NCBI GenBank assembly: GCA_902800815.1
Contig: CADCGB010000002.1
Location: forward strand, 62,001 to 126,000
Direction of reading: 5' to 3'
Origin: Fibrobacter succinogenes
GTDB taxonomy: Bacteria; Fibrobacterota; Fibrobacteria; Fibrobacterales; Fibrobacteraceae
Length of the DNA: 64,000 nt
Under the pieces are notes generated by a model. That model was not told the origin of the DNA. It was given only the letters and a program-made list of their open reading frames with translations, and did no database searches. Each line of letters starts with the position of its first letter. Position 1 is the stretch's first letter. A program made the translations under genes and the position numbers. Shown piece after piece: positions 1 to 64,000 of the stretch.

Positions 1-108
1 CGCAGCGGAAAAATTGCCCTGTGCACGGGCCACGCCCGGTAAACAAAAAAGCACCGCCAAGACAAAAACCAGCCAAATTTTGGAACATTTAGTCTCATTT
101 CTAGACAT
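1..108 (-). CDS. Secreted protein, N-terminal fragment
   Basis: Only the first 36 codons lie in the window; the gene runs off the left edge. The ATG is at 108, preceded by a near-perfect Shine-Dalgarno AAGGAGG at 114-120 with a 5-nt spacer. The product starts with a short polar stretch, then a hydrophobic core (IWLVFVLAVLFCLPG) and an ARA/Q cleavage site, a classic Sec signal peptide. The function cannot be read from this fragment. It is divergent from the CotH gene at 303, with about 190 bp between the two starts for their promoters. Confidence 0.8.
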   Translation of the reverse strand, partial: MSRNETKCSKIWLVFVLAVLFCLPGVARAQGNFSAA

Positions 109-302
109 AGGAACCTCCTTCCTTATCAATATACAACTATTTGATGAACAGGAAAACCCTTCGGTTTCAAAAAAAATCGCCATTTTTCGCCTTTTTTCGA
201 GTTGTAAGCAAAAACAACGCGTAAACTACAATTAACGTAGCGTTTTTACATATATCATATACTTTTAGTCTAGACAAATGAACAGGTTTGGTTGGAGGTC
301 AC

Positions 303-2162
303 ATGTCAAGCCTAAAAAAACTCTCTCTCGCTGTCGGATTCGGCCTAGCAGGCGCTTTCGCACAGACATATGATTTGCCCATCGTGTTCATCGACACCAA
401 GGGTAAATGCCTAGACAACACTGTGAACGACAAGATGCCCGCCACGATGAGCGTGCTGGACGCGGCAACGAACAACGTAGCCGACAGTGCCAAGGGTACG
501 CACTACGACATCGGTATCAAGGTTCGTGGCCAATCCTCGGCCAAGTTCCCCAAGCCCGGCTACAGCGTGGAAGTCCGCGACAACCAGGGCGAAGGCCTAG
601 ACGTAAGCATGCTCGGGCTCCCCCCTGCCGACGATTGGGTATTCCATGGCCCGTACGTTGACAAGAGCATGATGCGCAACGCGCTCGCCCACTGGCTGTT
701 TAGGCAGGCAGGCCACTACAGCCCCCGCACCAAGCATTTCGACCTCTACATCAACGGCGTGTACCGCGGCGTGTACGTGCTTATCGAAAAAATCAAGCGC
801 GGCAAGTACCGCGTAGACGTGAGCAAGCTTAAAGAAACCGACATTAGCGGCGACGACGTGACCGGTGGCTACATCTGGGCATTCGACAAGACCGGCACCA
901 ATACCGGCGGCATGGGCAACGAAGACATCAACAAGGAAGGCTTCAAGACCGCCGACGGCCTGAACGTCATCATGCACTACCCCAAGAAGGAAAACCTGCA
1001 AACAGAGCAGCAGGCCTACCTGAAAAAGTACCTGGAAGATCTCGAGAACCTGTTCAAGAACGGCAAGAACGGCAGCGGGTACGAAAACTATGTGGACATG
1101 ACTTCGGCGCTCGACTACGTGCTGCACGAAGAAGTGACCAACAACTCCGACTCCTACTGGTGCAGTTTCTTCTTGCACAAGCCCAAGGAAAGCAAGGGCG
1201 GCAAGGTGACGCTTGGCCCGGCTTGGGACTTTAACCTCGCCATGAGCAACGGAAGTCAGCCCGAGAACGGCGGTAACAATAACGGCGGCAACAACGGCTT
1301 CAACTGGAATATGTGGGGCGGTGGCGGAATGGGCGGTGGCGGAATGGGAAGTTCCGGCACCACCGGCTGGCAAATCGAGAGCAGCATGAAAACCGGCATG
1401 AGCGGGCTCAAGATTCCCAACTGGCTGCTTGGCATGTGGAAAGACAGCCATTACCAGAGCGAACTGAAAAAACGCTGGGCGGAACTCCGCAGCGGCGTAT
1501 GGCACTCCAAGACCATGGACGTGTATCTCGACTCCATGAAGACGTACCTGACGAAGGCTGCCGACAGAAACTTCAAGCGCTGGCCGAACTTGGGCAAGTC
1601 TAGCGGACAGGGCGACAGCGACCCGCAGCCGATGAAATACTGCAACCAAGGCGGTGGTCAGCAAGGCTGGGGCATGAACATGCCTATGGGCGGCTACAAT
1701 GCCGACACCTGGGACGGCGAGTTCGAACATCTCCGCAAGAAGATGAAGGAACGCATGAAGTGGATGGACCAGCAGCTCGGATTTACCGAACCTGCGCAGC
1801 CCATCGTCACCGAGCCCGTAATCCACGTTCCCGACTGGGAAAACGACAAGAAGGATTCTTCGATAACCGACCTGGATGGCGATTCCATCCCGCCGATTAC
1901 TGTCCCGTGGGGCAGGCAGGATTCCATCCGCACAGCCCTGGACGATTTCAGCAGGCTCTCGCCGACAAACTTCTTCAACGTGAACGGCGACAAGATCGAA
2001 ATCATGACAGACCTGGGCGGAACCTTCGCGCTAGTCGACCTGAACGGCGTCACGCTGTTCAAGACCAGAATCAAGAAGGGTGTCACGACCCTGAAGGTGC
2101 CGGAAAGCGCTCAGGACAAGCACTGGATAGCAACACTCAACGGAAAGATGCTCAACAAGTAG
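303..2162 (+). CDS. Secreted CotH-family protein (copy 1)
   Basis: 619-residue exported protein of the CotH family (spore-coat protein H, an atypical kinase-like fold). The ATG at 303 is chosen because GGAGG at 294-298 precedes it; a TTG at 288 is in frame but would put this ribosome site inside the gene. Residues 1-20 are a signal peptide ending AFA/Q. CotH hallmarks are a KVRGQSS-type segment near residue 76, GVYVLIEKI near 155-165, and WDFNLA near 308. Residues about 319-350 are a Gly/Asn-rich loop (GGNNNGGNN, GGGGMGGGG). The last 55 residues form a small beta-rich tail (ALVDLNGVTLFK to HWIATLNGKMLNK) resembling a C-terminal sorting domain. A paralogue follows 86 bp downstream. The substrate is unknown; a role at the cell surface is inferred from the signal peptide and tail. 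Confidence 0.85.
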   Translation: MSSLKKLSLAVGFGLAGAFAQTYDLPIVFIDTKGKCLDNTVNDKMPATMSVLDAATNNVADSAKGTHYDIGIKVRGQSSAKFPKPGYSVEVRDNQGEGLDVSMLGLPPADDWVFHGPYVDKSMMRNALAHWLFRQAGHYSPRTKHFDLYINGVYRGVYVLIEKIKRGKYRVDVSKLKETDISGDDVTGGYIWAFDKTGTNTGGMGNEDINKEGFKTADGLNVIMHYPKKENLQTEQQAYLKKYLEDLENLFKNGKNGSGYENYVDMTSALDYVLHEEVTNNSDSYWCSFFLHKPKESKGGKVTLGPAWDFNLAMSNGSQPENGGNNNGGNNGFNWNMWGGGGMGGGGMGSSGTTGWQIESSMKTGMSGLKIPNWLLGMWKDSHYQSELKKRWAELRSGVWHSKTMDVYLDSMKTYLTKAADRNFKRWPNLGKSSGQGDSDPQPMKYCNQGGGQQGWGMNMPMGGYNADTWDGEFEHLRKKMKERMKWMDQQLGFTEPAQPIVTEPVIHVPDWENDKKDSSITDLDGDSIPPITVPWGRQDSIRTALDDFSRLSPTNFFNVNGDKIEIMTDLGGTFALVDLNGVTLFKTRIKKGVTTLKVPESAQDKHWIATLNGKMLNK

Positions 2163-2248
2163 AAGATATTAGAAAAGACTTATTCGCAAGGACGACTCTC
2201 AAAGCCGTCCTTTCGTGCAAAAGAAGGTTTTGGTTAAGGAGTTCATCT

Positions 2249-4030
2249 ATGTTTAAAAATTTCAAGATTCCGTTTTGTGGAATGGTTCTTGCGATGGCGC
2301 TCCCGCTATTCGCGCAGACCTACGACCTGCCGCTCATCATCGTGAACACGCAAAACGGCAAGACACTCGAGAAGGGAGCCGACAAGATTCCCGGCACCAT
2401 GCGCATCCTGGACAAGGGCACGAACAGTGTCGCCGACAGTTCCAAGGGCGAACTCATGAATATCGGCATCAAGATTCGCGGGCAGACCTCCGCCGACTTC
2501 CCGAAAAAGGGCTACGGCATCGAACTCAAGGCGCGCGCCTGCACGAACGTCGCCGACACCGCCTGCCACGATACGAGCCTCAAGGTCTTGGGCATGCCGA
2601 AGAACGCCGACTGGGTGTTCCACGGCCCGTATGTCGACAAGACGCTCATCCGTAACGCGCTCGCCCACTGGCTCTACCAGCGCACGGGTCGCTACAGTTC
2701 CCGTTTCAAGTTCTTCGAACTCTACCTGAACGGGCAATACAAGGGCGTGTACCTGCTGCTCGAAAAAATCAAGCGAGCCAAGTCCCGCGTGCATATCGCG
2801 AAACTCAAGGACGAAGACGTTGACGGCGACGAGGTTACCGGCGGCTACGTGCTGAGCGTCGACAAGGTCGATAACAACTCCACGAGCGGCCTCAGCAAGG
2901 AAGGTTTCAAGAGCAAAGACGGCTCCCCCGTCATCATGCGTTCCCCGAAAAAGGAGAACACCAACAAGCAACAGCAGGAATACATCGAGAAGTTCTTCAA
3001 CTCCATCGAGCAGAAGTGTGATAACGGCGATGTCACTACCAACGGCTGCTCCGACATCCTTGACCTGGATGCCGCCGTCGACTACATCATGCACGAGGAC
3101 GTAACCAACAATACCGACGCCTACATCTGCAGTTTCTACATGTTCAAGGACAAAGACAGCAAGGGCGGCAAACTACAACTCGGCGCCCCGTGGGATTTCA
3201 ACCTGGGATTCGGCGCCTACCAGCGCGTCGGTGGCGAAAAGTCTGACGGCTGGCGCGTACCGCAGAGCGCGAAGGGCGGTTCCGGCGAATGGTTTGTGGC
3301 CAAGTGGGTGCAGAACCTGTGGAACAACAACACCTTCCAGCAGATGTACAAGGCACGCTGGGCAGAACTGCGCAGCGGCGTATGGCACACCAAGAACATC
3401 GACAACTTTATCGACTCGCTCAAGACCGTGCTCAAGAAAGCCGCCGACAGAAACTTTGAACGCTGGCCGAACCTGGGCCAGGCAAGCGGCACCTGCGACG
3501 CCGACCCGATGGATTCCGGAAACAATAACGGTGGCAACAACAACGGCGGCATGTGGGGCTGGGGCGGCGGTGGCATGGGCGGCTTCTGCATGGGAATGAA
3601 GATGAACTACTACAATGAACCCACGTGGGACGCCGAAATCGAGCACCTCCGTAAGTACGTGAAGCAGAGATTCGCATGGATCGACCAACAGCTGAGTTTC
3701 TCTACCCCCATCGCAACCGAAGCGCTCATCATCGATGACTGGACCTACTACGACAAGGTGGAAGAGGACGACCCGGGCAACATCACCGAACCTCCCCCGG
3801 ACGCGGTACAGCCCTACCTCAACATCACCCGCCTGAACTTCTACACGCTCGTGGGCAGCACGCTCACCGTACAGAGCGTCGACGGAGGCCTGTTCAGGCT
3901 TGTCGCGCTCGATGGCAAAACGCTCTTCAAGAAACAGATACCCGCCGGCACGCAGTCGTTCCAGATTCCGCGTGCGGCACTGAACCAGCACTGGATTGCA
4001 ACACTCAACGGGAAGATGCTAAGCCGCTAA
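2249..4030 (+). CDS. Secreted CotH-family protein (copy 2)
   Basis: 593-residue tandem paralogue of the preceding CotH protein. The ATG at 2249 has AAGGAG at 2236-2241 with a 7-nt spacer, and the protein opens with a signal peptide (MFKNFKIPFCGMVLAMALPLFA/Q split across the core). Shared blocks include DWVFHGPYVDK, RNALAHWL, GVYLLLEKIKR and WDFNLGFG. A Gly/Asn/Met-rich loop here lies in the C-terminal half, near residues 424-448. The C-terminal tail is almost identical to copy 1 (HWIATLNGKML), which suggests both are handled by the same export or anchoring system. It probably shares a transcript with copy 1. The last 26 bp overlap the 3' end of the convergent fibro-slime gene. The biochemical activity is not established by sequence. 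Confidence 0.85.
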   Translation: MFKNFKIPFCGMVLAMALPLFAQTYDLPLIIVNTQNGKTLEKGADKIPGTMRILDKGTNSVADSSKGELMNIGIKIRGQTSADFPKKGYGIELKARACTNVADTACHDTSLKVLGMPKNADWVFHGPYVDKTLIRNALAHWLYQRTGRYSSRFKFFELYLNGQYKGVYLLLEKIKRAKSRVHIAKLKDEDVDGDEVTGGYVLSVDKVDNNSTSGLSKEGFKSKDGSPVIMRSPKKENTNKQQQEYIEKFFNSIEQKCDNGDVTTNGCSDILDLDAAVDYIMHEDVTNNTDAYICSFYMFKDKDSKGGKLQLGAPWDFNLGFGAYQRVGGEKSDGWRVPQSAKGGSGEWFVAKWVQNLWNNNTFQQMYKARWAELRSGVWHTKNIDNFIDSLKTVLKKAADRNFERWPNLGQASGTCDADPMDSGNNNGGNNNGGMWGWGGGGMGGFCMGMKMNYYNEPTWDAEIEHLRKYVKQRFAWIDQQLSFSTPIATEALIIDDWTYYDKVEEDDPGNITEPPPDAVQPYLNITRLNFYTLVGSTLTVQSVDGGLFRLVALDGKTLFKKQIPAGTQSFQIPRAALNQHWIATLNGKMLSR

Positions 4031-7000
4031 AGTTTTTACCGCGGCGCACGCCCCAGAAATTGTCGCGAACTTGGTGAAGTGTATTTTTTCCGTTCACGAC
4101 AATTTTTATTTCTAGGCGCGAGATGTAGACGCCAGTCCCGACCAAGCGGCCGCTATTGGAACGCATGTTCCATGCAAGGAAGATATTTCCCTTGTTCTTG
4201 AGGCAGCCCTCTTCGCCGTACACGCCCTTGTCGGAGCACCTTATCGTATTGGACGTTCCGCCCACGTACTCGCCGAACTGACTGTAATAGAACGTGCGGT
4301 AGTACAGTTCCACGGCATCGTCAGATACAACCGTCCTTTCGCCGCTACGGTACTCTTCGAGATTGAACTCGGTTACCTCGCCCGCCTTTACGGCATCGAT
4401 AAGTTCACGCGCAACGCCTGCTTCTGCAAGTTCCGCATCCAGCCTGCCGCTACGGATGGCATCGAAGAGGTCGGCCTGCGTCACGGTCTGGACGTTCCCT
4501 ATGGTGATTACCGTATCGCGGCTCGCCTCGATATTCGCCTCCGCCATTTTCGCGAAGAGCTCCAGGTCGCCCTCGCCGACAACGGACCTGTAGTTGTCCT
4601 CGGTAATGGAACCGTCCAAAATCCCGTTGATGGCCTGCTCGCTAAAACCGTACGAGGTATCCACCAGGTTCACGCGAATGTCGTTGAACAACTGCGTCAA
4701 GGCTTCCTGCTCGCTGATGCCGACAATCGTCGTGTCGTAATCAGTTTCGCTCCCGACGCGAGACTTCACGAAGGCATCGAACTTCTCGACGGCATCCTTC
4801 GTCTGCTCTACCATAATCTTCGCGATATCAAAAGCGACAAGCGAGCCCTGCACGCCGAGCGAATCCGCTATCTGCTGGGCGCTCTGGCTTATATCTGTCA
4901 CAAGCTTCACCTGCGTAACCGTATCGTTCCCGATAACGCCATAGGGGTCTTCTCCCAGCGAGACTACGCCCGGGTTCTCTACACCGAGTTCCTGGTCGCC
5001 CGTAATGGCAACCCACGGATTGTCCCTGTGCGGTACATTCCCGGCAAGGTCCTGCGCACCGCCCTTGGGTGCAAACCTGATCAGGTCACCATCCGTCGGC
5101 AGTACAGCCCCGTTCCCGCCCGAGGTATAGACGAGCGTCATGCGCGCACCCGTGCCGCCCTGCTGCAGAGGCCTTTCGGGCTTCTCGTTTATTCCCGAGC
5201 GCATGCAGGTGTATTCAAAGATTTCAGTAAACAGGTGCCGGGACTCTTCAGAAATCGCCTCGCTGAAGGTAATGTCTATAAGCCTGCTCCCGTCCTTGCT
5301 TAACTTTTTCGAGGCAGAAAGCACGATGGGTCCGACACCATCGGCAACCTGCTCGTTCTCGATAAAGAAGTTGCTGACCTCGCCCTCATTTTCGTAGGTA
5401 AACCAGTTGTTCAGGCTTCCAGAATAGATTCCCGACGCATCTCCGGTAAACTGTCTACTACCAAAACCGCAAACCTTCCCGGTACATTCCGCGCCAAGGT
5501 CTTCGGCAGTAAGTACGATGTCGGTCTCGTTCACAATCTTGAAGTTCGATGTCGCCACGAACGTTTCTCCGAAAGTCAGCTGGATAGAATCCAGACGGCT
5601 CTTGCCATTGACTGCGCGCTCAAAGTGAACGTACAGGCTGTCGGCACGCCCGTCCCCGTTCCGGTCCATCGCAATAGCCTTCTCCACACGCGGTGCGGGT
5701 GGTTCGGCAAACTTCAGGTCGGTCCATACCGAAACCCCCGCCGCGGCGCCCTTCGCCGTGAGCACGGTTCCGGACACGGGAGCATTCGCATGCACGTAGA
5801 ATGTCGCACGCCCATCCTCGTCCAGGTTCACCGCGCTGATTTTCTTTCCGCCCGGCGCATCCAGGATATCTATCGCCGCATTCGAGAACGATAGGTTTAT
5901 CTTGCGGTTGTAATTGTTGACGACGGCCCATTCCTCGAAGAACGTGATATTCACCTGGTAAGTCGCATACGCCCAGGGGCCAATCTGCGCCGTATCGCCA
6001 GAGACCTGCGTACCGAGGACAGTCCAGTCTTCCTTCGCGAACGCGACGCTCGGCACGGAATAGGACGGCACGGTAATTTCCACCTTCGTCACCTGGCTCG
6101 GGTCAGCCTTCAGGGTAATTTCCAGGAAGTAGTGCCCGGGAGCAAGCGCGTAATTCGAAACAATCGCTGCAGAATCTATCGAGAACGTGGAATCGCTCGT
6201 AATCTTGATTCCCTCGTAATGGGTACCGACCCCGAGTATCTCGGGCCCCGCGAGGTTACCGCCGGTAAGCTTGAAGGTCGACGCGCCACCGGTCGTATCG
6301 CGCTCGGCAGAATTCGCGTCGAAATTGCAGGAAAGCTTGCTCTTCTTGTTGATCTGCCATACCTCGTAACTCATTCCGGAGCCGCGCCTGTCCGAAGTCA
6401 GGAACAGCGACGCCTCGACCTGCAAGTCAATGGAAGTGCGCATGCGGAAATTCGACGAACCGGTATGGCGCTCCACGTAAAAAATATGGAAGTCGTACGT
6501 CTTTCCCGGAACAAGCATGTCGCCGGTATTCTGCCCGATGGTATCGAGATCTACAGCACCCGCCACCTGGCCATGCTGCCCGCCGATATCCACCGCAAGG
6601 CGATTGTCGATAAACACCCAAACATCGTCGTCGCCGTAAAAGTCGAAGTACTGGCCCGGGACATACTCGAACGTCGCCTGGATCTTTGCGGCATACCCGA
6701 AGTTGTGCTTCCCTATCTTCGTTCCCTTCAGCTGGTCGTAGTAAGGGTTCGGAACCGTCTCCGCATCGTCGAGAAACTCGAAATCGTCCAGCAGGAACAT
6801 ACCGTCCGAATTGGCCTCGTTGCCTTTCGATATCTGGTCCTTCGAAACTTCCGCAAGCCAGAAACCCTCGTCATCCATAGATACATACAGGTCGCGGCAG
6901 GTCATGTTCGTGTATTCGTTGCCCGCACTGTCCTTGGCGACAACCTCGGGCAGGAACCAGCTGTCGAGATGCTCCGTAATCTTGCACTTTTCCGGGAAGG

Positions 7001-7610
7001 GGTCCGCACGCACGGGAACCCCGTTCGCACCGAGCCTGTATTCGACCATACCCGTAACAGCCTTGTCCTTGCCGGAGCACCCGCCCGAACCGAAGTCCGC
7101 GCTGACGCCGTTTGCGGGGTCACCGTTTTTTCCGCTTCCGTCGCCATCGCCATTGGTACCGTGCAGCCAGTCGTAGACGGTCACGGGAATCTTCTTGAGC
7201 GGGCAGTCGCCAAGCACGCCGGGGTAACCGGAAAACAGCGCGGGAACGTCGGTCTTGTAGCCCTGCACCCAGACCGTATCGGAGAGGGCGGCAACGGAAT
7301 CCAGCAATATCTCGCTAGATACCGAAGGTTCCTCGGCGACCATGCCCTCGGCACCCACGTAGTTGAGGCCGACAGTCTGCTTGAAGTAGACCCCGAAGCC
7401 CTCGGCGGGCGCATCCACCGTCGCCTTGAACCAGCCGCAGTAATTTTCGAGAGGCGTCATCGTGGCTACGGAATCGCCCCCTACGAACAGCACCGCGTTT
7501 GTGTTCGACCACGGCGTAAAGAAAACGACCGTCTTTTCGGCATGAGCCGTTCCGAGCGCCAAGACGGCAGCCACGGCCAGCACCCTGCCCTTTTCTACCC
7601 AATTCACCAT
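4005..7610 (-). CDS. Fibro-slime (PA14-like) domain secreted protein
   Basis: About 1201-residue exported protein. Several ATGs are possible (7631, 7619, 7610). I chose 7610 because CAGGGA lies 8 nt upstream and because it gives a compact signal peptide (GRVLAVAAVLALGTAHA/E). Residues about 25-100 resemble a small carbohydrate-binding-type module (TVVFFTPWSNTNAVLF). A fibro-slime/PA14 domain follows at about 140-400, with the diagnostic FDFYGDDDVWVFIDNRLAVDIGG and the motifs FHIFYVERHTGSSNFRM. Later segments are Ig-like or adhesin-like, including an N-G-D-G-R-A-D calcium-type loop. The C-terminal end (GRLVGTGVYISRLE) resembles a sorting-domain beta strand. In Fibrobacter, fibro-slime proteins are outer-surface proteins linked to adhesion to cellulose; that role is inferred here. 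It converges on and overlaps the second CotH gene by 26 bp. Confidence 0.88.
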   Translation of the reverse strand: MVNWVEKGRVLAVAAVLALGTAHAEKTVVFFTPWSNTNAVLFVGGDSVATMTPLENYCGWFKATVDAPAEGFGVYFKQTVGLNYVGAEGMVAEEPSVSSEILLDSVAALSDTVWVQGYKTDVPALFSGYPGVLGDCPLKKIPVTVYDWLHGTNGDGDGSGKNGDPANGVSADFGSGGCSGKDKAVTGMVEYRLGANGVPVRADPFPEKCKITEHLDSWFLPEVVAKDSAGNEYTNMTCRDLYVSMDDEGFWLAEVSKDQISKGNEANSDGMFLLDDFEFLDDAETVPNPYYDQLKGTKIGKHNFGYAAKIQATFEYVPGQYFDFYGDDDVWVFIDNRLAVDIGGQHGQVAGAVDLDTIGQNTGDMLVPGKTYDFHIFYVERHTGSSNFRMRTSIDLQVEASLFLTSDRRGSGMSYEVWQINKKSKLSCNFDANSAERDTTGGASTFKLTGGNLAGPEILGVGTHYEGIKITSDSTFSIDSAAIVSNYALAPGHYFLEITLKADPSQVTKVEITVPSYSVPSVAFAKEDWTVLGTQVSGDTAQIGPWAYATYQVNITFFEEWAVVNNYNRKINLSFSNAAIDILDAPGGKKISAVNLDEDGRATFYVHANAPVSGTVLTAKGAAAGVSVWTDLKFAEPPAPRVEKAIAMDRNGDGRADSLYVHFERAVNGKSRLDSIQLTFGETFVATSNFKIVNETDIVLTAEDLGAECTGKVCGFGSRQFTGDASGIYSGSLNNWFTYENEGEVSNFFIENEQVADGVGPIVLSASKKLSKDGSRLIDITFSEAISEESRHLFTEIFEYTCMRSGINEKPERPLQQGGTGARMTLVYTSGGNGAVLPTDGDLIRFAPKGGAQDLAGNVPHRDNPWVAITGDQELGVENPGVVSLGEDPYGVIGNDTVTQVKLVTDISQSAQQIADSLGVQGSLVAFDIAKIMVEQTKDAVEKFDAFVKSRVGSETDYDTTIVGISEQEALTQLFNDIRVNLVDTSYGFSEQAINGILDGSITEDNYRSVVGEGDLELFAKMAEANIEASRDTVITIGNVQTVTQADLFDAIRSGRLDAELAEAGVARELIDAVKAGEVTEFNLEEYRSGERTVVSDDAVELYYRTFYYSQFGEYVGGTSNTIRCSDKGVYGEEGCLKNKGNIFLAWNMRSNSGRLVGTGVYISRLEIKIVVNGKNTLHQVRDNFWGVRRGKNFSGLASSR

Positions 7611-7638
7611 AACATCCATCCCTGAGATCATTTACAAT

Positions 7639-7751
7639 GTTCTCAATTTTTAGGAACAAATATAATATCATTCCAACAAAATCTATTATTTTAAATAAAA
7701 TTTTACCATTTTTCAACAGCAAACGTTCTCACTTTTCACAAGATGTTCTCA
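7639..7751 (-). promoter_or_regulatory. Upstream region of fibro-slime gene with three TGAGAAC repeats
   Basis: On the minus strand TGAGAAC occurs at 7745-7751, 7725-7731 and 7639-7645. The first two are exactly 20 bp apart, two helical turns. A TATATT -10-like box lies at 7659-7664, so the distal pair would sit roughly 70-90 bp upstream of the start of transcription and the third within the leader. This arrangement suggests a regulator binding site, but no regulator is identified. Confidence 0.4.
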
Positions 7752-7772
7752 TTTCCCCTCAGAAACGACCAA

Positions 7773-7800
7773 ATAAAAAAAGGCGGCGCAAGGCCACCTT
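7773..7800 (-). terminator. Rho-independent terminator (second of two)
   Basis: On the minus strand an 8-bp stem (AAGGTGGC / GCCGCCTT, one G-U pair) with loop CTTGC is followed by a run of seven T. The same 23-bp element recurs at 10363-10385 after glnS. It backs up the terminator at 7824-7848 for the gene ending at 7856. Confidence 0.75.
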
Positions 7801-7823
7801 ATTCTCCACATCTTGCTAAAAGC

Positions 7824-7848
7824 AAAAGGGACGTCCGATGGACGCCCC
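7824..7848 (-). terminator. Rho-independent terminator of TPR gene
   Basis: On the minus strand a 9-bp stem (GGGGCGTCC / GGACGTCCC, one G-U pair) with a 3-nt loop is followed by TTTTGCTTTT, 8 bp after the stop codon of the gene at 7856. Confidence 0.8.
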
Positions 7849-7855
7849 TTATTTG

Positions 7856-8842
7856 TTACTTCTGATTCGACCAGATGACGTAATCCTTGAGGGATTCTAT
7901 CTGCTTTTTATCCAGGTAGTAAGCCAGCGAGGGCCTATCCGGGAGAATGATTTCGTACATGATAAAGGAATTGATCTTCCCTGCCGAAAGGACCTTGTCC
8001 AGGCGTGTAAGCGTCTTTGAATTTGCCTTCCGTTCATCAATCTTCGGCAACAGGCCGGCAAGGCATTCCTTGATCATCGCCTCGCCCATGTCCTTGTTAG
8101 CCTCGGCACGCTTCTTGTACTCGGGTTCGAACTTCCACGCTGCCTCGATAAACGCGTAATACATCCAGAGGGTATCGACCTCCACCACCACGGAACCATC
8201 GGGTGTCTGGAGGACACGTGCCTGCGGGTTGAACGCCCAGTGGCTTGAATCGAGCCCGTTGGCCGCATAGATTTTCTGGCGCAGGGATTCGAGCCGCGGG
8301 TTGTTACGGTTCAGCACCTTCGCGATAGAAATCTCCTCGAGGGCCTTTTTCTGTTCGCCTTTGTTGCGGTAAACATCGGCAAGCAGCCAGTGTGCGAGGT
8401 AATCGATGTAATTCGCCTCTATCGCCTTCTTATACCAGGATTCAGCCATGTCCCAGTTCTGCTCAATGCCGAAGGTCTGTGCGATGTAGGCCATCACGAT
8501 AGTCGCATTCGGGTCGAGCAGCAGCACGCGCTTGTAGGCATCGCGGGCCTTCGCGTATTCCTTCTTGGCAAACAGGTCTTCAGCCTTGTTGAAAGCCTTC
8601 TTCAAATCGCCCTTGAACTCAAAGGCGGTTACCTTGTAGCCACCATCCACCGTCTTGCGGTAGGCGGGCATGTTCAGCAGCTTGCTGCGGTCCGGTTCCG
8701 GGAAGGGCTTCTTGAGTTCCTTCACGGAATAGGCAATCTTGGAGGAGTTCAGCGTCTCCATCGCACGCTTCAAGGGGTTGTCGTTTTCCGCAAAGGCTAC
8801 TGCGGCAGACATGCAGAGAATGAGAAGTGTCTTGAATTTCAT
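7856..8842 (-). CDS. Exported tetratricopeptide-repeat protein
   Basis: 328-residue protein with a signal peptide (LLILCMSAAVAFA/E) and at least two TPR units in the middle: AEDLFAKKEYAKARDAYKRVLLLDPN near 90-115 and WDMAESWYKKAIEANYIDYLAHWLLADVYRNKGEQKKALEEI near 131-172. TPR proteins act as protein-interaction scaffolds; the periplasmic location is inferred from the signal peptide. The C-terminal third is not recognised. No Shine-Dalgarno precedes the ATG, but TATAAT (minus strand, 8849-8854) lies 6 nt before it, suggesting a leaderless transcript of its own. The FISUMP gene upstream ends 18 bp away, so co-transcription is also possible. Two terminators follow. Confidence 0.8.
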   Translation of the reverse strand: MKFKTLLILCMSAAVAFAENDNPLKRAMETLNSSKIAYSVKELKKPFPEPDRSKLLNMPAYRKTVDGGYKVTAFEFKGDLKKAFNKAEDLFAKKEYAKARDAYKRVLLLDPNATIVMAYIAQTFGIEQNWDMAESWYKKAIEANYIDYLAHWLLADVYRNKGEQKKALEEISIAKVLNRNNPRLESLRQKIYAANGLDSSHWAFNPQARVLQTPDGSVVVEVDTLWMYYAFIEAAWKFEPEYKKRAEANKDMGEAMIKECLAGLLPKIDERKANSKTLTRLDKVLSAGKINSFIMYEIILPDRPSLAYYLDKKQIESLKDYVIWSNQK

Positions 8843-8860
8843 ACTGTAATTATAAAAAAG

Positions 8861-10324
8861 TTAATCCTTTACACAGCGAACGTAGCAACCGAATAGTTTC
8901 TCGTTCTTACTCATGCTCGCATAATCACTGCCAACATACAAATAATAGGCAAAACGCGGAGAAACGTCGTAAGAAGCCCAAAGACATGTGGAACTGCCTG
9001 TTTGCTGATTATTGAAGACGGGTGGCAAAACCATCCCGCCAGGCATCAGCGAAAATCCGTATTTATCACGGAAAGCACTTTCAACGGTTCTAGAATCATT
9101 CTGCCACAAGTTAGACGCCTTCAAGTTGCTATTCCCGGAATGCCGTTCATTGACTGCGTAGAGCATAGTCTGGAATTCAGCCAAATCCGGCAAATGCCAG
9201 CCTTCCGGGCAAATTCCGCGAACATCTCTCGCTCTTGTGCAATATGAATCATTGCCACAGCCGACCGCATCATCGGAAAACTTGCCCAGGTAGTCCATGG
9301 CCGCAGCCCAGGTATATCCATATCCGTACTTGGCACAGGAATCCTTGTCATCCTTGATGCATCCTGCCCCTTCCGGATAATCAAGCCTCAGATTTTCCGC
9401 CATCCATGTTTGATCACCGATCACGACAGTCTTGTATTCACGGTTGTCGCGACTATCCTTGAGTGTCCCGTATTCGCAGTTGTCCTCTTCTTGCGTCTTG
9501 CACGGTTCCAGTTGCGCGACATCCGCAGAATCGGGTATCACCTTATAGAAATCGTCATCCTTCACGCACCTTACGGCCATATAGCAGCCACCACTATTGT
9601 CTTTCCATTCCACCGGTTTTTCTGCTTCCAAGTTAAAGGAATACAGGCTACCGTACTGGGCATAGTCTGCCGACATGTATATGGCTTTCGTATTGGACCC
9701 TCCGCTACATCTCATTCCCGTGGGAGTCGCGGCAAAACCATAAATGTCCGTATCGCCCTGCCTATCGTACCAGGCGTCGACAGACCGCAGCAACTTGCCT
9801 GCGGAATCCGGGCCGCCAACAGTCGTCACCAGCTTGCTGAAATCCATAAATCTCGGAAGATGCCAACCCGCGGGGCACGATACTTTCGCATCCATGTCCC
9901 AATAGTAGCGCCATACATCAGTGTCGGCAATGTCCGGGGTATAATTATATGAATATTTCGTGGCAGTATCCGTATAGTTCAGGTTCTGCGCCATCCAGGT
10001 CTGTTCCCCGATGACCACGTACCGGTAAGCCTGTCCGTCGCGTTCGTCGATAAACACCTGCACGCTGCTCGAACTCTCGGGTTCCTGCGAACTGCTGGAT
10101 TCTTCTACAGAGCTACTCGATACAGAACTGCTGGATTCTGCAATGGAACTGCTAGATTCCGCGATGGAACTGCTGGAAACGATTTCAGATGAACTTTCTA
10201 TGGAACTGCTCGATTCATCCACAGGATATTCAAGCGATGACGAACCGTCATCGGAACACGCAGCCAGCGCCAGCGCAACAAAAGCACCCGTCACACATTT
10301 ATTAAAACTCATTTGCCTCTTCAT
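8861..10324 (-). CDS. Lipoprotein with two FISUMP domains
   Basis: 487-residue lipoprotein. The lipobox LAAC puts the lipidated Cys at residue 23. Residues 27-88 are a linker built from SSSS blocks. Two FISUMP (TIGR02145, Fibrobacter succinogenes major) domains follow, starting near residues 91 and 295. Each has the D-x-R-D-x-x-x-Y start, the W-M-A-(Q/E)-N-L core and a CPAGWHLP or CPEGWHLP block, and ends in V-R-C-V-K-D. AGGAGG lies 7 nt before the ATG. The family is abundant in Fibrobacter and its function is unknown; a surface location is inferred. A second two-domain member is at 38613-40139. Confidence 0.88.
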   Translation of the reverse strand: MKRQMSFNKCVTGAFVALALAACSDDGSSSLEYPVDESSSSIESSSEIVSSSSIAESSSSIAESSSSVSSSSVEESSSSQEPESSSSVQVFIDERDGQAYRYVVIGEQTWMAQNLNYTDTATKYSYNYTPDIADTDVWRYYWDMDAKVSCPAGWHLPRFMDFSKLVTTVGGPDSAGKLLRSVDAWYDRQGDTDIYGFAATPTGMRCSGGSNTKAIYMSADYAQYGSLYSFNLEAEKPVEWKDNSGGCYMAVRCVKDDDFYKVIPDSADVAQLEPCKTQEEDNCEYGTLKDSRDNREYKTVVIGDQTWMAENLRLDYPEGAGCIKDDKDSCAKYGYGYTWAAAMDYLGKFSDDAVGCGNDSYCTRARDVRGICPEGWHLPDLAEFQTMLYAVNERHSGNSNLKASNLWQNDSRTVESAFRDKYGFSLMPGGMVLPPVFNNQQTGSSTCLWASYDVSPRFAYYLYVGSDYASMSKNEKLFGCYVRCVKD

Positions 10325-10360
10325 TGAGGAACCTCCTATTCAATCTTTTCCAAAGATATA

Positions 10361-10386
10361 TTAAAAGGCGGCGCAAGGCCACCTTT
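10361..10386 (-). terminator. Rho-independent terminator of glnS
   Basis: On the minus strand the stem AAGGTGGC / GCCGCCTT with loop CTTGC is followed by TTTTAA, 45 bp after the glnS stop. It is identical over 23 bp to the element at 7778-7800. Confidence 0.75.
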
Positions 10387-10430
10387 AATTTGTTTTTAAC
10401 ACGCAGTATCGCGATGCGTTATAATTCGAA

Positions 10431-12116
10431 TTACTTCGCGACAGTTTTTGCGAAAGAATCCTTCAGATCCACAGTGCGGTTGAACACCAGGTGACCCGGC
10501 TTGGAATCTTCGCTGTCCAGGCAGAAGTAGCCCTGGCGCATGAACTGGAAACGGTCTTCCAACTTGGCGTCAGCGAGGCTCGGTTCCACCTTGGCCTGCT
10601 TGATGACCATGGAATCCGGGTTCAGGTAGTCGTGCCAATCTTCGCCCTCGGGAACCGCAGCCGGATCTTCGAGCGTAAACAGGTTATTGATGAGGCGCAC
10701 TTCGGCATCCACGGCATGGGCCGCAGAAACCCAGTGGATGGTGCCCTTGACCTTGCGGCCATCGGGAGTCTCGCCACCCTTGCTCTGCGGGTCATATTCG
10801 CAGTGAATCACCGTCACCTTGCCGTTAGCGTCCTTCTCGACACTCTTGCAGGTCACGAAGTAGGCGCCCTTCAGGCGGACCTCTCCGTCCGGCTTCAGGC
10901 GGAAGTACTTCTTCGGCGGTTCTTCCATGAAGTCGTCGGCCTCAATGTAGAGTTCCTTGCCGAACGGGACCTGACGCTTGCCGGCGGTTTCGTCGTTCGG
11001 GTTGTTCTCGACTTCGATCATCTCGACCTTGCCGTCTTCCCAGTTGTCAATCACGAGCTTCACCGGGTCAATCACGGCCATCACGCGGTTTGCCGTCTTG
11101 TTCAGTTCTTCGCGGATGCAGAAGTAGAGCAAGTTCACGTCGACCATAGAGTCGGCCTTGGAAACGCCGATACGGTCGCAGAACTCGCGGATGGAACTCG
11201 GCGTGAAGCCACGGCGGCGGTAACCGCAGACCGTCGGCATACGCGGGTCGTTCCAGCCCATCACTGCCTTCGTCTCCACCAGTTCGAGGAGTTTGCGCTT
11301 ACTCATCATGGTGTAGGTCAGGTTCAGGCGGGCAAATTCAATCTGCTGCGGACGGTTGTCGAGACCGAGTTCAATCAGGAACCAGTCGTACAGCGGGCGA
11401 TGCGCTTCGAATTCCAGCGTACAGATGGAGTGCGTAATGCCTTCAATCCAGTCGCTGAGCGGGTGCGCAAAGTCGTACATCGGGTAGATGCACCACTTGT
11501 CGCCAGTGCGGTGGTGCGTGCAATGCTTGATACGATAGATGACCGGGTCACGCATGTTCATGTTCGGACTAGAGAGGTCCACCTTGGCACGGAGGCACTT
11601 CTCGCCGTCGGCATACTTGCCGTCGCGCATCTCGCGGAAGAGCTTCATGTTCTCTTCGACGCTGCGGTCGCGGTAGGGGCTCGGACGGCTCGGCTTGCCG
11701 GCGTCGTTGCCGCGGTATTCCTGCATCTCGTCGCGGGTCAGGTCTTCCACATAAGCCTTGCCCATTTCAATCAACTTTTCGGCAAAGGCGTAAATCTGGT
11801 CGTAGTAGTCGCTCGCGAAGTATTCGCCGCCCTTCCATTCAAAGCCGAGCCACTTCACGTCCTCGCGGATGGAATCCACATATTCCACGTCTTCTTTGGT
11901 CGGGTTCGTATCGTCAAAACGGAGGTTCGTGATGCCACCGAAATCCTTGTACTTGTTCGCCGTACCGAAGTTCAGGCAGATGGACTTCGCGTGCCCGATG
12001 TGGATGTAGCCGTTCGGCTCCGGCGGGAAGCGGGTATGCACGTTGGTGCGCTTGCCCGTAGCGAGGTCGTTAACGATAATGTCCTGTACAAAATTCGAGG
12101 ATTCGGGGATTTCCAT
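10431..12116 (-). CDS. glnS: Glutaminyl-tRNA synthetase
   Basis: 561-residue class I aminoacyl-tRNA synthetase that charges tRNA-Gln with glutamine in the cytoplasm. The HIGH motif appears in [17 protein letters not shown] near residue 40, and the KMSKS-loop equivalent is MMSKRKL near 270. The catalytic core has the GlnS/GluRS signature NLRFDDTNP, and the C-terminal half carries the beta-barrel anticodon-binding region. The length matches the bacterial family. AAAGGA lies about 7 nt before the ATG. Direct charging agrees with the tRNA-Gln gene at 43283; no gatCAB genes are in the window, so whether the indirect route also exists cannot be judged. It is followed by its own terminator. Confidence 0.97.
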
Positions 12117-12157
12117 TTTGGTATCCTTTTAAAATTTTACGGGCTAAATTTAGCAAA

Positions 12158-12856
12158 TTACTGACGGCGGCGTTCCTCGCGAATGTCATCCATGCGCTTC
12201 TTGTACTTCATGTTCACCGCCTTGAGCCTCTCGTCCGAGACGGTCTTCTTGAAAGACGGGTCCATTGCCTCGTAAATGAATTCGCGCACGCCCTGGATAA
12301 AGAAGTGTGCCTCAAAAGGCTCACCGAAGTTTTCCCTCATTCCGTTAAAGAGATTGTCAATCATCACGCCCTCCGCATAGGAATACTTGACAATCATGGA
12401 CGTGGTATCGGTAATGACAACCTTCTGGCCCGTAATCGGCCCAGCAAGGGCAATCGACGGAGCCTTGTCACCCGCCGCCTTGCGTTCCTCTGTCACCTTC
12501 TCGAAATGCTCGTTGACTTTTTTTTGCTCTTCTGCCGAAAGCTGGAGCTGCCAGGTAGAATCCTTCAAGGCCCTCTCGTTATCCACAACACCCTGGATCA
12601 TGGCATCGAGATCGAGCATCGCACCGATCCGCTGGGGCGTGTTCATGTAGAGCGGCAGCCCGTACACATTGCCCAGGATGTACGCAAAGACCTGAGCATC
12701 GGTCATCGTGCTTGCACCGGCATTCTGGGGCTGACTGGCGGTCTGCTGGGCAGCAGTCTGCGCCGGAGCCGTCTTTTGGTCGGTCTTCTGCGATTCGTCA
12801 GCGCCGCAGGCAAGCAGTGTAAAGGCACAGATACATAGGGCAACAAAATTTTTCAT
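12158..12856 (-). CDS. Lipoprotein with FKBP-N-like region
   Basis: 232-residue lipoprotein with lipobox LLAC (Cys17), a Gln/Ala/Thr-rich linker at about 22-48, and a helical region. The stretch DAQVFAYILGNVYG through LSAEEQKKVNEHFEKV resembles the dimerising N-terminal domain of FKBP-type prolyl isomerases. The catalytic FKBP domain is absent, so isomerase activity is not expected. The end is strongly basic (MDDIREERRRQ). AGAGG lies 8 nt before the ATG. It is divergent from aroE with a 90-bp shared promoter region. The FKBP-N resemblance is a judgement from the helical pattern and is uncertain. Confidence 0.65.
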   Translation of the reverse strand: MKNFVALCICAFTLLACGADESQKTDQKTAPAQTAAQQTASQPQNAGASTMTDAQVFAYILGNVYGLPLYMNTPQRIGAMLDLDAMIQGVVDNERALKDSTWQLQLSAEEQKKVNEHFEKVTEERKAAGDKAPSIALAGPITGQKVVITDTTSMIVKYSYAEGVMIDNLFNGMRENFGEPFEAHFFIQGVREFIYEAMDPSFKKTVSDERLKAVNMKYKKRMDDIREERRRQ

Positions 12857-12883
12857 AGCATTTCCTCTTTTGCCCTAAATATT

Positions 12884-12906
12884 ATATATCTTTTGTAGTG
12901 TATAAT
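12884..12906. promoter_or_regulatory. Divergent promoter region (lipoprotein / aroE)
   Basis: A perfect TATAAT at 12901-12906 points toward aroE, about 40 bp before its start. On the other strand a TATATAAT-like box around 12884-12892 points toward the lipoprotein gene. No clear -35 hexamers are seen. Confidence 0.4.
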
Positions 12907-12946
12907 GAGAGTTCAGCCCCAGGTGGGCGGACAAAAGAGGTAAAAA

Positions 12947-13852
12947 TTGGCTAATACGAATGCCGGCATAGACGGCAAAACAGAATCCCTGTGTATTTTC
13001 GGGCATCCGGTCGCACACAGCAAGTCGCCCGCGATGCACAACGCCCTTTTCGAGGCGCTCGGAATAAACGCACGCTACCTACCCCATGCACCGGAACCGG
13101 AAAATTTTGCGGACGCCATCCGCGGGTTCAGGGCAATGAAATTCCGTGGCGCGAACGTCACCATCCCGTACAAGACCGAATTCGTGGGTTGCGACGGAAG
13201 CCCGAGGCTCGTAGACGAACTTTCCAACATCAGCAAGTTCACCGGTAGCGTGAACACGCTCTACTGGAAAGACGGCATTGTCGGCGGCACCCTCCGCGGG
13301 ACGACGACCGACCCGTACGGTTGCATCCGTAACCTCGAGGAGAACGGCGTTGTCGCAAGCAACAAGAAGGTTGCCCTCCTCGGGAACGGCGGTGCAGCAA
13401 AAGCCATCGCATTCACACTCGTGGAACAAGGCAACAAGCTCACCATCGTATGCCGGAACAAGGAAAAGGGCCTGGCGCTCGCCGACGGCCTTAACGCGGT
13501 CTTTGCCGATGTCGGGGTACAGGTTTCTACCTTCGACGAATTCGAAGGCATTTCCGCAAGTTTCGACATCATCATCAACGCGACATCGGTGGGCATGACC
13601 CCGAACGAAGGCGAAAGCCCGCTCCCGGCAGAATGTCTGCACGCAGGACAGGCAGTCTGCGATATCGTGTACACTCCCCCACGCACCAAGCTGCTGCAGA
13701 TGGCTGAGGCGAAGGGCTGCAAGGTCGTCACGGGCGAAGGCATGCTCGTGCACCAGGGGCTCGAGAGTTTCCGCAAGTGGTTCCCCAAGGAGACCGAGGG
13801 CCGTACGAACGAAGAACTGACTGCGATTATGCGCAAAGGAATGCAGGGTTAG
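12947..13852 (+). CDS. aroE: Shikimate dehydrogenase
   Basis: 301 residues, starting at TTG 12947 with AGAGG 6 nt upstream. It reduces 3-dehydroshikimate to shikimate with NADPH in aromatic amino-acid synthesis. The substrate-binding start FGHPVAHSKSPAMHN, the catalytic-Lys block NVTIPYK (near residue 69) and SVNTLY are present. The nucleotide-binding loop is GNGGAAKAI (near 145), and NATSVGM and HQGLESF follow. The usual NTDGxG block reads TTDPYG, keeping the catalytic Asp but replacing Asn with Thr. The next gene starts 1 nt after the stop and encodes the adjacent pathway steps, so the two are an operon. Confidence 0.95.
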   Translation: MANTNAGIDGKTESLCIFGHPVAHSKSPAMHNALFEALGINARYLPHAPEPENFADAIRGFRAMKFRGANVTIPYKTEFVGCDGSPRLVDELSNISKFTGSVNTLYWKDGIVGGTLRGTTTDPYGCIRNLEENGVVASNKKVALLGNGGAAKAIAFTLVEQGNKLTIVCRNKEKGLALADGLNAVFADVGVQVSTFDEFEGISASFDIIINATSVGMTPNEGESPLPAECLHAGQAVCDIVYTPPRTKLLQMAEAKGCKVVTGEGMLVHQGLESFRKWFPKETEGRTNEELTAIMRKGMQG

Positions 13853-13853
13853 T

Positions 13854-15464
13854 ATGAGAGAGCATATTTTCTTTACCGGTTTCATGGCCAGCGGCAAGAG
13901 CCGTACGGGCCGCGCGATGGCAGAACGCCTAGGCCGCCCGCTCGTCGATACCGATGCGGTAATCGTCGAGCGCGCAGGCAAGAGCATCAGTGAGATTTTT
14001 GAACAGGACGGCGAAGCGAAGTTCCGCGAGATGGAACGCGACGTAATTGCAGAAATCGCCCGCAACGAGACACCGCAGGTGGTATCGCTTGGGGGCGGTG
14101 CCCTCAACAATCCCGAGAACGTGAAGGTCATCCGCGAGTCGGGAACGCTTATCCGCCTGTGGGCCAAGCCCGAAATCCTTTCCGAACGCATCGGCCGCAA
14201 GAACACGCGCCCGCTGCTTGCAAACCTGAGTGACGAGGAACGCCTCGCGAAAATCAAGGCGATGCTCAAGGAGCGCGAAAAGAACTACGCGCAGGCGGAC
14301 TTCAGCGTGGAAAGCACGAACGACGCGAACGAATCGCACATCATTGAGCGCATCCTTCGCATGCTGCAGTTCTGGAAGAGCCACGCGCTGGACGTCTACC
14401 CGAGCAGTGGCGGCCGCTACCCCATCTTTATCGGCAAGAACATCGTTCCCGAGACGGCATGCCTGCTTGAAGGCCTGCAGCTTGCGCCATCGCACGAGTT
14501 CCTGGTATGCACCGACACAACTATCGCGAAGGCACAGGCGCAGATGCTCAACATGCTCCGCGGTCAGGCAGGCAGGTGCCCCGTATTCCGTTTCCAGGCG
14601 GGCGAGCGCAACAAGACGCTCCACAACCTGAACCAACTCTTCAGTTTCATGCTGCACCGCGGCTACACCCGCAAGAGTTGCCTGCTGCAGTTTAGCGGCG
14701 GCGTGGTCGGCGACATGGCCGGCTTCGGAGCCGCCACCTACCAGCGCGGCATCCCGTTTATCCAGTTCCCCACGACGCTCCTCAGCATGGTCGACAGTTC
14801 CGTGGGTGGCAAGGTGGCGGTGAACCACCCCGAGGGCAAGAACATGATTGGCGCATTCTACCAGCCCCGCGCAGTGGTGTGCGACATCTCGGTGCTTTCT
14901 ACCCTCAACGACACCGAATACCTCGCTGGCCTTGCCGAAATCGTGAAGTACGGCGTCATCTACGACGAGGAATTCTTCAGTTACCTCGAAAACAACGTGA
15001 ACGCCATCAAGAACCGCGACTTCGAGGCACTCAAGCATATGATTTTCCGCAGTTGCGAAATCAAGGCCGAGGTCGTGGGCATCGATGAGAAGGAATCGGG
15101 CCTGCGCGCCATCCTCAACTACGGGCACACCTTCGGGCATGCCATCGAAAAGATTACCGGCTACAACATGTTCAGCCACGGAATCGCCGTCTCGCTCGGG
15201 ATGCGCGTCGCCGCAAGGGCCGCCGTGATGCTCGGCATGATGGATTCTGCAGCAGAAGCACGCCAGAACGCGCTCCTCGATGCGCTCGGATTCCCGAAGA
15301 CGTTTAGCGTGGATACGGAAAAGGCGTGGGAAGCGATGGCAGTCGACAAGAAGGCCGAAAAGGGCACGCGCGTCTACATTCTGCCAACCAGAATCGGTGC
15401 GGTAGAAAAGGTAACGAACATCGAAAAAGATATTGTAACGAAAGCATGGGATGCAATTAGGTGA
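13854..15464 (+). CDS. aroKB: Shikimate kinase / 3-dehydroquinate synthase fusion
   Basis: 536-residue bifunctional protein. Residues 1-170 are shikimate kinase, with Walker A GFMASGKS at 9-16, substrate-binding DTD near 33 and the GGGA loop near 81. Residues about 177-536 are 3-dehydroquinate synthase (AroB), with FSGGVVGDMAGFGAATYQRG, PTTLLSMVDSSVGGK, the metal-binding Glu in LAEIVKYG and the metal-ligand His block NYGHTFGHAIEK. AroB makes 3-dehydroquinate from DAHP early in the pathway; AroK phosphorylates shikimate later. Each domain alone is of normal length, so this is a clean fusion of two usually adjacent genes. It lies 1 nt after aroE. Confidence 0.95.
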   Translation: MREHIFFTGFMASGKSRTGRAMAERLGRPLVDTDAVIVERAGKSISEIFEQDGEAKFREMERDVIAEIARNETPQVVSLGGGALNNPENVKVIRESGTLIRLWAKPEILSERIGRKNTRPLLANLSDEERLAKIKAMLKEREKNYAQADFSVESTNDANESHIIERILRMLQFWKSHALDVYPSSGGRYPIFIGKNIVPETACLLEGLQLAPSHEFLVCTDTTIAKAQAQMLNMLRGQAGRCPVFRFQAGERNKTLHNLNQLFSFMLHRGYTRKSCLLQFSGGVVGDMAGFGAATYQRGIPFIQFPTTLLSMVDSSVGGKVAVNHPEGKNMIGAFYQPRAVVCDISVLSTLNDTEYLAGLAEIVKYGVIYDEEFFSYLENNVNAIKNRDFEALKHMIFRSCEIKAEVVGIDEKESGLRAILNYGHTFGHAIEKITGYNMFSHGIAVSLGMRVAARAAVMLGMMDSAAEARQNALLDALGFPKTFSVDTEKAWEAMAVDKKAEKGTRVYILPTRIGAVEKVTNIEKDIVTKAWDAIR

Positions 15465-15474
15465 GGAATAGCGT

Positions 15475-16458
15475 ATGAGCATACTAGTTACAGGCGGTAC
15501 AGGCGGACTCGGGTTCCATATTCTCTCGAGCCTGAGCGGCACAAGCCACGATCTCTACAGCTTTAGCGACGAACAGCCGCAACCCTGGCAGAAGGTAGAC
15601 GGTGTGGAGTACCTCACCGGCGACATGCTGAACTTCAAGGACGTGCTGGAGATGATGCAGAAGGTGCAGCCGACGCACATCTACCACCTTGCAAGCCAAT
15701 CCTCCGTCGGGCTCAGCTACAAGAAGCCCTACGAGACGCTGAACATCAACCTGCTCGGCACGCAGACACTCCTCGAGGCGACCCGCCAGATTGTCCCCAA
15801 GGCAAAGATAATGCTCCTGAGCTCGAGCGAAATCTACGGCCGCACCGAGCAGCACCTCACCTACCTGCACAAGGAAACGGACCTGCCGAACCCGCTCACT
15901 CCTTACGCCACGTCAAAGGCGTGCATGGAAATCTTAGGCAACCAGTTCCGTAACGCGAACGACATGCACATCGTGGCCGTGCGCCCCTTCCATTTCACGG
16001 GCCCGCACCACAGCAGGCGTTTCGCAATCCCCTCCATTACCTACCAGCTGGTAAAGATAAAGTACTACCATGCCGAACCCGTAGTGTATTCGGGCAGTCT
16101 CGACATCAGCCGCGACGTGGTGGACGTGCGCGACGTTGCCCGCGGGATGATACAGATTCTCAACACGGCCCCCTCCGGGCAGGTGTACAACATCTGCAGC
16201 GGAAAATCCTACACCTTCCGCGAACTCGTCGACATGCTCGTTGAGATTGCTGACGTGAGCGTGGACTTCCGTTTCGACCCCGCCTACGAACGCACGAACG
16301 ATATCCCGCTACTTGTCGGCGACCCCACCAAGGTAAGCGAGATTGGCTGGAAGCCCATGATAAGCATCGAGGACAGCCTCACCGACCTCTTCAACGAAAT
16401 GGTCGTGCGCAGGCGCACCGAACTCAAGCTCGGCATGGGCAAGGACCTGCCGCTGTAA
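15475..16458 (+). CDS. NAD-dependent sugar epimerase/dehydratase (RMD-like)
   Basis: 327-residue extended short-chain dehydrogenase. The Rossmann motif TGGTGGLG is at residues 6-13, followed by GDMLN and HLASQSSVG. The catalytic Ser is in LSSSEIYG and the Tyr-Lys pair in YATSK near residue 144. The pattern SVGLSYKKPYETLNINLLGT and RPFHFTGPHH is closest to GDP-4-keto-6-deoxy-mannose reductase or GDP-mannose dehydratase-like enzymes that make deoxy sugars for surface polysaccharide. The exact substrate cannot be assigned. GAGGA lies 7 nt before the ATG, and it follows aroKB by 10 bp, so it belongs to the same transcript; a terminator follows. Confidence 0.85.
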   Translation: MSILVTGGTGGLGFHILSSLSGTSHDLYSFSDEQPQPWQKVDGVEYLTGDMLNFKDVLEMMQKVQPTHIYHLASQSSVGLSYKKPYETLNINLLGTQTLLEATRQIVPKAKIMLLSSSEIYGRTEQHLTYLHKETDLPNPLTPYATSKACMEILGNQFRNANDMHIVAVRPFHFTGPHHSRRFAIPSITYQLVKIKYYHAEPVVYSGSLDISRDVVDVRDVARGMIQILNTAPSGQVYNICSGKSYTFRELVDMLVEIADVSVDFRFDPAYERTNDIPLLVGDPTKVSEIGWKPMISIEDSLTDLFNEMVVRRRTELKLGMGKDLPL

Positions 16459-16485
16459 AAGCGCTCGTTATCCCGATATTCCGCC

Positions 16486-16513
16486 AAGCGCCCCGATAAA
16501 AGGGCGCTTTTTT
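16486..16513 (+). terminator. Rho-independent terminator
   Basis: The perfect 8-bp stem AAGCGCCC / GGGCGCTT with an 8-nt loop is followed by TTTTTTG. It ends the aroE-aroKB-epimerase transcript, 28 bp after the epimerase stop. Confidence 0.85.
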
Positions 16514-16540
16514 GCGCCTCATTTTTTTATTTTTAGGAAT

Positions 16541-17587
16541 ATGAGACGTTCCTTCGGCAAGTTATTTTTCGCAGTCCTCACCGCATTTGCGGTCCAGGCC
16601 GCTTTCGCGGGCGATGTGACGCCCCCCTCTGGCGCCGTGCGCAACCTTACGGCAAGCGACTTTATGCCGCACCAGAACAGCGCGAAGGAATTCAACGAGA
16701 CTTGGAGCTACCAGTTCGTGTTCGACAACGGAACGCGCGCATTCGTGAACTATTCCACGCTGTATGTCCCCGGTTCAGGCAAAAAGATCGGCTGCGACAT
16801 GAGTTTCTGGAACTTCAAGGGCAAAAGTTACGCCGTGGGTCGCCAGTACCCACCCGAACGCCTGAAAGCCATCAAGGAAAAGAGCACTATCGACATCAAG
16901 GGCGAATACGCGATGGAAAACAAGCCCGGCAAGGGCCACCGCGTGTACTTTACCGCCGACAAGGGCGGAAAGTTCTTCATGGACCTCACGTTCGAAAGTG
17001 CGGAACAGGGCAAGGTGCTGGGCGACGGAGTCTGGAAAGTCGGCAGCGAGAAGTTCGCGCAGTACGTGCACATTCCCTACGGGCGCGTTGCAGGCCGAAT
17101 CGGCTACAACGAGGATACGATTAGCGTGAAGGGTTACGCCTACATGGACCAGACGTGGCAAACCGTGCAGGCGACAGACCTCGCGGTCCGTTCCATCAAT
17201 TTCAGCACCAACACCCGCTCGCCCTACTATGCGGGCAGAATCTCCATGACCGAGAAGGGCGGGCTGTTCGGCTACGCACTCTACAACTCGGGTGAAGGCA
17301 CTAAAGTGCTGTTGCCCACGCAGGTCAAGGACGGCGAGGACAACTACAGTGGCAAGAAGTTCCCGAAGAACAAACTTACCATCGCATGGAAGGAGGGCGC
17401 TCCCGAACTTTCGTTCCCCGTGAACAAGACGTACCAGAAGGCAAGCCTCCTGGACAAGGTAGACGGGTGGTTCGCGAAGAAGGCGATGAAGATTGCCGCG
17501 GGCGGCGAGATTCTCTTCTACCGCGGGCGCAGCGATGCAAGCCACAACAAGAAACTCGACTGGACCGTAACAGGAGCGAAGGACTGA
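16541..17587 (+). CDS. Secreted CrtC/Svf1-like lipocalin-fold protein
   Basis: 348-residue exported protein with a signal peptide (FFAVLTAFAVQAAFA/G). The central block IPYGRVAGRIGYNED then VKGYAYMDQTWQ matches the pattern of the CrtC / AttH / Svf1 double-lipocalin group, where a G-x-G-Y-x-D-x-x-W segment follows a region of the type P-F-A-R-V-S-G. Members bind or modify hydrophobic ligands; catalytic activity here is unknown. Just before the ATG is TTTTTAGGAAT, which may act as a weak ribosome site or a TATTTT-type -10. Its stop overlaps the hisA start by one base, so hisA is translated from the same message, an unexpected pairing. Confidence 0.7.
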   Translation: MRRSFGKLFFAVLTAFAVQAAFAGDVTPPSGAVRNLTASDFMPHQNSAKEFNETWSYQFVFDNGTRAFVNYSTLYVPGSGKKIGCDMSFWNFKGKSYAVGRQYPPERLKAIKEKSTIDIKGEYAMENKPGKGHRVYFTADKGGKFFMDLTFESAEQGKVLGDGVWKVGSEKFAQYVHIPYGRVAGRIGYNEDTISVKGYAYMDQTWQTVQATDLAVRSINFSTNTRSPYYAGRISMTEKGGLFGYALYNSGEGTKVLLPTQVKDGEDNYSGKKFPKNKLTIAWKEGAPELSFPVNKTYQKASLLDKVDGWFAKKAMKIAAGGEILFYRGRSDASHNKKLDWTVTGAKD

Positions 17588-18390
17588 TGACGAAGTTTCG
17601 CCCCTGCATAGACCTGCACGACGGAAAGGTCAAACAGATTGTCGGCAGTTCGCTTAACGATAGCGGTGCCGGCCTCAAGACGAATTTCGAGACGGACCGC
17701 TCCCCCGCCTGGTTTGCGGAGCTCTACAAGAAAGACGGCATCAGAGGCGGGCACGTGATTATGCTCGGGAAGGGCAACGTGGAAGCCGCAAAGGCGGCCC
17801 TCGCGGCATACCCAGGCGGCCTGCAGGTCGGGGGTGGAATCACCGCCGACAACGCGATGGAATACATCGAGGCGGGCGCAAGCCACGTGATCGTGACCAG
17901 CTGGATATTCCCGGAAGGCAAGCTCGACCGCGAGCGCCTGGAACGTTTATCGAAAACGGTGGGCAAAGAAAGGCTCGTGCTGGACCTAAGTTGCAAGCGG
18001 GTCCGTACCGACAATGATAGCAGCGACGACGATTCCGAAGATATCCAGCCGCGCTGGAAAATCGCCATTAATCGCTGGCAGACGCTTATCGATATCGAGA
18101 TTACGGCCGAGACCCTCAACGATCTCGCCAGGTACTGCGACGAATTCTTGATCCATGCCGCCGACGTGGAAGGCAAGCAGCAGGGCATGGATGACGAACT
18201 CATCATGTTCCTCGCCGAAAACAGCCCCATCCCCTGCACTTATGCAGGTGGCGCCAAGTCACTCAAGGACCTGGAACACTGCAAGAAGATTTCTAACGGA
18301 ATGATAGACCTCACCATCGGATCGGCGCTCGACCTTTTCGGTGGCAAAGGAGTGAAGTATGAAGACTGCGTCAGGTTCAACAAAGCTTAA
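17587..18390 (+). CDS. hisA: ProFAR isomerase, eukaryotic-type HisA
   Basis: 267-residue enzyme of histidine synthesis that isomerises ProFAR to PRFAR. The start ATG overlaps the previous stop (TGATG), with AAGGA just upstream. The sequence follows the yeast HIS6 type rather than the usual bacterial HisA: opening CIDLHDGKVKQIVG, then TNFE, LQVGGGI, HVIVTSWIF, LVLDLSCK, WQTLIDIEI, EFLIHAADVEGKQQGMD, YAGGAKS, DLTIGSALDLFGG. An extra acidic loop (DNDSSDDDSED) lies near residues 143-153 where yeast has a short turn. It overlaps the downstream glycosyltransferase gene by 32 bp. The other histidine genes here (hisC, hisN, hisF) lie 6-15 kb away. Confidence 0.92.
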   Translation: MTKFRPCIDLHDGKVKQIVGSSLNDSGAGLKTNFETDRSPAWFAELYKKDGIRGGHVIMLGKGNVEAAKAALAAYPGGLQVGGGITADNAMEYIEAGASHVIVTSWIFPEGKLDRERLERLSKTVGKERLVLDLSCKRVRTDNDSSDDDSEDIQPRWKIAINRWQTLIDIEITAETLNDLARYCDEFLIHAADVEGKQQGMDDELIMFLAENSPIPCTYAGGAKSLKDLEHCKKISNGMIDLTIGSALDLFGGKGVKYEDCVRFNKA

Positions 18391-19807
18391 GGCTACCGAC
18401 GCGCTGGACACGAGACCGCCGATTTTCGGGCGCACGGTCACGAGTACGTTCAGGAAGATGTTCAGTTTCAAACACCAGCCCCCCGGAAACCTGCGTACAG
18501 GCATGATTCCGCCGATTGTTTTCGGGTCGCTCATCCTGAATATTCCGAAGTTACTGAAGTTGCGCGGCTACCTGAAGAAGGAGCGCGCGACACGCCCCGC
18601 AGATGACGTGCGCATCCTGTTCTATTCCGACAACCTGGACGAGACTAACGGGATTGCGAACAACCTGAGGAACGTTATCCCCTACATGCGTGCCCACGGG
18701 ATGAAGGCATTCCTTGCCGGCAACGCATTCAACACGCGCCCCTGCGGCGTGGTAGAGAACGGCTACTGCATTCTGCTCCCGAGGCTATTCAGCATGGAAC
18801 AGCTCGGGTACGCGAACAGCGAACTCGCTATCCCGCGCGTGGGCCCGGTGCTCCGGCTACTGAAGCGCTACCCCGTCGACCTGATTGAGTTCGAGACCCC
18901 GAGCCCCGGCGCATGGCTGGTATGCTTCTGCGCAAAGGTGGCGGGCATCAAGGTATTCAGCCACTACCGCACCGACGTTCCGACCTACACGAAGACCCTC
19001 GTGAAGGCAAAATGGATGTTCCACTTTGTGCTGTGGCTCATGAAGGTTTTCTACGGGATGACGAAGCCCGTGGTCAGCCCCTGCAAGGACTATGCGGATA
19101 TCCTTACCTCGCAGCTGAAGATCCCCGCAAACCAGGTGCAGATTCTGCCGCGCGGGCTCCCGCTCGAAAAGTTCTCGCCCGACCTGCGCGGGAAAGGCGT
19201 TTGGGAAAAGTACAATGGCGCCATCGAAACGGTTCAGACCGGAAGTTCGCGCAAGGTACGTTTCTCGTTTATCGGACGTATCTCGAAAGAGAAGAATCTC
19301 GAGTTCTTGAACGGCGTGTGGAAGAAGTTCGCCGCCCAGCATAGCGATGTGGAACTCATGTACGTGGGCTACGGCTGGTACCTCGAAGAAATCAAGAAGT
19401 TCTTCGAAGGCGACAACAGCGTGCACTTTGCAGGTGAGCAGGGCGGCGAGACGCTCGCGAGCCTCTATGCGGATTCGGACTTCTTCCTGTTCCCGAGCAT
19501 GACGGACACCTTCGGGAACGTCGTGGTAGAGGCGATGTCTACAGGGACGCCCGCAATCGTAAGCAACTACGGTGGACCGCACGATATCGTGATGGACGAA
19601 GCCGCCGGGCGCATCTTGCCCATCGACGAGAATGCATGGCTAGGCGCGCTGGAAGAATGCCGCACGATGTTCCTGGAAAACCCCGAAGCATACGCCAAGA
19701 TGCGCGAGGTCTCTCACGAACGCACGCTCAAGTACACGATGCAGAACTCCACCAAGGCGCAGTTCGAGTACTTCAGGAAACTGAAGAAGGAAGCCTACGG
19801 CCTGTAG
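18359..19807 (+). CDS. Glycosyltransferase family 4
   Basis: 482-residue cytoplasmic or membrane-associated glycosyltransferase of the GT-B fold. The donor domain is recognisable by FSFIGRISKEKN near residue 301, and by the FPSMTDTFGNVVVEAMSTGTPAIVSNYGG block near 380-408 containing the E-x7-E motif. The N-terminal 70 residues are basic with a hydrophobic stretch, suggesting membrane contact. The overall pattern resembles GT4 enzymes that mannosylate or glucosylate lipids, but donor and acceptor are unknown. GGAG lies 6-7 nt upstream of the ATG, inside the end of hisA (32-bp overlap). The last 13 bp overlap the convergent lipoprotein gene. Confidence 0.88.
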   Translation: MKTASGSTKLKATDALDTRPPIFGRTVTSTFRKMFSFKHQPPGNLRTGMIPPIVFGSLILNIPKLLKLRGYLKKERATRPADDVRILFYSDNLDETNGIANNLRNVIPYMRAHGMKAFLAGNAFNTRPCGVVENGYCILLPRLFSMEQLGYANSELAIPRVGPVLRLLKRYPVDLIEFETPSPGAWLVCFCAKVAGIKVFSHYRTDVPTYTKTLVKAKWMFHFVLWLMKVFYGMTKPVVSPCKDYADILTSQLKIPANQVQILPRGLPLEKFSPDLRGKGVWEKYNGAIETVQTGSSRKVRFSFIGRISKEKNLEFLNGVWKKFAAQHSDVELMYVGYGWYLEEIKKFFEGDNSVHFAGEQGGETLASLYADSDFFLFPSMTDTFGNVVVEAMSTGTPAIVSNYGGPHDIVMDEAAGRILPIDENAWLGALEECRTMFLENPEAYAKMREVSHERTLKYTMQNSTKAQFEYFRKLKKEAYGL

Positions 19808-20346
19808 TCGTCGTACTCGCCCTCTTCCCACTCCTGCTTGTAGTCTTCGCAATCATCCCTGAAATACTCAATGCGGGGAGCAAGTTCCTCTTCTACGTCC
19901 ACGTCCTGGAATCTTACGATAAAGTAGGACACCCCGTTTTCGCAGTAGGTTTCTGCGAAATCGTACTTGGCGCTCTTCTTCTCTATTTCGTCATTAAATT
20001 CCAGGCACATCATTGCCTGCTTGACTGAATTCAGGCTAAAATAGGTTTCCTCGTAGTACTGCGTTCCGTTACCCGCCGCATCGTAGGTAATCCTTTCGAC
20101 GTGGCCCCGGTATTTCGGGATATTCACCCTGATTTCGGACCAGTTGTTGCCATTCTCGTCAACGCCACTATCGGCGATGCAATAGAAATTAGGATCGCCA
20201 CCCTGAGGGAAGCTGCCCTTGGCCTCGCTCTTGCCAGCATTGCCACCCGCATTACCGTTCGTATCGGAGTTGCTGGAAGCGGAATCGTCGCACGCGGTAA
20301 ACGCGAACGCGAGAGCCAGTGTACCTAATGCCAGAATCTTTTTCAT
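19795..20346 (-). CDS. Small lipoprotein
   Basis: 183-residue lipoprotein of unknown function: lipobox FTAC (Cys19), then a Ser/Asn/Gly-rich linker (about 20-45) and an acidic mature domain with four Cys that could form disulphides. The end is very acidic (DDCEDYKQEWEEGEYDDY). AGGAGG lies 4 nt before the ATG. It begins 11 bp after the DUF4416 stop, so it is probably the last gene of the metalloprotease operon. Its 3' end overlaps the convergent glycosyltransferase by 13 bp. Confidence 0.75.
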   Translation of the reverse strand: MKKILALGTLALAFAFTACDDSASSNSDTNGNAGGNAGKSEAKGSFPQGGDPNFYCIADSGVDENGNNWSEIRVNIPKYRGHVERITYDAAGNGTQYYEETYFSLNSVKQAMMCLEFNDEIEKKSAKYDFAETYCENGVSYFIVRFQDVDVEEELAPRIEYFRDDCEDYKQEWEEGEYDDYRP

Positions 20347-20357
20347 GTTTCCTCCTG

Positions 20358-20897
20358 TTATTTCCCTTTTTGCGCCTTGCGCCAGCGCTCTCGAATAAGT
20401 TGCAAGTCGTGCTGGTACGGATTGCGCTTGAAATCCTCAAATGCCCATACCGTCGGGTGGAACACGCCCTTCGCGTACGTGAGCAACATGTCAAGCCACA
20501 CGCCTTCGCCCGCATACAGCTTAAAAGGCCCGCGCTTGTAGCTCGGGAGAACCACCTTGTCCAAATCCATGTAGCCAATGTCGATATTCACGGTACGCAT
20601 GTCCGGATTCTCGGCACTAGCCATCGTGAGTTCAAGTTCATTACTGCGCGCCTTTTCCAGAGCGATAGTCTCTGCCGGGATGCACTTCTCGAAAGAGACC
20701 ACCCCGCGGTAAAGTCCCTCGCCCATCTCGGGCACGTAATACGGAGTCTTATCGAAAGCGAAGAGTGTTCCCTTGTGGCGCAGCGGGCCCCAAGTATTTT
20801 CTAACGCGCGCAGTACTTCCGGGTTCCATTCCGCACCTTTCTGGAGTACAAACGCGAGTAACTGCACCGGCTCGCAAAACTGTTGCTTTGTCGCCAT
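20358..20897 (-). CDS. DUF4416 family protein
   Basis: 179-residue protein of the DUF4416 family. The start at 20897 is chosen because GAGG lies 5 nt upstream; longer readings lack this. Family features seen are P-V-Q-L-L-A-F near the start, LYRGVVSFEKCI, N-E-L-E-L, VNIDIGYMDLDKVVLPSYKRGPFKLY and GVFHPTVWAFEDF. It has no signal peptide and is presumably cytoplasmic. The function of the family is not known. It lies 7 bp after the metalloprotease stop and 11 bp before the small lipoprotein. Confidence 0.82.
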   Translation of the reverse strand: MATKQQFCEPVQLLAFVLQKGAEWNPEVLRALENTWGPLRHKGTLFAFDKTPYYVPEMGEGLYRGVVSFEKCIPAETIALEKARSNELELTMASAENPDMRTVNIDIGYMDLDKVVLPSYKRGPFKLYAGEGVWLDMLLTYAKGVFHPTVWAFEDFKRNPYQHDLQLIRERWRKAQKGK

Positions 20898-20904
20898 CGT
20901 GACC

Positions 20905-22182
20905 TCAGTGCGGATAGACCCGCAGGTTCTTGCGGATATGTTCCAGTTGCTGTTCCGTAAAGCCCTCCATGCCTTCATCGTCCACCGCAGGGAACATCAT
21001 GTTGCGGGCATCGGGGCAATCACTCACATTGAATGCAGGCTTCGCGGCAAAACGTCCACGCAAGATAGGCAACCTGGCGTAGTCGGCAGCGGGTTTCACC
21101 TTCTGCGTCTTCAACAGCCCGGACGCGAGCAAATCACGGCAGTACGGGGTATCGGTAAAGCCGTCCTCGTAGTTCGAGTAGTCCATATCCACATCAAAAT
21201 CCGCCTGGGTCGCAGTCGTGTGCCTTAGCCCAAAGAAATGCCCCGTCTCGTGAACGGCAGTCGATATCATGGAGGCGGTCATCACGCCCATCTCCCCTGT
21301 ATTCGTCTTGTTGTGCGTGCCAATGACGACCGTGCTACCCGTACCGCCAAGCAGGTTTCCGCCATACATGAGAGAATAGCCCAGCACCCAATCCAGTTCG
21401 ATGCGGTGCACGAGCACAATATCGAGAGCATACTTCAGCGCAGGTTCCGGCCAGCCTCCCAGTTCCGTGACAAAGTAATCCTCAGAAGACCTGCCGGCAA
21501 TCCACGGCTCGTTCGCCGGGTACTTTGAGCCGAGCGTCGGGTGTTCATGCGCATAGCGCACGTACAGCGTGTCGATGGTTATCGAGGTGTAGTACTTCCT
21601 GAATTCGTCAAGCAACTGGCGGGCAAACGTATCTACAGTCATCCCCTCTTCCATGAAATCGACCTTGCCCACGACAATCAGGTTGAGCGAGAGCGTATCG
21701 GAATAGGGGCCTTCCGCCATAAGGCGCGCCTTGCGGGTTGTACCCTTGTAGAAATCGCCATCCTGGACAAGAGAGGTCACCCATACGTTGCGGTCAAGTT
21801 CCTCGCACAGGAACTCGTAGACATACCTCCCGTTATCGAGTTTTGGCTCCAGCGAGCGCACATGCCGGGTCGAAACGTGGCCGTCATCCACCATGTCACC
21901 GAGGCGGAACAGCTGCAATATGGGAGCCTCCTCGATATTCGGGTCCTTCTCAAAGGAGAGCGTGTACGTGACCTTCGGATGCACAACTAACTGTAGGCCT
22001 TCCACCACATGGGCAGAGGCCGAATCGTTGTTCGCAAGGTCGTTCGGGTACAAAGCAAACGGCGAGAGCGTCCGCGGAAGGACAATCACTTCCCCAGACT
22101 CTTCTTCGGCACAGCCGACAAGCCCCGCAACAAGAAGGGCGAAAAACATGTAAAGAATTTTTTCACGCATGTTTTGGCTCAT
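20905..22182 (-). CDS. Metzincin-type zinc metalloprotease lipoprotein
   Basis: 425 residues. The lipobox LVGC (Cys24) predicts lipid anchoring. The zinc-binding site HETGHFFGLRH near residue 314 gives the metzincin pattern HExxHxxGxxH, and NMMFPAV about 78 residues later supplies the Met-turn. The N-terminal 200 residues are beta-rich and may be a binding or pro-domain. The likely role is proteolysis of secreted or surface proteins; the target is unknown. There is no clear Shine-Dalgarno, and an in-frame ATG at 22170 is an equally possible start. It is divergent from comEC with about 60 bp between. Confidence 0.85.
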   Translation of the reverse strand: MSQNMREKILYMFFALLVAGLVGCAEEESGEVIVLPRTLSPFALYPNDLANNDSASAHVVEGLQLVVHPKVTYTLSFEKDPNIEEAPILQLFRLGDMVDDGHVSTRHVRSLEPKLDNGRYVYEFLCEELDRNVWVTSLVQDGDFYKGTTRKARLMAEGPYSDTLSLNLIVVGKVDFMEEGMTVDTFARQLLDEFRKYYTSITIDTLYVRYAHEHPTLGSKYPANEPWIAGRSSEDYFVTELGGWPEPALKYALDIVLVHRIELDWVLGYSLMYGGNLLGGTGSTVVIGTHNKTNTGEMGVMTASMISTAVHETGHFFGLRHTTATQADFDVDMDYSNYEDGFTDTPYCRDLLASGLLKTQKVKPAADYARLPILRGRFAAKPAFNVSDCPDARNMMFPAVDDEGMEGFTEQQLEHIRKNLRVYPH

Positions 22183-22245
22183 TTTCGCGTTTCGGGCGTC
22201 TTAATAGGTAGAGACACCTTCAACTTGAAACAAAACTATAAAAAT

Positions 22246-24636
22246 ATGGGAAAAAAGCAAAACAGGAAAGCGGTTCTTTTGCAGAACATGCGCGAATTGA
22301 TAGACCCGCTCGCGGGGAAACCCGCCCTCGTGGCATCACTGACCGTAATGGCGACATACGCGAGCCTTGACACGCCCACATTTGCGGTGGCACTGCTGCT
22401 CCCTATCGCGATATGCACGAGGTTTTTCCCGAAGAGCGTGCAGTGGTGCATTCTGGGAGCGCTTGTCGCCGGAGTGGCGTGCCACAGCCTGCTCGGGATA
22501 TCACGGGGCACATCACTCCCGGGCGATGTGCCAGCGAAGGCGTGCGGGAAAATCGAGGCGATGCTCCCGAGGGCAAATGGAACTGCTTTTATAGTCACGG
22601 TGAACGGTTCTGGTAAGGAGGGCGCCGCGTATCGCGTGCGGATTACCGAGAAGCGGGAACTAGACGCGCTCCCGGAACCGGGGGACAGCATCTGCTACGA
22701 GGCAAAGTGGTACCCGGTAACGGACCCCACGGTCCCCGGCGGGTTCAACACGCGGGAGTGGCTCCTGAGCCAGGGGTTTGCCGCCTACGGAAAAATGCGG
22801 CACTGGGATTCCTGGCGCGGGGAATGGACGTTCGAGCGGTATTTCCACCGGTTCCGCCGCTGGCTCAAGACGCGATTCGACGACTACCTGGAACCTGCAG
22901 AGACGGGACTCCTGCTCGGGCTGCTCGCGGGCGACAGGAGCGGAATACCCGAGGCGCTCCGGAACGACTTCCAGCGTTCGGGCCTCGTGCATGTCCTCGC
23001 GATTAGCGGCTTCCATGTGGTTCTGCTCGCGGGCATGCTCATGGTGTTCCTGAAGGCGACGCGGCTCCCCCACAAGGCGGCAAGCATCATCGCAATCTGC
23101 CTGCTCGGCGTGTACGTGCCGGTTACCGGCGGGTCGCCCGCAGTCATACGCGCGGTGCTGATGTTTGCCGTCCCACAACTAGGCACGCTGTTGCAACGCC
23201 CCGCAAATACACTAAACAGCCTGGGAGTCGCCCTACTGTGTATTCTCCTGCATTCGCCCGCAGAACTCTGGAACACGGGCTTCCAGCTTTCCGCAGCGGC
23301 AACCGCGGGCATCCTTGTGGGCAACAGTTACAACCCGCTCCGCAATCTCCCAGAATTTTTGAAGCGGAGCAAACTCTGGAACGCACTCGAATCGCTCGCC
23401 ATCGCCCCCACGTACGTTACCCTGTGTGCAACGCTTGCCACCGCGCCCTTCCTGATACACCACTTCAAGACGCTCTCCCCGATGGCGTGGCTCGGAAACA
23501 TCGTGGTAGTACCCCCGATATCCTGGGGCATGCAGGCGGGTCTATTTGCAGCACTCTCGCCCGTGGACTATATGCGCGAAACATTCTGCAATGCGGCCGG
23601 ATTCTTCCTCCGGCTGGCAAGTTTGCTTACGCGGCTACTTTCCGATTCGGCGCAGGCATCGGTAACCGTCGGGCCGTTCAACGCGTGGATACTGCTCCTG
23701 CTCGGCCTGCTGTTCGTCATGTTGCCCGTCTACCGCAAGAACCTGGTCGCCCGCGGGTACTGCACCATATGCCTGCTCATTTTCTCCATCACGTTCTGCA
23801 TCCAGGGCGTAACGAAAATCCTGAACCCATCCTGGAGCATGACCGTCATCGACGTGGGGCAAGGCGACAGCATACTGCTTACCTCTCCCGGTGGCAAGAA
23901 CATCCTGGTCGACGCGGGCGACATCGACTACTCCGATTCCGGCAAGGACATCATCGTGCCCTTCCTGCACCACATCGGCGTGCAACACCTCGACGCACTC
24001 GTGATAACGCACCCGCACAAGGACCACTTCGGGGGTGCCGCAAGCATACTGCGCATGTTCCCAGTGAACGAGATATGGACCAACGAATGTTCCCGCACGG
24101 CAAACGGCATGGAATGGCGCGACATGGTCGAGGAAGCGGTTGAGCGCAGGATCCCCATACGCGAAGTGAGGCGCGGCTTTACCTGGAAGGAGACGTTCTT
24201 CAACAGCGACTTCTTTCAACTGCAGGCGATACACCCGAAGGGGCTATCGGACGCAAGCAAGGAGTGCCGCGACCTGAACGAGGCGAGCATCACGTTACGG
24301 GCAAGTGGGCTCGGGCATTCCGTAGTCCTGACCGGAGACCTGACCGTTCCGGGCGAGAAGACGATACTCCAGTCTCTCGCCTACCTAAGGAGCGACGTGC
24401 TGAAGGTAGGACACCACGGGAGCAAGACATCGAGCAGCGAGGAATTCCTGAAGGCGGTTGGCCCGCAGGTCGCCATCATCTCGAGCGGGCGCAGGAACAA
24501 GTTCCGGCACCCGCACAAGCAGGTGACCGAACGGCTCGATGCGCTAGAAATTCCGTACCTGAATACGGCAAAGAGCGGGACCGTTACCGTAACGTTCTCG
24601 GAAGATTCCGTAAGTGTAGAGACAATGTTGAAATAG
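22246..24636 (+). CDS. comEC: ComEC/Rec2 DNA-uptake channel
   Basis: 796-residue inner-membrane protein of natural transformation, moving single-stranded DNA across the membrane. It has an N-terminal membrane pair and DUF4131-like region (about 1-220). The multi-helix Competence domain follows from LLGLLAGDRSGIP near 225, through GLVHVLAISGFHVVLLAG, GGSPAVIRA and FQLSAAATAGILV. From about residue 535 comes a metallo-beta-lactamase-fold domain with VIDVGQGDSILL, ITHPHKDHFGG, LTGDL and KVGHHGSKTSS, all metal-site motifs intact. Length and domain order are those of a complete ComEC. The start at 22246 has no clear ribosome site and is the weakest part of the call. Confidence 0.93.
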   Translation: MGKKQNRKAVLLQNMRELIDPLAGKPALVASLTVMATYASLDTPTFAVALLLPIAICTRFFPKSVQWCILGALVAGVACHSLLGISRGTSLPGDVPAKACGKIEAMLPRANGTAFIVTVNGSGKEGAAYRVRITEKRELDALPEPGDSICYEAKWYPVTDPTVPGGFNTREWLLSQGFAAYGKMRHWDSWRGEWTFERYFHRFRRWLKTRFDDYLEPAETGLLLGLLAGDRSGIPEALRNDFQRSGLVHVLAISGFHVVLLAGMLMVFLKATRLPHKAASIIAICLLGVYVPVTGGSPAVIRAVLMFAVPQLGTLLQRPANTLNSLGVALLCILLHSPAELWNTGFQLSAAATAGILVGNSYNPLRNLPEFLKRSKLWNALESLAIAPTYVTLCATLATAPFLIHHFKTLSPMAWLGNIVVVPPISWGMQAGLFAALSPVDYMRETFCNAAGFFLRLASLLTRLLSDSAQASVTVGPFNAWILLLLGLLFVMLPVYRKNLVARGYCTICLLIFSITFCIQGVTKILNPSWSMTVIDVGQGDSILLTSPGGKNILVDAGDIDYSDSGKDIIVPFLHHIGVQHLDALVITHPHKDHFGGAASILRMFPVNEIWTNECSRTANGMEWRDMVEEAVERRIPIREVRRGFTWKETFFNSDFFQLQAIHPKGLSDASKECRDLNEASITLRASGLGHSVVLTGDLTVPGEKTILQSLAYLRSDVLKVGHHGSKTSSSEEFLKAVGPQVAIISSGRRNKFRHPHKQVTERLDALEIPYLNTAKSGTVTVTFSEDSVSVETMLK

Positions 24637-24654
24637 GCCCGCGCCGTTTATTGC

Positions 24655-24695
24655 TCGAAAAAAATGCGCAGTTTATTGTTCGAAAAAAACTGCGC
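24655..24695 (-). terminator. Terminator of hisC-hisN, partly duplicated
   Basis: On the minus strand GCGCAGTTT (24687-24695) pairs with AAACTGCGC (24666-24674), a perfect 9-bp stem, followed by ATTTTTTT. A second imperfect copy of the 24-bp unit GTTTATTGxTCGAAAAAAA lies immediately beside it at 24647-24664, so the element is tandemly duplicated. It can also form on the plus strand after comEC but lacks a T-run there. Confidence 0.75.
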
Positions 24696-24715
24696 GGCCG
24701 ATGGTGTCCAATGCG

Positions 24716-25522
24716 TCAGCGTTTTAGGCAGTCGAGTGCGACATCGTGCAACAGCCCGTTTGTCGCGACACTCGAGAAACCTTCGTAAATCGGAGCGACC
24801 GGCTTGCCGTCCTTATCGAAGAGTTCTGCTTTCCCGTCGATGGTACTGAACTTTCCGCCCGCTTCTGCAAACAGGAGCGGATACGGCGCGATATCCCAGA
24901 GGGAAACAACCGGATCCACCATCACTTCGGCGCGTCCAGCCGCCACAAGGTAATACCCGTAGCAGTCGCCCCACCCGCGGTGGAGTTTTGCACCGCGGCG
25001 GAGTTTCGCGAAACCTTCGCCGTAGCCCGAAGTCTCCATGGTGTTTACCGTACCCGAAAGCACGAGAGCCTCGTTCAACTGCGAAACGCCCGAAACACGG
25101 ACACTACGGCCGTCCAGGAAGGCCCCCCCGCCGTTTACCGCCCACACGGCAGTATTCATCGCGGGAATGCGGATGAGCGAGCATACGGGAATGTTCTTCT
25201 TGTAGAGCGCGATAAGCGTGCCGAACAGGGGAACGCCGTGAATGAACGCCTTCGTACCGTCAATCGGGTCAATCACCCACTGGTATTCCGCATCGGGACT
25301 CTCGATCCCGAATTCCTCGCCAATCACGCCGAAACCCGGAGTCTCCTTCGCCCAGAATTCGCGGCAAAGTTCTTCCGTGCTCTTGTCGGCAACCGTTACC
25401 GGCGTATTGTCCTTTTTCCACTCAACGCCGATACCGGACTGGAAATACTTCAGGATGTTCGCCTGAGCGAGTTCAGACGCCTTGAGCGCAATCTGCAGCA
25501 GGTCCTTGTATTCCTGAGCCAT
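24716..25522 (-). CDS. hisN: Histidinol-phosphatase, inositol-monophosphatase type
   Basis: 268-residue Mg-dependent phosphatase of the inositol monophosphatase superfamily. Metal-binding motifs are VIGEEFG near residue 67, DPIDGTKAFIHG near 84-95, and WDIAPYPLLFAEAGG near 214. The DGTKAFIHGVPLFG signature fits HisN-type histidinol-phosphatases, and the gene follows hisC by 1 nt (TAATATG), which supports histidine synthesis over general inositol or 3'-phosphonucleotide phosphatase activity. GAGG lies 6 nt before the ATG. A terminator follows within 60 bp. Confidence 0.88.
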   Translation of the reverse strand: MAQEYKDLLQIALKASELAQANILKYFQSGIGVEWKKDNTPVTVADKSTEELCREFWAKETPGFGVIGEEFGIESPDAEYQWVIDPIDGTKAFIHGVPLFGTLIALYKKNIPVCSLIRIPAMNTAVWAVNGGGAFLDGRSVRVSGVSQLNEALVLSGTVNTMETSGYGEGFAKLRRGAKLHRGWGDCYGYYLVAAGRAEVMVDPVVSLWDIAPYPLLFAEAGGKFSTIDGKAELFDKDGKPVAPIYEGFSSVATNGLLHDVALDCLKR

Positions 25523-25523
25523 A

Positions 25524-26612
25524 TTACGCCTCGCACCACTTTTTCACGAGTTCCATCAGGAACGCATTCTCTTCGGGTTTGCCTACGGTCACGCGGATGT
25601 ATTCCGGCATACCGAAGCTAGTGAGCCCGCGGACAATCATGCCATTCTGTTCTAGGAAGGCAACAAGTTCCTTCGCACGCTCACCGATCTTTACGCAGAT
25701 GAAGTTCGCCTGCGTCGGGAGTACCCTGAGTTTGAACGCTTCAAATTCGCGCGTCAGGACTTCAATGCCCTCGGCATTCATCTTGCGGGTCGCCTGCACG
25801 TGTTCCTTATCGCCTAAAGCGGCGATCGCCGCCACCTGAGCCGCCTGGTTCACGTCAAAAGGCGGTTTTACCTTCCACAGGGCACGGATAACTTCGGCAT
25901 TACTGAAGGCATAGCCCACGCGGAGCCCTGCCAGCCCGTAAATCTTGCTGAAGGTGCGGTTCACGAACAGGTTCGGGTACTCGCGGACAAATTTCGCCAT
26001 GTTCGGGTAGTCCGGTGCCGTCGCGAACTCGGCATACGCCTCGTCCAGGAACACGAGCACATTCTGCGGGACCTTCTTCAAAAAGTCGCGAATTTCCGCT
26101 TCGGTGTAGTACGCACCCGTCGGGTTGTTCGGATTGCAGATAAAGGCCACGCGGGTCTTGTCGTTCACCGCCTTTGCAAGGTCATCAAGCGATGCACGCA
26201 CCTCACCCTCGCCCACACCGACAAAGTCGGCGCCGTTCGAGAGCGTCGTAAACTTGTACACCGAGAAAGTCGGCGTAATTCCCACGCAGTTGTCTCCCTG
26301 GCGGATGAACGCCTTGCCCACCATATCGATAATCTCGTCCGAGCCGTTACCGATAACAATCTCGTTCGTGGCCACGCCATACATCTTGGCGATGGAATCA
26401 ATCAACTTCGGGGCATCGCCACGCGGGTAAAGGTGCAGGCTGTCCGCAATCCCGTGAAACGCCTCGACCGCCTTCGGGGAAGCCCCGAGCGGGTTTTCGT
26501 TAGACGCTAACTTGACAACTTTTGCAAGTCCAAAGCGCTCGCGGATTTCCTCGATGGATTTTCCGGGAACGTAATCGGAAAGTTTTGAAAGCTCTGGACG
26601 CGGTTCGACCAT
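25524..26612 (-). CDS. hisC: Histidinol-phosphate aminotransferase
   Basis: 362-residue PLP-dependent class II aminotransferase making histidinol phosphate from imidazole-acetol phosphate. The start at 26612 follows AGAGG by 5 nt; longer readings into the upstream region lack protein-like sequence. Signatures are SNENPLGASP near residue 38, NGSDEIID, CNPNNPTG, FLDEAYAEF, and the PLP-Lys block RTFSKIYGLAGLRVGY near 225. hisN follows directly. The divergent gene at 26677 leaves only a 64-bp promoter interval. Confidence 0.95.
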   Translation of the reverse strand: MVEPRPELSKLSDYVPGKSIEEIRERFGLAKVVKLASNENPLGASPKAVEAFHGIADSLHLYPRGDAPKLIDSIAKMYGVATNEIVIGNGSDEIIDMVGKAFIRQGDNCVGITPTFSVYKFTTLSNGADFVGVGEGEVRASLDDLAKAVNDKTRVAFICNPNNPTGAYYTEAEIRDFLKKVPQNVLVFLDEAYAEFATAPDYPNMAKFVREYPNLFVNRTFSKIYGLAGLRVGYAFSNAEVIRALWKVKPPFDVNQAAQVAAIAALGDKEHVQATRKMNAEGIEVLTREFEAFKLRVLPTQANFICVKIGERAKELVAFLEQNGMIVRGLTSFGMPEYIRVTVGKPEENAFLMELVKKWCEA

Positions 26613-26676
26613 AATTACCTCTTTTAACGCACGTAAATTTAGAATAATCGCCGAGATTAAGTTAAATTTAGCGTGT

Positions 26677-27375
26677 ATGAACCGCCTTGTAGCCCTGTTT
26701 ATCGCCGCCCTGTGCGTAAATGCGTTCGCTGTCGACCGCATGTGGGACATCCGCTACACGTTCGGCCCAGACACGCGCCCCTCGCCCCGCTGGGGAATCG
26801 GCGTCGGTGCCGTGAGCAACTACGGTTCAGACATCCTTTTCCCGGCAAACCTCACCATGGCACTTTCCAGGGAATGGAACATCGGTGGCAAGGTGAACGT
26901 ACAGAGCCTCGACAAATTCGACCAGGTCATCATCACGCTCGATATCGGCGGCCGCTACCTGATTAACGCGAACAACTTCATTGAACTTGACGGTAACTTC
27001 GGCCTAAACCGCAACAACAGTACGGCAGTCGTGCTGACCTACGGTAATGAGCAGTTTATCTCGAAGAATTTCGCAAACTTCTACGAACTGCGTGCGGGCG
27101 CACTGCAAGGCGTTACCGGCGAGGACGGCTACGTAAAATTCGCTGCTGGCATGACCCCCACGCTGTACTTCACCAGTTACTTCCGCACGTACATCGAGAT
27201 TAACATGTCCGGGAGCATCGGGAACATTACCGACGACTTCATGATAGACATTATCCCGAAACTAGAACTGAGCCTAGGGCCCGCGCGGGTCAGGCTCGAT
27301 TTCGACATCGGGGTTATGCAGAAGAAAAACAACGACGTGCAGACCATCGCGCTTTACGTGATGACTGCACTGTAG
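26677..27375 (+). CDS. Exported beta-barrel-like protein
   Basis: 232-residue protein with a signal peptide (LVALFIAALCVNAFA/V). The mature part alternates hydrophobic and polar residues with many aromatic strand ends (GVGAVSNYGSD, IGGRYLINANNFIEL, ALYVMTAL), the pattern of a small outer-membrane beta-barrel. No family is recognised. No Shine-Dalgarno is visible; TAAATT lies 8 nt before the ATG, compatible with a very short leader. It ends 4 bp from the convergent clpB stop. Confidence 0.65.
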   Translation: MNRLVALFIAALCVNAFAVDRMWDIRYTFGPDTRPSPRWGIGVGAVSNYGSDILFPANLTMALSREWNIGGKVNVQSLDKFDQVIITLDIGGRYLINANNFIELDGNFGLNRNNSTAVVLTYGNEQFISKNFANFYELRAGALQGVTGEDGYVKFAAGMTPTLYFTSYFRTYIEINMSGSIGNITDDFMIDIIPKLELSLGPARVRLDFDIGVMQKKNNDVQTIALYVMTAL

Positions 27376-27379
27376 TTTT

Positions 27380-29826
27380 TTATTTCACCGTAAACGCCGT
27401 TCCGTCGTAGTCGATGACTACGGGCTTTGCGGCACTTACTTCGCCAGCGAGGATTGCATGGCTCAGCGGGCGTTCCACGTTCCTTTCCAGGTAACGCTGG
27501 ATCGGACGTGCACCGAATTCCGGCTGGTAGGCACCATCGGCAATGGCGTCGAGCGCCTTGTCGGTCAGCGTGAGCTGCAAATCCTGACGGGCGGCACGTT
27601 CGGCGAGTCCCTTGAATTTGAGCCTTACGATGTCACGAATCTGCGGCTTCGTCAAGCTCTGGAACACCAGCACTTCATCCAGACGGTTCAGGAATTCCGG
27701 CCTGAAGAACGTACGAAGTTCCGGCTCGATTTCCTTCAAGGTCACAGGCTTTACATCACCCGCGCGGTTCTGGAAATGAGCGGCGCCCAGGTTCGACGTC
27801 ATCAGAATCAAGGTGTTCTTGAAGTTCACGGTACGGCCCTTGCCATCGGTCAAACGGCCATCGTCAAGCACCTGCAACAGCGTGTTGAACACATCGGGGT
27901 GAGCCTTCTCGATTTCGTCGAGCAGAATCACGCAGTACGGATGCGTACGCACGGCTGTGCGGTCTCGTCGTCGAACAGTTCCACGGCGAGCGCCTTCGCA
28001 AGTTCCGTCTTGCCGACACCCGTCGGGCCCAGGAACAAGAAGCTACCGATCGGCGCATTCTCGCGGCTAAGACCGCTACGGTTACGCAAGATGGCTTCAG
28101 AAACCGCCTCGACGGCTTCGTCCTGGCCAATCACGCGGGCATGCAGGCGTTCGTCCAAGTGCAACAACTTTGCCTTTTCGCCTTCGCAAAGCTTGGTCAC
28201 CGGAATTCCGGTCCAGCGGCTCACCACAAGGGCGATGGTCTCTTCCGTCACCTCTTCGCTCAGGTCGCTGTCGCCGGCGGACTTCTTGATTTCTTCCGTC
28301 TTCGCGGCGATTTCCTTTTCGAGGTTCACGATCTTGTTGTACTTGAGTTCGGCGGCGCGGTTCAAGTCGTAGCGGGCTTCGGCCTGCTCCATCTCGTCCT
28401 TCGCCTGCTGCAAGGACTTCTTGAGGCCCTGCAACTCGGCATTCTTCGCACGGCGTTCCTGCCAGCGGTCCTGCATCAGCTTGACTGCAGCATCTGTCGT
28501 CGCGAGTTCTTCACGTAACTCTTTCAGGCGCTTTACGCTGGTGTCGTCGGTTTCCTTCGCCAAGGCCTGCTCCTCGATCTTCATCTGGAGTTCCTTACGC
28601 TGCAAGGTATCCAAGGCTTCCGGCACGGTGTCCATCTGCGTCTTCACCAGGCTCGCGGCCTCGTCAATCAGGTCAATAGCCTTGTCCGGCAAGAAACGGT
28701 CGCTGATATAGCGGTTCGAAAGTTTCACCGCCGCCACGAGCGCGTTATCGTGCAGACGCACGCCATGGTGCGCATCAAAACCGTCCTTGATGCCACGGAG
28801 AATAGAAATCGATTCCTCTTCGCTGGGCTCGTCAACCTGCACGGGCTGGAAACGGCGTTCCAGGGCGGAATCCTTCTCAATGTACTTGCGGTATTCCTGC
28901 GTGGTGGTCGCACCGATGCAGTGCAGTTCACCACGGGCCAGTTTCGGCTTCAGCATGTTGCCCAAGTCCATGGAGCCTTCCGTCTTGCCCGCACCCACGA
29001 TGGTGTGGATTTCATCGATGAACAGCAACGTGTTGCCGTCTTCTTCGAGCGCGTCGAGCACAGCTTTCAAACGTTCCTCGAAATCACCACGGTACTTTGC
29101 ACCCGCCATCAACGCGGACAAATCAAGCGCAAACAACTTCTTGCCCTTCAAAGCGTCAGGCACATCGCCGCGGTAAATACGCTCGGCAAGGCCTTCCACA
29201 ATGGCAGTCTTGCCCACGCCCGGTTCGCCGACCAGGCACGGGTTGTTTTTCGTCTTACGGCTCAGAATCAAGATGACGCGGCGGATCTCCTCTTCACGGC
29301 CAATCACCGGCGAAAGCTTTCCGTCGGCGGCCATTTCCACGAGCTCACGGCCGTACAGTTTCAGCGGAGACTGTTCCTCGGCATTGGCGGCACCCGCAAA
29401 CGGGTCCGACAGCCACGTTTCCACGACCTCCACGCTGCCCAGCGCATCTTCAAAAACCTTCGCGAGTCCACGGTCGCCCGAAAACTTCATCAAGGCCACG
29501 AGCATGTCGCCCGGGGTCACCATACGGTTCACCTGACGCGCCGCCTGCACCGAGGCACGCAAAATGCGGTTCAAGTCGTTATCGGGTTCCACGTCGGGGT
29601 TCACGCCTTCCATGCGCGGAATCTTCTGCACGAACGGCTCCAGCTTGCCGCGGAGCTCATTCGTCTTCGCGCCCTTCGACTTGTAGAGTTTCTTCAAGGT
29701 GGCATCCGGGCCTTCGACAAGCCCCACCGCCAAATGCGCCGCACCCAGGTAGGAATGCGAGCAACGGTCACGCAGGCTCTGCGCCTTGGCCAACACCTTT
29801 TCTGCATCATTATTGAAATCGGACAT
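27380..29826 (-). pseudogene. clpB: ClpB disaggregase, interrupted by deletion and frameshift
   Basis: The two reading frames together make a ClpB (Hsp100 disaggregase, works with DnaK). The first frame (29826-27928) carries the N-domain (1-140), NBD1 with GEPGVGKT at 200-207, the coiled-coil middle domain, and NBD2 Walker A GPTGVGKT near 600. It then ends in a foreign tail and stop just after VELFDDE. The second frame (from about 27958 to 27380) resumes at TAVRTHPYCVILLDEIEKAH and runs to a normal C-terminus. About 35 residues expected between them are missing, including the GYVGYEEGG pore loop of NBD2, with a net loss of about 100 bp that is not a multiple of three. GAAGG lies 7 nt before the ATG. 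This is either a real inactivating deletion or an assembly error. Confidence 0.88.
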
Positions 29827-30104
29827 AAATGAACCTTCTTTTTATTTTTACCGCTTCCTAGGTGCAAAACCCATGCCAAGGGCCTTGCTCGGCAAAAAAC
29901 GCCCCAAATAGCGCAAAAACGGCAACTTCCGCCATCAAAAGCAAAAAAAATGTCGCATTTTTCAGCATCATTTTTTCAAAATAAGACGCGCGGGTGTTTA
30001 ATTCCGCATAAAATATGGTATATTCAGAAAGTAGATCTTATAGGGACTTCCCGTAAACATTTATGTAGATGATAGTGGTGCTTAAAATAAACTATATTAC
30101 CATC

Positions 30105-30734
30105 ATGAAAAAAATTTTTCTCCTATTCGCTGTAGCAGCCCTCCTTTGCAGTTGCTTCAAACCCAGTCGAATCGAGCCCTCTGTCAAGGAGTACACCTTC
30201 AACAACATGGGTCGCACCTATGTAAGCAGCAGGACGGTTTTCATCCCCGTTCCGCTCCCCTTCAAATACGAGTTTGGCGGGGCCTGGGATATCCGTTTCA
30301 GCGCATTTTCCCTCGAGCAGGAGTTTTCCGCCTTCATCGTCCTGAAAGACGACAAAAAAATCTCAATCCGCGGCGCACGAAAGGACTTTTTCGCCAAGGA
30401 CTCCACCTTTACCAAGCCCTTTGACGTAAGTGACGAAGAATTTGTCATGTACTACCTGAACTGGGACATGGATTACTGGAAAGATCAAGTAAGCAAAAAC
30501 GCCCATGCGGGTGACGGGCACGGCCCCAACTACACCGCAGGCAAGGCAACCTACAATTCCGAAAAGAAGTATGGGACCATCAGCCGTTCCCTTCCTTATA
30601 GCAAGACATGCACCCTGGCCAGTGTCCAAAAAAACAACTACATCTATATGATTACGGGTTCAACATCCACTGACGACAAGGACGACATGTGCGAAGTCGT
30701 CGTGGAGATCTGGGAAGGCCGCGCAGAATTTTAA
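30105..30734 (+). CDS. Lipoprotein of unknown function
   Basis: 209-residue lipoprotein: lipobox LCSC (Cys17 or so) after a short hydrophobic core, then a mostly beta domain with many aromatic residues (WDIRFSAFSLEQEFSAF, YYLNWDMDYWKDQ). No family is recognised. The pattern (YTFNNMGRTYVSSRTVF) could be a HmuY-like or calycin-like fold, but this is a guess. The start ATG has no Shine-Dalgarno; TATATT at 30093-30098 lies 6 nt before it, suggesting a leaderless mRNA. The gene is isolated: clpB is divergent 278 bp upstream (that gap shows only AT-rich sequence) and tldD is convergent downstream. Confidence 0.7.
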   Translation: MKKIFLLFAVAALLCSCFKPSRIEPSVKEYTFNNMGRTYVSSRTVFIPVPLPFKYEFGGAWDIRFSAFSLEQEFSAFIVLKDDKKISIRGARKDFFAKDSTFTKPFDVSDEEFVMYYLNWDMDYWKDQVSKNAHAGDGHGPNYTAGKATYNSEKKYGTISRSLPYSKTCTLASVQKNNYIYMITGSTSTDDKDDMCEVVVEIWEGRAEF

Positions 30735-31087
30735 TAACGGTCTTTTTTGAACGCGATTTCGCCCCCCGTCCCCGGTCGCATTGTAAACCTTTCGCAACAA
30801 ACGATAATTAAATCGCCCTAACGGCGCCCCTACCCCCTCAAAAAACGCTTTTTTTTCGCGTATTTCGCGCAATTTCCCGTTGTAGGTGTTGTAAACCTTT
30901 ACAATGGAATTTGACCCAACCCACTCCCCATAGAGCCCGAATAAATCTACTTTAAACTCAGAAACCAAACATCCCATACACCAACAACGGCATCCCTTCG
31001 CGGGGTGCCGTTGTGGTTTATACAGGCTTGCGCTAGGCTGCGCAGTTTTTCAGGCGGCGCTATTTGCCACACGCCATTTTTCTGAAA
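30735..31087. other. 353-bp convergent intergenic region with palindromes
   Basis: No protein-coding gene is seen. It holds the perfect inverted repeat TTGTAAACCTTTACAA at 30889-30904, a partial copy TTGTAAACCTTTCGCAA at 30781-30797, and a strong hairpin at 30984-31014. Both flanking genes point into this region, so promoter operators are not expected here unless an unannotated RNA is encoded. Confidence 0.6.
30984..31014. terminator. Bidirectional terminator-like hairpin
   Basis: The 13-bp stem ACAACGGCATCCC / GGGGTGCCGTTGT (one G-U) with loop TTCGC lies between two convergent genes. The T-run is short on both sides (GGTTTAT on plus), so termination efficiency is uncertain. Confidence 0.5.
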
Positions 31088-32476
31088 TTACCGGCCGCCG
31101 ACGAGAATCTGGTCGACCTTGATGCTCGGCTGGCCCACAGTCACGGGAATGTGGCCCGAAGAGGCTCCGCAAATGCCCGCGGCCTGCTCGAAGTCGCTGC
31201 CGACCATGCTGATGCGGGGCATAATCTCGTGCCCCTTGCCGATGAGGGTCGCGCCGCGCACCGGTTCGCAAATCTTGCCGTTACGGATAACGTAACCTTC
31301 ATCGACGGCGAAGTTGAACTCGCCTGTCGCGGGGTTCACGGAACCGCCTGCCATGCGGGCTGCATAAAGCCCGTTATCTACGCTCGCGATCATGGAATCG
31401 AGCGTATCTTTACCGGGGGCGATAAACGTGTTGCGCATGCGGCTCACCGGCGCATACTTGTAGCTTTCGCGGCGGGCCGAACCCGTGCGGGCGATTCCCA
31501 CCTCGGTTGCACCCACGCGGTCGCTCATGTAGGTCTTCAATACGCCATTTTCGATAAGCGTCGTACGCTGCGTCGGGGTCCCTTCGTCATCGTACTTGAG
31601 GCTTCCCCACATACCGTCCAGCGTGCCGTCATCTATTGCGGTAAGGCACGGCTGCCCGATTGCCTCGCCCAGCTTGCCACAGAAGGGGCTTGCATTCCTG
31701 CGCACGGATTCCGTCTCGAGCGGGTGCCCGCACGCCTCGTGGAATATCACGCCACCGAACCCGTTGCCCATTACCACGGGCATCTGTCCGCCTGCGATGT
31801 AGCCCGCATCGAGCATGCGCACAATGCGTTCCGCACATGCCGTCGCAATCTTTTCCGGAGAGTAGTTCGCCAACAGTTCGTAACCGCCAAGCGCACCCGG
31901 AGCCTCGTGCGTCGTGAGCCTCTCGGTGCCATCGCTTGCAGTAACCGTCACGTTCACGCGAACCCTGGAACGGTCCAGCGCGAGATTCAGGCCCTCGCTA
32001 TTCATGAGCGTAATGGAAGTGCACACGTCGGAAATGGTAGAGCCGACCTGCGCCACCTTGTCAGAAACACTGCGGGCGGCCTTGTCGGCACGGAACAAGA
32101 AGTCCTGCTTGACCGCCTGGCCCAGCACGCGCGGATCCTTGAACGCCTGCATGTTGTAGTCGGCCACGCGCTTTTCGGGGTGCAGTTCAAACGGGGCATT
32201 CGTGGCCCCCGCCTTGGCGATACGCCCAAAGGCAAGCGTCTGCACCAGCTTTACAAGGGCTTCTTCGCTGTCGTCGCTCGTGAAACCATACAGCACCTCG
32301 GTCCCGTACAGGAGGCGGATTCCAATACCATATTCCGTACCCGCCGTAGCGGTTTCTATATGGCGGTCCTTGAGCCCGAGCACCGAACTGCGGGTTTCTT
32401 CCTCAAAAATTTCCACAAAGTCGGCGCCGGCATTCCTGCCCGCCTCGAAAATCTTCACAGCGACTGACGGATTCAA
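31088..32476 (-). CDS. tldD: TldD/PmbA family metalloprotease
   Basis: 462-residue zinc-dependent protease subunit of the TldD/TldE type, which degrades unfolded peptides and matures some ribosomally made peptides. The active-site block is FHEACGHPLE near residue 248 (HExxxH), with downstream GRP-like and VNPATGEFNFAVDEGYVIRNGKICEPVRGATLIG segments typical of TldD. It has no signal peptide. It starts 1 nt after the hisF stop. The TldE partner is not in the window. Confidence 0.92.
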   Translation of the reverse strand: MNPSVAVKIFEAGRNAGADFVEIFEEETRSSVLGLKDRHIETATAGTEYGIGIRLLYGTEVLYGFTSDDSEEALVKLVQTLAFGRIAKAGATNAPFELHPEKRVADYNMQAFKDPRVLGQAVKQDFLFRADKAARSVSDKVAQVGSTISDVCTSITLMNSEGLNLALDRSRVRVNVTVTASDGTERLTTHEAPGALGGYELLANYSPEKIATACAERIVRMLDAGYIAGGQMPVVMGNGFGGVIFHEACGHPLETESVRRNASPFCGKLGEAIGQPCLTAIDDGTLDGMWGSLKYDDEGTPTQRTTLIENGVLKTYMSDRVGATEVGIARTGSARRESYKYAPVSRMRNTFIAPGKDTLDSMIASVDNGLYAARMAGGSVNPATGEFNFAVDEGYVIRNGKICEPVRGATLIGKGHEIMPRISMVGSDFEQAAGICGASSGHIPVTVGQPSIKVDQILVGGR

Positions 32477-32477
32477 C

Positions 32478-33269
32478 TTAAACCTCGCCGTTCATCTTCT
32501 TGCGCACAGGGATACCTGCCGCAAGCATTTCCTTTTTGATTCCGGGGACCGTGTAATCGCCAAAGTGCACCATCGATGCGACCAGTGCCGCATCGGCAGC
32601 AGTCTTGTGGAACAGGTCCACAATGTGCGCAGGGGTACCCGCGCCACCGCTTGCAATCACCGGCACCTGCACGGCACGCGCCACCTGGTCGGTAATGTTC
32701 AGTTCGTACCCGTTGCGCACGCCATCGGTATCAATTGCGTTCAGGCAGATTTCGCCCACGCCCAGGTCCTCGGCCTTCTTCGCCCACTCGACGGCATCGA
32801 TGCCCATCGCCTGGCGGCCACCGCGGATATACACTTCGTACCCGCTTTTGAACTTGTCCGAAACGCCCACGAACTTCGCGTCCATGCCAAGCACCACGCA
32901 CTGGCGTCCAAACGCCTTCGCGCCGTCGGCAATGATTTCGGGGTGCAGCACGGCGAGGCTGTTCACGCTCACCTTCTCGGCACCGGCCAACAGGGCCTCG
33001 TGCATGTCGTCGAGGTTACGGATACCGCCACCAACAGCAAACGGGATAAACACGCGCTTTGCAATCTGGCGGATCATCTCCATGTCGCACGGGCGGTTCT
33101 CGGCGCTCGCGGTAATATCGTAGAACACGAGCTCGTCCACGCCGTCAGCACTGTACTGCGCTCCCATTTCCACGGGGTCGCCGATATCGATATTTCCCTT
33201 GAACTTGACGCCCTTCGTGACCTTGCGGTTACGGACGTCAAGACAAACTATCAAACGTTTTGTCAGCAT
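32478..33269 (-). CDS. hisF: Imidazole glycerol phosphate synthase cyclase subunit
   Basis: 263-residue (beta/alpha)8-barrel enzyme that, with glutaminase HisH, converts PRFAR to imidazole glycerol phosphate and AICAR. The start MLTKRLIVCLDVRNRKVTKGVKF is the family's usual N-terminus; the first catalytic Asp is in CLDV and the second in NAIDTDG. Phosphate-binding GGGI and ASGGAG are present. It begins 4 bp after the trxA stop and ends 1 nt before tldD. HisH is not in this window. Confidence 0.96.
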   Translation of the reverse strand: MLTKRLIVCLDVRNRKVTKGVKFKGNIDIGDPVEMGAQYSADGVDELVFYDITASAENRPCDMEMIRQIAKRVFIPFAVGGGIRNLDDMHEALLAGAEKVSVNSLAVLHPEIIADGAKAFGRQCVVLGMDAKFVGVSDKFKSGYEVYIRGGRQAMGIDAVEWAKKAEDLGVGEICLNAIDTDGVRNGYELNITDQVARAVQVPVIASGGAGTPAHIVDLFHKTAADAALVASMVHFGDYTVPGIKKEMLAAGIPVRKKMNGEV

Positions 33270-33273
33270 GGAA

Positions 33274-33597
33274 CTACAGGTTCCTGTCAATAACGGCCTT
33301 GACGGTCGCCTTGGGCACGGCACCCACCACGTTCCCGACTTCCACGCCGTTCTTGAACAGCTTCATGTTCGGGATGTTCGTGATGCCGAAGCGGGCGCAA
33401 ATATCCTTCGCGCCATCGCTGTCCACGTCCATCTTCGCGATAATGGCCTTGCCGTTGTACTCGTCGGCGAGTTCATCGATAATGGGGCCCATCATCATGC
33501 AGGGGCGGCACCAGGTCGCCCAGAAGTCAACGAACACCAACTGGCCCGACGAAATGGCCTTGTCAAAATTTTCTGCAGTAAGGTGAATTGCAGGCAT
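33274..33597 (-). CDS. trxA: Thioredoxin
   Basis: 107-residue cytoplasmic thioredoxin, a disulphide reductase. The active site reads WATWCRPCMMMGP at about 27-39, with Arg where most thioredoxins have Gly (WCGPC). The cis-proline loop is NIPNMKLF rather than the usual V-P-T. These changes are likely to alter redox potential, but the fold and length are standard. GGAG lies 6 nt before the ATG and forms part of a hairpin (33606-33636). hisF follows by 4 bp. Confidence 0.94.
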   Translation of the reverse strand: MPAIHLTAENFDKAISSGQLVFVDFWATWCRPCMMMGPIIDELADEYNGKAIIAKMDVDSDGAKDICARFGITNIPNMKLFKNGVEVGNVVGAVPKATVKAVIDRNL

Positions 33598-33605
33598 AGT
33601 AAACT

Positions 33606-33636
33606 CCGATTTTTTCCTTTAAAATAGAAAAATCGG
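33606..33636 (-). promoter_or_regulatory. Hairpin before trxA overlapping its ribosome site
   Basis: On the minus strand CCGATTTTT pairs perfectly with AAAAATCGG across a 13-nt loop. The 3' arm runs into the trxA GGAG site. No T-run follows, so attenuation of trxA translation is more likely than termination, though it could also be a remnant of the end of the preceding gene's message. Note that on this strand trxA is upstream of nothing else, and the hairpin lies in its leader. Confidence 0.35.
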
Positions 33637-33637
33637 A

Positions 33638-34297
33638 CTAGAAAGCGTAGCCTATCGCGTAGTTGAGGTCTATACCAAAGCCCGATTCCGCAGCCTTGTC
33701 GGCATCGCCCTCATCAATATCGTTAGAAGTGAACATTGTGTACCCAAATCCCAATTCCGTAAACGTGACAAAGTGCCCGCTCTGGACCTTTAATCCCAGA
33801 TAGCAGGCAAAAATCCAGGCGGAAGCTTCACCGGACGAGGAACTGCGATGATTGTAGTAATCGCTCTTATAGTCAACAGAAATACTCTCGTAACCGACTT
33901 GCGGCGACACGTAAAAACCTTTGTGACCTTCATTGAAATAGAACCTGAGTCCTTCGTAAAGCCCGTATGCAAACAGGTCTCCACCGGAGGCCGATGCCCA
34001 CATGAGTTCCGGGCGCGAGGAGAGCGACAGCCTCGAGGTAAGGTTATTCTCCACCGTCACCGTAATCCAGGGTATCCCGAATATGGTTGTGAAGATAAGC
34101 AACGATACAGGATGAATGGAAATAGACCAGCGGGTATTGGGGACAACGGGTTCAGGTTGCGACGGAGCGGCCTGGGTCGAAATATGCTCGTCGGAGGACG
34201 CAGTGGGCTGGTCAGAGCCATAGTTCGACCAGTTACCCCCCTGGGCGCCAGCAAAAATGGCAAGGAACAAGGCTACAATAGCAATGCGTTTAATCAT
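33638..34297 (-). CDS. Outer-membrane beta-barrel protein
   Basis: 219-residue protein with a signal peptide (IVALFLAIFAGA/Q), a Ser/Pro/Gln-rich spacer to about residue 55 and a beta-barrel: alternating strands such as GLRFYFNEGHKGFYVSPQVGYESISV and a final strand LNYAIGYAF ending in an aromatic residue, as outer-membrane insertion requires. The pattern is like DUF3575 small barrels. AAGGAG lies 5 nt before the ATG. It is 44 bp after the first PCMD lipoprotein gene and probably the last member of that cluster. Confidence 0.75.
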   Translation of the reverse strand: MIKRIAIVALFLAIFAGAQGGNWSNYGSDQPTASSDEHISTQAAPSQPEPVVPNTRWSISIHPVSLLIFTTIFGIPWITVTVENNLTSRLSLSSRPELMWASASGGDLFAYGLYEGLRFYFNEGHKGFYVSPQVGYESISVDYKSDYYNHRSSSSGEASAWIFACYLGLKVQSGHFVTFTELGFGYTMFTSNDIDEGDADKAAESGFGIDLNYAIGYAF

Positions 34298-34341
34298 TTG
34301 TTCTCCTTTTTCCGTACAAATTCGCCCAAAATCTAGTAAAA

Positions 34342-36120
34342 TCAGTAGATTAGGCGCATTTCATCGGCCCAAAGGGTAGCCCCAACAGAACCCTTATACA
34401 GGTTACCAAGCGCACTGGAGGCCATCACCACGCGGATATGCGTCACGTCAAAATCGTCCGGAGAATCGGTCTGGACCACATGATTATCGATACCGGCAGA
34501 ATTCTTGAGCGACTTCGAGAAAACACTGGAATTGAAAATCGGCGACCCTTCCAGAGGAACCCCGTACTTGAAGGCCATACGGATAGTCTTAAAGCCGTCG
34601 TGCGCGGCATCGGTAATAGAGACCACATCCGGATCATCCTCGCTCGTGACCGTCGTTGCACGGTACCAAGCGCTCGCCACCATTGTATTCACGTCGCTCG
34701 AGGTACGGTACTGATTCTTGCCCTCGTTGCTAGAACGGCTTCGGTGTTCCAAAATCACGTACAGGTCACAACTGTCGCCCTTGCCCTCGTACTTCACGTC
34801 AAATTCCACATACTTGGGGCGGCCATAGAACGGCCTACCGAAATCAATAAGTTCATTACCGTCATCGTACTTTGTCAGGTTTAACGTACCCACGCCCTTG
34901 GGGTTGAAATAAGCGACAAGCATGTTACCGCTAGCGAATTTTCCTATGCCGAGAATCTTCGCATCAATGGATTCCATCTTGACAACTTGTTCGTCCTCGT
35001 TCACAGTAAGCGTCTTGGTCGAATTTATGGCAGAGTTATTGCCGTTGTCCCAACCAGCAATATCGTTCTTGTTGCCAAAATCATCCTTAATCCAGTGATT
35101 GAAATCGCTGTTCGGGTACTGGTAGCCCGCCTTCACGGTATAGGTACGTTCGCCACCGTCACTCGTAAGCTTCATCTTGTAGCCACGAGTAAAGTCGTAG
35201 GACTCGCCCTCTTCGATATTGGCAGTCGCACCGTCAGAAAGTTCCAGTGATTTTACTTCAAGGTCGCGGAGGTCCAAGTCCTTGCTATAATCCATGTTCA
35301 GGAATACCGTGCCCGCATCCTGGTCGATTTCACCTTCGACATCGCCCGCGCCCACTTTTATCTTCAAGAGTTTCGGGGCATCGGGAGAAACCTCTTCCGA
35401 AGAAGACGATTCCGGTTCCTCGCCACCCGCAGAGGAATTGCCCTCGCCACCGCTTGCAGAACTGTCGCCGTCCTTTGCAGAGGAACTGGACGAATTATCG
35501 GAGCCCTTGCTGCTACTAGACGCATCTGACTTGCCCGACGAAGAATTACCGGACTCCTTCGTGGAAGAAGAGCTCTTTGCGTCCGTATCGCCGGATTCCT
35601 TTTTCGAGGAGGAAGACTTGACCTTCTTCTCGGGAATCTCGAATTCCATCTGCCAGATAGAGGGGTTCCCGCTTTCGGAAACGACCACCAGGTACACGAC
35701 ACCGCTCGAAGGCACGCGAATCTTGTCGCCTTCGCGGAGGCGGTCCTTCGCGTACGAGACTTCCTGTACCAGCGAGTCTATTGCGGCAGAATCGTTCGGG
35801 AATTCCTTGAACTTGCTATTGACCAGGTGGAACGTCGCCATCGAGCTAATGTCGAGCGAGCCAATCGTCACCGAATCCCAGGTGTCGAGACTGTCGGGAA
35901 TCTCGGCAAGCGATACGATAATCTTGTGTTCGCCCTCATAGATAGCGGCATTGCCGTCCTGTTCCTCGAAGGCGATACCGTTGAACTTGTTGTAATCGGA
36001 AGCCCCGAAGGTATCATAGTCGGCGGAGCAGGCAAACAAGGCGAAGGCAACAGTGGCCGTCATGACCACAGAGAGCGTTGCAAGCATCCGTTGCAGAGAA
36101 AGCGCGTTCAGAACCTTCAT
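34342..36120 (-). CDS. PCMD-domain lipoprotein (first of pair)
   Basis: 592-residue lipoprotein with lipobox FAC (Cys31). An N-terminal beta domain (about 35-165) leads into a long Ser/Lys/Gly/Glu linker (about 170-245) and a second small domain. A C-terminal PCMD (putative carbohydrate metabolism domain, PF13201-type) beta-sandwich at about 340-592 is marked by IDFGRPFYGRPKYVEFDVKY and ending LWADEMRLIY. PCMD proteins are surface-associated and thought to bind glycans; the ligand here is unknown. AGGAG lies 7 nt upstream of the ATG. It lies 10 bp after the paralogous gene, so both are one transcript. Confidence 0.82.
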   Translation of the reverse strand: MKVLNALSLQRMLATLSVVMTATVAFALFACSADYDTFGASDYNKFNGIAFEEQDGNAAIYEGEHKIIVSLAEIPDSLDTWDSVTIGSLDISSMATFHLVNSKFKEFPNDSAAIDSLVQEVSYAKDRLREGDKIRVPSSGVVYLVVVSESGNPSIWQMEFEIPEKKVKSSSSKKESGDTDAKSSSSTKESGNSSSGKSDASSSSKGSDNSSSSSAKDGDSSASGGEGNSSAGGEEPESSSSEEVSPDAPKLLKIKVGAGDVEGEIDQDAGTVFLNMDYSKDLDLRDLEVKSLELSDGATANIEEGESYDFTRGYKMKLTSDGGERTYTVKAGYQYPNSDFNHWIKDDFGNKNDIAGWDNGNNSAINSTKTLTVNEDEQVVKMESIDAKILGIGKFASGNMLVAYFNPKGVGTLNLTKYDDGNELIDFGRPFYGRPKYVEFDVKYEGKGDSCDLYVILEHRSRSSNEGKNQYRTSSDVNTMVASAWYRATTVTSEDDPDVVSITDAAHDGFKTIRMAFKYGVPLEGSPIFNSSVFSKSLKNSAGIDNHVVQTDSPDDFDVTHIRVVMASSALGNLYKGSVGATLWADEMRLIY

Positions 36121-36130
36121 TTTCTTTCTC

Positions 36131-37543
36131 CTAGTATATCAGTTTAAAATCATCCAACACGAGCGCCGAATTTTCGCCGCCGCGGAAATTTTGCGGAGCT
36201 AGATCTGCACCCAAAAGAACCCCGCAGCCAGACACGACATGAGCATAGGCCGAAGAAGCGAACATCACGTGTATCGAGACAACATCTTCGTCGCCAGTGC
36301 CGAGCGATAGGCCTTCCGCAACGGGATATTCGCCCGAAAGCAGCCCGAATGGGTCCTTGCCATAAGAAAGTTCAACCGTACGGGTCGTCATCTCCGTGCT
36401 TTCGCTATCCGAGAAGGCGCCGGTCGCGACCACCTTGCCGTTCTTGCCCACGAGCATCACGTACACGAGGCTCTTTTGCGGGTAGTCCGTAGACTTGTTC
36501 GCCACATGGCTATAGGAATACTTCACCGTGAATGCGGTCGGGCGTGCAGTAAACGGCCTGCCAAAAGTCATATCCTTTACTATGTAGGAATCGTCCGTAG
36601 AAGGAGTCCCGTCCGTATAGCCCTGCTCGTAAATATCGAGCGCGGTCTCGCCTGCATAGGAACCGGCAAAGTAGAAGCCGCTCGCCATTTTTCTGTCACC
36701 GTCAATTACCGCTAGGGAGCCTTCGATTTTGCGGGTTGTAATAGTCGCCATACCATCGCCAAAAGCAAGGTTCGCCTCGGAAGAAACCGTTATGGCCGCA
36801 GAGGTCTTCTTTGTCGCCATCGCATCGCTCGTGGTTGCCCAGAAATCGTTGCGGGCGCTAAAGTCGGAGCCAGGCAGTTGCGGTTCCTCACGTTCGCTGC
36901 TCGAGGATTCGTTTTTTTCACTGCTCGATGATTCTGCGGAAGAACTGGATTCGGAAACCTCACTCGACGAAGATGCATCCTCCGACGAACTCGAAGCAAT
37001 CTCGCTGCTCGAGGCAGGTGCAACAGAAGACGAGGAACTTTCCGCAGGCTCTTCGCTCGAGGAACTCGCCACCTTTTCACTACTGGAAGAAGCCTTCTCG
37101 GCTTCGCTCGAGGCAGGAACAACAGAAGACGAAGATTCCCCCTCGGGCAAGCTTATGGTCCAGACATCCACCACGCGGTTCGACTCGTCAAGCACGACAA
37201 GCCGGAGACCTTCCTCGCCTATCGCGAGCGTCGTGCCGGTACTTACCGGATTATCCCAGTCAATTTCAGGGTCCACCGGGTCGTCATCAAGCGCGAGGTA
37301 GCATTTTTTGCCGCCTAAGGCCGCAATGTTATCGACCGTAAAGGAATCTGTTCCCTCGGGGAGCACAATCGCATGCGATTCCAGGTCAATATCCGCATCG
37401 TCGATATTCTCGAAAAGTTCGGACAGGTTAGGAGCTGCAACCGGAGTTTCCACCTCATCGGAACAAGCCCACAGGCCAAGCGCCAGCGAGCACAGCGTAC
37501 CCGCGATAAGCGACTTCATTTTCCCGTGAATCTCGAACCGCAT
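36131..37543 (-). CDS. PCMD-domain lipoprotein (second of pair)
   Basis: 470-residue lipoprotein with lipobox LWAC (Cys27). Residues about 135-222 are a linker built of SSSS and SSE blocks. A PCMD-type C-terminal domain (about 226-470) has MTFGRPFTARPTAFTVKYSY and ends NSALVLDDFKLIY, the same architecture as the neighbouring protein but divergent in sequence. The start at 37543 has AGGGGA 5 nt upstream; an internal ATG at 37519 is a weaker alternative. It lies 9 bp after the beta-barrel gene and 10 bp before the other PCMD gene. Function is inferred only as surface glycan-related. Confidence 0.8.
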   Translation of the reverse strand: MRFEIHGKMKSLIAGTLCSLALGLWACSDEVETPVAAPNLSELFENIDDADIDLESHAIVLPEGTDSFTVDNIAALGGKKCYLALDDDPVDPEIDWDNPVSTGTTLAIGEEGLRLVVLDESNRVVDVWTISLPEGESSSSVVPASSEAEKASSSSEKVASSSSEEPAESSSSSVAPASSSEIASSSSEDASSSSEVSESSSSAESSSSEKNESSSSEREEPQLPGSDFSARNDFWATTSDAMATKKTSAAITVSSEANLAFGDGMATITTRKIEGSLAVIDGDRKMASGFYFAGSYAGETALDIYEQGYTDGTPSTDDSYIVKDMTFGRPFTARPTAFTVKYSYSHVANKSTDYPQKSLVYVMLVGKNGKVVATGAFSDSESTEMTTRTVELSYGKDPFGLLSGEYPVAEGLSLGTGDEDVVSIHVMFASSAYAHVVSGCGVLLGADLAPQNFRGGENSALVLDDFKLIY

Positions 37544-37552
37544 AGCAATCCC

Positions 37553-38512
37553 CTAGAAGAATGTCACCAGCGAGAAATCCAGCGCCAGGAGGTTTATGGT
37601 GAAATTCACGATGTTATACACAAAGCGGCTGTTCGTCTCGTCGTTCTCTTCCACATCGATAATGCTAGAACTCAGGCCCAGAAGGCCCACCGAGGTCTCG
37701 AACGCAAAGCGGTCCAGCACCATCACGCAGATACCCGGATTAAGCCCCGCCTTGATGGTCCATCCCCTGTTACGAGTCTTCTTCATGTCCTCGCCGTCAT
37801 CGGTCTGCGAAATGCCGTAAGAATACTCCACCGAAACGGAAGTCTCGTTGAAGAGGTAGAAAATGCGGGAATCCAGAACCTTCAGGTAGTTCTTCAGTAG
37901 CGGCTGCACAAAGAACCCGTTGCTCACGTACTTGCGGCGTTCCTTCACATCCATCAGGTCTTCAAGAATCGAGAAGTCGATATCGAACCACGTGCGCGAA
38001 TAGCCAGCACGCAGGCCGAGCGCCATCGCATCGCGGATAAAGTACCCGCCAAAGGCCTCGACCGTAAACGTGTAGCCGTAGGCCTCGTAAACATCGCCAA
38101 TGAGAATGTTCAGAGCATCGTCCTCGGTATTCGCCTGAATAAGCGAGAGCGTCGCTCCCGCATAGAAATGCCCCTTCGCAATCGACTCGTCCGGTTCTAT
38201 CGGGAACAGGGCATCCAGAATGCTAGACTTTTTCGCAGGTGCCGCAGAATCTGCCGTAAGCGGAACTGTCTCGGGGACCGTTACCGCAACAGGCGTTGCC
38301 TGGGCCGGTGTTTCCGCAACCGGAGTTTCAGCAACAGGGGCTTTCGCAACCTGATTTTCCTCAACCGAGGCTGTTTCTACCGATTCCGCCTCCGGCACAG
38401 CATTCTCTACCGCCGGTGAAGTTTCGGTCTGTACAGAATCCGGAGCCGCATCCTGCGCAAATGCGGGCAAAAAGGCAAAAAACAAGGAAATAACAAAGGC
38501 GGCTCTTCTCAT
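37553..38512 (-). CDS. Outer-membrane beta-barrel protein with Pro/Glu-rich stalk
   Basis: 319-residue exported protein: signal peptide (FVISLFFAFLPAFA/Q), then about 80 residues rich in Pro, Val, Glu and Ala (repeats of VAETP) and a beta-barrel of about 210 residues (GHFYAGATLSLIQ, GLRAGYSRTWFDIDF) ending LDFSLVTFF, an aromatic last strand. It is the first gene of the cluster with the two PCMD lipoproteins. No Shine-Dalgarno is visible; the upstream 100 bp hold a TATAAT about 17 nt before the start. The specific family is not recognised. Confidence 0.75.
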   Translation of the reverse strand: MRRAAFVISLFFAFLPAFAQDAAPDSVQTETSPAVENAVPEAESVETASVEENQVAKAPVAETPVAETPAQATPVAVTVPETVPLTADSAAPAKKSSILDALFPIEPDESIAKGHFYAGATLSLIQANTEDDALNILIGDVYEAYGYTFTVEAFGGYFIRDAMALGLRAGYSRTWFDIDFSILEDLMDVKERRKYVSNGFFVQPLLKNYLKVLDSRIFYLFNETSVSVEYSYGISQTDDGEDMKKTRNRGWTIKAGLNPGICVMVLDRFAFETSVGLLGLSSSIIDVEENDETNSRFVYNIVNFTINLLALDFSLVTFF

Positions 38513-38612
38513 ATACTTTAATTTACATTATTATAAAGCAATGAGGAACCGCCTACCAGGCACATGTGAGGAATTTCAACGTTTTTGAGGCCGCAAGGGC
38601 TTCAAGTTGGCT

Positions 38613-40139
38613 CTATTCCGCGTCCTTGACGCAGCGGAGCGCATAGCCCATGCGTTTATCGAAATCCTGGCTAGAAATATCGTGGTTAGAGACGTACCAG
38701 GTGACGGCACCCTGGGCGTTTACCTCGGATGATGTCCAGTAATGTGCGGCAGTCGCGCTCGCAAAGCTCTTGCCATAGCGGGTATCTACCTCCCCTGTCG
38801 GGATATCGATCAGTTCCTTTTCAAGACTGGAGGAATACTGACGCAAGTCATACCATTCCGAACTCGTCGGCACGTGGAATCCCTCGGGGCAAATCCCGCG
38901 AACAGGGGATTCCTCGTTACACCTATAGCCATAACCACATTCCGCAGCAGTCTTACCCATTGCGGCATGCCACAGGTACATGGCCCCGCGCGTCTTGCAG
39001 TTTTCCGGGTCGTCCTGCCAGCAGAAGGTCGCCCCTTCAAGCGCAGGCGTTTCCGTACTGTCGGTATACCTCAAGTTTTCTGCCATCCAGACCTGCGTAC
39101 CGACTTTCATCACGCTATAGACTTCGCCATCGCGCACATCCGTAATAGTTTCCAAGTCATCCAGGGTCACACTCGAAGAGGAGACTTCGGAAGAAGAGCT
39201 TTCCACAGATGAACTTGAACTTTCCACGGACGAACTTGAAATTTCACTTGAACTGCTAGAGGATTCACCGGAAACAACCGTTTTTTCAACCTTCACCTCG
39301 CCCGGATCAGCCACGCAACGGAGCGCGTAGCCATAATCCTTGCTGTAGCTCTGGCTCTTGAACGATGTTTCGGAACCGCAGCGGTAGAACTCATACGCAG
39401 CCAGGGAATTCGCCTGCGATGCAGTCCAGTAGCGGGCGCAATTGTCCATCTTCGCATAATCCCCGTGTTCACCCGTCGGTGCAGAGGTAAAGCCCGTCTC
39501 CGCATTGAGCGAAATGTTCAAGCGGGTCGCATTAGACTGGAGCGTATCCCATTCCGCCTTCTTAGGCACATGGAAACCTTCCGGGCAAATTCCCCTATGC
39601 GGGTAGAGAATACCGCAGAAATCCTCCGCACAGCCCAAGTCATTTACCACAGCGGCAAAATCATACACGTATCCGTTCTGCCGGCAATAGCCTTCCTCGC
39701 CAACACACCAGCTATGCTTTGCAAGCAACGAATTCGCATCGGCATCGTGGTACCTCAGATTTTCCGCCATCCAGACCTGCGTGCCGATTTTCACCACGCG
39801 GTAAACCTCGCCATCGCGCTTGTCGATAATGGTATTGAGGGTCTCGTCACTCAAGAAGGATTCCTCTTCAGGTATAGAGGAGTCCACCCCGGAAGATGGC
39901 GAATTTATGGTAGACGACGAGTTTATAGATGACGAAGAATTTGTAGAAGAAATGCGCTCGCTCGAAGAACTTTTTGCGCCACCCTTCCCGGAAGAGGACA
40001 CGGGGCCGGCACGATTGTAGCCCGTGTAGTCATCATCCTCGGGCGACATCAAGCCCGAAGAGCCTCCATCACAGGCCATAAGCGCAAGCACCCCGCAGGC
40101 AATAGCCGCTAGCAGCACCGGCAAAAAGATTCTACGCAT
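38613..40139 (-). CDS. Lipoprotein with two FISUMP domains
   Basis: 508-residue lipoprotein with lipobox LMAC (Cys23). A Ser/Asn-rich linker runs to about residue 95. Two FISUMP domains start near residues 103 and 325, each with I-x-D-x-R-D-G-E-V-Y, GTQVWMAENLRY, RGICPEGFHVP and a terminal GYALRCV. A second SSSS linker (about 290-320) joins the domains. AGGAG lies about 7 nt before the ATG. It is a paralogue of the gene at 8861-10324. The domain function is unknown; a surface location is inferred. Confidence 0.88.
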   Translation of the reverse strand: MRRIFLPVLLAAIACGVLALMACDGGSSGLMSPEDDDYTGYNRAGPVSSSGKGGAKSSSSERISSTNSSSSINSSSTINSPSSGVDSSIPEEESFLSDETLNTIIDKRDGEVYRVVKIGTQVWMAENLRYHDADANSLLAKHSWCVGEEGYCRQNGYVYDFAAVVNDLGCAEDFCGILYPHRGICPEGFHVPKKAEWDTLQSNATRLNISLNAETGFTSAPTGEHGDYAKMDNCARYWTASQANSLAAYEFYRCGSETSFKSQSYSKDYGYALRCVADPGEVKVEKTVVSGESSSSSSEISSSSVESSSSSVESSSSEVSSSSVTLDDLETITDVRDGEVYSVMKVGTQVWMAENLRYTDSTETPALEGATFCWQDDPENCKTRGAMYLWHAAMGKTAAECGYGYRCNEESPVRGICPEGFHVPTSSEWYDLRQYSSSLEKELIDIPTGEVDTRYGKSFASATAAHYWTSSEVNAQGAVTWYVSNHDISSQDFDKRMGYALRCVKDAE

Positions 40140-40195
40140 TCAAATTCTCCTTTCTCTATTACGCCCACAATATACATTTTTGATTCCGGACGAGG

Positions 40196-40786
40196 CTACT
40201 TTTTCTTAAATCTCAGATAAAGACCCTCAATTTCGGAACGAAATGCCTTGAACAGGGTCAAGCCATCCAGCGCATCGGAAAAATACTCCACTTCCAGCGA
40301 CTTGGGCGCATCCACATCCGCATTTTCCATGTCACTTGTCATTTGTATGTAATTCGTGGGGTCCGCCACTACCACGACAAGCATCGTCCAGTCTGCACCC
40401 GCAGGCATCGAGAACTCCGTAACAAAATCGAGGACGAGTTTCCCCTTGACCATACTCGCCTTGAAATCCCTTATGCGCTTCGCACTCAGGAAATTCGACC
40501 CTGCCTGTACGTAATTGTAGTAGTTACTCTTTTCTATGGGGCCAAGAATTGCGGTCTGCAGCGAAGATAGTTCGCCTGCAGAAATCTTCCCGTCGCCATC
40601 CTTGTCCACCGAAGAAAGCATCGCGATACTGTAGGCCTCGTCGTACGTCCAGTGGTTTTCAATGCCGACAAAACCGGTCGCATCGTAGAGGACCTTCACC
40701 TTGACATCGGCAAATACGTGCGGATGCGCAAACGCCTGTGCCGCAAATATGGGCACAAGTATCAGGAATAGTAACAATCCGCGCAT
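40196..40786 (-). CDS. DUF1007 family exported protein with EF-hand
   Basis: 196-residue exported protein with a signal peptide (LLLFLILVPIFAAQAFA/H). The mature N-terminus HPHVFADVKVKVLYD and IENHWTYDEAYS are DUF1007 signatures, and a canonical EF-hand loop DKDGDGKISAGEL (near residues 80-92) predicts calcium binding, as in other members. DUF1007 proteins often occur beside metal or sulfur-compound transporters; none is present here. The start at 40786 gives a compact signal peptide. It lies 13 bp after the PEGA protein gene, so the two are probably one transcript. Confidence 0.85.
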   Translation of the reverse strand: MRGLLLFLILVPIFAAQAFAHPHVFADVKVKVLYDATGFVGIENHWTYDEAYSIAMLSSVDKDGDGKISAGELSSLQTAILGPIEKSNYYNYVQAGSNFLSAKRIRDFKASMVKGKLVLDFVTEFSMPAGADWTMLVVVVADPTNYIQMTSDMENADVDAPKSLEVEYFSDALDGLTLFKAFRSEIEGLYLRFKKK

Positions 40787-40799
40787 GGGAACGCCCCCG

Positions 40800-42401
40800 C
40801 TAGAAGGCAAATACGACACCCGCCACGAGGAGGCCCGCACCGATTGCACCGAGGCCTATGCCTATCGCCGCCTTCGTGTCACCGGACTTGTTCAGGTCGT
40901 GGTTATCCTTGATCAGGCGTTGAGCCTTCTCGCTGTCGAACACCGAGCGGTTGTATTCGTGCTTCTTGTCGGCCGCATCGCTCCAGTTGCGTTCGGCTAG
41001 GTACCAGAGTACCCCGCCCGCAAGGATCGGCGCAATGGAGCTCCACAGGAGCACCTTGCCCACACGGCGGTCGCTACGCTTCTGGTTGAATTCCCTCTGG
41101 CCCTGGATGTACTCGATATCGTCTATCGCCTGCAGTTCCACGTTAATGAAGTTCGGCATGAAGGCCTTAATCTCGGTGGTAATGGAGGTATCGCGATAGC
41201 CCACCTTGCGGAAGAACAACTGCATCTGCGCCTGCGGCTTTACGTCGTCGACGATAAGGTCGGTCACGTAGTCGGGGAAGCGGTTCACCGTAGGCTCCTC
41301 GCCCACATAGACTTCGACCGCTTCTGGGTTCGTGCTGAGCGTTATCCTCGTGGAGGGGCGCTGCACGGGGATTTCCACCTTGTTCAGGCTATCCGCATTG
41401 ATCTTCACGGTGGCAGAGCCCCACCATTCCACATCGCGCAGGACCTTCATCACGGAAATCGTGTACTTGCCCGGCTTGATGTTCTTGATGGTATCAGGCG
41501 CCACCTGTTTGAGCGCAATCCCGTTCACAAACAGCGAGCACGCCTCCGGATTCGAGGTCACGAGCAGGTTCGCCTTTCCGGGAGGGTACAGTTCCATTTC
41601 CTCTTCCTCGTCCTTCACGACGGGCACCACGTAGTTCGAGAGCGAAAGGTCGATCATCACCTTGTCCTCGAGGTTGTACAGGCGCTTGAGGTCAAGCCTG
41701 AAAATCTTGATATACGGGTTCTCGACCACGTTCGCAAGGCTATCCTGGATTTCACGTTCGCGGATTTCGGCCTCGACCTTCGCGACCTCTTCCATCTTGA
41801 GGCGCTTTTCCTCCTTCTCGAGAGCGGCCTCCAGGTCGTCCTCGGCATCGGCAGCAATCTCGGCTGCCTTCGCGGCCTCGGCAGCGGCAATGGAATCGGC
41901 AATTGCGGCAGAATCGGACTTGGCGGCAAGGGAATCCTTCACCGCATCGGTCATAATGACCTCGGCAGGCTTCTGCGGTTCAGGCTTGTCATCGTCCTCG
42001 AATTCATCCTCTTCCTCGACCTTCTGGCCGTTGCTTTCCTGGAGCGCAACCGCCTCCTCGTCGCGGATTTCTTCCAGCACCTTCTGGGCGGCATCATCCG
42101 GGGCACGCAGGTAGACGGTATCCTTCTCAATCTTCACGAAAATGGCTTCCTGTTCCACGGAATCGCCCACAAGGAAATAGCGGACGGGCACCTCGCGGGT
42201 CGTAGCCGTATCGGCGGGGTTCACGACAGCAGCCTTCGGGGCCGGTGCAGCAGGGGCCGGAGTAACAGCGGGAGCGGGTGCAGGAGCCGAGGCTACCGCC
42301 GGAGCGGCCTCAGGCGCCGGGGCATCCTGTGCAAAGGGTACGGAAAAACACGTCGCACAAAGTACGACCAAAAACACGAAAGAACTTATTCGTTTCTGCA
42401 T
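40800..42401 (-). CDS. PEGA-domain exported protein
   Basis: 533 residues. A signal peptide (CATCFSVPFA/Q) is followed by an Ala/Pro-rich stretch (25-60), an acidic segment and a long charged helix likely to be a coiled coil (about 165-225: AEDDLEAALEKEEKRLKMEE). Two PEGA-type beta repeats follow (NLLVTSNPEACSLFVNGIALK at about 285 and ITLSTNPEAVEVYVGEE at about 350). The C-terminus has two hydrophobic segments (VLLWSSIAPILAGGVLWYLA and IGIGLGAIGAGLLVAGVVFAF), so it is probably membrane-attached at that end. A TATATC box 8 nt before the ATG may give a very short leader. Function unknown; PEGA repeats often belong to envelope proteins. Confidence 0.8.
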   Translation of the reverse strand: MQKRISSFVFLVVLCATCFSVPFAQDAPAPEAAPAVASAPAPAPAVTPAPAAPAPKAAVVNPADTATTREVPVRYFLVGDSVEQEAIFVKIEKDTVYLRAPDDAAQKVLEEIRDEEAVALQESNGQKVEEEDEFEDDDKPEPQKPAEVIMTDAVKDSLAAKSDSAAIADSIAAAEAAKAAEIAADAEDDLEAALEKEEKRLKMEEVAKVEAEIREREIQDSLANVVENPYIKIFRLDLKRLYNLEDKVMIDLSLSNYVVPVVKDEEEEMELYPPGKANLLVTSNPEACSLFVNGIALKQVAPDTIKNIKPGKYTISVMKVLRDVEWWGSATVKINADSLNKVEIPVQRPSTRITLSTNPEAVEVYVGEEPTVNRFPDYVTDLIVDDVKPQAQMQLFFRKVGYRDTSITTEIKAFMPNFINVELQAIDDIEYIQGQREFNQKRSDRRVGKVLLWSSIAPILAGGVLWYLAERNWSDAADKKHEYNRSVFDSEKAQRLIKDNHDLNKSGDTKAAIGIGLGAIGAGLLVAGVVFAF

Positions 42402-42457
42402 ACCCTAAAGATATATTATTTGGCCCCTAGTAGTTAGCCAATAGTCGTTATTTCTGG

Positions 42458-43222
42458 TTAATGGTCGCCTTTCACAAGTCGGGCGCAGTATATGGGGCCA
42501 CAGCCGTTGCACCTGTCGGGCAATATGTGCACCCCGCATTCGGTGCGGTCCGCCCCCTCGGGGAGGTTTTCGAGCGGTTCCACCCGCATCGCGGGCCTCT
42601 TTTTCAGAATGCGCTTCACCACGTCGTCGTTTTCCATGGGCGAAAGCGCACAGGTGCCGTACACGAGCGTGCCACCCGGCTTCAGGGCATCAATGGCAGA
42701 GGCCAAGAGCCCGCCCTGTTCTACCGCAAGGCGCTTCACCCGCTTTACCGACCACACCTTGAGATGTTCCGGCGAGTTGAGCACATGCCTGTCCGACGAG
42801 CAGGGGGCATCAAGCAGAATCTTGTCGAAACTCTCCTTCCGGTGAAGCCCGAACTTCATGCCGTCGTAACCCGAGACGGTCACAATCTGCCGCCAGTCTG
42901 CCGGCAGGGAATTCTCGATAACATGCGAAAGGCGCAGTCTCCGGTCCGGAGAGCGGTCGTTACTCTGCAAAAAACCGTTTCCCTTGAGCATCGAGGCTAT
43001 CACGAGCGTCTTGCCACCGGGTGCGGCGCACATGTCGAGCACACTATCGCCGGGGCATACCCCGAGGGCGCGAGCGGCAAACACCGAGGCCTCGTCCAGG
43101 TAATACGGTTCGAGCCCTTCGCCAAACTGGAGCTGCACGGCACGGCCCTCGCCCTTCAGGGATTCAAGGAGGGTTGGCCAGCGTTCGCCAAACAGGTCTG
43201 TGAAGTAGTCGAAGAATTCCAT
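42458..43222 (-). CDS. RsmB/NOP-family RNA m5C methyltransferase
   Basis: 254-residue SAM-dependent RNA cytosine-C5 methyltransferase. The SAM-binding block VLDMCAAPGGKTL is near residue 61. Catalytic motif IV DAPCSSDRH is near 138, and motif VI YGTCALSP near 192 carries the second Cys. It has no N-terminal NusB-like or PUA domain, so it is shorter than RsmB or RsmF and closer to a NOP2/Sun core enzyme; the target RNA is not assignable. I use ATG 43222; a TTG at 43237 is in frame but sits at the end of the tRNA terminator. Confidence 0.88.
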   Translation of the reverse strand: MEFFDYFTDLFGERWPTLLESLKGEGRAVQLQFGEGLEPYYLDEASVFAARALGVCPGDSVLDMCAAPGGKTLVIASMLKGNGFLQSNDRSPDRRLRLSHVIENSLPADWRQIVTVSGYDGMKFGLHRKESFDKILLDAPCSSDRHVLNSPEHLKVWSVKRVKRLAVEQGGLLASAIDALKPGGTLVYGTCALSPMENDDVVKRILKKRPAMRVEPLENLPEGADRTECGVHILPDRCNGCGPIYCARLVKGDH

Positions 43223-43240
43223 ACTCGTCGTTTTCAAGAT

Positions 43241-43280
43241 AAAAAAAACTCTCTGCTCAGGGGTATGAACAAAGAGTTTT
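43241..43280 (-). terminator. Terminator of tRNA-Gln
   Basis: On the minus strand a 12-bp stem (AACTCTTTGTTC / GAGCAGAGAGTT, with two G-U pairs) and an 8-nt loop are followed directly by TTTTTT. It begins just after the tRNA 3' end. Confidence 0.8.
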
Positions 43281-43282
43281 CG

Positions 43283-43353
43283 TTGAGCTACCAGGATTCG
43301 AACCTAGACAAACAGAGTCAGAATCTGTTGTGCTACCATTACACCATAGCTCA
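43283..43353 (-). tRNA. tRNA-Gln (anticodon CUG)
   Basis: A 71-nt cloverleaf reads on the minus strand. The acceptor stem TGAGCTA / TAGCTCA is perfect with discriminator A. The D arm is GTGTAATGGTAGCAC. The anticodon stem ACAGA / TCTGT encloses loop TTCTGAC, giving anticodon CTG. The T arm is CTAGG / CCTGG around TTCGAAT. The CCA end is not encoded (ACG). It lies between the TIGR02147-linked lipoprotein and the methyltransferase and has its own terminator. GlnS at 10431 would charge it. Confidence 0.95.
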
Positions 43354-43406
43354 GTGTGGGCACAACTTTAGAAAAAATTCTTCCGTCGTGCAAGGGGTAA
43401 CCCCAA

Positions 43407-44813
43407 TTATTTTGCAGATTTCGGCAATGTCGGCGGGGTGTAGGTCATTCCCTGCCACTCAAGGTCGTCGCCCGTGGGCAGGTTCACGAAAGTGCTCACC
43501 ACGTATTCATCGAGCGGGGTTTCCGCCTCCTGCAGGGTCGAAATCACCTTCGTATCGCCGGAATAGAGCAGCAGTTCCTGCTTGCCCGCCGGTATCTCCT
43601 TGATTTTCAACGAGTTGCAGGTCACAGCACGTACAAAGTGCGCCGTACCCTTAGCGCCCACCACCACGCTATTCACCATGCAGTTGCTAGACTGCGTGGA
43701 ATCGCGCTGGTCAATCACCAGGGCAATCGTGCTGATCAGCCCGGACTGCGGGAGGAGGCTCGCCTTACCGATATCGAGAGTATCCTTCAGCGATTCCACC
43801 TCGGATACCTTCACGTAACGGCTCAAGCCCATCTTGCTCGTCTTGACGGAATCGCCCAGCCTGTATTCCACGCGGAAACTGTCGTAGGCAACCGTATCGG
43901 GAACCGGCAACCACCAGCGGCCCGTACTGTCGGTAACGGTCTGCGCCACAAAGTCAGAGGAATCTCCCTCGAACTCGAACCCGTAGATGTCGGTCACCGC
44001 CATGACTTCGATGCCAGCACAGGACTTTGCAGAAGAACATTCGACCGACCCCGAAATGCGGCGCAGGTCCTCGGGTTCCTCAACAGGCACATCCTTCATG
44101 AGGCTATCCACATCGGCTGTCGTGCTCCAGATGAACGGGCCCGCATCAAGCGTATCGCCCGCCTTCACCTCGATAGAATCCATATCCCACAGGCGGTAGA
44201 TGAGGCTATCGGCAATGCCCTTGTCCTGGAGCTTCGCCACGATCTGCGGGTCGCCCGGGCAGAACCCGAACCACCACGTACCAGCAGGAATCATCATCCT
44301 GAACGAGTCACCCGCGAACACGCTCTGCGAGAACGGCATGCCCGGCATATAGACCGTAAAGTGCGACCCGACCGCCACCGCCGGACTATCCGGTTCGGCA
44401 TAGTACATCACGCTCTCGAAGAACGCCGCCTTCTCAAGCTTGATGGTATCCAGATCCTTGGAATCGTGCTGGACGCGCGGCAGGTAGGAGATTTCTTCGG
44501 CGTCCTCATCGATAACCGCCAGCTGGAACGTATCGGCAACCGCGGAATCGAACGCGAACACGCCCGCCGTATCCGTACGCACCTCAATATACTCGGGCAC
44601 GACGGCCACATCCTTCGAGGAATAGACCTTCGACATACGGACAGCGGCAGCGGCAGCGAGCGTACCGTCGGAACGCTTCACCGTACCCGTCACCGAGGCC
44701 GAGGCGGTCATCATATTTTCAGTATCGGTAGCTGTCCCCGAAAGCTTTTCGCTATCGGAACATGCAAAAAACAGGGCACTGCAGGCAAGAGTCAAGGTCA
44801 AGGCGTACTTCAT
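43407..44813 (-). CDS. Lipoprotein with carboxypeptidase-regulatory-like repeats
   Basis: 468-residue lipoprotein with lipobox FFAC (Cys18). It carries two beta-sandwich modules of the carboxypeptidase-regulatory (CarboxypepD_reg / Cna-B-like) type: ASVTGTVKRSDGTLAAAAAVRM with VRTDTAGVFAFDS near 40-100, and ISGSVECSSAKSCAGIEVMAV with VTDSTGRWWLPVPD near 250-305. The rest has no recognisable domain. Its start overlaps the stop of the TIGR02147 gene by 4 bp (ATGA), so the two are translationally coupled. The pairing suggests the lipoprotein acts with, or is controlled by, that regulator. Confidence 0.8.
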   Translation of the reverse strand: MKYALTLTLACSALFFACSDSEKLSGTATDTENMMTASASVTGTVKRSDGTLAAAAAVRMSKVYSSKDVAVVPEYIEVRTDTAGVFAFDSAVADTFQLAVIDEDAEEISYLPRVQHDSKDLDTIKLEKAAFFESVMYYAEPDSPAVAVGSHFTVYMPGMPFSQSVFAGDSFRMMIPAGTWWFGFCPGDPQIVAKLQDKGIADSLIYRLWDMDSIEVKAGDTLDAGPFIWSTTADVDSLMKDVPVEEPEDLRRISGSVECSSAKSCAGIEVMAVTDIYGFEFEGDSSDFVAQTVTDSTGRWWLPVPDTVAYDSFRVEYRLGDSVKTSKMGLSRYVKVSEVESLKDTLDIGKASLLPQSGLISTIALVIDQRDSTQSSNCMVNSVVVGAKGTAHFVRAVTCNSLKIKEIPAGKQELLLYSGDTKVISTLQEAETPLDEYVVSTFVNLPTGDDLEWQGMTYTPPTLPKSAK

Positions 44814-45664
44814 TTCGCGTCCTCCCCGTCCTTATGGGACTTGGATTCCTTCTCCTTGCTGAGAGGGAAAAACTGAACGTTCAACTCACACACCATTGTT
44901 TCACCACTATCGGAGCGCACTATATCCAGAACTTCCTTACGGAAAACGTCAATCTTGTTGATGATGCGTTCGAGCCCCTCGGCCGACACGCTCATCGTGG
45001 TACAAGATACATTTCTGCGCTCGGTGCTGTAGTGGTCCAAAGCACCTTTAGCGAGGTCAATCATCTGCTTCTGGAACTGGTGACCAAAAATCGGGGCAAT
45101 CTCGCGCCCGCTCGATATGGTCTTGTTCACGGAGCGGTAGAAGCCGTCTTCGGCCAGGTCGATAAGCCCGAGGTCGAGCAGGAGCTGTATGGCCTGCTTC
45201 GCCTGCGGGAGCGTAATCTTGGGGTTGAGGAACAGGGCCACTTCCTGGATGTTCCTGTCGTTGATATTGAGTACCGAAAGGGATTCACGAACCGCCACGT
45301 AGTACCACTTGCTGTAGTACTCCTGCTGGTTCTTGGTGAGCGTCTTGACCGTGCGGGGCAGTAGCGCCGACATCTGGTCGAATATCTGCTGCTTGGAGGC
45401 GGGCGTCGTCGCGTGGGTGAAGTCCACCATCAGGGTGAAGTAACGGCTCTCGCGTTCGTTAAGGCCTAGTGCGGCGATGAACTTCGGGAGCATCTGCGGG
45501 GTCAGCGACTTGCGGCCGCGGATCAGGTCGAGGTAAAGCCCCGACGAGGAATACCCGGCCTTCTTCGCGAAGGACCTGTAGGAGAAGTAGCGCTGCACGG
45601 ACTTACGGTACTCATAGTAGTCCTGCAGGTACTTCCTATAGTTGTAATAGGCGTAGACGTTCAT
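44810..45664 (-). CDS. TIGR02147-family putative regulator
   Basis: 284-residue cytoplasmic protein of the TIGR02147 family, a Fibrobacter-expanded paralogue group. The N-terminal third (MNVYAYYNYRKYLQDYYEYRK, SYRSFAKKAGYSSSGLYLDLIRGRKSLTPQML) looks like a helix-turn-helix region near residues 30-60. Later the helical blocks NERESRYFTLMVDF and FYRSVNKTISSG are typical of the family. No transmembrane segment is present. It ends with an ATGA overlap into the lipoprotein gene. The intergenic region upstream has four GAACAC repeats that might be its own binding sites; this is inference. Confidence 0.85.
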   Translation of the reverse strand: MNVYAYYNYRKYLQDYYEYRKSVQRYFSYRSFAKKAGYSSSGLYLDLIRGRKSLTPQMLPKFIAALGLNERESRYFTLMVDFTHATTPASKQQIFDQMSALLPRTVKTLTKNQQEYYSKWYYVAVRESLSVLNINDRNIQEVALFLNPKITLPQAKQAIQLLLDLGLIDLAEDGFYRSVNKTISSGREIAPIFGHQFQKQMIDLAKGALDHYSTERRNVSCTTMSVSAEGLERIINKIDVFRKEVLDIVRSDSGETMVCELNVQFFPLSKEKESKSHKDGEDAK

Positions 45665-45827
45665 TAAAGTTAAAGATAATTTATTATTTTCTTGGGAACA
45701 CCCCCTTTTTCGTAAAAAGTGGTAAAATTCACCTTTTTTGAACAAAAACGGCAAAAAAGAACACTTGGAGAACACTTTTTGTTTTTTACCTATACCACTC
45801 TGCCAAAAATTTGGGTATATTTGGGGA

Positions 45828-45882
45828 ACACCCAATCCCATCCCTCGGACCTTCGCTAATACTCCTAGCGAAGGTCCTTTTT
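45828..45882 (+). ncRNA. Candidate small RNA ending in a strong terminator
   Basis: TATATT at 45816-45821 would start transcription near 45828. A perfect 12-bp stem (GGACCTTCGCTA / TAGCGAAGGTCC, loop 7 nt) at 45847-45877 followed by TTTTT would end it, giving an RNA of about 55 nt with no credible open frame. No family is recognised. It could equally be an attenuated leader or a read-through stop for transcription from elsewhere. Confidence 0.35.
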
Positions 45883-45944
45883 CATACCGTGCGCTCGACG
45901 TTTCGGGTATCAAGACCTCCGGTAACTCGCGCACTCTCGCAACC

Positions 45945-45969
45945 GCCCCTAGTTAATACTAGGGGCTTT
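45945..45969 (+). terminator. Terminator-like hairpin (second in series)
   Basis: The perfect 9-bp stem GCCCCTAGT / ACTAGGGGC with a 4-nt loop is followed by TTTG. The short T-run makes it a weak candidate. Its loop region (TTAATACTAG) echoes that of the hairpin at 45847. Confidence 0.5.
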
Positions 45970-46000
45970 GTTGCTCACAGGAGACCGCTCTATGTTTATT

Positions 46001-46019
46001 GCGCCGAAGGCGCCTTTTT
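46001..46019 (+). terminator. Terminator-like hairpin just before hydrolase-like gene
   Basis: A short GC-only stem GCGCC / GGCGC with loop GAA is followed by CTTTTTATTTTT, 18 bp before the ATG at 46038. It would stop incoming transcription before that gene's own promoter (TAAATT at 46025-46030). Confidence 0.5.
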
Positions 46020-46037
46020 ATTTTTAAATTTGGGTAC

Positions 46038-46817
46038 ATGGATTTCAAGAAGAAGGCTTTAGGGTTGGGTGCGCGGATACTGCGCATCGCAGGCATCATC
46101 CTCGTCATATACGTGAGCATGGTGTTCTACCTCGCGCTGACTGAGCGCAGGAACGCGTTCCCGCGCGCCATCACGCACAAGGAAGCCCGCGAAGCCATTG
46201 CAAGCACGGCGAAGCCCATCACCTGCACCGTAGAGGACGGCACCGTCCTTGAAGGCTGGGCCATCGGGAACCGGGGCGACAGGGTCCTCCTCTACTACCC
46301 CGACGCCGACGAGGATGCGGCCCAGTTCCTCGCCGAAGTCCAATCACTAGAAGGCACAGCACTCCTTGCCTTCAACTACAGGGGTTCGGGCAACAACAAG
46401 GGCACCCCCTCGGGCGAAACCTTCGAACCCGACGCAAAGTCCATACTGGAATGCGCCACCGAATGGGGCGGAACTCCCGCATTTATCGCGGGCCGCGGCA
46501 CGGGAGCCATACTTGCGGCAGAGAACCTGAGCAAGAGCCAGACGCTCATCCTGATCGACCCGGTTTTGAGCATCGCCGACGCCATAAACGAGAAATACGG
46601 GTATCTTTACCCCAGATTTTTGGTGCGCGCCAAAGTAGCCATGCCGGCCGACTTGTCCAATATCACGCAAAACCGCAAAGTGCTCGTTTTTGATCGTGAA
46701 AAACATCGTGTCAAAAATCACGCGTTTTTGAAGGTTTTTGACAAACTAGACACCCTGAAGCGGGGCGAAAAGACACTCCGTAAAACGTTGTCTATCATAA
46801 CAAGTGAACAGCCGTAA
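46038..46817 (+). CDS. Alpha/beta-hydrolase-like membrane protein lacking catalytic Ser
   Basis: 259-residue protein with one N-terminal membrane helix (about 13-34) and a domain of alpha/beta-hydrolase layout like the BEM46/YfhR group: VLLYYPDADED, LAFNYRGSGNNKGTPSG, then the nucleophile-elbow strand. The elbow reads F-I-A-G-R-G-T-G-A, so the expected Ser of G-x-S-x-G is Gly; a conventional hydrolase mechanism is not possible unless another residue serves. The acid and His loops (LIDPVLS, VKNHAFL) are partly present. No Shine-Dalgarno; TAAATT lies 7 nt before the ATG. Function unknown. Confidence 0.7.
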   Translation: MDFKKKALGLGARILRIAGIILVIYVSMVFYLALTERRNAFPRAITHKEAREAIASTAKPITCTVEDGTVLEGWAIGNRGDRVLLYYPDADEDAAQFLAEVQSLEGTALLAFNYRGSGNNKGTPSGETFEPDAKSILECATEWGGTPAFIAGRGTGAILAAENLSKSQTLILIDPVLSIADAINEKYGYLYPRFLVRAKVAMPADLSNITQNRKVLVFDREKHRVKNHAFLKVFDKLDTLKRGEKTLRKTLSIITSEQP

Positions 46818-46954
46818 ACATCGCCAAACCCTTATTTTATGCGGGTTGCAAGCGTTTCCCTATCCGTTTACAGAACAAGTTTCCTTTGTCTAAAATTGAC
46901 ATATAATTACAGGAAAACTATTATTTTTTCAAATAACCTTGTCTGAAAAGGGAC

Positions 46955-46982
46955 TTGACAAAGAGCCTCGAATTATATTAAT
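46955..46982 (+). promoter_or_regulatory. Predicted promoter of the 47027 gene
   Basis: A consensus TTGACA at 46955-46960 is followed 16 bp later by ATTAAT within an AT-rich run. It is the only consensus -35 box I noticed in the window, consistent with strong expression of the downstream gene, whose AGAGG site is 7 nt before its ATG. Confidence 0.45.
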
Positions 46983-47026
46983 TTACTTGTTAGGGAGCGA
47001 ATTAATCATTCACAAGAGGTGTATAT

Positions 47027-47710
47027 ATGGAAAACAAGATCACAATTAAAATGGATATCCGAGGGTTTATCCGTTTTTCCAACCAGGCCGTCAAGGACCT
47101 TAAGCTCGACAAGAATCCGTATGCGGATGTCGAAATCGATACCGTGGGCAAGCGCATCGCCGTGACCCCGACCAAGACTCTCAAGACGACCTCCTTCCGC
47201 TTCATGCCCAACGGTGCTGGCTACCTGCTCTACTTCAAGGGCGCCATGAACAACACCGGTTTCCAGGTCGCTCCCGGTGCATACACCATGGTGAAGGAAG
47301 GCAACAGGGTTGTTTTCTCCGGCAACGCTCCGGCAAAGAAGAAGGGCAACTGGGAACTGTTCCCCTGCCGTAACTCCGTCGGCATCCCGATGCTCTCCAT
47401 CGACAGCCGCGGCACCATCATTTTCGACAAGCGTTCCTGCACGGCCCTCGAAACCGCCAAGAACGACACCATGGTCGCCGAATACGATGCGAACAAGAAG
47501 ATGTTCAAGCTTACCTTCAGCAAGAAGGGCTTCATCAACGTCCGCACCATCGCAAGCCATGCCAACGCCTCGTTCATGGGCACGCTCTCCTCTCACGGCA
47601 TCGCCCTCCCCACGAAGAGCTTCCGCACGGAATGCAAGATTTCCGGCAAGGTCGTGACCTTCAGCGTCGCACAGCTCATCGCTGAACAGAAAAAGGCAAA
47701 AGCAAAGTAA
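47027..47710 (+). CDS. Unknown protein with internal duplication
   Basis: 227-residue protein with no signal peptide or membrane helix and a basic tail. Two halves (about 3-100 and 118-215) share a pattern: a short hydrophobic start followed by RGxIxF (RGFIRF in one, RGTIIF in the other), a D-A/T-x-x-K turn (VEIDTVGKRIAV and AEYDANKKMFKL), a TTSFRF / NVRTIA strand, and a final GNRVVFS / GKVVTFS strand. This implies a tandem duplicated beta-rich domain. No family is recognised. Codon use is strongly biased toward a few codons, suggesting high expression. A two-helix membrane protein gene follows 15 bp later. Confidence 0.75.
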   Translation: MENKITIKMDIRGFIRFSNQAVKDLKLDKNPYADVEIDTVGKRIAVTPTKTLKTTSFRFMPNGAGYLLYFKGAMNNTGFQVAPGAYTMVKEGNRVVFSGNAPAKKKGNWELFPCRNSVGIPMLSIDSRGTIIFDKRSCTALETAKNDTMVAEYDANKKMFKLTFSKKGFINVRTIASHANASFMGTLSSHGIALPTKSFRTECKISGKVVTFSVAQLIAEQKKAKAK

Positions 47711-47725
47711 TAAAGAAGGCCCCGT

Positions 47726-48169
47726 ATGATAGACGTACTCAAGGCATTCTATTCCGTCCACTATAACTTCGGCATCCTAGCCATAATCATCCTGTTGCTC
47801 GGCATCTTCTTCGCCACGAAGAAGATGTGGATCTTCCTAGCGATTGCAGTGGTTATCGTGCTCGTTCTTAACGTGGTCTGCTACAAGATGACGGACGGAA
47901 AGTCCTGGACCATCGAGGCATCCCCCATCAAGACCGAGTTCGGTACGGAATATAAACCCGACCCCATGACTTTCTCCGTCAAGAGCAACTGGGTGAGCGA
48001 GGAAGGAATCGTGGTGGACCGTGGCGACACAATCCATCACTGGTGCTGGGTCGACCAACTCTGGGAAAACTTCTCGGAAACTGACGTTATCGGGGCACTC
48101 TGGGGCGAAAACAAGAGCAAGAAGATGATCAAGGCGTCTGAATCCCACGCAGGTGGATTCAACGAATAA
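47726..48169 (+). CDS. Small membrane protein, unknown
   Basis: 147 residues with two predicted membrane helices (FGILAIIILLLGIFFA at about 15-30 and MWIFLAIAVVIVLVLNVVCY at about 34-53) and a soluble C-terminal domain rich in Trp (NWVSEEG, HHWCWVDQLWENF). No family is recognised. AGAAGG lies 6 nt before the ATG. It is probably co-transcribed with the duplicated protein upstream and ends 6 bp from the convergent lpxH, whose 3' end carries the operon's terminator. Confidence 0.7.
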   Translation: MIDVLKAFYSVHYNFGILAIIILLLGIFFATKKMWIFLAIAVVIVLVLNVVCYKMTDGKSWTIEASPIKTEFGTEYKPDPMTFSVKSNWVSEEGIVVDRGDTIHHWCWVDQLWENFSETDVIGALWGENKSKKMIKASESHAGGFNE

Positions 48170-48175
48170 GTCGCC

Positions 48176-48895
48176 CTAGATACTCTCAAGAACTAGCCCG
48201 CCTTTTTCCATACGGAGAAAGGCGGGTTTCCATATCCACTCCCCAGGAGAGGCGACCATGCCGCCCTCGACATCCCACATGCCGGCAATATGGTGATGGC
48301 CGTGAATGCAGATATCGCACTTGTTGCGCTTGAGGATGGACTTACCCCAGTTAAGGTATTCTTCCAGGCGGATCTTGCGGGATTCGCCGATTTTTCGGCT
48401 ATTGCGGCCCACAAAGCGAGCAAGAGCCATACCCCAGTCCGGATGAATCTGCTTGAAAAGGAAGCGGTTTAGCGGGAAGTCGAGAACCCGACGCATGATG
48501 CGGTAACCGAAATCGGATTTCGGGACGCCATCACCGTGATGGAAATAGACCCGCTTGCCCTGGATTTCGAGGATTAGGCTCCTGTGGACCTGCACCCCGA
48601 GCGATTTCGGGAAAAAGTCCCCGTAGGCAAAGTCGTGGTTCCCGCGCAAAATGTGCACCTCGCAACCCGCCTGGACAAGTTCACGGAGTGCGAAGAAAAG
48701 GTCCATGTGGTTCTTGTTCACGTAGTCGTTGTACTCGTACCAGAACTCGAACAGGTCGCCTACGATAACCAGGTGCGAAGCCTTGCCCTTGATGGACCCG
48801 AGGAAATCAACAAGGGTTTTCTCGCGGTCGGCAAGCGCTCCCGGAGGGTTTACCCCCAGGTGGGCATCGGATATGAAATAGGCACAGGATTCCAT
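48176..48895 (-). CDS. lpxH: UDP-2,3-diacylglucosamine hydrolase
   Basis: 239-residue metallophosphoesterase that removes UMP in lipid A synthesis (UDP-diacylglucosamine to lipid X) at the inner membrane. Metal motifs in order: SDAHLG near 8, GDLFEFW near 45, RGNHDF near 84, HHGDG near 117, and HGHHHIAG near 196. A Gram-negative envelope is implied. ATG 48895 is used; TTG 48898 is directly before it. TATATT lies 8 nt upstream with no Shine-Dalgarno, so the message may be leaderless. Confidence 0.92.
   Translation of the reverse strand: MESCAYFISDAHLGVNPPGALADREKTLVDFLGSIKGKASHLVIVGDLFEFWYEYNDYVNKNHMDLFFALRELVQAGCEVHILRGNHDFAYGDFFPKSLGVQVHRSLILEIQGKRVYFHHGDGVPKSDFGYRIMRRVLDFPLNRFLFKQIHPDWGMALARFVGRNSRKIGESRKIRLEEYLNWGKSILKRNKCDICIHGHHHIAGMWDVEGGMVASPGEWIWKPAFLRMEKGGLVLESI
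48197..48229 (+). terminator. Terminator of 47027-48169 operon, inside lpxH
   Basis: On the plus strand the 13-bp stem CCCGCCTTTTTCC / GGAGAAAGGCGGG (one G-U) with loop ATAC is followed by TTTC. It lies wholly inside the 3' coding end of the convergent lpxH gene. Confidence 0.6.
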
Positions 48896-48981
48896 CAAGA
48901 AAGAATATAGTAATTGGGAACTACTAGTGTATGCGGGTTGCGGGAAGTTTATTGCGCGGCAAAAGAATTATATTTAAGGTA

Positions 48982-49539
48982 ATGAAATTTTCCGTAGCAA
49001 AATCGCTGATTATTGCGGGCTGTGCGCTCCTTGCAGGCTGTTCCATGAGCCTCACGAAATACGACCTGCAGGAATACCCGAAGACCATCCCGTTCTTCGA
49101 GCCCATCACGATTGCCTACGGCGGGGACACGCTGTACCTCGACACGAACCTGCAGCGCGCCTACACAAGGGTTATAGACACGCTCAGCTACCCGATGGAA
49201 AGCTGCCGCGGGGTGGCGCACATTGACGCAGGCGTCTCGCAGGATGCCCAACCAAGCACCTGGAACGTGGGGTTAGCCTTTATACCATTCTGGCCTATCT
49301 CCCCCGTGAGCGAAACCTGGACCTACAAGATGGACGTGCGGATTTTCTGCAACGGCACGCTCACCTTCAAGGCCGAACTTGAGGAAAGCGAGCATGTCGA
49401 AGCCTTCTGGTACGGGCTCTTGCGAGCCGACCTCGTGAACGATGCCTCCCAGGAAATGCACCGTAAGCTGCTGGAGCGCATCCGGTACGAGACAAGCCTC
49501 GGGCGTAACACAGACCTCAATTCTGCGCAGGATTTTTAG
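48982..49539 (+). CDS. Small lipoprotein
   Basis: 185-residue lipoprotein with lipobox LAGC (Cys20) after MKFSVAKSLIIAGCAL. The mature part (YPKTIPFFEPITIAYGGDTLYLDT, VETWTYKMDVRIF-like strands) is beta-rich with no recognised family. The start at 48982 has AAGG only 2 nt upstream, too close to be a normal ribosome site, while TATATT at 48969-48974 lies 7 nt before the ATG, suggesting a leaderless mRNA. rsmI starts 1 nt after the stop, so it heads the rsmI-lnt transcript, fitting a lipoprotein beside lipoprotein N-acyltransferase. Confidence 0.75.
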   Translation: MKFSVAKSLIIAGCALLAGCSMSLTKYDLQEYPKTIPFFEPITIAYGGDTLYLDTNLQRAYTRVIDTLSYPMESCRGVAHIDAGVSQDAQPSTWNVGLAFIPFWPISPVSETWTYKMDVRIFCNGTLTFKAELEESEHVEAFWYGLLRADLVNDASQEMHRKLLERIRYETSLGRNTDLNSAQDF

Positions 49540-49540
49540 C

Positions 49541-50224
49541 ATGCATACCCTCTACATTGTCGCGACCCCCATCGGGAACATGGAAGATATCACCTACCGC
49601 GCCGTGCGGATCTTGAAGGAAGTCCCGCTCGTGCTCGCCGAGGACACGCGACACACCCGCGTGCTGTTTGACAATTACGGCATCAACACACCGATGGAAG
49701 CCTACCACGACTTCAACAAGGAGAAGGTGACCCCGAAGTACGTGGAATACCTGAAGAACGAAGGCGATATCGCGCTCGTAAGCGACGCCGGCACCCCGGG
49801 TGTTGCAGACCCTGCCTTCAACCTGGTCCGTGAATGCGTGCGCGAAGGCATCGACGTGCGGGCCATCCCCGGCCCCTGCGCGATGATTACCGCACTCGTA
49901 TCAAGCGGCATGCCTACCGACCACTTTACCTTCCAATACTTCTCGCCCAAGAAGAGCGCCCAGCGCATTCACCTGCTCGAAAAACTGAAGGACGAAGAGG
50001 CTACTCAGATCTTTTACGCAAGCCCGCACAACATCGACAAGTTCGTCGAGGAAATCGGGCAGGTTTTCGGCGAAATCAAGATCGCCCTGATGCGTGAACT
50101 CACCAAGAAGTTCGAGGAACATCTCATCGGCACGCCGGCAGAAATTACCGCACACTTCAAGGCACACCCGCCCAAAGGCGAGTTCGTGCTGATTTTCAAC
50201 CCGAAAGATAAAAGCGGGCTATAA
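49541..50224 (+). CDS. rsmI: 16S rRNA C1402 2'-O-methyltransferase
   Basis: 227-residue tetrapyrrole-methylase-fold enzyme that methylates the ribose of C1402 in 16S rRNA with SAM. The family start LYIVATPIGNMEDITYRA, the AEDTRHTRVLF block, ALVSDAGTPGVADP near residue 78, and IPGPCAMITAL near 109 are all present. The start is at 49541, just after the lipoprotein stop. The stop overlaps the lnt start (TAATG). The length is slightly below the common 270-290 residues, lacking the extra C-terminal domain of some members. Confidence 0.93.
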   Translation: MHTLYIVATPIGNMEDITYRAVRILKEVPLVLAEDTRHTRVLFDNYGINTPMEAYHDFNKEKVTPKYVEYLKNEGDIALVSDAGTPGVADPAFNLVRECVREGIDVRAIPGPCAMITALVSSGMPTDHFTFQYFSPKKSAQRIHLLEKLKDEEATQIFYASPHNIDKFVEEIGQVFGEIKIALMRELTKKFEEHLIGTPAEITAHFKAHPPKGEFVLIFNPKDKSGL

Positions 50225-52206
50225 TGTTCGAAAAAATAAAATCGCAACTTAGCGCACTCCCGAAAGTTTTCTGGATTTATTTCGCAGTCCTTTTTATGGC
50301 GGAACTTGTCGCCTTCGCGCTCCGGCCCAACGAACCGGGCCTCTACATAGAGGTAGCGCACTTCGCCCCCGTCGCCATCGCACTCGGATTCCTCTTTACG
50401 CGCGAGGCCCGCAAGCATTTCCGCAGGCACATCTATACCTACGGCATCTCGCAGTTCCTTTTCCTCGCGCTCGACTATACCCTCGGGGATTCTACCGGAG
50501 CGGGGCATGCCGGCCTCTACCAGATAGCGACCCTCGCCCTCCCGCTGTTTATCTTCTGGCTGGTGCTTTTCGCCCGCTGGAACGTGGCGCGGTTCCGCGA
50601 GTTCGATTCCCGCAGGGCGCTCCTCCTGAGTGCCATCGCCTGGGGACTTTTCGCATTCGCCTTCCCGCCGCTCCCGCTCGGGCCCGCCGCCCTCCTGCTT
50701 CTCGTGCCCTGGTTCATCGTACTTGACCGTTACAACAGGAACACTGCGATATTCGCGACGTTCTGGTCGGGAATGATTTACAACACGGTGAACTACTACT
50801 GGATTTACAACGTGATGAACGTGGATTCCGCGCCCTCCGGCCTAATCTGCCTCGGCGTATTCCTGCTCATCGCATTCTTCAGCGCGTACAGCGTGTTCGC
50901 CGCATTCGTCTACACGCTCGCAAAGAACATCAAGTTCGGGGGCCGCGCCTGGCTGCTCGCACTCTACCCCATATTCTACGCAGGCCTCGAGATGACCCGC
51001 ACCCGCGGGGACTTCGCCTTCCCGTGGAGCCACCTGGGCTATGTATTCGGGAACACCCTCGAAGCATTGCAGGCACTCTCCGTCATCGGCATCTTCGGGT
51101 ACACCGCGCTTATCATTGCTTCCAACATGATGGTGGCGAAGGCCATCGAAAGCCCGTGGAAATTGCCCGCAGGCGAAAACCGCACAAGATTCGTTCTCGC
51201 GAAACTCCCGCTAGCCGCGCCGGCGCTGATATTCGCGGCACTCCTGATTCACGGGAGCATCGTGCTGAGCAAGCCCGAGGCACAGCCCTTCTATGGCGCC
51301 GATGCACAGGATACGCCCTTGATGGCGATGGTCCAGCCAAGCATCCAGCAGGGGGAAAAGTGGAGCAAGGCGCGGTTCGACTCCATCACCGCAAAGACAT
51401 TCGGTATGGTGGACGACAGCGTAGGTGCAGGGACAAACCTCATCATCCTCGCCGAGACCGCCATCCCCGACCACATCCGCAGGCAGCCTGCAACCATCAA
51501 GGAACTGCACAAACTCGCGGAGAGCCATAACGCAGCGGTCCTTACGGGTGCGCTCGACTTCCACCGCAACGGCCCCGGAAGTCCGCGCAAGTACGACATC
51601 TACAATGCATCGTTCCTGTTCACGCCCGACAATCCGCACTCGTACCAGCGCTACATCAAGAAGCACCTCGTGCCCTTCAGCGAGCGCATCCCTTTCGACG
51701 ACATCTTCCCCATCCTCAACTACGTGGACCTGGGCGAAGGCGACTTTGTGCCGGGCAAGGAAACTCCCGTCTACGAACCGTTCCTATGGACCCCGTTCAT
51801 CTGCTACGACGCCATCTTCGGCGATCTCGTACGCGAGGCCATCAACGAAGGCTCGCGCCTGATGGTGAACATCACGAACGACGGCTGGTTCGGCCGCAGC
51901 ACCGCCCCCTACCAGCACCTGAACCTCGTGCGTTACCGTGCCATCGAAAACGGCATGCCCACAGCAAGGCTTGCAAACAGCGGTGTTTCCGCATTCATAG
52001 ACCAGTACGGCCATTACGACAAGAACACCGACATCTTCGTGGATGCAGTCGTCCAGCGCAAGATGCAACTCAAGACCCGCGACACGCCCTACCAGCACTA
52101 CGGCGACAGCGTAGAGACCGCCCTCCTGTGGTTCTTCGCGATTTACCTGCTGGCATGCGTTGCTTTGGCCTGCATCAATAAACGCAGAAAATCTATGCAC
52201 AAATGA
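50224..52206 (+). CDS. lnt: Apolipoprotein N-acyltransferase
   Basis: 660-residue inner-membrane enzyme that adds the third acyl chain to lipoproteins. The C-terminal nitrilase-like domain has catalytic Glu in LAETAIP (near 414), Lys in YIKKHLVPFSERIPF (near 478) and Cys in FICYDAIFGD (near 528). Before it are membrane helices with WSHLGYVFGN, a family block. The protein is longer than the usual 500-540 residues because of about 130 extra N-terminal residues with about four membrane helices. It overlaps rsmI by one base. Many lipoproteins in this window would be its substrates. Confidence 0.93.
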   Translation: MFEKIKSQLSALPKVFWIYFAVLFMAELVAFALRPNEPGLYIEVAHFAPVAIALGFLFTREARKHFRRHIYTYGISQFLFLALDYTLGDSTGAGHAGLYQIATLALPLFIFWLVLFARWNVARFREFDSRRALLLSAIAWGLFAFAFPPLPLGPAALLLLVPWFIVLDRYNRNTAIFATFWSGMIYNTVNYYWIYNVMNVDSAPSGLICLGVFLLIAFFSAYSVFAAFVYTLAKNIKFGGRAWLLALYPIFYAGLEMTRTRGDFAFPWSHLGYVFGNTLEALQALSVIGIFGYTALIIASNMMVAKAIESPWKLPAGENRTRFVLAKLPLAAPALIFAALLIHGSIVLSKPEAQPFYGADAQDTPLMAMVQPSIQQGEKWSKARFDSITAKTFGMVDDSVGAGTNLIILAETAIPDHIRRQPATIKELHKLAESHNAAVLTGALDFHRNGPGSPRKYDIYNASFLFTPDNPHSYQRYIKKHLVPFSERIPFDDIFPILNYVDLGEGDFVPGKETPVYEPFLWTPFICYDAIFGDLVREAINEGSRLMVNITNDGWFGRSTAPYQHLNLVRYRAIENGMPTARLANSGVSAFIDQYGHYDKNTDIFVDAVVQRKMQLKTRDTPYQHYGDSVETALLWFFAIYLLACVALACINKRRKSMHK

Positions 52207-52224
52207 GCAAATTTTTGCTATATT
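52206..52224 (+). promoter_or_regulatory. Promoter of SNF2 helicase with abutting inverted repeat
   Basis: TATATT at 52219-52224 lies 7 nt before the ATG at 52232. It is directly preceded by the perfect inverted repeat AGCAAA-TT-TTTGCT (52206-52219), which sits just after the lnt stop. The repeat may be an operator or a weak stop for lnt transcripts. Confidence 0.45.
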
Positions 52225-52231
52225 TGGCGCG

Positions 52232-55200
52232 ATGGATTTTGGTAATCACGTAAATGCCTGGTGGAGCCGCAAGTGGCTCGACACGCTCCTGGAATCGGCC
52301 GACGAGCAGGCCGTGCGACAGGGGCTAAAGTTCGTGGAACGCGGGCAGGTGACGAGCATCGACATCATCGACAACCGCGTGATTTCTGTGGTAAAGGGCC
52401 CGAACGGGGGCATCCACAACAACTATATCGTGTTCCCCAAGTTCAAGGACGAAAAGGCCGACATCTTCGTGAGCCTATTGATGCAGCAGCCCGCCGAAAT
52501 GCTCGCGCTCAAGAACGGGGCCATGAACCCGCCGCTCGAACTTCTGCTCGCCAAAAGCGGCATTTCCCTCTTCGACAGCATCGACGACGTGAAGATGGGC
52601 TGCGACTGCCGCGACCCCGTGCCCTGCAAGTACATCGTGGCGACCTTCATCAAGATTGCAGAACAGGCCGACACGAACCCCAACCTGCTGTTCAAGCTGC
52701 ACGGGCTCGACCTAGAAGTCTACCGCGAGAGCCGCCCTCTCGACACGAACCTCGAGGCGCCCCCCGAACAGAAGATCGTGCGCGCCCTGGGCGGCAAGAG
52801 CAAAATCTTTGAGCAGGCCGTAGACAATCGGCTCGACTTCGCCGAGGATTCGAGCGAAAGCTTGTTTGCAAACTCGCAGGGGTCCGTTACCCGCACACCC
52901 CGGCAGATATTACCACAATTCGATTTCGATTCCTGGAAGGACTACTCGCGCATACTGCCCGCGATGCTGCCCAACTACCCCAAGTTCTGCCCCGCCGGGA
53001 ACTTCCGCAAGAGCTTTACCGACGAACTGGAAGGCTGCCGCAAGTTTTTCGCAAACTACGAGAACTTCGACCAGTTCCTGGAGCACTACCGCGTAAACAA
53101 TTCCAAGACGTTTATCGCCGAGAACGAGGCCCTGCGCATCTACCACAAGAACGGCTGGCGCTGGCATTTCGACCACCTGAATGAAGGCGGGAACGTCATC
53201 GAGACGGGCCTTAGCGTGCCCCAGGTGATGGGAGCCGTGAGCTGGCTCGGGGGCCGCAACCTCTCCTGGCACCACTACACGGCATGCTACCTGTTCCTGC
53301 TACTGAAGGTGGCGTTCCACCTGGTACGCACGGGCGCCATCTACCCGCAGGTCTTCTGGACGCACAAGGATGTCGCGCAGGTGCGCTGGCTCCCCGCCGA
53401 AATGCTGCCCGATATCCTCGGGATTGTCGCGGACCTCGAGGCGGCCGCCCCGCAAAAGTTCGCGTTCACCGCCCGCGAAGAGGAATTCGTGGAAATGGCG
53501 GAACCCGCAGAACAGGTGCTCTCGCTTTTCATATCGCAACTGCTGCGGTTCGCGCACACGTACAAGCCCGCGCTCAAGACAAACCACGGGAACCTGCTAT
53601 CGTTCTTCTTCACGTGCGTCTCGGGCAGGCTCGCAGGCAACATGCTCTCCGTACCGGCGGGCATACAGAAGTGGTTCTCCGTCTACTCGAGCCTCGATTT
53701 CCGCACGCAACTGCTATTCAAGTGCTACGAGAGCGGAGAGCAGGTCGCACTCGAAGTTTTCGTCATCGATACGGACAAACTCACACCCCTTTCTACTTTA
53801 TTCGAAGAGAACGATGCGCGTCTACTCTCGATTTTGAACATCCTGAATGGCATCGCAGATTCGTTCAAGCCGATGGGTACATACATCGAGAATCGTGCAG
53901 CCTCCCCCATCATGATGCAGGGAGCCGTACTGCTCCAGTTTTTACAGGATTGCCTCAAGAAACTCGAAATTTTCGGCATCAAGACCGAAATCCCCAAGAA
54001 CCTGATGAACGTGGGCAAGCCCAAGCCCAAGATTCGCCTGCAAGGGAGCATGAGCTTCGGTGCGTTTACCGCGAACGACCTGCTCGATTTTGACTGGGAA
54101 GTGGCGATTGGCGACGAGAACGTATCGGCGGAAGAATTCCTGGAACTTGCCGAGAACGCGGATGGGCTATTAAAATACAAGTCGCAGTATGTGGAGGTGA
54201 GCGCCGAGGACCTGCAACGCATCCGCGAACAGATTGAAGGCCGCGCGAAAGGCGCGAAAGATCCCGATGCGGGTGCGGAAGACGCTGCGAGCAACGACAA
54301 TGCCGGTAAAGATGGCACGGGTTCGGAAGGCGACGAAAGTGCGGACGACGCCCCGGTCATCACGCAGGCGAAACTCGTGCAGGCGTGCTTCACCGGGGAA
54401 TGCGACGGCATTCCGGTCGACATGGCGGGCGAATTCAAGCAGCAGTTCGATTCCTGGCGCAGCGAAACCGAAGTCGCCCTCCCCGAGCACCTGAACGCGA
54501 CCATGCGCCCCTACCAGGTGCGCGGCTACTCGTGGATGTACAAGAACCTTGAAATCGGTTTCGGTTGCATTCTCGCCGACGACATGGGCCTCGGAAAGAC
54601 ATTGCAGGTCATCGCGTTCCTCCTCAAGATGCACGAAGAAGGCAAATTGGCCGAAAAGAAGGCGCTCGTGGTAATGCCCGCGGGCCTGTTGTGCAACTGG
54701 CAAGTCGAAATCAAGAAGTTCGCGCCAGAACTTACGTTCTTCGCCTACCACGGAGGAAGCCGCGACCTCGAGAAATTCCACGCCGACGTATTGCTCACGA
54801 CCTACGCCACCTTCCGCAAGGACTTTGAGGAACTGAACGAACGCCCGTGGCAAGCCATCGTCATCGACGAAGCGCAGAACATCAAGAACGCCGACAGCGA
54901 GCAGAGCAGGCTATTGCGCCGCATGCGCGCCCCCATGAAAATCGCGATGAGCGGCACCCCCGTCGAGAACCGACTCATGGAATTCTGGACCATCATGGAC
55001 TTCGCAAACCGCGGGTTCTTCCCGAGCGCGACCGAATTCCGCGAAAAGTTCGAGACGCCCATCCAGAAACTCGGCAACGAGAAGGTGGCGGAAACCTTCC
55101 GGAAGATTGCCGCGCCCTTCATGCTGCGCCGCCTCAAGACCGACAAGAGCATCATCAGCGACTTGCCCGACAAGATTATCCAGGACGAATACGCCGAACT

Positions 55201-56011
55201 CACCAAGCCGCAAGCGGCACTGTACCAGAAGACGCTCGAGCACTTTATGCAGGAACTCGAGATGGAGCAGGCGATGAGCGAGAAGGCGAACGACGCGCAC
55301 GCACTCTTCAAGCGCAAGGGAATCATCTTGCAGATGATTCTCGCCCTCAAACAGATTTGCAACCACCCCGCAACATTCCTGAAGGGTGCGGCTGTTGCAC
55401 CGCAGGAGAAGGTCGCTGAGCCTGCCGAAGCGACACCAGCAGAAAATGCGCCGGCCACAAGCGCGCCGGCCCTTTCCTCCGGCAAGATGCAGATGCTCCT
55501 CGACCTGCTCACCTCCATCCAAGAACAGGGCGAAAAGACGCTCATCTTCACGCAGTTCGCCGAAATGGGATTCCTGCTCGAAAAGACCATCACGGAAGAA
55601 CTCGGGCTCCGCACGCACTTCTACCACGGCGGATGCACGCAGACGCAGCGCACCTCCATGATCGAGGACTTCCAGAAAAACGAAGACTGCAAGGTTCTCA
55701 TCCTCTCACTCAAGGCGGGCGGAACGGGCCTCAACCTCACCGCCGCATCGCAGGTCATCCATTACGACTTGTGGTGGAACCCCGCCATCGAAGCGCAGGC
55801 CACCGACCGCGCCTTCCGTATCGGGCAGACGCGCAATGTGCAGGTCCACAGGTTCATCACCAAGGGAACGTTCGAAGAAAAAATCAACGCGCTTCTCGAG
55901 ACAAAGAAGTCCATCGCGAACATGACCGTGAGCGCGGGCGAAACCTGGCTCGCCGACATGGACGACAAGCAACTCGGCGAAGTCTTCGGGCTCGACAACA
56001 CCCTCGTCTAG
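52232..56011 (+). CDS. SNF2-family helicase with SWIM-like motif
   Basis: 1259-residue DNA-dependent ATPase of the Swi2/Snf2 group. The N-terminus holds a SWIM-like zinc motif CDCRDPVPCKY near residue 128, where the usual final His is Tyr. A long middle region follows, with an acidic Gly/Asp/Asn linker at about 670-710. The ATPase core includes motif I ADDMGLGKTLQV (near 790), motif II DEAQNIKN, SGTPVENR, then the helicase C domain with TLIFTQFAEMG, LSLKAGGTGLNLT and the DRAFRIGQTRNVQVHRFITKGTFEEKI end. These proteins remodel DNA-protein complexes; the specific target is unknown. It appears to have its own promoter and no Shine-Dalgarno. Confidence 0.9.
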   Translation: MDFGNHVNAWWSRKWLDTLLESADEQAVRQGLKFVERGQVTSIDIIDNRVISVVKGPNGGIHNNYIVFPKFKDEKADIFVSLLMQQPAEMLALKNGAMNPPLELLLAKSGISLFDSIDDVKMGCDCRDPVPCKYIVATFIKIAEQADTNPNLLFKLHGLDLEVYRESRPLDTNLEAPPEQKIVRALGGKSKIFEQAVDNRLDFAEDSSESLFANSQGSVTRTPRQILPQFDFDSWKDYSRILPAMLPNYPKFCPAGNFRKSFTDELEGCRKFFANYENFDQFLEHYRVNNSKTFIAENEALRIYHKNGWRWHFDHLNEGGNVIETGLSVPQVMGAVSWLGGRNLSWHHYTACYLFLLLKVAFHLVRTGAIYPQVFWTHKDVAQVRWLPAEMLPDILGIVADLEAAAPQKFAFTAREEEFVEMAEPAEQVLSLFISQLLRFAHTYKPALKTNHGNLLSFFFTCVSGRLAGNMLSVPAGIQKWFSVYSSLDFRTQLLFKCYESGEQVALEVFVIDTDKLTPLSTLFEENDARLLSILNILNGIADSFKPMGTYIENRAASPIMMQGAVLLQFLQDCLKKLEIFGIKTEIPKNLMNVGKPKPKIRLQGSMSFGAFTANDLLDFDWEVAIGDENVSAEEFLELAENADGLLKYKSQYVEVSAEDLQRIREQIEGRAKGAKDPDAGAEDAASNDNAGKDGTGSEGDESADDAPVITQAKLVQACFTGECDGIPVDMAGEFKQQFDSWRSETEVALPEHLNATMRPYQVRGYSWMYKNLEIGFGCILADDMGLGKTLQVIAFLLKMHEEGKLAEKKALVVMPAGLLCNWQVEIKKFAPELTFFAYHGGSRDLEKFHADVLLTTYATFRKDFEELNERPWQAIVIDEAQNIKNADSEQSRLLRRMRAPMKIAMSGTPVENRLMEFWTIMDFANRGFFPSATEFREKFETPIQKLGNEKVAETFRKIAAPFMLRRLKTDKSIISDLPDKIIQDEYAELTKPQAALYQKTLEHFMQELEMEQAMSEKANDAHALFKRKGIILQMILALKQICNHPATFLKGAAVAPQEKVAEPAEATPAENAPATSAPALSSGKMQMLLDLLTSIQEQGEKTLIFTQFAEMGFLLEKTITEELGLRTHFYHGGCTQTQRTSMIEDFQKNEDCKVLILSLKAGGTGLNLTAASQVIHYDLWWNPAIEAQATDRAFRIGQTRNVQVHRFITKGTFEEKINALLETKKSIANMTVSAGETWLADMDDKQLGEVFGLDNTLV

Positions 56012-56036
56012 CAAGATTTCAGCACAAACTAATCAC

Positions 56037-56061
56037 AGAAAAAGGCCGCCGGGGCAACCTT
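56037..56061 (-). terminator. Terminator of the small AT-rich gene pair
   Basis: On the minus strand AAGGTTGC pairs with GCGGCCTT (two G-U pairs) across a 4-nt loop, followed by TTTTTCTG. It resembles the AAGGTGGC / GCCGCCTT terminators at 7778 and 10363. On the plus strand it is a poorer hairpin that could also serve the helicase gene. Confidence 0.6.
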
Positions 56062-56077
56062 CTTATTAAAACTTAAT

Positions 56078-56545
56078 CTATTTTGATTTCACTTTTTCTT
56101 TGATGAAGAAAAAGTGTAAATCCCCGCTAGGTTCATTTTCTCTTTGTACTATATTGGTCCCATTCACACAAAAAACTTGCGTTTCTTCAATCATCCAATT
56201 TCCAGGGAATTTTTTCGTAAGCCATTCCTTATATTTCTCGCGAAACGGAACCAACTTGTACACAAAATAACACAGAGAATCACAAATTTTAGGATTTTCT
56301 TGGAGATTCCCGTCTGTTATAGGACAGTAATATCGGTCAACGAGACCTAATCGATAATGGATCGAATCACCCTCATCTCGTTTAAATTTTTCGATATACT
56401 TTAAAACAGAATCGGCATCTACATAGTCAGGGCAATACACGCCATTTACAACTTTATATTCAAGTTCTTTGTTATTCTTTTCACCTTGTCCAAAAGCAAG
56501 GCAAAAAGAAGAAAGCAACAATAAAAAAAGCAACTTTTTATTCAT
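56078..56545 (-). CDS. Small exported protein, AT-rich gene
   Basis: 155-residue protein with a signal peptide (LLFLLLLSSFCLAFG/Q) and a mature part with five Cys and many Lys, Tyr and Phe (VDRYYCPITDG, FPGNWMIEETQVFCVNGT). No family is recognised. Its base composition is clearly more AT-rich than its neighbours. The start ATG overlaps the previous stop (TAATG), so it is translationally coupled to the lipoprotein upstream. Confidence 0.7.
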   Translation of the reverse strand: MNKKLLFLLLLSSFCLAFGQGEKNNKELEYKVVNGVYCPDYVDADSVLKYIEKFKRDEGDSIHYRLGLVDRYYCPITDGNLQENPKICDSLCYFVYKLVPFREKYKEWLTKKFPGNWMIEETQVFCVNGTNIVQRENEPSGDLHFFFIKEKVKSK

Positions 56546-57009
56546 TAGAATAGAATTCCTTCTTTTATATTGTAGCAAGCACCTGAATTATTCACATCAA
56601 TCCACGCATTTTTCCATATAGGAAAGCCATCTATTTCTGCATTGTAATAATAGTCATAATCAACAAGAACAAAATTTAAAGAATCTATTTCTGCAACTTC
56701 AGCCTTCGAATTCCATTTTTCTATACAATAACTAAAGGCATCCTCTGAAATACTACGCACAACATAAACAAAGGAATCTTCTTCAACACTGCAATAGTTT
56801 GAATTATCACAATGATTTTTTCGTCCAGATGTATTAAAGATCTTTTTCGCAATATCTTTATCTAACCGGCAAGGATAAGGAACAGGGACGTCGCTATCCG
56901 AACAAAGAGGGCTTTGACTCTGTTTTGGATGAGTAAAACAAGAACAGAGAATCATGCATAGTGAAAGAATTAAATGCTTTGAAATCCTCATATAACTGAC
57001 GACATTCAT
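56545..57009 (-). CDS. Small lipoprotein, AT-rich gene
   Basis: 154 residues with lipobox LCSC (Cys24 from this start) followed by a Cys-rich domain (CSDSD, PCRLDKD, HCDNSNYCS). ATG 57009 is used; an internal ATG at 56991 gives a tighter signal peptide and is equally possible. No family is recognised. Together with the next gene it forms a 0.9-kb AT-rich insert between ribF and the helicase. It begins 17 bp after the ribF stop and may be read through from that operon. Confidence 0.68.
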   Translation of the reverse strand: MNVVSYMRISKHLILSLCMILCSCFTHPKQSQSPLCSDSDVPVPYPCRLDKDIAKKIFNTSGRKNHCDNSNYCSVEEDSFVYVVRSISEDAFSYCIEKWNSKAEVAEIDSLNFVLVDYDYYYNAEIDGFPIWKNAWIDVNNSGACYNIKEGILF

Positions 57010-57026
57010 TAAGAAAGGCCTGATTT

Positions 57027-57920
57027 CTATTCGGCCCAGTGGTTTCCGTTGTAGTTCTTGGCGGTGTCGGCGTCCATGCCGATTTGGCGCACGAGGTCTT
57101 CCATGCTGGCAAATTTCTGTTCAGGGCGCAGGTAGGCCATCAGGTCGAGCACCAGGTGCTGCCCGTAGATATCCTCGCTAAAGTCGAGAAGGTAGGCCTC
57201 GATAGCCATCTGGTGGGGCCCGGGCGCAGAGGGCTGCACTCCGATATTCACCACAGCGCGGCAAATGCGGCCATCCGCAAGCCTCGCGGACGCCACGTAC
57301 ACGCCGGATTTCGGCAGGAACTTGTACTGTTCCACCTGCAGGTTCGCAGTCGGGAACCCGATGGTATGCCCGAGACGCTTGCCCACGACTACGGTGCCGG
57401 AGAGGCGGTAGGGTCGCCCGAGGTATGTCTGCGCGCGGGAAACGTCGCCGTTCAATAGCGCGTTGCGCACGGCGGAAGAACTCACGCGTTCGCCCTTGTG
57501 CAAAACAATCGAAAGCATCTGCGTGCTGAGTTCCGGGAACGCGGCGGTAATCGTCTCGTAGTTGCCCTTGCCGCCCGCGCCAAAGCAGTGGTCGTGTCCG
57601 AAGAACATGGAGCACACGCCGCGCTTCTCGATGAGTTCCCTACGGACAAATTCATCAAACGGGAGTTTCGCGACTTCGGGCGTAAACGGCAGCACCAGGA
57701 AATCGAGCCCGAGACTTTCGATGAACTCGCGCTTTTCTTCGGTGGTGGTGAGGAGCAGCGGGTCACCGGGTCCGCGCAGCACATAGTTGGAATGGGGTTC
57801 GAAGGTGATGACGGTCGGAATCCAGCCGTTCACTTCGGCAACAGCCTTCAGGGTACGGAAAAGCGCCTGGTGCCCCAGGTGGCACCCGTCAAAATTACCC
57901 ATCGTCACGGCGCGTTTCAT
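57027..57920 (-). CDS. ribF: Bifunctional riboflavin kinase / FAD synthetase
   Basis: 297-residue enzyme converting riboflavin to FMN and then FAD. The N-terminal FAD synthetase nucleotidyltransferase has TMGNFDGCHLGHQAL (GxFDGxHxGH) near residues 6-20, and FGHDHCFG and SSSAVRNAL. The C-terminal riboflavin kinase has GKRLGHTIGFPTANL near 178 and the E-A-Y-L-L-D-F block near 244. The ATG overlaps the truB stop (ATGA). No FMN riboswitch is visible upstream because the gene is read from the rimP operon. Confidence 0.95.
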   Translation of the reverse strand: MKRAVTMGNFDGCHLGHQALFRTLKAVAEVNGWIPTVITFEPHSNYVLRGPGDPLLLTTTEEKREFIESLGLDFLVLPFTPEVAKLPFDEFVRRELIEKRGVCSMFFGHDHCFGAGGKGNYETITAAFPELSTQMLSIVLHKGERVSSSAVRNALLNGDVSRAQTYLGRPYRLSGTVVVGKRLGHTIGFPTANLQVEQYKFLPKSGVYVASARLADGRICRAVVNIGVQPSAPGPHQMAIEAYLLDFSEDIYGQHLVLDLMAYLRPEQKFASMEDLVRQIGMDADTAKNYNGNHWAE

Positions 57921-58843
57921 TCGTCTTCCCCTAAATATATCTTCGGGCAAATACGTCCCGGTTCGTAGCGGCATACGCTCAGCACATTGCCATTTGCATC
58001 GGCGGCAAACACGAGCCTTTCGCAATCGTCGCCACGGCCCTGCTGTTTTTCGGCGCCTTCCACGGACTCGCGCCACGGAATCCAGTTGCCCTTGCGGATA
58101 ACCGCCATCTGGTCTGCATCGAGTTTCACGACCGGGAAGTCGAGCACCTGTTCCACAGACTTGAGGTGTTCACGCGTCAGGTCTTCGCCGCGCACGGCGG
58201 ATTCCACGGAGACCTTCCCGATGCGGTGGCGACGAATCTGCGAGACGCACCCGCAGGTCCCGAGAGCACGGGCAATGTCGCGCCCGAGCGCACGCACGTA
58301 GGTTCCCTTGCTGCAAACGCACTCGATATTGAACGTCGCAAATTCCTTGCCGGAACAACCTTCGGTCACACCGCCCTCGCCCACGACTTTGAGCGACTCG
58401 ATATGGATGCGACGCGGCTTCATCTCAAAATCCTTCCCGCGTTCGGCCCAGTCGCTCGCGCGGCGGCCGTCAATCTTCACGGCGCAATAGCGGGGCGGAA
58501 TCTGGTCTATGTCGCCCGTGAACTGCGGGAGAACCGCTTCGAGGGCAGCGCGGTTCACTGCACGCGCGTCCCCCTGTTCCACGACATCCCCGTCCCATTC
58601 GAGAGTGTCGGTCTCGTAGCCCAGATGCAGGCGGAACGTGTAGCACTTGTCCTTCGCCTCCACGTAAGGCAACAGGCGCGTCGCACGCCCGGTGGCGGCG
58701 ATAATCAGGCCCGACGCCCGCAAATCGAGCGTCCCGGCATGCCCCACGCGCTTAGTACAAAAGACCCTTTTCAACGGGAAAAGGGCCTTGAACGATGTTT
58801 CGCCGGCAGCTTTGTCCAGCAGGATGAATCCCGAAGGAGCCAA
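57917..58843 (-). CDS. truB: tRNA pseudouridine-55 synthase
   Basis: 308-residue pseudouridine synthase for U55 of the T-loop of tRNA. The catalytic Asp lies in VGHAGTLDLRASGLI near residue 40 (the usual T-L-D-P is T-L-D-L here). KCYTFRLHLGYETDTLEWDG, IPPRYCAVKIDGRRASDWA and CSKGTYVRALGRDIA follow as in the family. It starts at TTG 58843 directly after the rbfA stop, with GGGG 8 nt upstream. The C-terminal 40 residues are a variable extension. Confidence 0.94.
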   Translation of the reverse strand: MAPSGFILLDKAAGETSFKALFPLKRVFCTKRVGHAGTLDLRASGLIIAATGRATRLLPYVEAKDKCYTFRLHLGYETDTLEWDGDVVEQGDARAVNRAALEAVLPQFTGDIDQIPPRYCAVKIDGRRASDWAERGKDFEMKPRRIHIESLKVVGEGGVTEGCSGKEFATFNIECVCSKGTYVRALGRDIARALGTCGCVSQIRRHRIGKVSVESAVRGEDLTREHLKSVEQVLDFPVVKLDADQMAVIRKGNWIPWRESVEGAEKQQGRGDDCERLVFAADANGNVLSVCRYEPGRICPKIYLGEDE

Positions 58844-59197
58844 CTAGAGTTCCCCTTTCTGCTTCAGCTCGGCGAGGATTTCCTCGATGTGCATCGCATG
58901 TTCCAGGTTCTCGTCCAGCACGAACTTCAGTTCGGGAATCTTGCGTATCTTGAGCGACTTGCCCAACACGCCGCGGATAAAGCCCGCGGAATTGTTGAGG
59001 CCAATCAGGGAATCGGTCTTTTCCTTGTCCGTCCCCATGACCGACACGAGAATCTTCGCATAGCTCAGGTCCTCGGTAATCGTCACGCGGGTAATGCTCG
59101 CAAGGCTGCTCACGCGAGGATCCTTGAGCCCCTTCTGCAGGAGCTTTCCGATTTCCTCGCGGAACTGTTCGCCCAGTCTGTCTGTTCTGCGGCTCAT
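58844..59197 (-). CDS. rbfA: Ribosome-binding factor A
   Basis: 117-residue KH-like ribosome maturation factor that binds the 30S subunit during 16S 5'-end processing. The sequence R-x-x-R-L-G-E-Q-F start, DPRVSSLASITRVTITEDLSYAKILVSV and IPELKFVLDENLEHAMHIEEIL are the family pattern. It starts with a one-base overlap at the infB stop; AAGGA lies 6 nt upstream. Confidence 0.94.
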   Translation of the reverse strand: MSRRTDRLGEQFREEIGKLLQKGLKDPRVSSLASITRVTITEDLSYAKILVSVMGTDKEKTDSLIGLNNSAGFIRGVLGKSLKIRKIPELKFVLDENLEHAMHIEEILAELKQKGEL

Positions 59198-62100
59198 TAG
59201 GCGTCCTTTTCCTCGGCAGCCTTCTTGGCCTTCTCTTCGGCTTCTTCGCGGGCGACGTCTTCAAGCGTACGTGCAACCTTGACTTCCTTGAAGAAGATGA
59301 GGCTGTCGCCTTCCTTGATATCGTCGTAGCCCTTGAGGCCGATACCGCACTCGAAGCCACGAGCGACAGACTTGACGTCGTCCTTCATGCGCTTGAGCGA
59401 CTGAACCACGGTCGTACCGAGTTCCACGCCGTTGCGGTACACGCGAACGTGAGAGGTGCGGTCCACTTCGCCGTCGGTAACCATACAGCCGGCGATGAGG
59501 CCGATCTTCGGAATCTTGAACACCTGGCGGATTTCGGCTTCGCCCGAAAGTTCCTCGCGCATAATCGGCTTGAGCAAACCTTCCACGGCGTTCTTGATAT
59601 CCTCGATGCAGTCGTAAATCACGCGGTAGTTGCGGATTTCGATGCCTTCCTTCTGAGCCATCTCGCGGATAGAGAGCGAGGGCATCAGGTGGAACGAGAC
59701 GATAATGGCAGATGCGGTCGTCGCAAGCAAAATGTCGGATTCCGTAATGGTACCCACACCCTTGCGGATGATGTTGACGCGCACTTCCCTGTTGGTAAGC
59801 TTTTCGAGGGATGCGGCAAGAGCTTCGGCAGAACCACCCACGTCGGCCTTGACGATGAGGTTGAGTTCGGAGAGCTTGCCTTCCTTCTTGTCGTTGAAGG
59901 AATTCTCGAGAGAAACGGTCTTGCGGGCGCGCAGGTCGCGTTCGCGAGCGGCCATGCGGCGCTTGCTCGCAATCTCACGTGCCGTCTTTTCGTCGTCGAC
60001 CACGATGAGGTCGTCACCGGCCTGCGGCGTACCGTCGAAGCCGAGCACCTGGCACGGGCTGGAAGGCGGCACGGCCTTGAGCTGCTCGCCACGTTCGTTG
60101 AACATGGCGCGCACGCGACCAGCGTAAATACCACACACGAACGGGTCACCCACATGGAGCGTACCGTTCTGCACAAGAATCGTAGCCATGGAGCCCTTGC
60201 CCACGTCGAGCTTGGATTCCACGACGGCGCCACGGGCGTGAGCGTCCGGGTTCGCCTTGAGTTCCTGAACTTCGGCTTCGAGCGCGAGCGTTTCCAGGAG
60301 CTGGTCCATGCCCTGGCCCGTACGGGCAGAGACTTCCACACAGCTCGTGGTACCGCCCCACTGTTCCACTTCCACGCCGCGTTCGGCGAGCTGGGCGCGG
60401 ATCTTGTCGGGGTTCGCCGTCGGAAGGTCAATCTTCGTGATGGCGACAACCATCGGGACCTTCTCGCGCTTTGCAAGATCAATACATTCTACCGTCTGGG
60501 GCATCACCATGGAGTCGGCAGCCACAACGAGCACGATCACGTCGGTCACCTGAGAACCGCGGGCACGCATGGCGCTAAACGCCTCGTGACCCGGAGTATC
60601 GAGGAAGGTCACCTTGCCCTGGGCCGTCGTTACTTCGTATGCACCGATGTGCTGGGTAATGCCACCCGATTCGCCAGAAACCACGTGGGTCTTGCGGATC
60701 CAGTCGAGGAGAGAAGTCTTACCGTGGTCCACGTGGCCCATCACGGTCACCACCGGATGGCGCGGCTTCAGGTTTTCCTGGGATTCCTCTTCCACGCCGA
60801 GAGCTTCCTCTTCGTATTCCTCCATGAGCTGGGCCTCATAGCCAAACTCGTCGGCAAGAATCTGGATGGTCTCGAAATCGAGGCGGGCGTTGATGGTCAC
60901 CATCATGCCCATCTCCATGCACTTCGCAATCACGCGGGCAGGCATCTGGTCCATGAGGCCAGCGAGTTCGCCCACGGTAATGAAATCGGAAGTCTTGAGA
61001 ATCTTCTTCTCTTCGCCGGAATCGTTGTCGTTGTGTTCCTTGCGATAAACTTTCTTGACAGGCTTCTTGGAAAGGTCGGCCATCACGCGCGAGACGTTCT
61101 GGCGTACCATTTCCTGCTGCTGTTCCTTCTGCTGTTCCTGGCGGTCACGGCTATTGCCACGGCGGTTCTTGTCGTTGCCGTGACGGCCATTCTGGCCCTT
61201 TGCGGAATTGCCGCCCTTGCCGGCATTCTGCGAGCCCATTCCAGGTGCGCTCGCGTTGAACGCCTCCTGCATGGAACCGCTGGAGAACCCACCGTTACGG
61301 CCGGTGTAGCCGCCGCGGGAACTGCTAGCGCCACCGCCCTGACCGGGCCTGCGCTGACCATTGCTACGATTGTCGCCGGTGCCGCTGCTACGCGGGCCGA
61401 ACGAGCCGGTGTAACCCTGGGCATTGCCCGGGCCACGACCACCGGGGCCGGGGCGACGGTTGCCACCCGGACCGCGGCCGCCCTGCTGTTGCTGCTGGGA
61501 CTTCGCGATACGCGCGAGGATGGCGGCATCGGGCTTGAACACCTGGGCCTTCATCGGGGGCTGCTTGAGTTCAGTATCTGCGGTCATCATCGTCGGGGCT
61601 GCAGGGGCAGCCGCGACAGGCTTGGGATCAGGCTTCACTGCCGGTTCCGGTGCCGGCGCTGCAACAGGCTTTTCGGGAGCAGCGGCGGGTTTCTCGGGAG
61701 CGGGGGCAGCCTTGGGAGCCTCCGGTGCAGCAGGTGCCTCTACGGGCTTCGGTGCAGCGGGCGTTTCGACCTTGGGGGTTTCAGCCTTAGCCGGTGCCGC
61801 GGGGGCAGCAGGCGCGCTTGCGGGAGCAGCGGCGGGGGCCTCGGCGGCAGCGGGCTTTGCCGCAGCCTTCGTTGCAGCGGGCTTTGCCGTAGCCTTCTTT
61901 GTCGTAGTAGCCTTCTTGAGGCTGATCTTCACGCCGTCCTTCGTCGTCGACGTAGTCGTCGACTTCTTCTTCTCGGTAGAAGATTCCGCATCGGAAGAAG
62001 ATGCCTTCTTCAGGTTCTTGGAGCGGGCATCCTGTTTCTTCTTCTCTTCGGCGACTGCCGCTTCGATCTTTTCGAAGTCCGAAGCGTTCACCTTCGACAC

Positions 62101-62211
62101 CTGCGTCAATACCTTGACGCCGTTGTCGCGCAGAAGTTTCATCACGAGTTCACTCTTGACCCCGTGTTCCTTAGCCCAATCGACCGGTTTGATCTGTTCT
62201 TCAATACTCAT
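59197..62211 (-). CDS. infB: Translation initiation factor IF-2
   Basis: 1004-residue GTPase that delivers initiator tRNA to the 30S subunit. An IF2-N domain is at 1-55. A very long Ala/Pro/Lys-rich segment (about 90-230) and a Gly/Arg/Ser-rich segment (about 235-370) follow, then a second IF2-N-like part. The G domain has [10 protein letters not shown] near 490, DTPGH, and the G4 motif reading TKID instead of the common NKxD. Domains II-IV finish the protein with the C-terminal IF2 fold. The linkers make it longer than many IF-2s. CAGG lies 8 nt before the ATG. Confidence 0.96.
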
Positions 62212-62249
62212 TAATTAGCCTGTTTATTGATCCCATTTATTGGAGGAGA

Positions 62250-63467
62250 CTAGCCTTCTTCTCCCTGTTTTTCTGCATTAGCAAAGAGGGATTCAGCCTT
62301 GCTTACAGCACTGTGGCGGAGTTCGTGCGCACGCGGAGCCAAGACCTGGGCCTTAGCATCGGCGTCCTTCTCGGACCATTCCTTCTCGCCAAACACGTCG
62401 AGGTCGCGTTCCACGAGCTGGGAAGCAAGCTTCACGTTCTGGCCGTTCTTGCCAATCGCCTGTGCGAGGTTATCGTCGTTGATAACCACCACCACGCGCG
62501 AAGTGCCCTGCACTTCGTTGAGCATCACGACGTTCGCCGGAGAGAGCGCACGGGTGATGAAAGTCTGGATATCCGGATTCCACTGCACGATGTCGATGCG
62601 TTCGTTGCCGAGTTCGCGGACAATCGTCTGCACGCGGGCACCCTTCATACCGACGCATGCGCCCACCGGGTCAATCTTCTCGTCACGGGAGTACACGGCA
62701 ATCTTTGCACGGTAACCCGGTTCGCGGGCAACGCCCTTGATTTCCACGGAGCCTTCGTAAATCTCGGGAACTTCCTGGCGGAAGAGTTCCTTGAGGAATT
62801 CGCCACTTGCGCGGGAAAGCACCACCTGTGCACCGTTCTTCGCGGATTCTTCCACGCGGGCGATGACAGCCTTCACGGACTGGCCCTGCACCAGGCGTTC
62901 GTGACCAATCTGTTCGCGGGGCGGAATCATGGCTTCGGTCTGCTTGCCCAGGGAAACGATCACGTTGCGGCCTTCGAGGCGGAGCACTTCGCCGCTGATC
63001 ATGGAACCGATGCGGTCCTTGTAGGTGTTCATGATCTTCTGGCGTTCAGCGTCGCGGATCTGCTGGGTCAAAAGCTGCTTGGCGGTCTGGATGGCCTGAC
63101 GACCGAAGGAGGTGGTCGGAACTTCCATTTCGAGGAAGTCACCCGGCTGGGCGTCCTCGTTGTATTCCTGCGCCTCGGCGACGAGCATGTAGCCTTCGTC
63201 CATCTCCTCGACTTCCTCGGCGGTCATGTTCGGGTCGTAGTCCGGGTAGTCGTCCACCACTTCGACGCGGAGGAACACGTGGATTTCGTTCGTTTCCTTG
63301 TCGATATCCACTTCAATCTTCTTGTCGATGTGCAGGTACTTGCGTGCGGCAGAAATCAGGGCCTGCTTGAGGGCGCCCTCGATGACGGAGTCGTCCATGT
63401 TCTTGGCGTCCATCACTTCCTTGAGCACTTCAACCAGATTAACCTTGGGTTCGTTCTTTTTAGCCAT
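62250..63467 (-). CDS. nusA: Transcription termination/antitermination factor NusA
   Basis: 405-residue RNA-polymerase-binding factor. The N-terminal domain (1-125) is followed by the S1 domain (GEVLRLEGRNVIVSLGKQTEAMIPPREQ) and two KH domains, including DPVGACVGMKGARVQTIVRELGNERIDIVQW and a GKNGQNVKLASQL segment. It lacks the extra C-terminal acidic repeats of Escherichia coli NusA, which is common outside gammaproteobacteria. AGGAAGG lies 7 nt before the ATG. It is 38 bp upstream of infB in the operon. Confidence 0.96.
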   Translation of the reverse strand: MAKKNEPKVNLVEVLKEVMDAKNMDDSVIEGALKQALISAARKYLHIDKKIEVDIDKETNEIHVFLRVEVVDDYPDYDPNMTAEEVEEMDEGYMLVAEAQEYNEDAQPGDFLEMEVPTTSFGRQAIQTAKQLLTQQIRDAERQKIMNTYKDRIGSMISGEVLRLEGRNVIVSLGKQTEAMIPPREQIGHERLVQGQSVKAVIARVEESAKNGAQVVLSRASGEFLKELFRQEVPEIYEGSVEIKGVAREPGYRAKIAVYSRDEKIDPVGACVGMKGARVQTIVRELGNERIDIVQWNPDIQTFITRALSPANVVMLNEVQGTSRVVVVINDDNLAQAIGKNGQNVKLASQLVERDLDVFGEKEWSEKDADAKAQVLAPRAHELRHSAVSKAESLFANAEKQGEEG

Positions 63468-63481
63468 TTTAGACCTTCCTA

Positions 63482-63928
63482 TTATATTTGTACATCCACT
63501 TTCGCAACAAGCACCTCGGAGCGGGGAACGACCACGTCGCCCGCATTACCCTTGAGGGTGAGCGTCAAACTTTCTTCGTCTGCTGCCTTGAGCTTGCCCG
63601 TAACGGGCTTGCCGGTGCTGCGCGTGACCCGCAAAAAGCGACCGATGTTGCGGGTAAAATCTGCGACCGACTTCAAGGGGCGGTCCAACCCGGGGGACGA
63701 AACTTCGAGCGTGTACGCCCCCTCGATAATCTCCGGATCCAGGTCGAGGGCATCGGAAAGGTGACGGCTCACGTTAGAGCAGTCGTCAATCGTGACGCCT
63801 TCGGGCTTGTCGATATAGAGGCGGAGCGTCTTGCGCTTGCCCGCACGGAACATATCCTGTTCCACCAACGTGACGCCTGCGGCCTTGCACGCCTCGGCGA
63901 TTAGCGAATCCAACTTGCCAGTTACCAA
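63482..63928 (-). CDS. rimP: Ribosome maturation factor RimP
   Basis: 148-residue protein needed for 30S assembly, first gene of the operon. The family blocks GVTLVEQDMFRAGKRKTLRLYIDKPEGVTIDDCSNVSRHLS and LEVSSPGLDRPLKSVADF are present. The start is TTG 63928 with GAGG 5 nt upstream. An AT-rich TTATTATAC just before the ribosome site may contain the -10 box of the operon promoter. The remaining 72 bp to the window edge show no gene. Confidence 0.93.
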   Translation of the reverse strand: MVTGKLDSLIAEACKAAGVTLVEQDMFRAGKRKTLRLYIDKPEGVTIDDCSNVSRHLSDALDLDPEIIEGAYTLEVSSPGLDRPLKSVADFTRNIGRFLRVTRSTGKPVTGKLKAADEESLTLTLKGNAGDVVVPRSEVLVAKVDVQI

Positions 63929-64000
63929 ATAGACCTCGTATAATAAACGGCGTTCGTATACGGCCCCGAAATCTGCTCATTTTAGCCGAAATCGGGTCCA

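Follow-up and report, generated by a model that had tools for sequence, protein, structure and literature searches.

A small predicted outer-membrane barrel encoded beside PCMD lipoproteins in Fibrobacterales and Bacteroidia

Introduction

The PCMD family (PF13201) includes BT2081 (3HBZ), BT3745 (4HET), BACOVA_00087 (4JRL) and BVU_0247 (3S30), secreted or lipid-anchored proteins in which an Ig-like domain is followed by a jelly-roll PCMD. For BT2081 a glycosidase activity was proposed, with catalysis by the pair Asp259 and Asp338, Bacteroides PCMD proteins were found in polysaccharide-utilization loci with SusC homologs, and the paralogs of BT2081 were tied to SusC in 2010 (PMC2954218). PCMD has remained a "putative" domain since that year. 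Two other kinds of described system are relevant here, the small eight-stranded barrels of the OmpA/OmpW type and the systems that combine an outer-membrane barrel with surface lipoproteins, such as SusCD and the levan utilisome (8A9Y). The individual components are known, but for the pairing of a barrel with PCMD proteins we found no prior description. A literature search, with most subscription journals outside it, returned no paper on this pairing and none naming PCMD together with Fibrobacter, and neither DUF4493 nor the term "PCMD domain-containing" appeared in any paper searched.

Here we analyze such a pairing in Fibrobacter succinogenes (assembly GCA_902800815.1, contig CADCGB010000002.1), in a stretch of 64,000 nucleotides (positions 62,001 to 126,000 of the contig) that we refer to as the window.

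Results

The locus

Four adjacent genes occupy positions 33638-38512 on the minus strand of the window, separated by gaps of 9, 10 and 44 bp (Table 1), an arrangement reported in the first-pass annotation and borne out by both the open reading frame list and the sequence. Its assignment of the two middle genes as PCMD lipoproteins also held, as both have a lipobox-like cysteine and both match PF13201 above the Pfam cut-off of 28 (B, 54.5 bits, E = 1.8e-14; C, 41.7 bits, E = 1.4e-10). In B the cysteine begins a conserved tail, CxADYDTFGxSDY. A search with PF13201 found no PCMD genes in the genome besides B and C.

Table 1. Genes of the row and nearby features, with positions in the window
Feature	Position	Strand	Length	Description
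Gene D	37553..38512	-	319 aa	Predicted outer-membrane beta-barrel, first gene of the row; signal peptide, disordered Pro/Ala-rich tether (about 22-94), conserved pre-barrel motif, barrel 116-319
Gene C	36131..37543	-	470 aa	PCMD lipoprotein 1; lipobox-like Cys27, Ser-rich linker, PCMD at C-terminus
Gene B	34342..36120	-	592 aa	PCMD lipoprotein 2, core partner of D; lipobox-like Cys31, N-domain 48-165, Ser linker, Ig-like domain 248-333, PCMD jelly roll 334-592
Gene A	33638..34297	-	219 aa	DUF3575-like predicted small barrel; lineage-specific neighbor
FISUMP gene	38613-40139			FISUMP-domain (Fib_succ_major) Ser-rich lipoprotein
DUF1007/EF-hand-like and PEGA-like genes	40196-40849 and 40800-42401			DUF1007/EF-hand-like protein; its mechanical GTG start overlaps the end of the PEGA-like gene

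The genes on either side of the row are unremarkable. The FISUMP-domain gene lies 100 bp upstream of D and occupies the same spot in only a few close relatives. Downstream of the row there is a thioredoxin gene, followed by hisF-like and tldD-like genes, labels that we assigned from their own sequences without a family search. No CAZyme was found by Pfam among the flanking genes scanned. As had been claimed, neither SusC nor SusD is encoded beside the locus; SusD (PF07980) has no match anywhere in the genome, and the single match to a TonB-dependent receptor (PF00593) is on another contig.

Conservation of the unit in Fibrobacterales

A PCMD lipoprotein gene follows D in all 37 Fibrobacterales loci whose contig extends past the barrel gene, and D is always the first gene of the row. 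The gap between the two is mostly 3-15 bp, with extremes of -101 and +36 that rest on mechanical start codons. In 25 loci D and B are separated by C, while in the other 12, about a third of those read, C is missing and D and B are directly adjacent. The surroundings vary, with the thioredoxin-hisF-tldD neighborhood found in one clade and other sites elsewhere. The identical arrangement of D, C and B occurs in L096, a locus from a different family within the order, and in a sister family there is a 275-residue PCMD protein (L097, 7446-8273) with neither a barrel neighbor nor a clear lipobox.

D was found, almost always as a single copy, in 78 of the 101 Fibrobacteraceae genomes sampled. Both D and PCMD are present in 76 of these genomes and neither in 16, while two have D only and seven PCMD only (Fisher 2e-11, a value that ignores shared ancestry). 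In both D-only genomes D lies at a contig end, and of the PCMD-only genomes six have high-scoring BT2081-type proteins (genera g11 and g14) and one has its gene at a contig edge. Since seven genomes in the sample that belong to the same genus lack both genes, the function is dispensable.

In a tree of the PCMD domain the Fibrobacter B and C proteins form two well-supported clades, both of which extend into the second family, and the duplication that gave rise to them is therefore old; C has probably been lost more than once. Among complete genes B ranges from 519 to 1038 residues through extra Ig-like repeats and linkers.

The position of gene A is different. Of the 40 loci fetched, 8 contain it, and even near relatives (L063-L065) are without it; for this reason we place it outside the core. 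The gene order proposed in the first-pass annotation is thus conserved for D, C and B and not for A, and its view of a barrel-lipoprotein-lipoprotein-barrel bracket acting as a unit is not supported, as A was added in particular lineages and in many genomes only D and B are found. The conserved unit is a core of D closely followed by B, often with C between them, rather than the row of four genes. As for the nature of A, the protein of the window has weak similarity to PagL and itself has no match to DUF3575 (PF12099) in Pfam, a family matched by six of nine of its relatives at E<=0.1 (best 8.5e-9), so that A may be called barrel-like from its sequence. A and D were also considered as paralogs; no such relationship is detectable (hhalign probability 46% over 31 columns).

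The predicted barrel D

The other flanking protein that had been taken for a barrel, D, is supported as one by structure prediction. AlphaFold2 models it as a beta barrel of eight long strands after a disordered tether, most blocks of the barrel having a pLDDT of 78-94 and two blocks a value near 55, and the predicted barrel ends in an aromatic C-terminus. The closest geometry in Foldseek is that of OmpW and OmpA (TM-score about 0.6 by target length), with TM-scores to OmpW of 0.57-0.64 by target length; FapF chains were among the top matches and gave the best E-value, but they superimpose poorly (TM-scores 0.19-0.27).

At the sequence level no curated family in Pfam or NCBIfam matches D of the window above its cut-off, and NCBIfam offered nothing useful for naming the barrel. 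The match to PF13505 (OMP_b-brl) reached 21.8 bits against a cut-off of 28.7; PF13568 (OMP_b-brl_2) does not match D of the window and matches 10 of its 37 relatives at E<=0.1. A sequence search of the PDB with the barrel profile returned no significant match, and Pfam found no OmpA peptidoglycan-binding domain in D. D shares a predicted fold with the OmpA/OmpW-type barrels and differs from them in lacking membership of a sequence family and the OmpA peptidoglycan domain, in its conserved outer loops and in being paired with PCMD lipoproteins.

The outer loops of D are conserved to about the same degree as several of its strands. With strand and loop borders placed by hand on the model, majority identity is 0.67-0.75 in the outer loops and 0.67-0.94 in the strands, compared with 0.38 in the signal peptide and tether, and among 37 sequences the loop lengths show one two-residue change. 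Because conserved outer loops are unusual in exposed barrels, this suggests that those of D reflect a conserved partner.

Structure and pocket of the PCMD lipoproteins

The model of B consists of an N-domain, a Ser linker, an Ig-like domain and a PCMD jelly roll. Its best Foldseek matches were BT2081 (3HBZ, 2.1e-16, probability 1.00), BT3745 (4HET, 6e-16) and BACOVA_00087 (4JRL, 2e-15), and the Ig-like plus jelly-roll architecture of BT2081 is present in the model. At 0.45 by target length the whole-chain TM-score to 3HBZ is low, which probably reflects differing domain orientation. The Ig domain also resembles that of the DUF4960 lipoprotein of the levan utilisome (TM-score 0.76-0.82 by target). 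Majority identity within B is highest in the tail after the cysteine (0.72), followed by the PCMD (0.68), the N-domain (0.61), the Ig-like domain (0.55) and the linker (0.51).

To compare the pockets we mapped the BT2081 pocket positions (PMC2954218) by profile alignment, in which the chain index plus 19 recovers all six published residues. The aromatic residues are largely kept in 33 B proteins, all of which have Tyr at the positions of Tyr261 and Phe340; Phe206 is retained in 31 of them, and 28 have an aromatic residue at the position of Phe202. Of the two acids, Asp259 is Asp in 32/33, whereas Asp338 is Asn in 30/33, so that B does not have the catalytic pair proposed for BT2081. This combination fits binding better than hydrolysis. 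The pocket of C, by inspection of the B-C alignment, is strongly altered and retains neither proposed acid; Asp338 is Ala in the 4HET-like relatives, and the acids are not retained in most of the barrel-paired Bacteroides proteins. Glycan binding by the PCMD would fit the fold and most of the pocket aromatics, and we infer it from sequence and model.

B thus has in common with the described PF13201 proteins its domain order, its secretion or lipid anchoring and most pocket aromatics. It has an additional N-domain, a Ser linker and the conserved tail after the cysteine, and it is without one of the proposed catalytic acids, while proteins of the BT2081 kind are SusC-linked in polysaccharide-utilization loci and have one Ig domain.

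The pairing in a second phylum

A barrel profile (A1) built solely from Fibrobacterales D proteins was run on 198 Bacteroidia genomes, in which PCMD matches were found independently with Pfam. Five matches were obtained at E <= 3e-11, all of them less than 1 kb from a PCMD match, an outcome with a chance expectation of about 1e-14 by a crude estimate. Since all five strong matches lie beside PCMD lipoproteins, the pairing spans two phyla. Three weaker matches (E 2e-5 to 3e-4) came from genomes for which no PCMD match was listed. A search with a mixed-phylum barrel profile was dropped as evidence, being partly circular in that its strong matches lay in the training set.

In two Bacteroidia genomes (L175 and L176) the unit consists simply of one barrel gene and one PCMD gene, in L175 at 8071-8862 with 6982-8058, and their lipoprotein starts, CVKEDFFGLSNY and CVNENYFGASAE, closely resemble the Fibrobacter CTADYDTFGTSDY. 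PCMD genes of the BT2081/BT3745 type have another tail, CIQDEALNSEAA, and no D-like barrel near them in the flanks fetched. In Bacteroides the pair sits inside rows of DUF4493 lipoproteins; such rows of DUF4493 and PCMD lipoproteins contain one or two D-like barrels (L158-L161, L173, L174). D-like barrels with no PCMD neighbor also occur in Bacteroidota (L180, L181), and the weak matches in G290, G211 and G170 and the mid-score matches in G428 and G608, which have no PCMD neighbor, were treated as general barrels.

A further observation concerns a single-domain PCMD protein of about 320 residues, which is a conserved neighbor of a Bacteroides sulfotransferase/PAPS-synthesis cluster (L151, 7315-14014; also L152-L155 and L157). 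The cluster has the layout of BT_0411-BT_0416, the cholesterol sulfotransferase cluster (PMC9417993). PCMD may therefore not be solely a carbohydrate domain, and the PCMD ligand need not be a glycan, because these other PCMD proteins adjoin a sulfotransferase cluster.

Discussion

The unit of D and its PCMD partners is probably a real and undescribed cell-surface device, and its role would most likely be that of holding on to a glycan. Starting from the gene unit, its conservation and the aligned pocket residues, and with the folds as predicted, we infer surface exposure, docking, a glycan ligand and adhesion in the following model, which we favor tentatively: D and B, with C where present, may well form a non-transporting surface complex of the outer membrane whose stalked PCMD tips bind glycan for adhesion. 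The eight-stranded D would be a fixed base, and the lipid-anchored B and C would dock on its conserved extracellular loops through the tail that follows the cysteine of B and the matching stretch of C. A stalk of adjustable length would be made up of the Ser-rich linkers together with Ig-like domains, whose number varies, and at its tip the C-terminal PCMD jelly roll would bind a glycan and not cut it. The target could be the fiber, a surface polymer of another cell or one of the cell's own.

Several other functions were weighed against this model. A role in envelope maintenance facing the periplasm, with D OmpA-like, B and C on the inner leaflet and the PCMD binding peptidoglycan or LPS sugars, would explain why the unit is common and strongly conserved within the genus and almost always occurs once per genome, and the long tether ahead of the barrel of D is expected to be periplasmic. 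We regard it as unlikely, because the unit is missing from seven same-genus genomes, the outer loops of D are conserved and Pfam found no OmpA peptidoglycan-binding domain in it, and because the long, variable stalks of B and the acidic residues after its cysteine suit surface display better. Less likely still is a role of D as a dedicated exporter or flippase, comparable to Slam or FapF, by which the PCMD lipoproteins would be brought to the exterior side of the outer membrane. There is one barrel gene for each one or two lipoprotein genes and it always comes first in the Fibrobacterales row, which would suit an exporter, as would the FapF matches by E-value; the eight-stranded OmpW/OmpA geometry fits D far better than the poorly superimposed FapF, and a barrel of eight strands leaves no internal channel wide enough for a protein.

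That the PCMD lipoproteins are surface glycosidases, a notion that derives from the BT2081 proposal and to which the near-invariant Asp259 of B lends some weight, appears improbable given the replacement of Asp338 in B and in the 4HET-like relatives and the loss of the acids from C and most barrel-paired Bacteroides proteins. Nutrient uptake in the manner of SusC/SusD, with D as the pore, has the precedent of the Bacteroides PCMD proteins in utilization loci with SusC homologs, but we consider it very improbable: D is predicted to have eight strands and no plug, the genome is without SusD and has its sole TonB-dependent receptor match elsewhere, and no CAZyme is found in the scanned flanks. 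A pore or transporter was rejected for D on the grounds of its predicted strand number and the missing SusD, and the transport role suggested in the first-pass annotation is correspondingly unlikely. That the four genes are accidental neighbors with no joint function is scarcely credible, as adjacency is conserved within one order and again in another phylum; this is refuted for D with PCMD, while for gene A it may hold.

The adhesion complex that we favor would have an outer-membrane barrel and surface lipoproteins in common with SusCD and the levan utilisome, the surface display of D and B being conditional on the model, and it differs from them in having no TonB-dependent transporter, SusD or enzyme and an eight-stranded barrel without a plug. 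Among its counterparts are the Bacteroides DUF4493/PCMD clusters (e.g., L158, L173 and L174), uncharacterized themselves, in which genes for PCMD lipoproteins flank that of a homologous barrel within one operon-like row; these rows also encode several lipoproteins with DUF4493 and, in some cases, a further barrel. It is possible, although we hold this with less confidence than the model itself, that the barrel-PCMD units of Fibrobacterota and Bacteroidota constitute a class of outer-membrane complex not yet described, built from a small, non-transporting barrel and stalked PCMD lipoproteins that recognize a specific surface polymer, and that in Fibrobacter it would serve adhesion to fiber or cells without SusC/SusD.

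Expression data exist for F. succinogenes S85 (PMC6851124). How Fibrobacter attaches to fiber is a long-standing question, and a compact two-gene unit of barrel and PCMD lipoprotein, kept in two phyla, would provide a short, testable handle both on fiber attachment and on the function of the PCMD domain.
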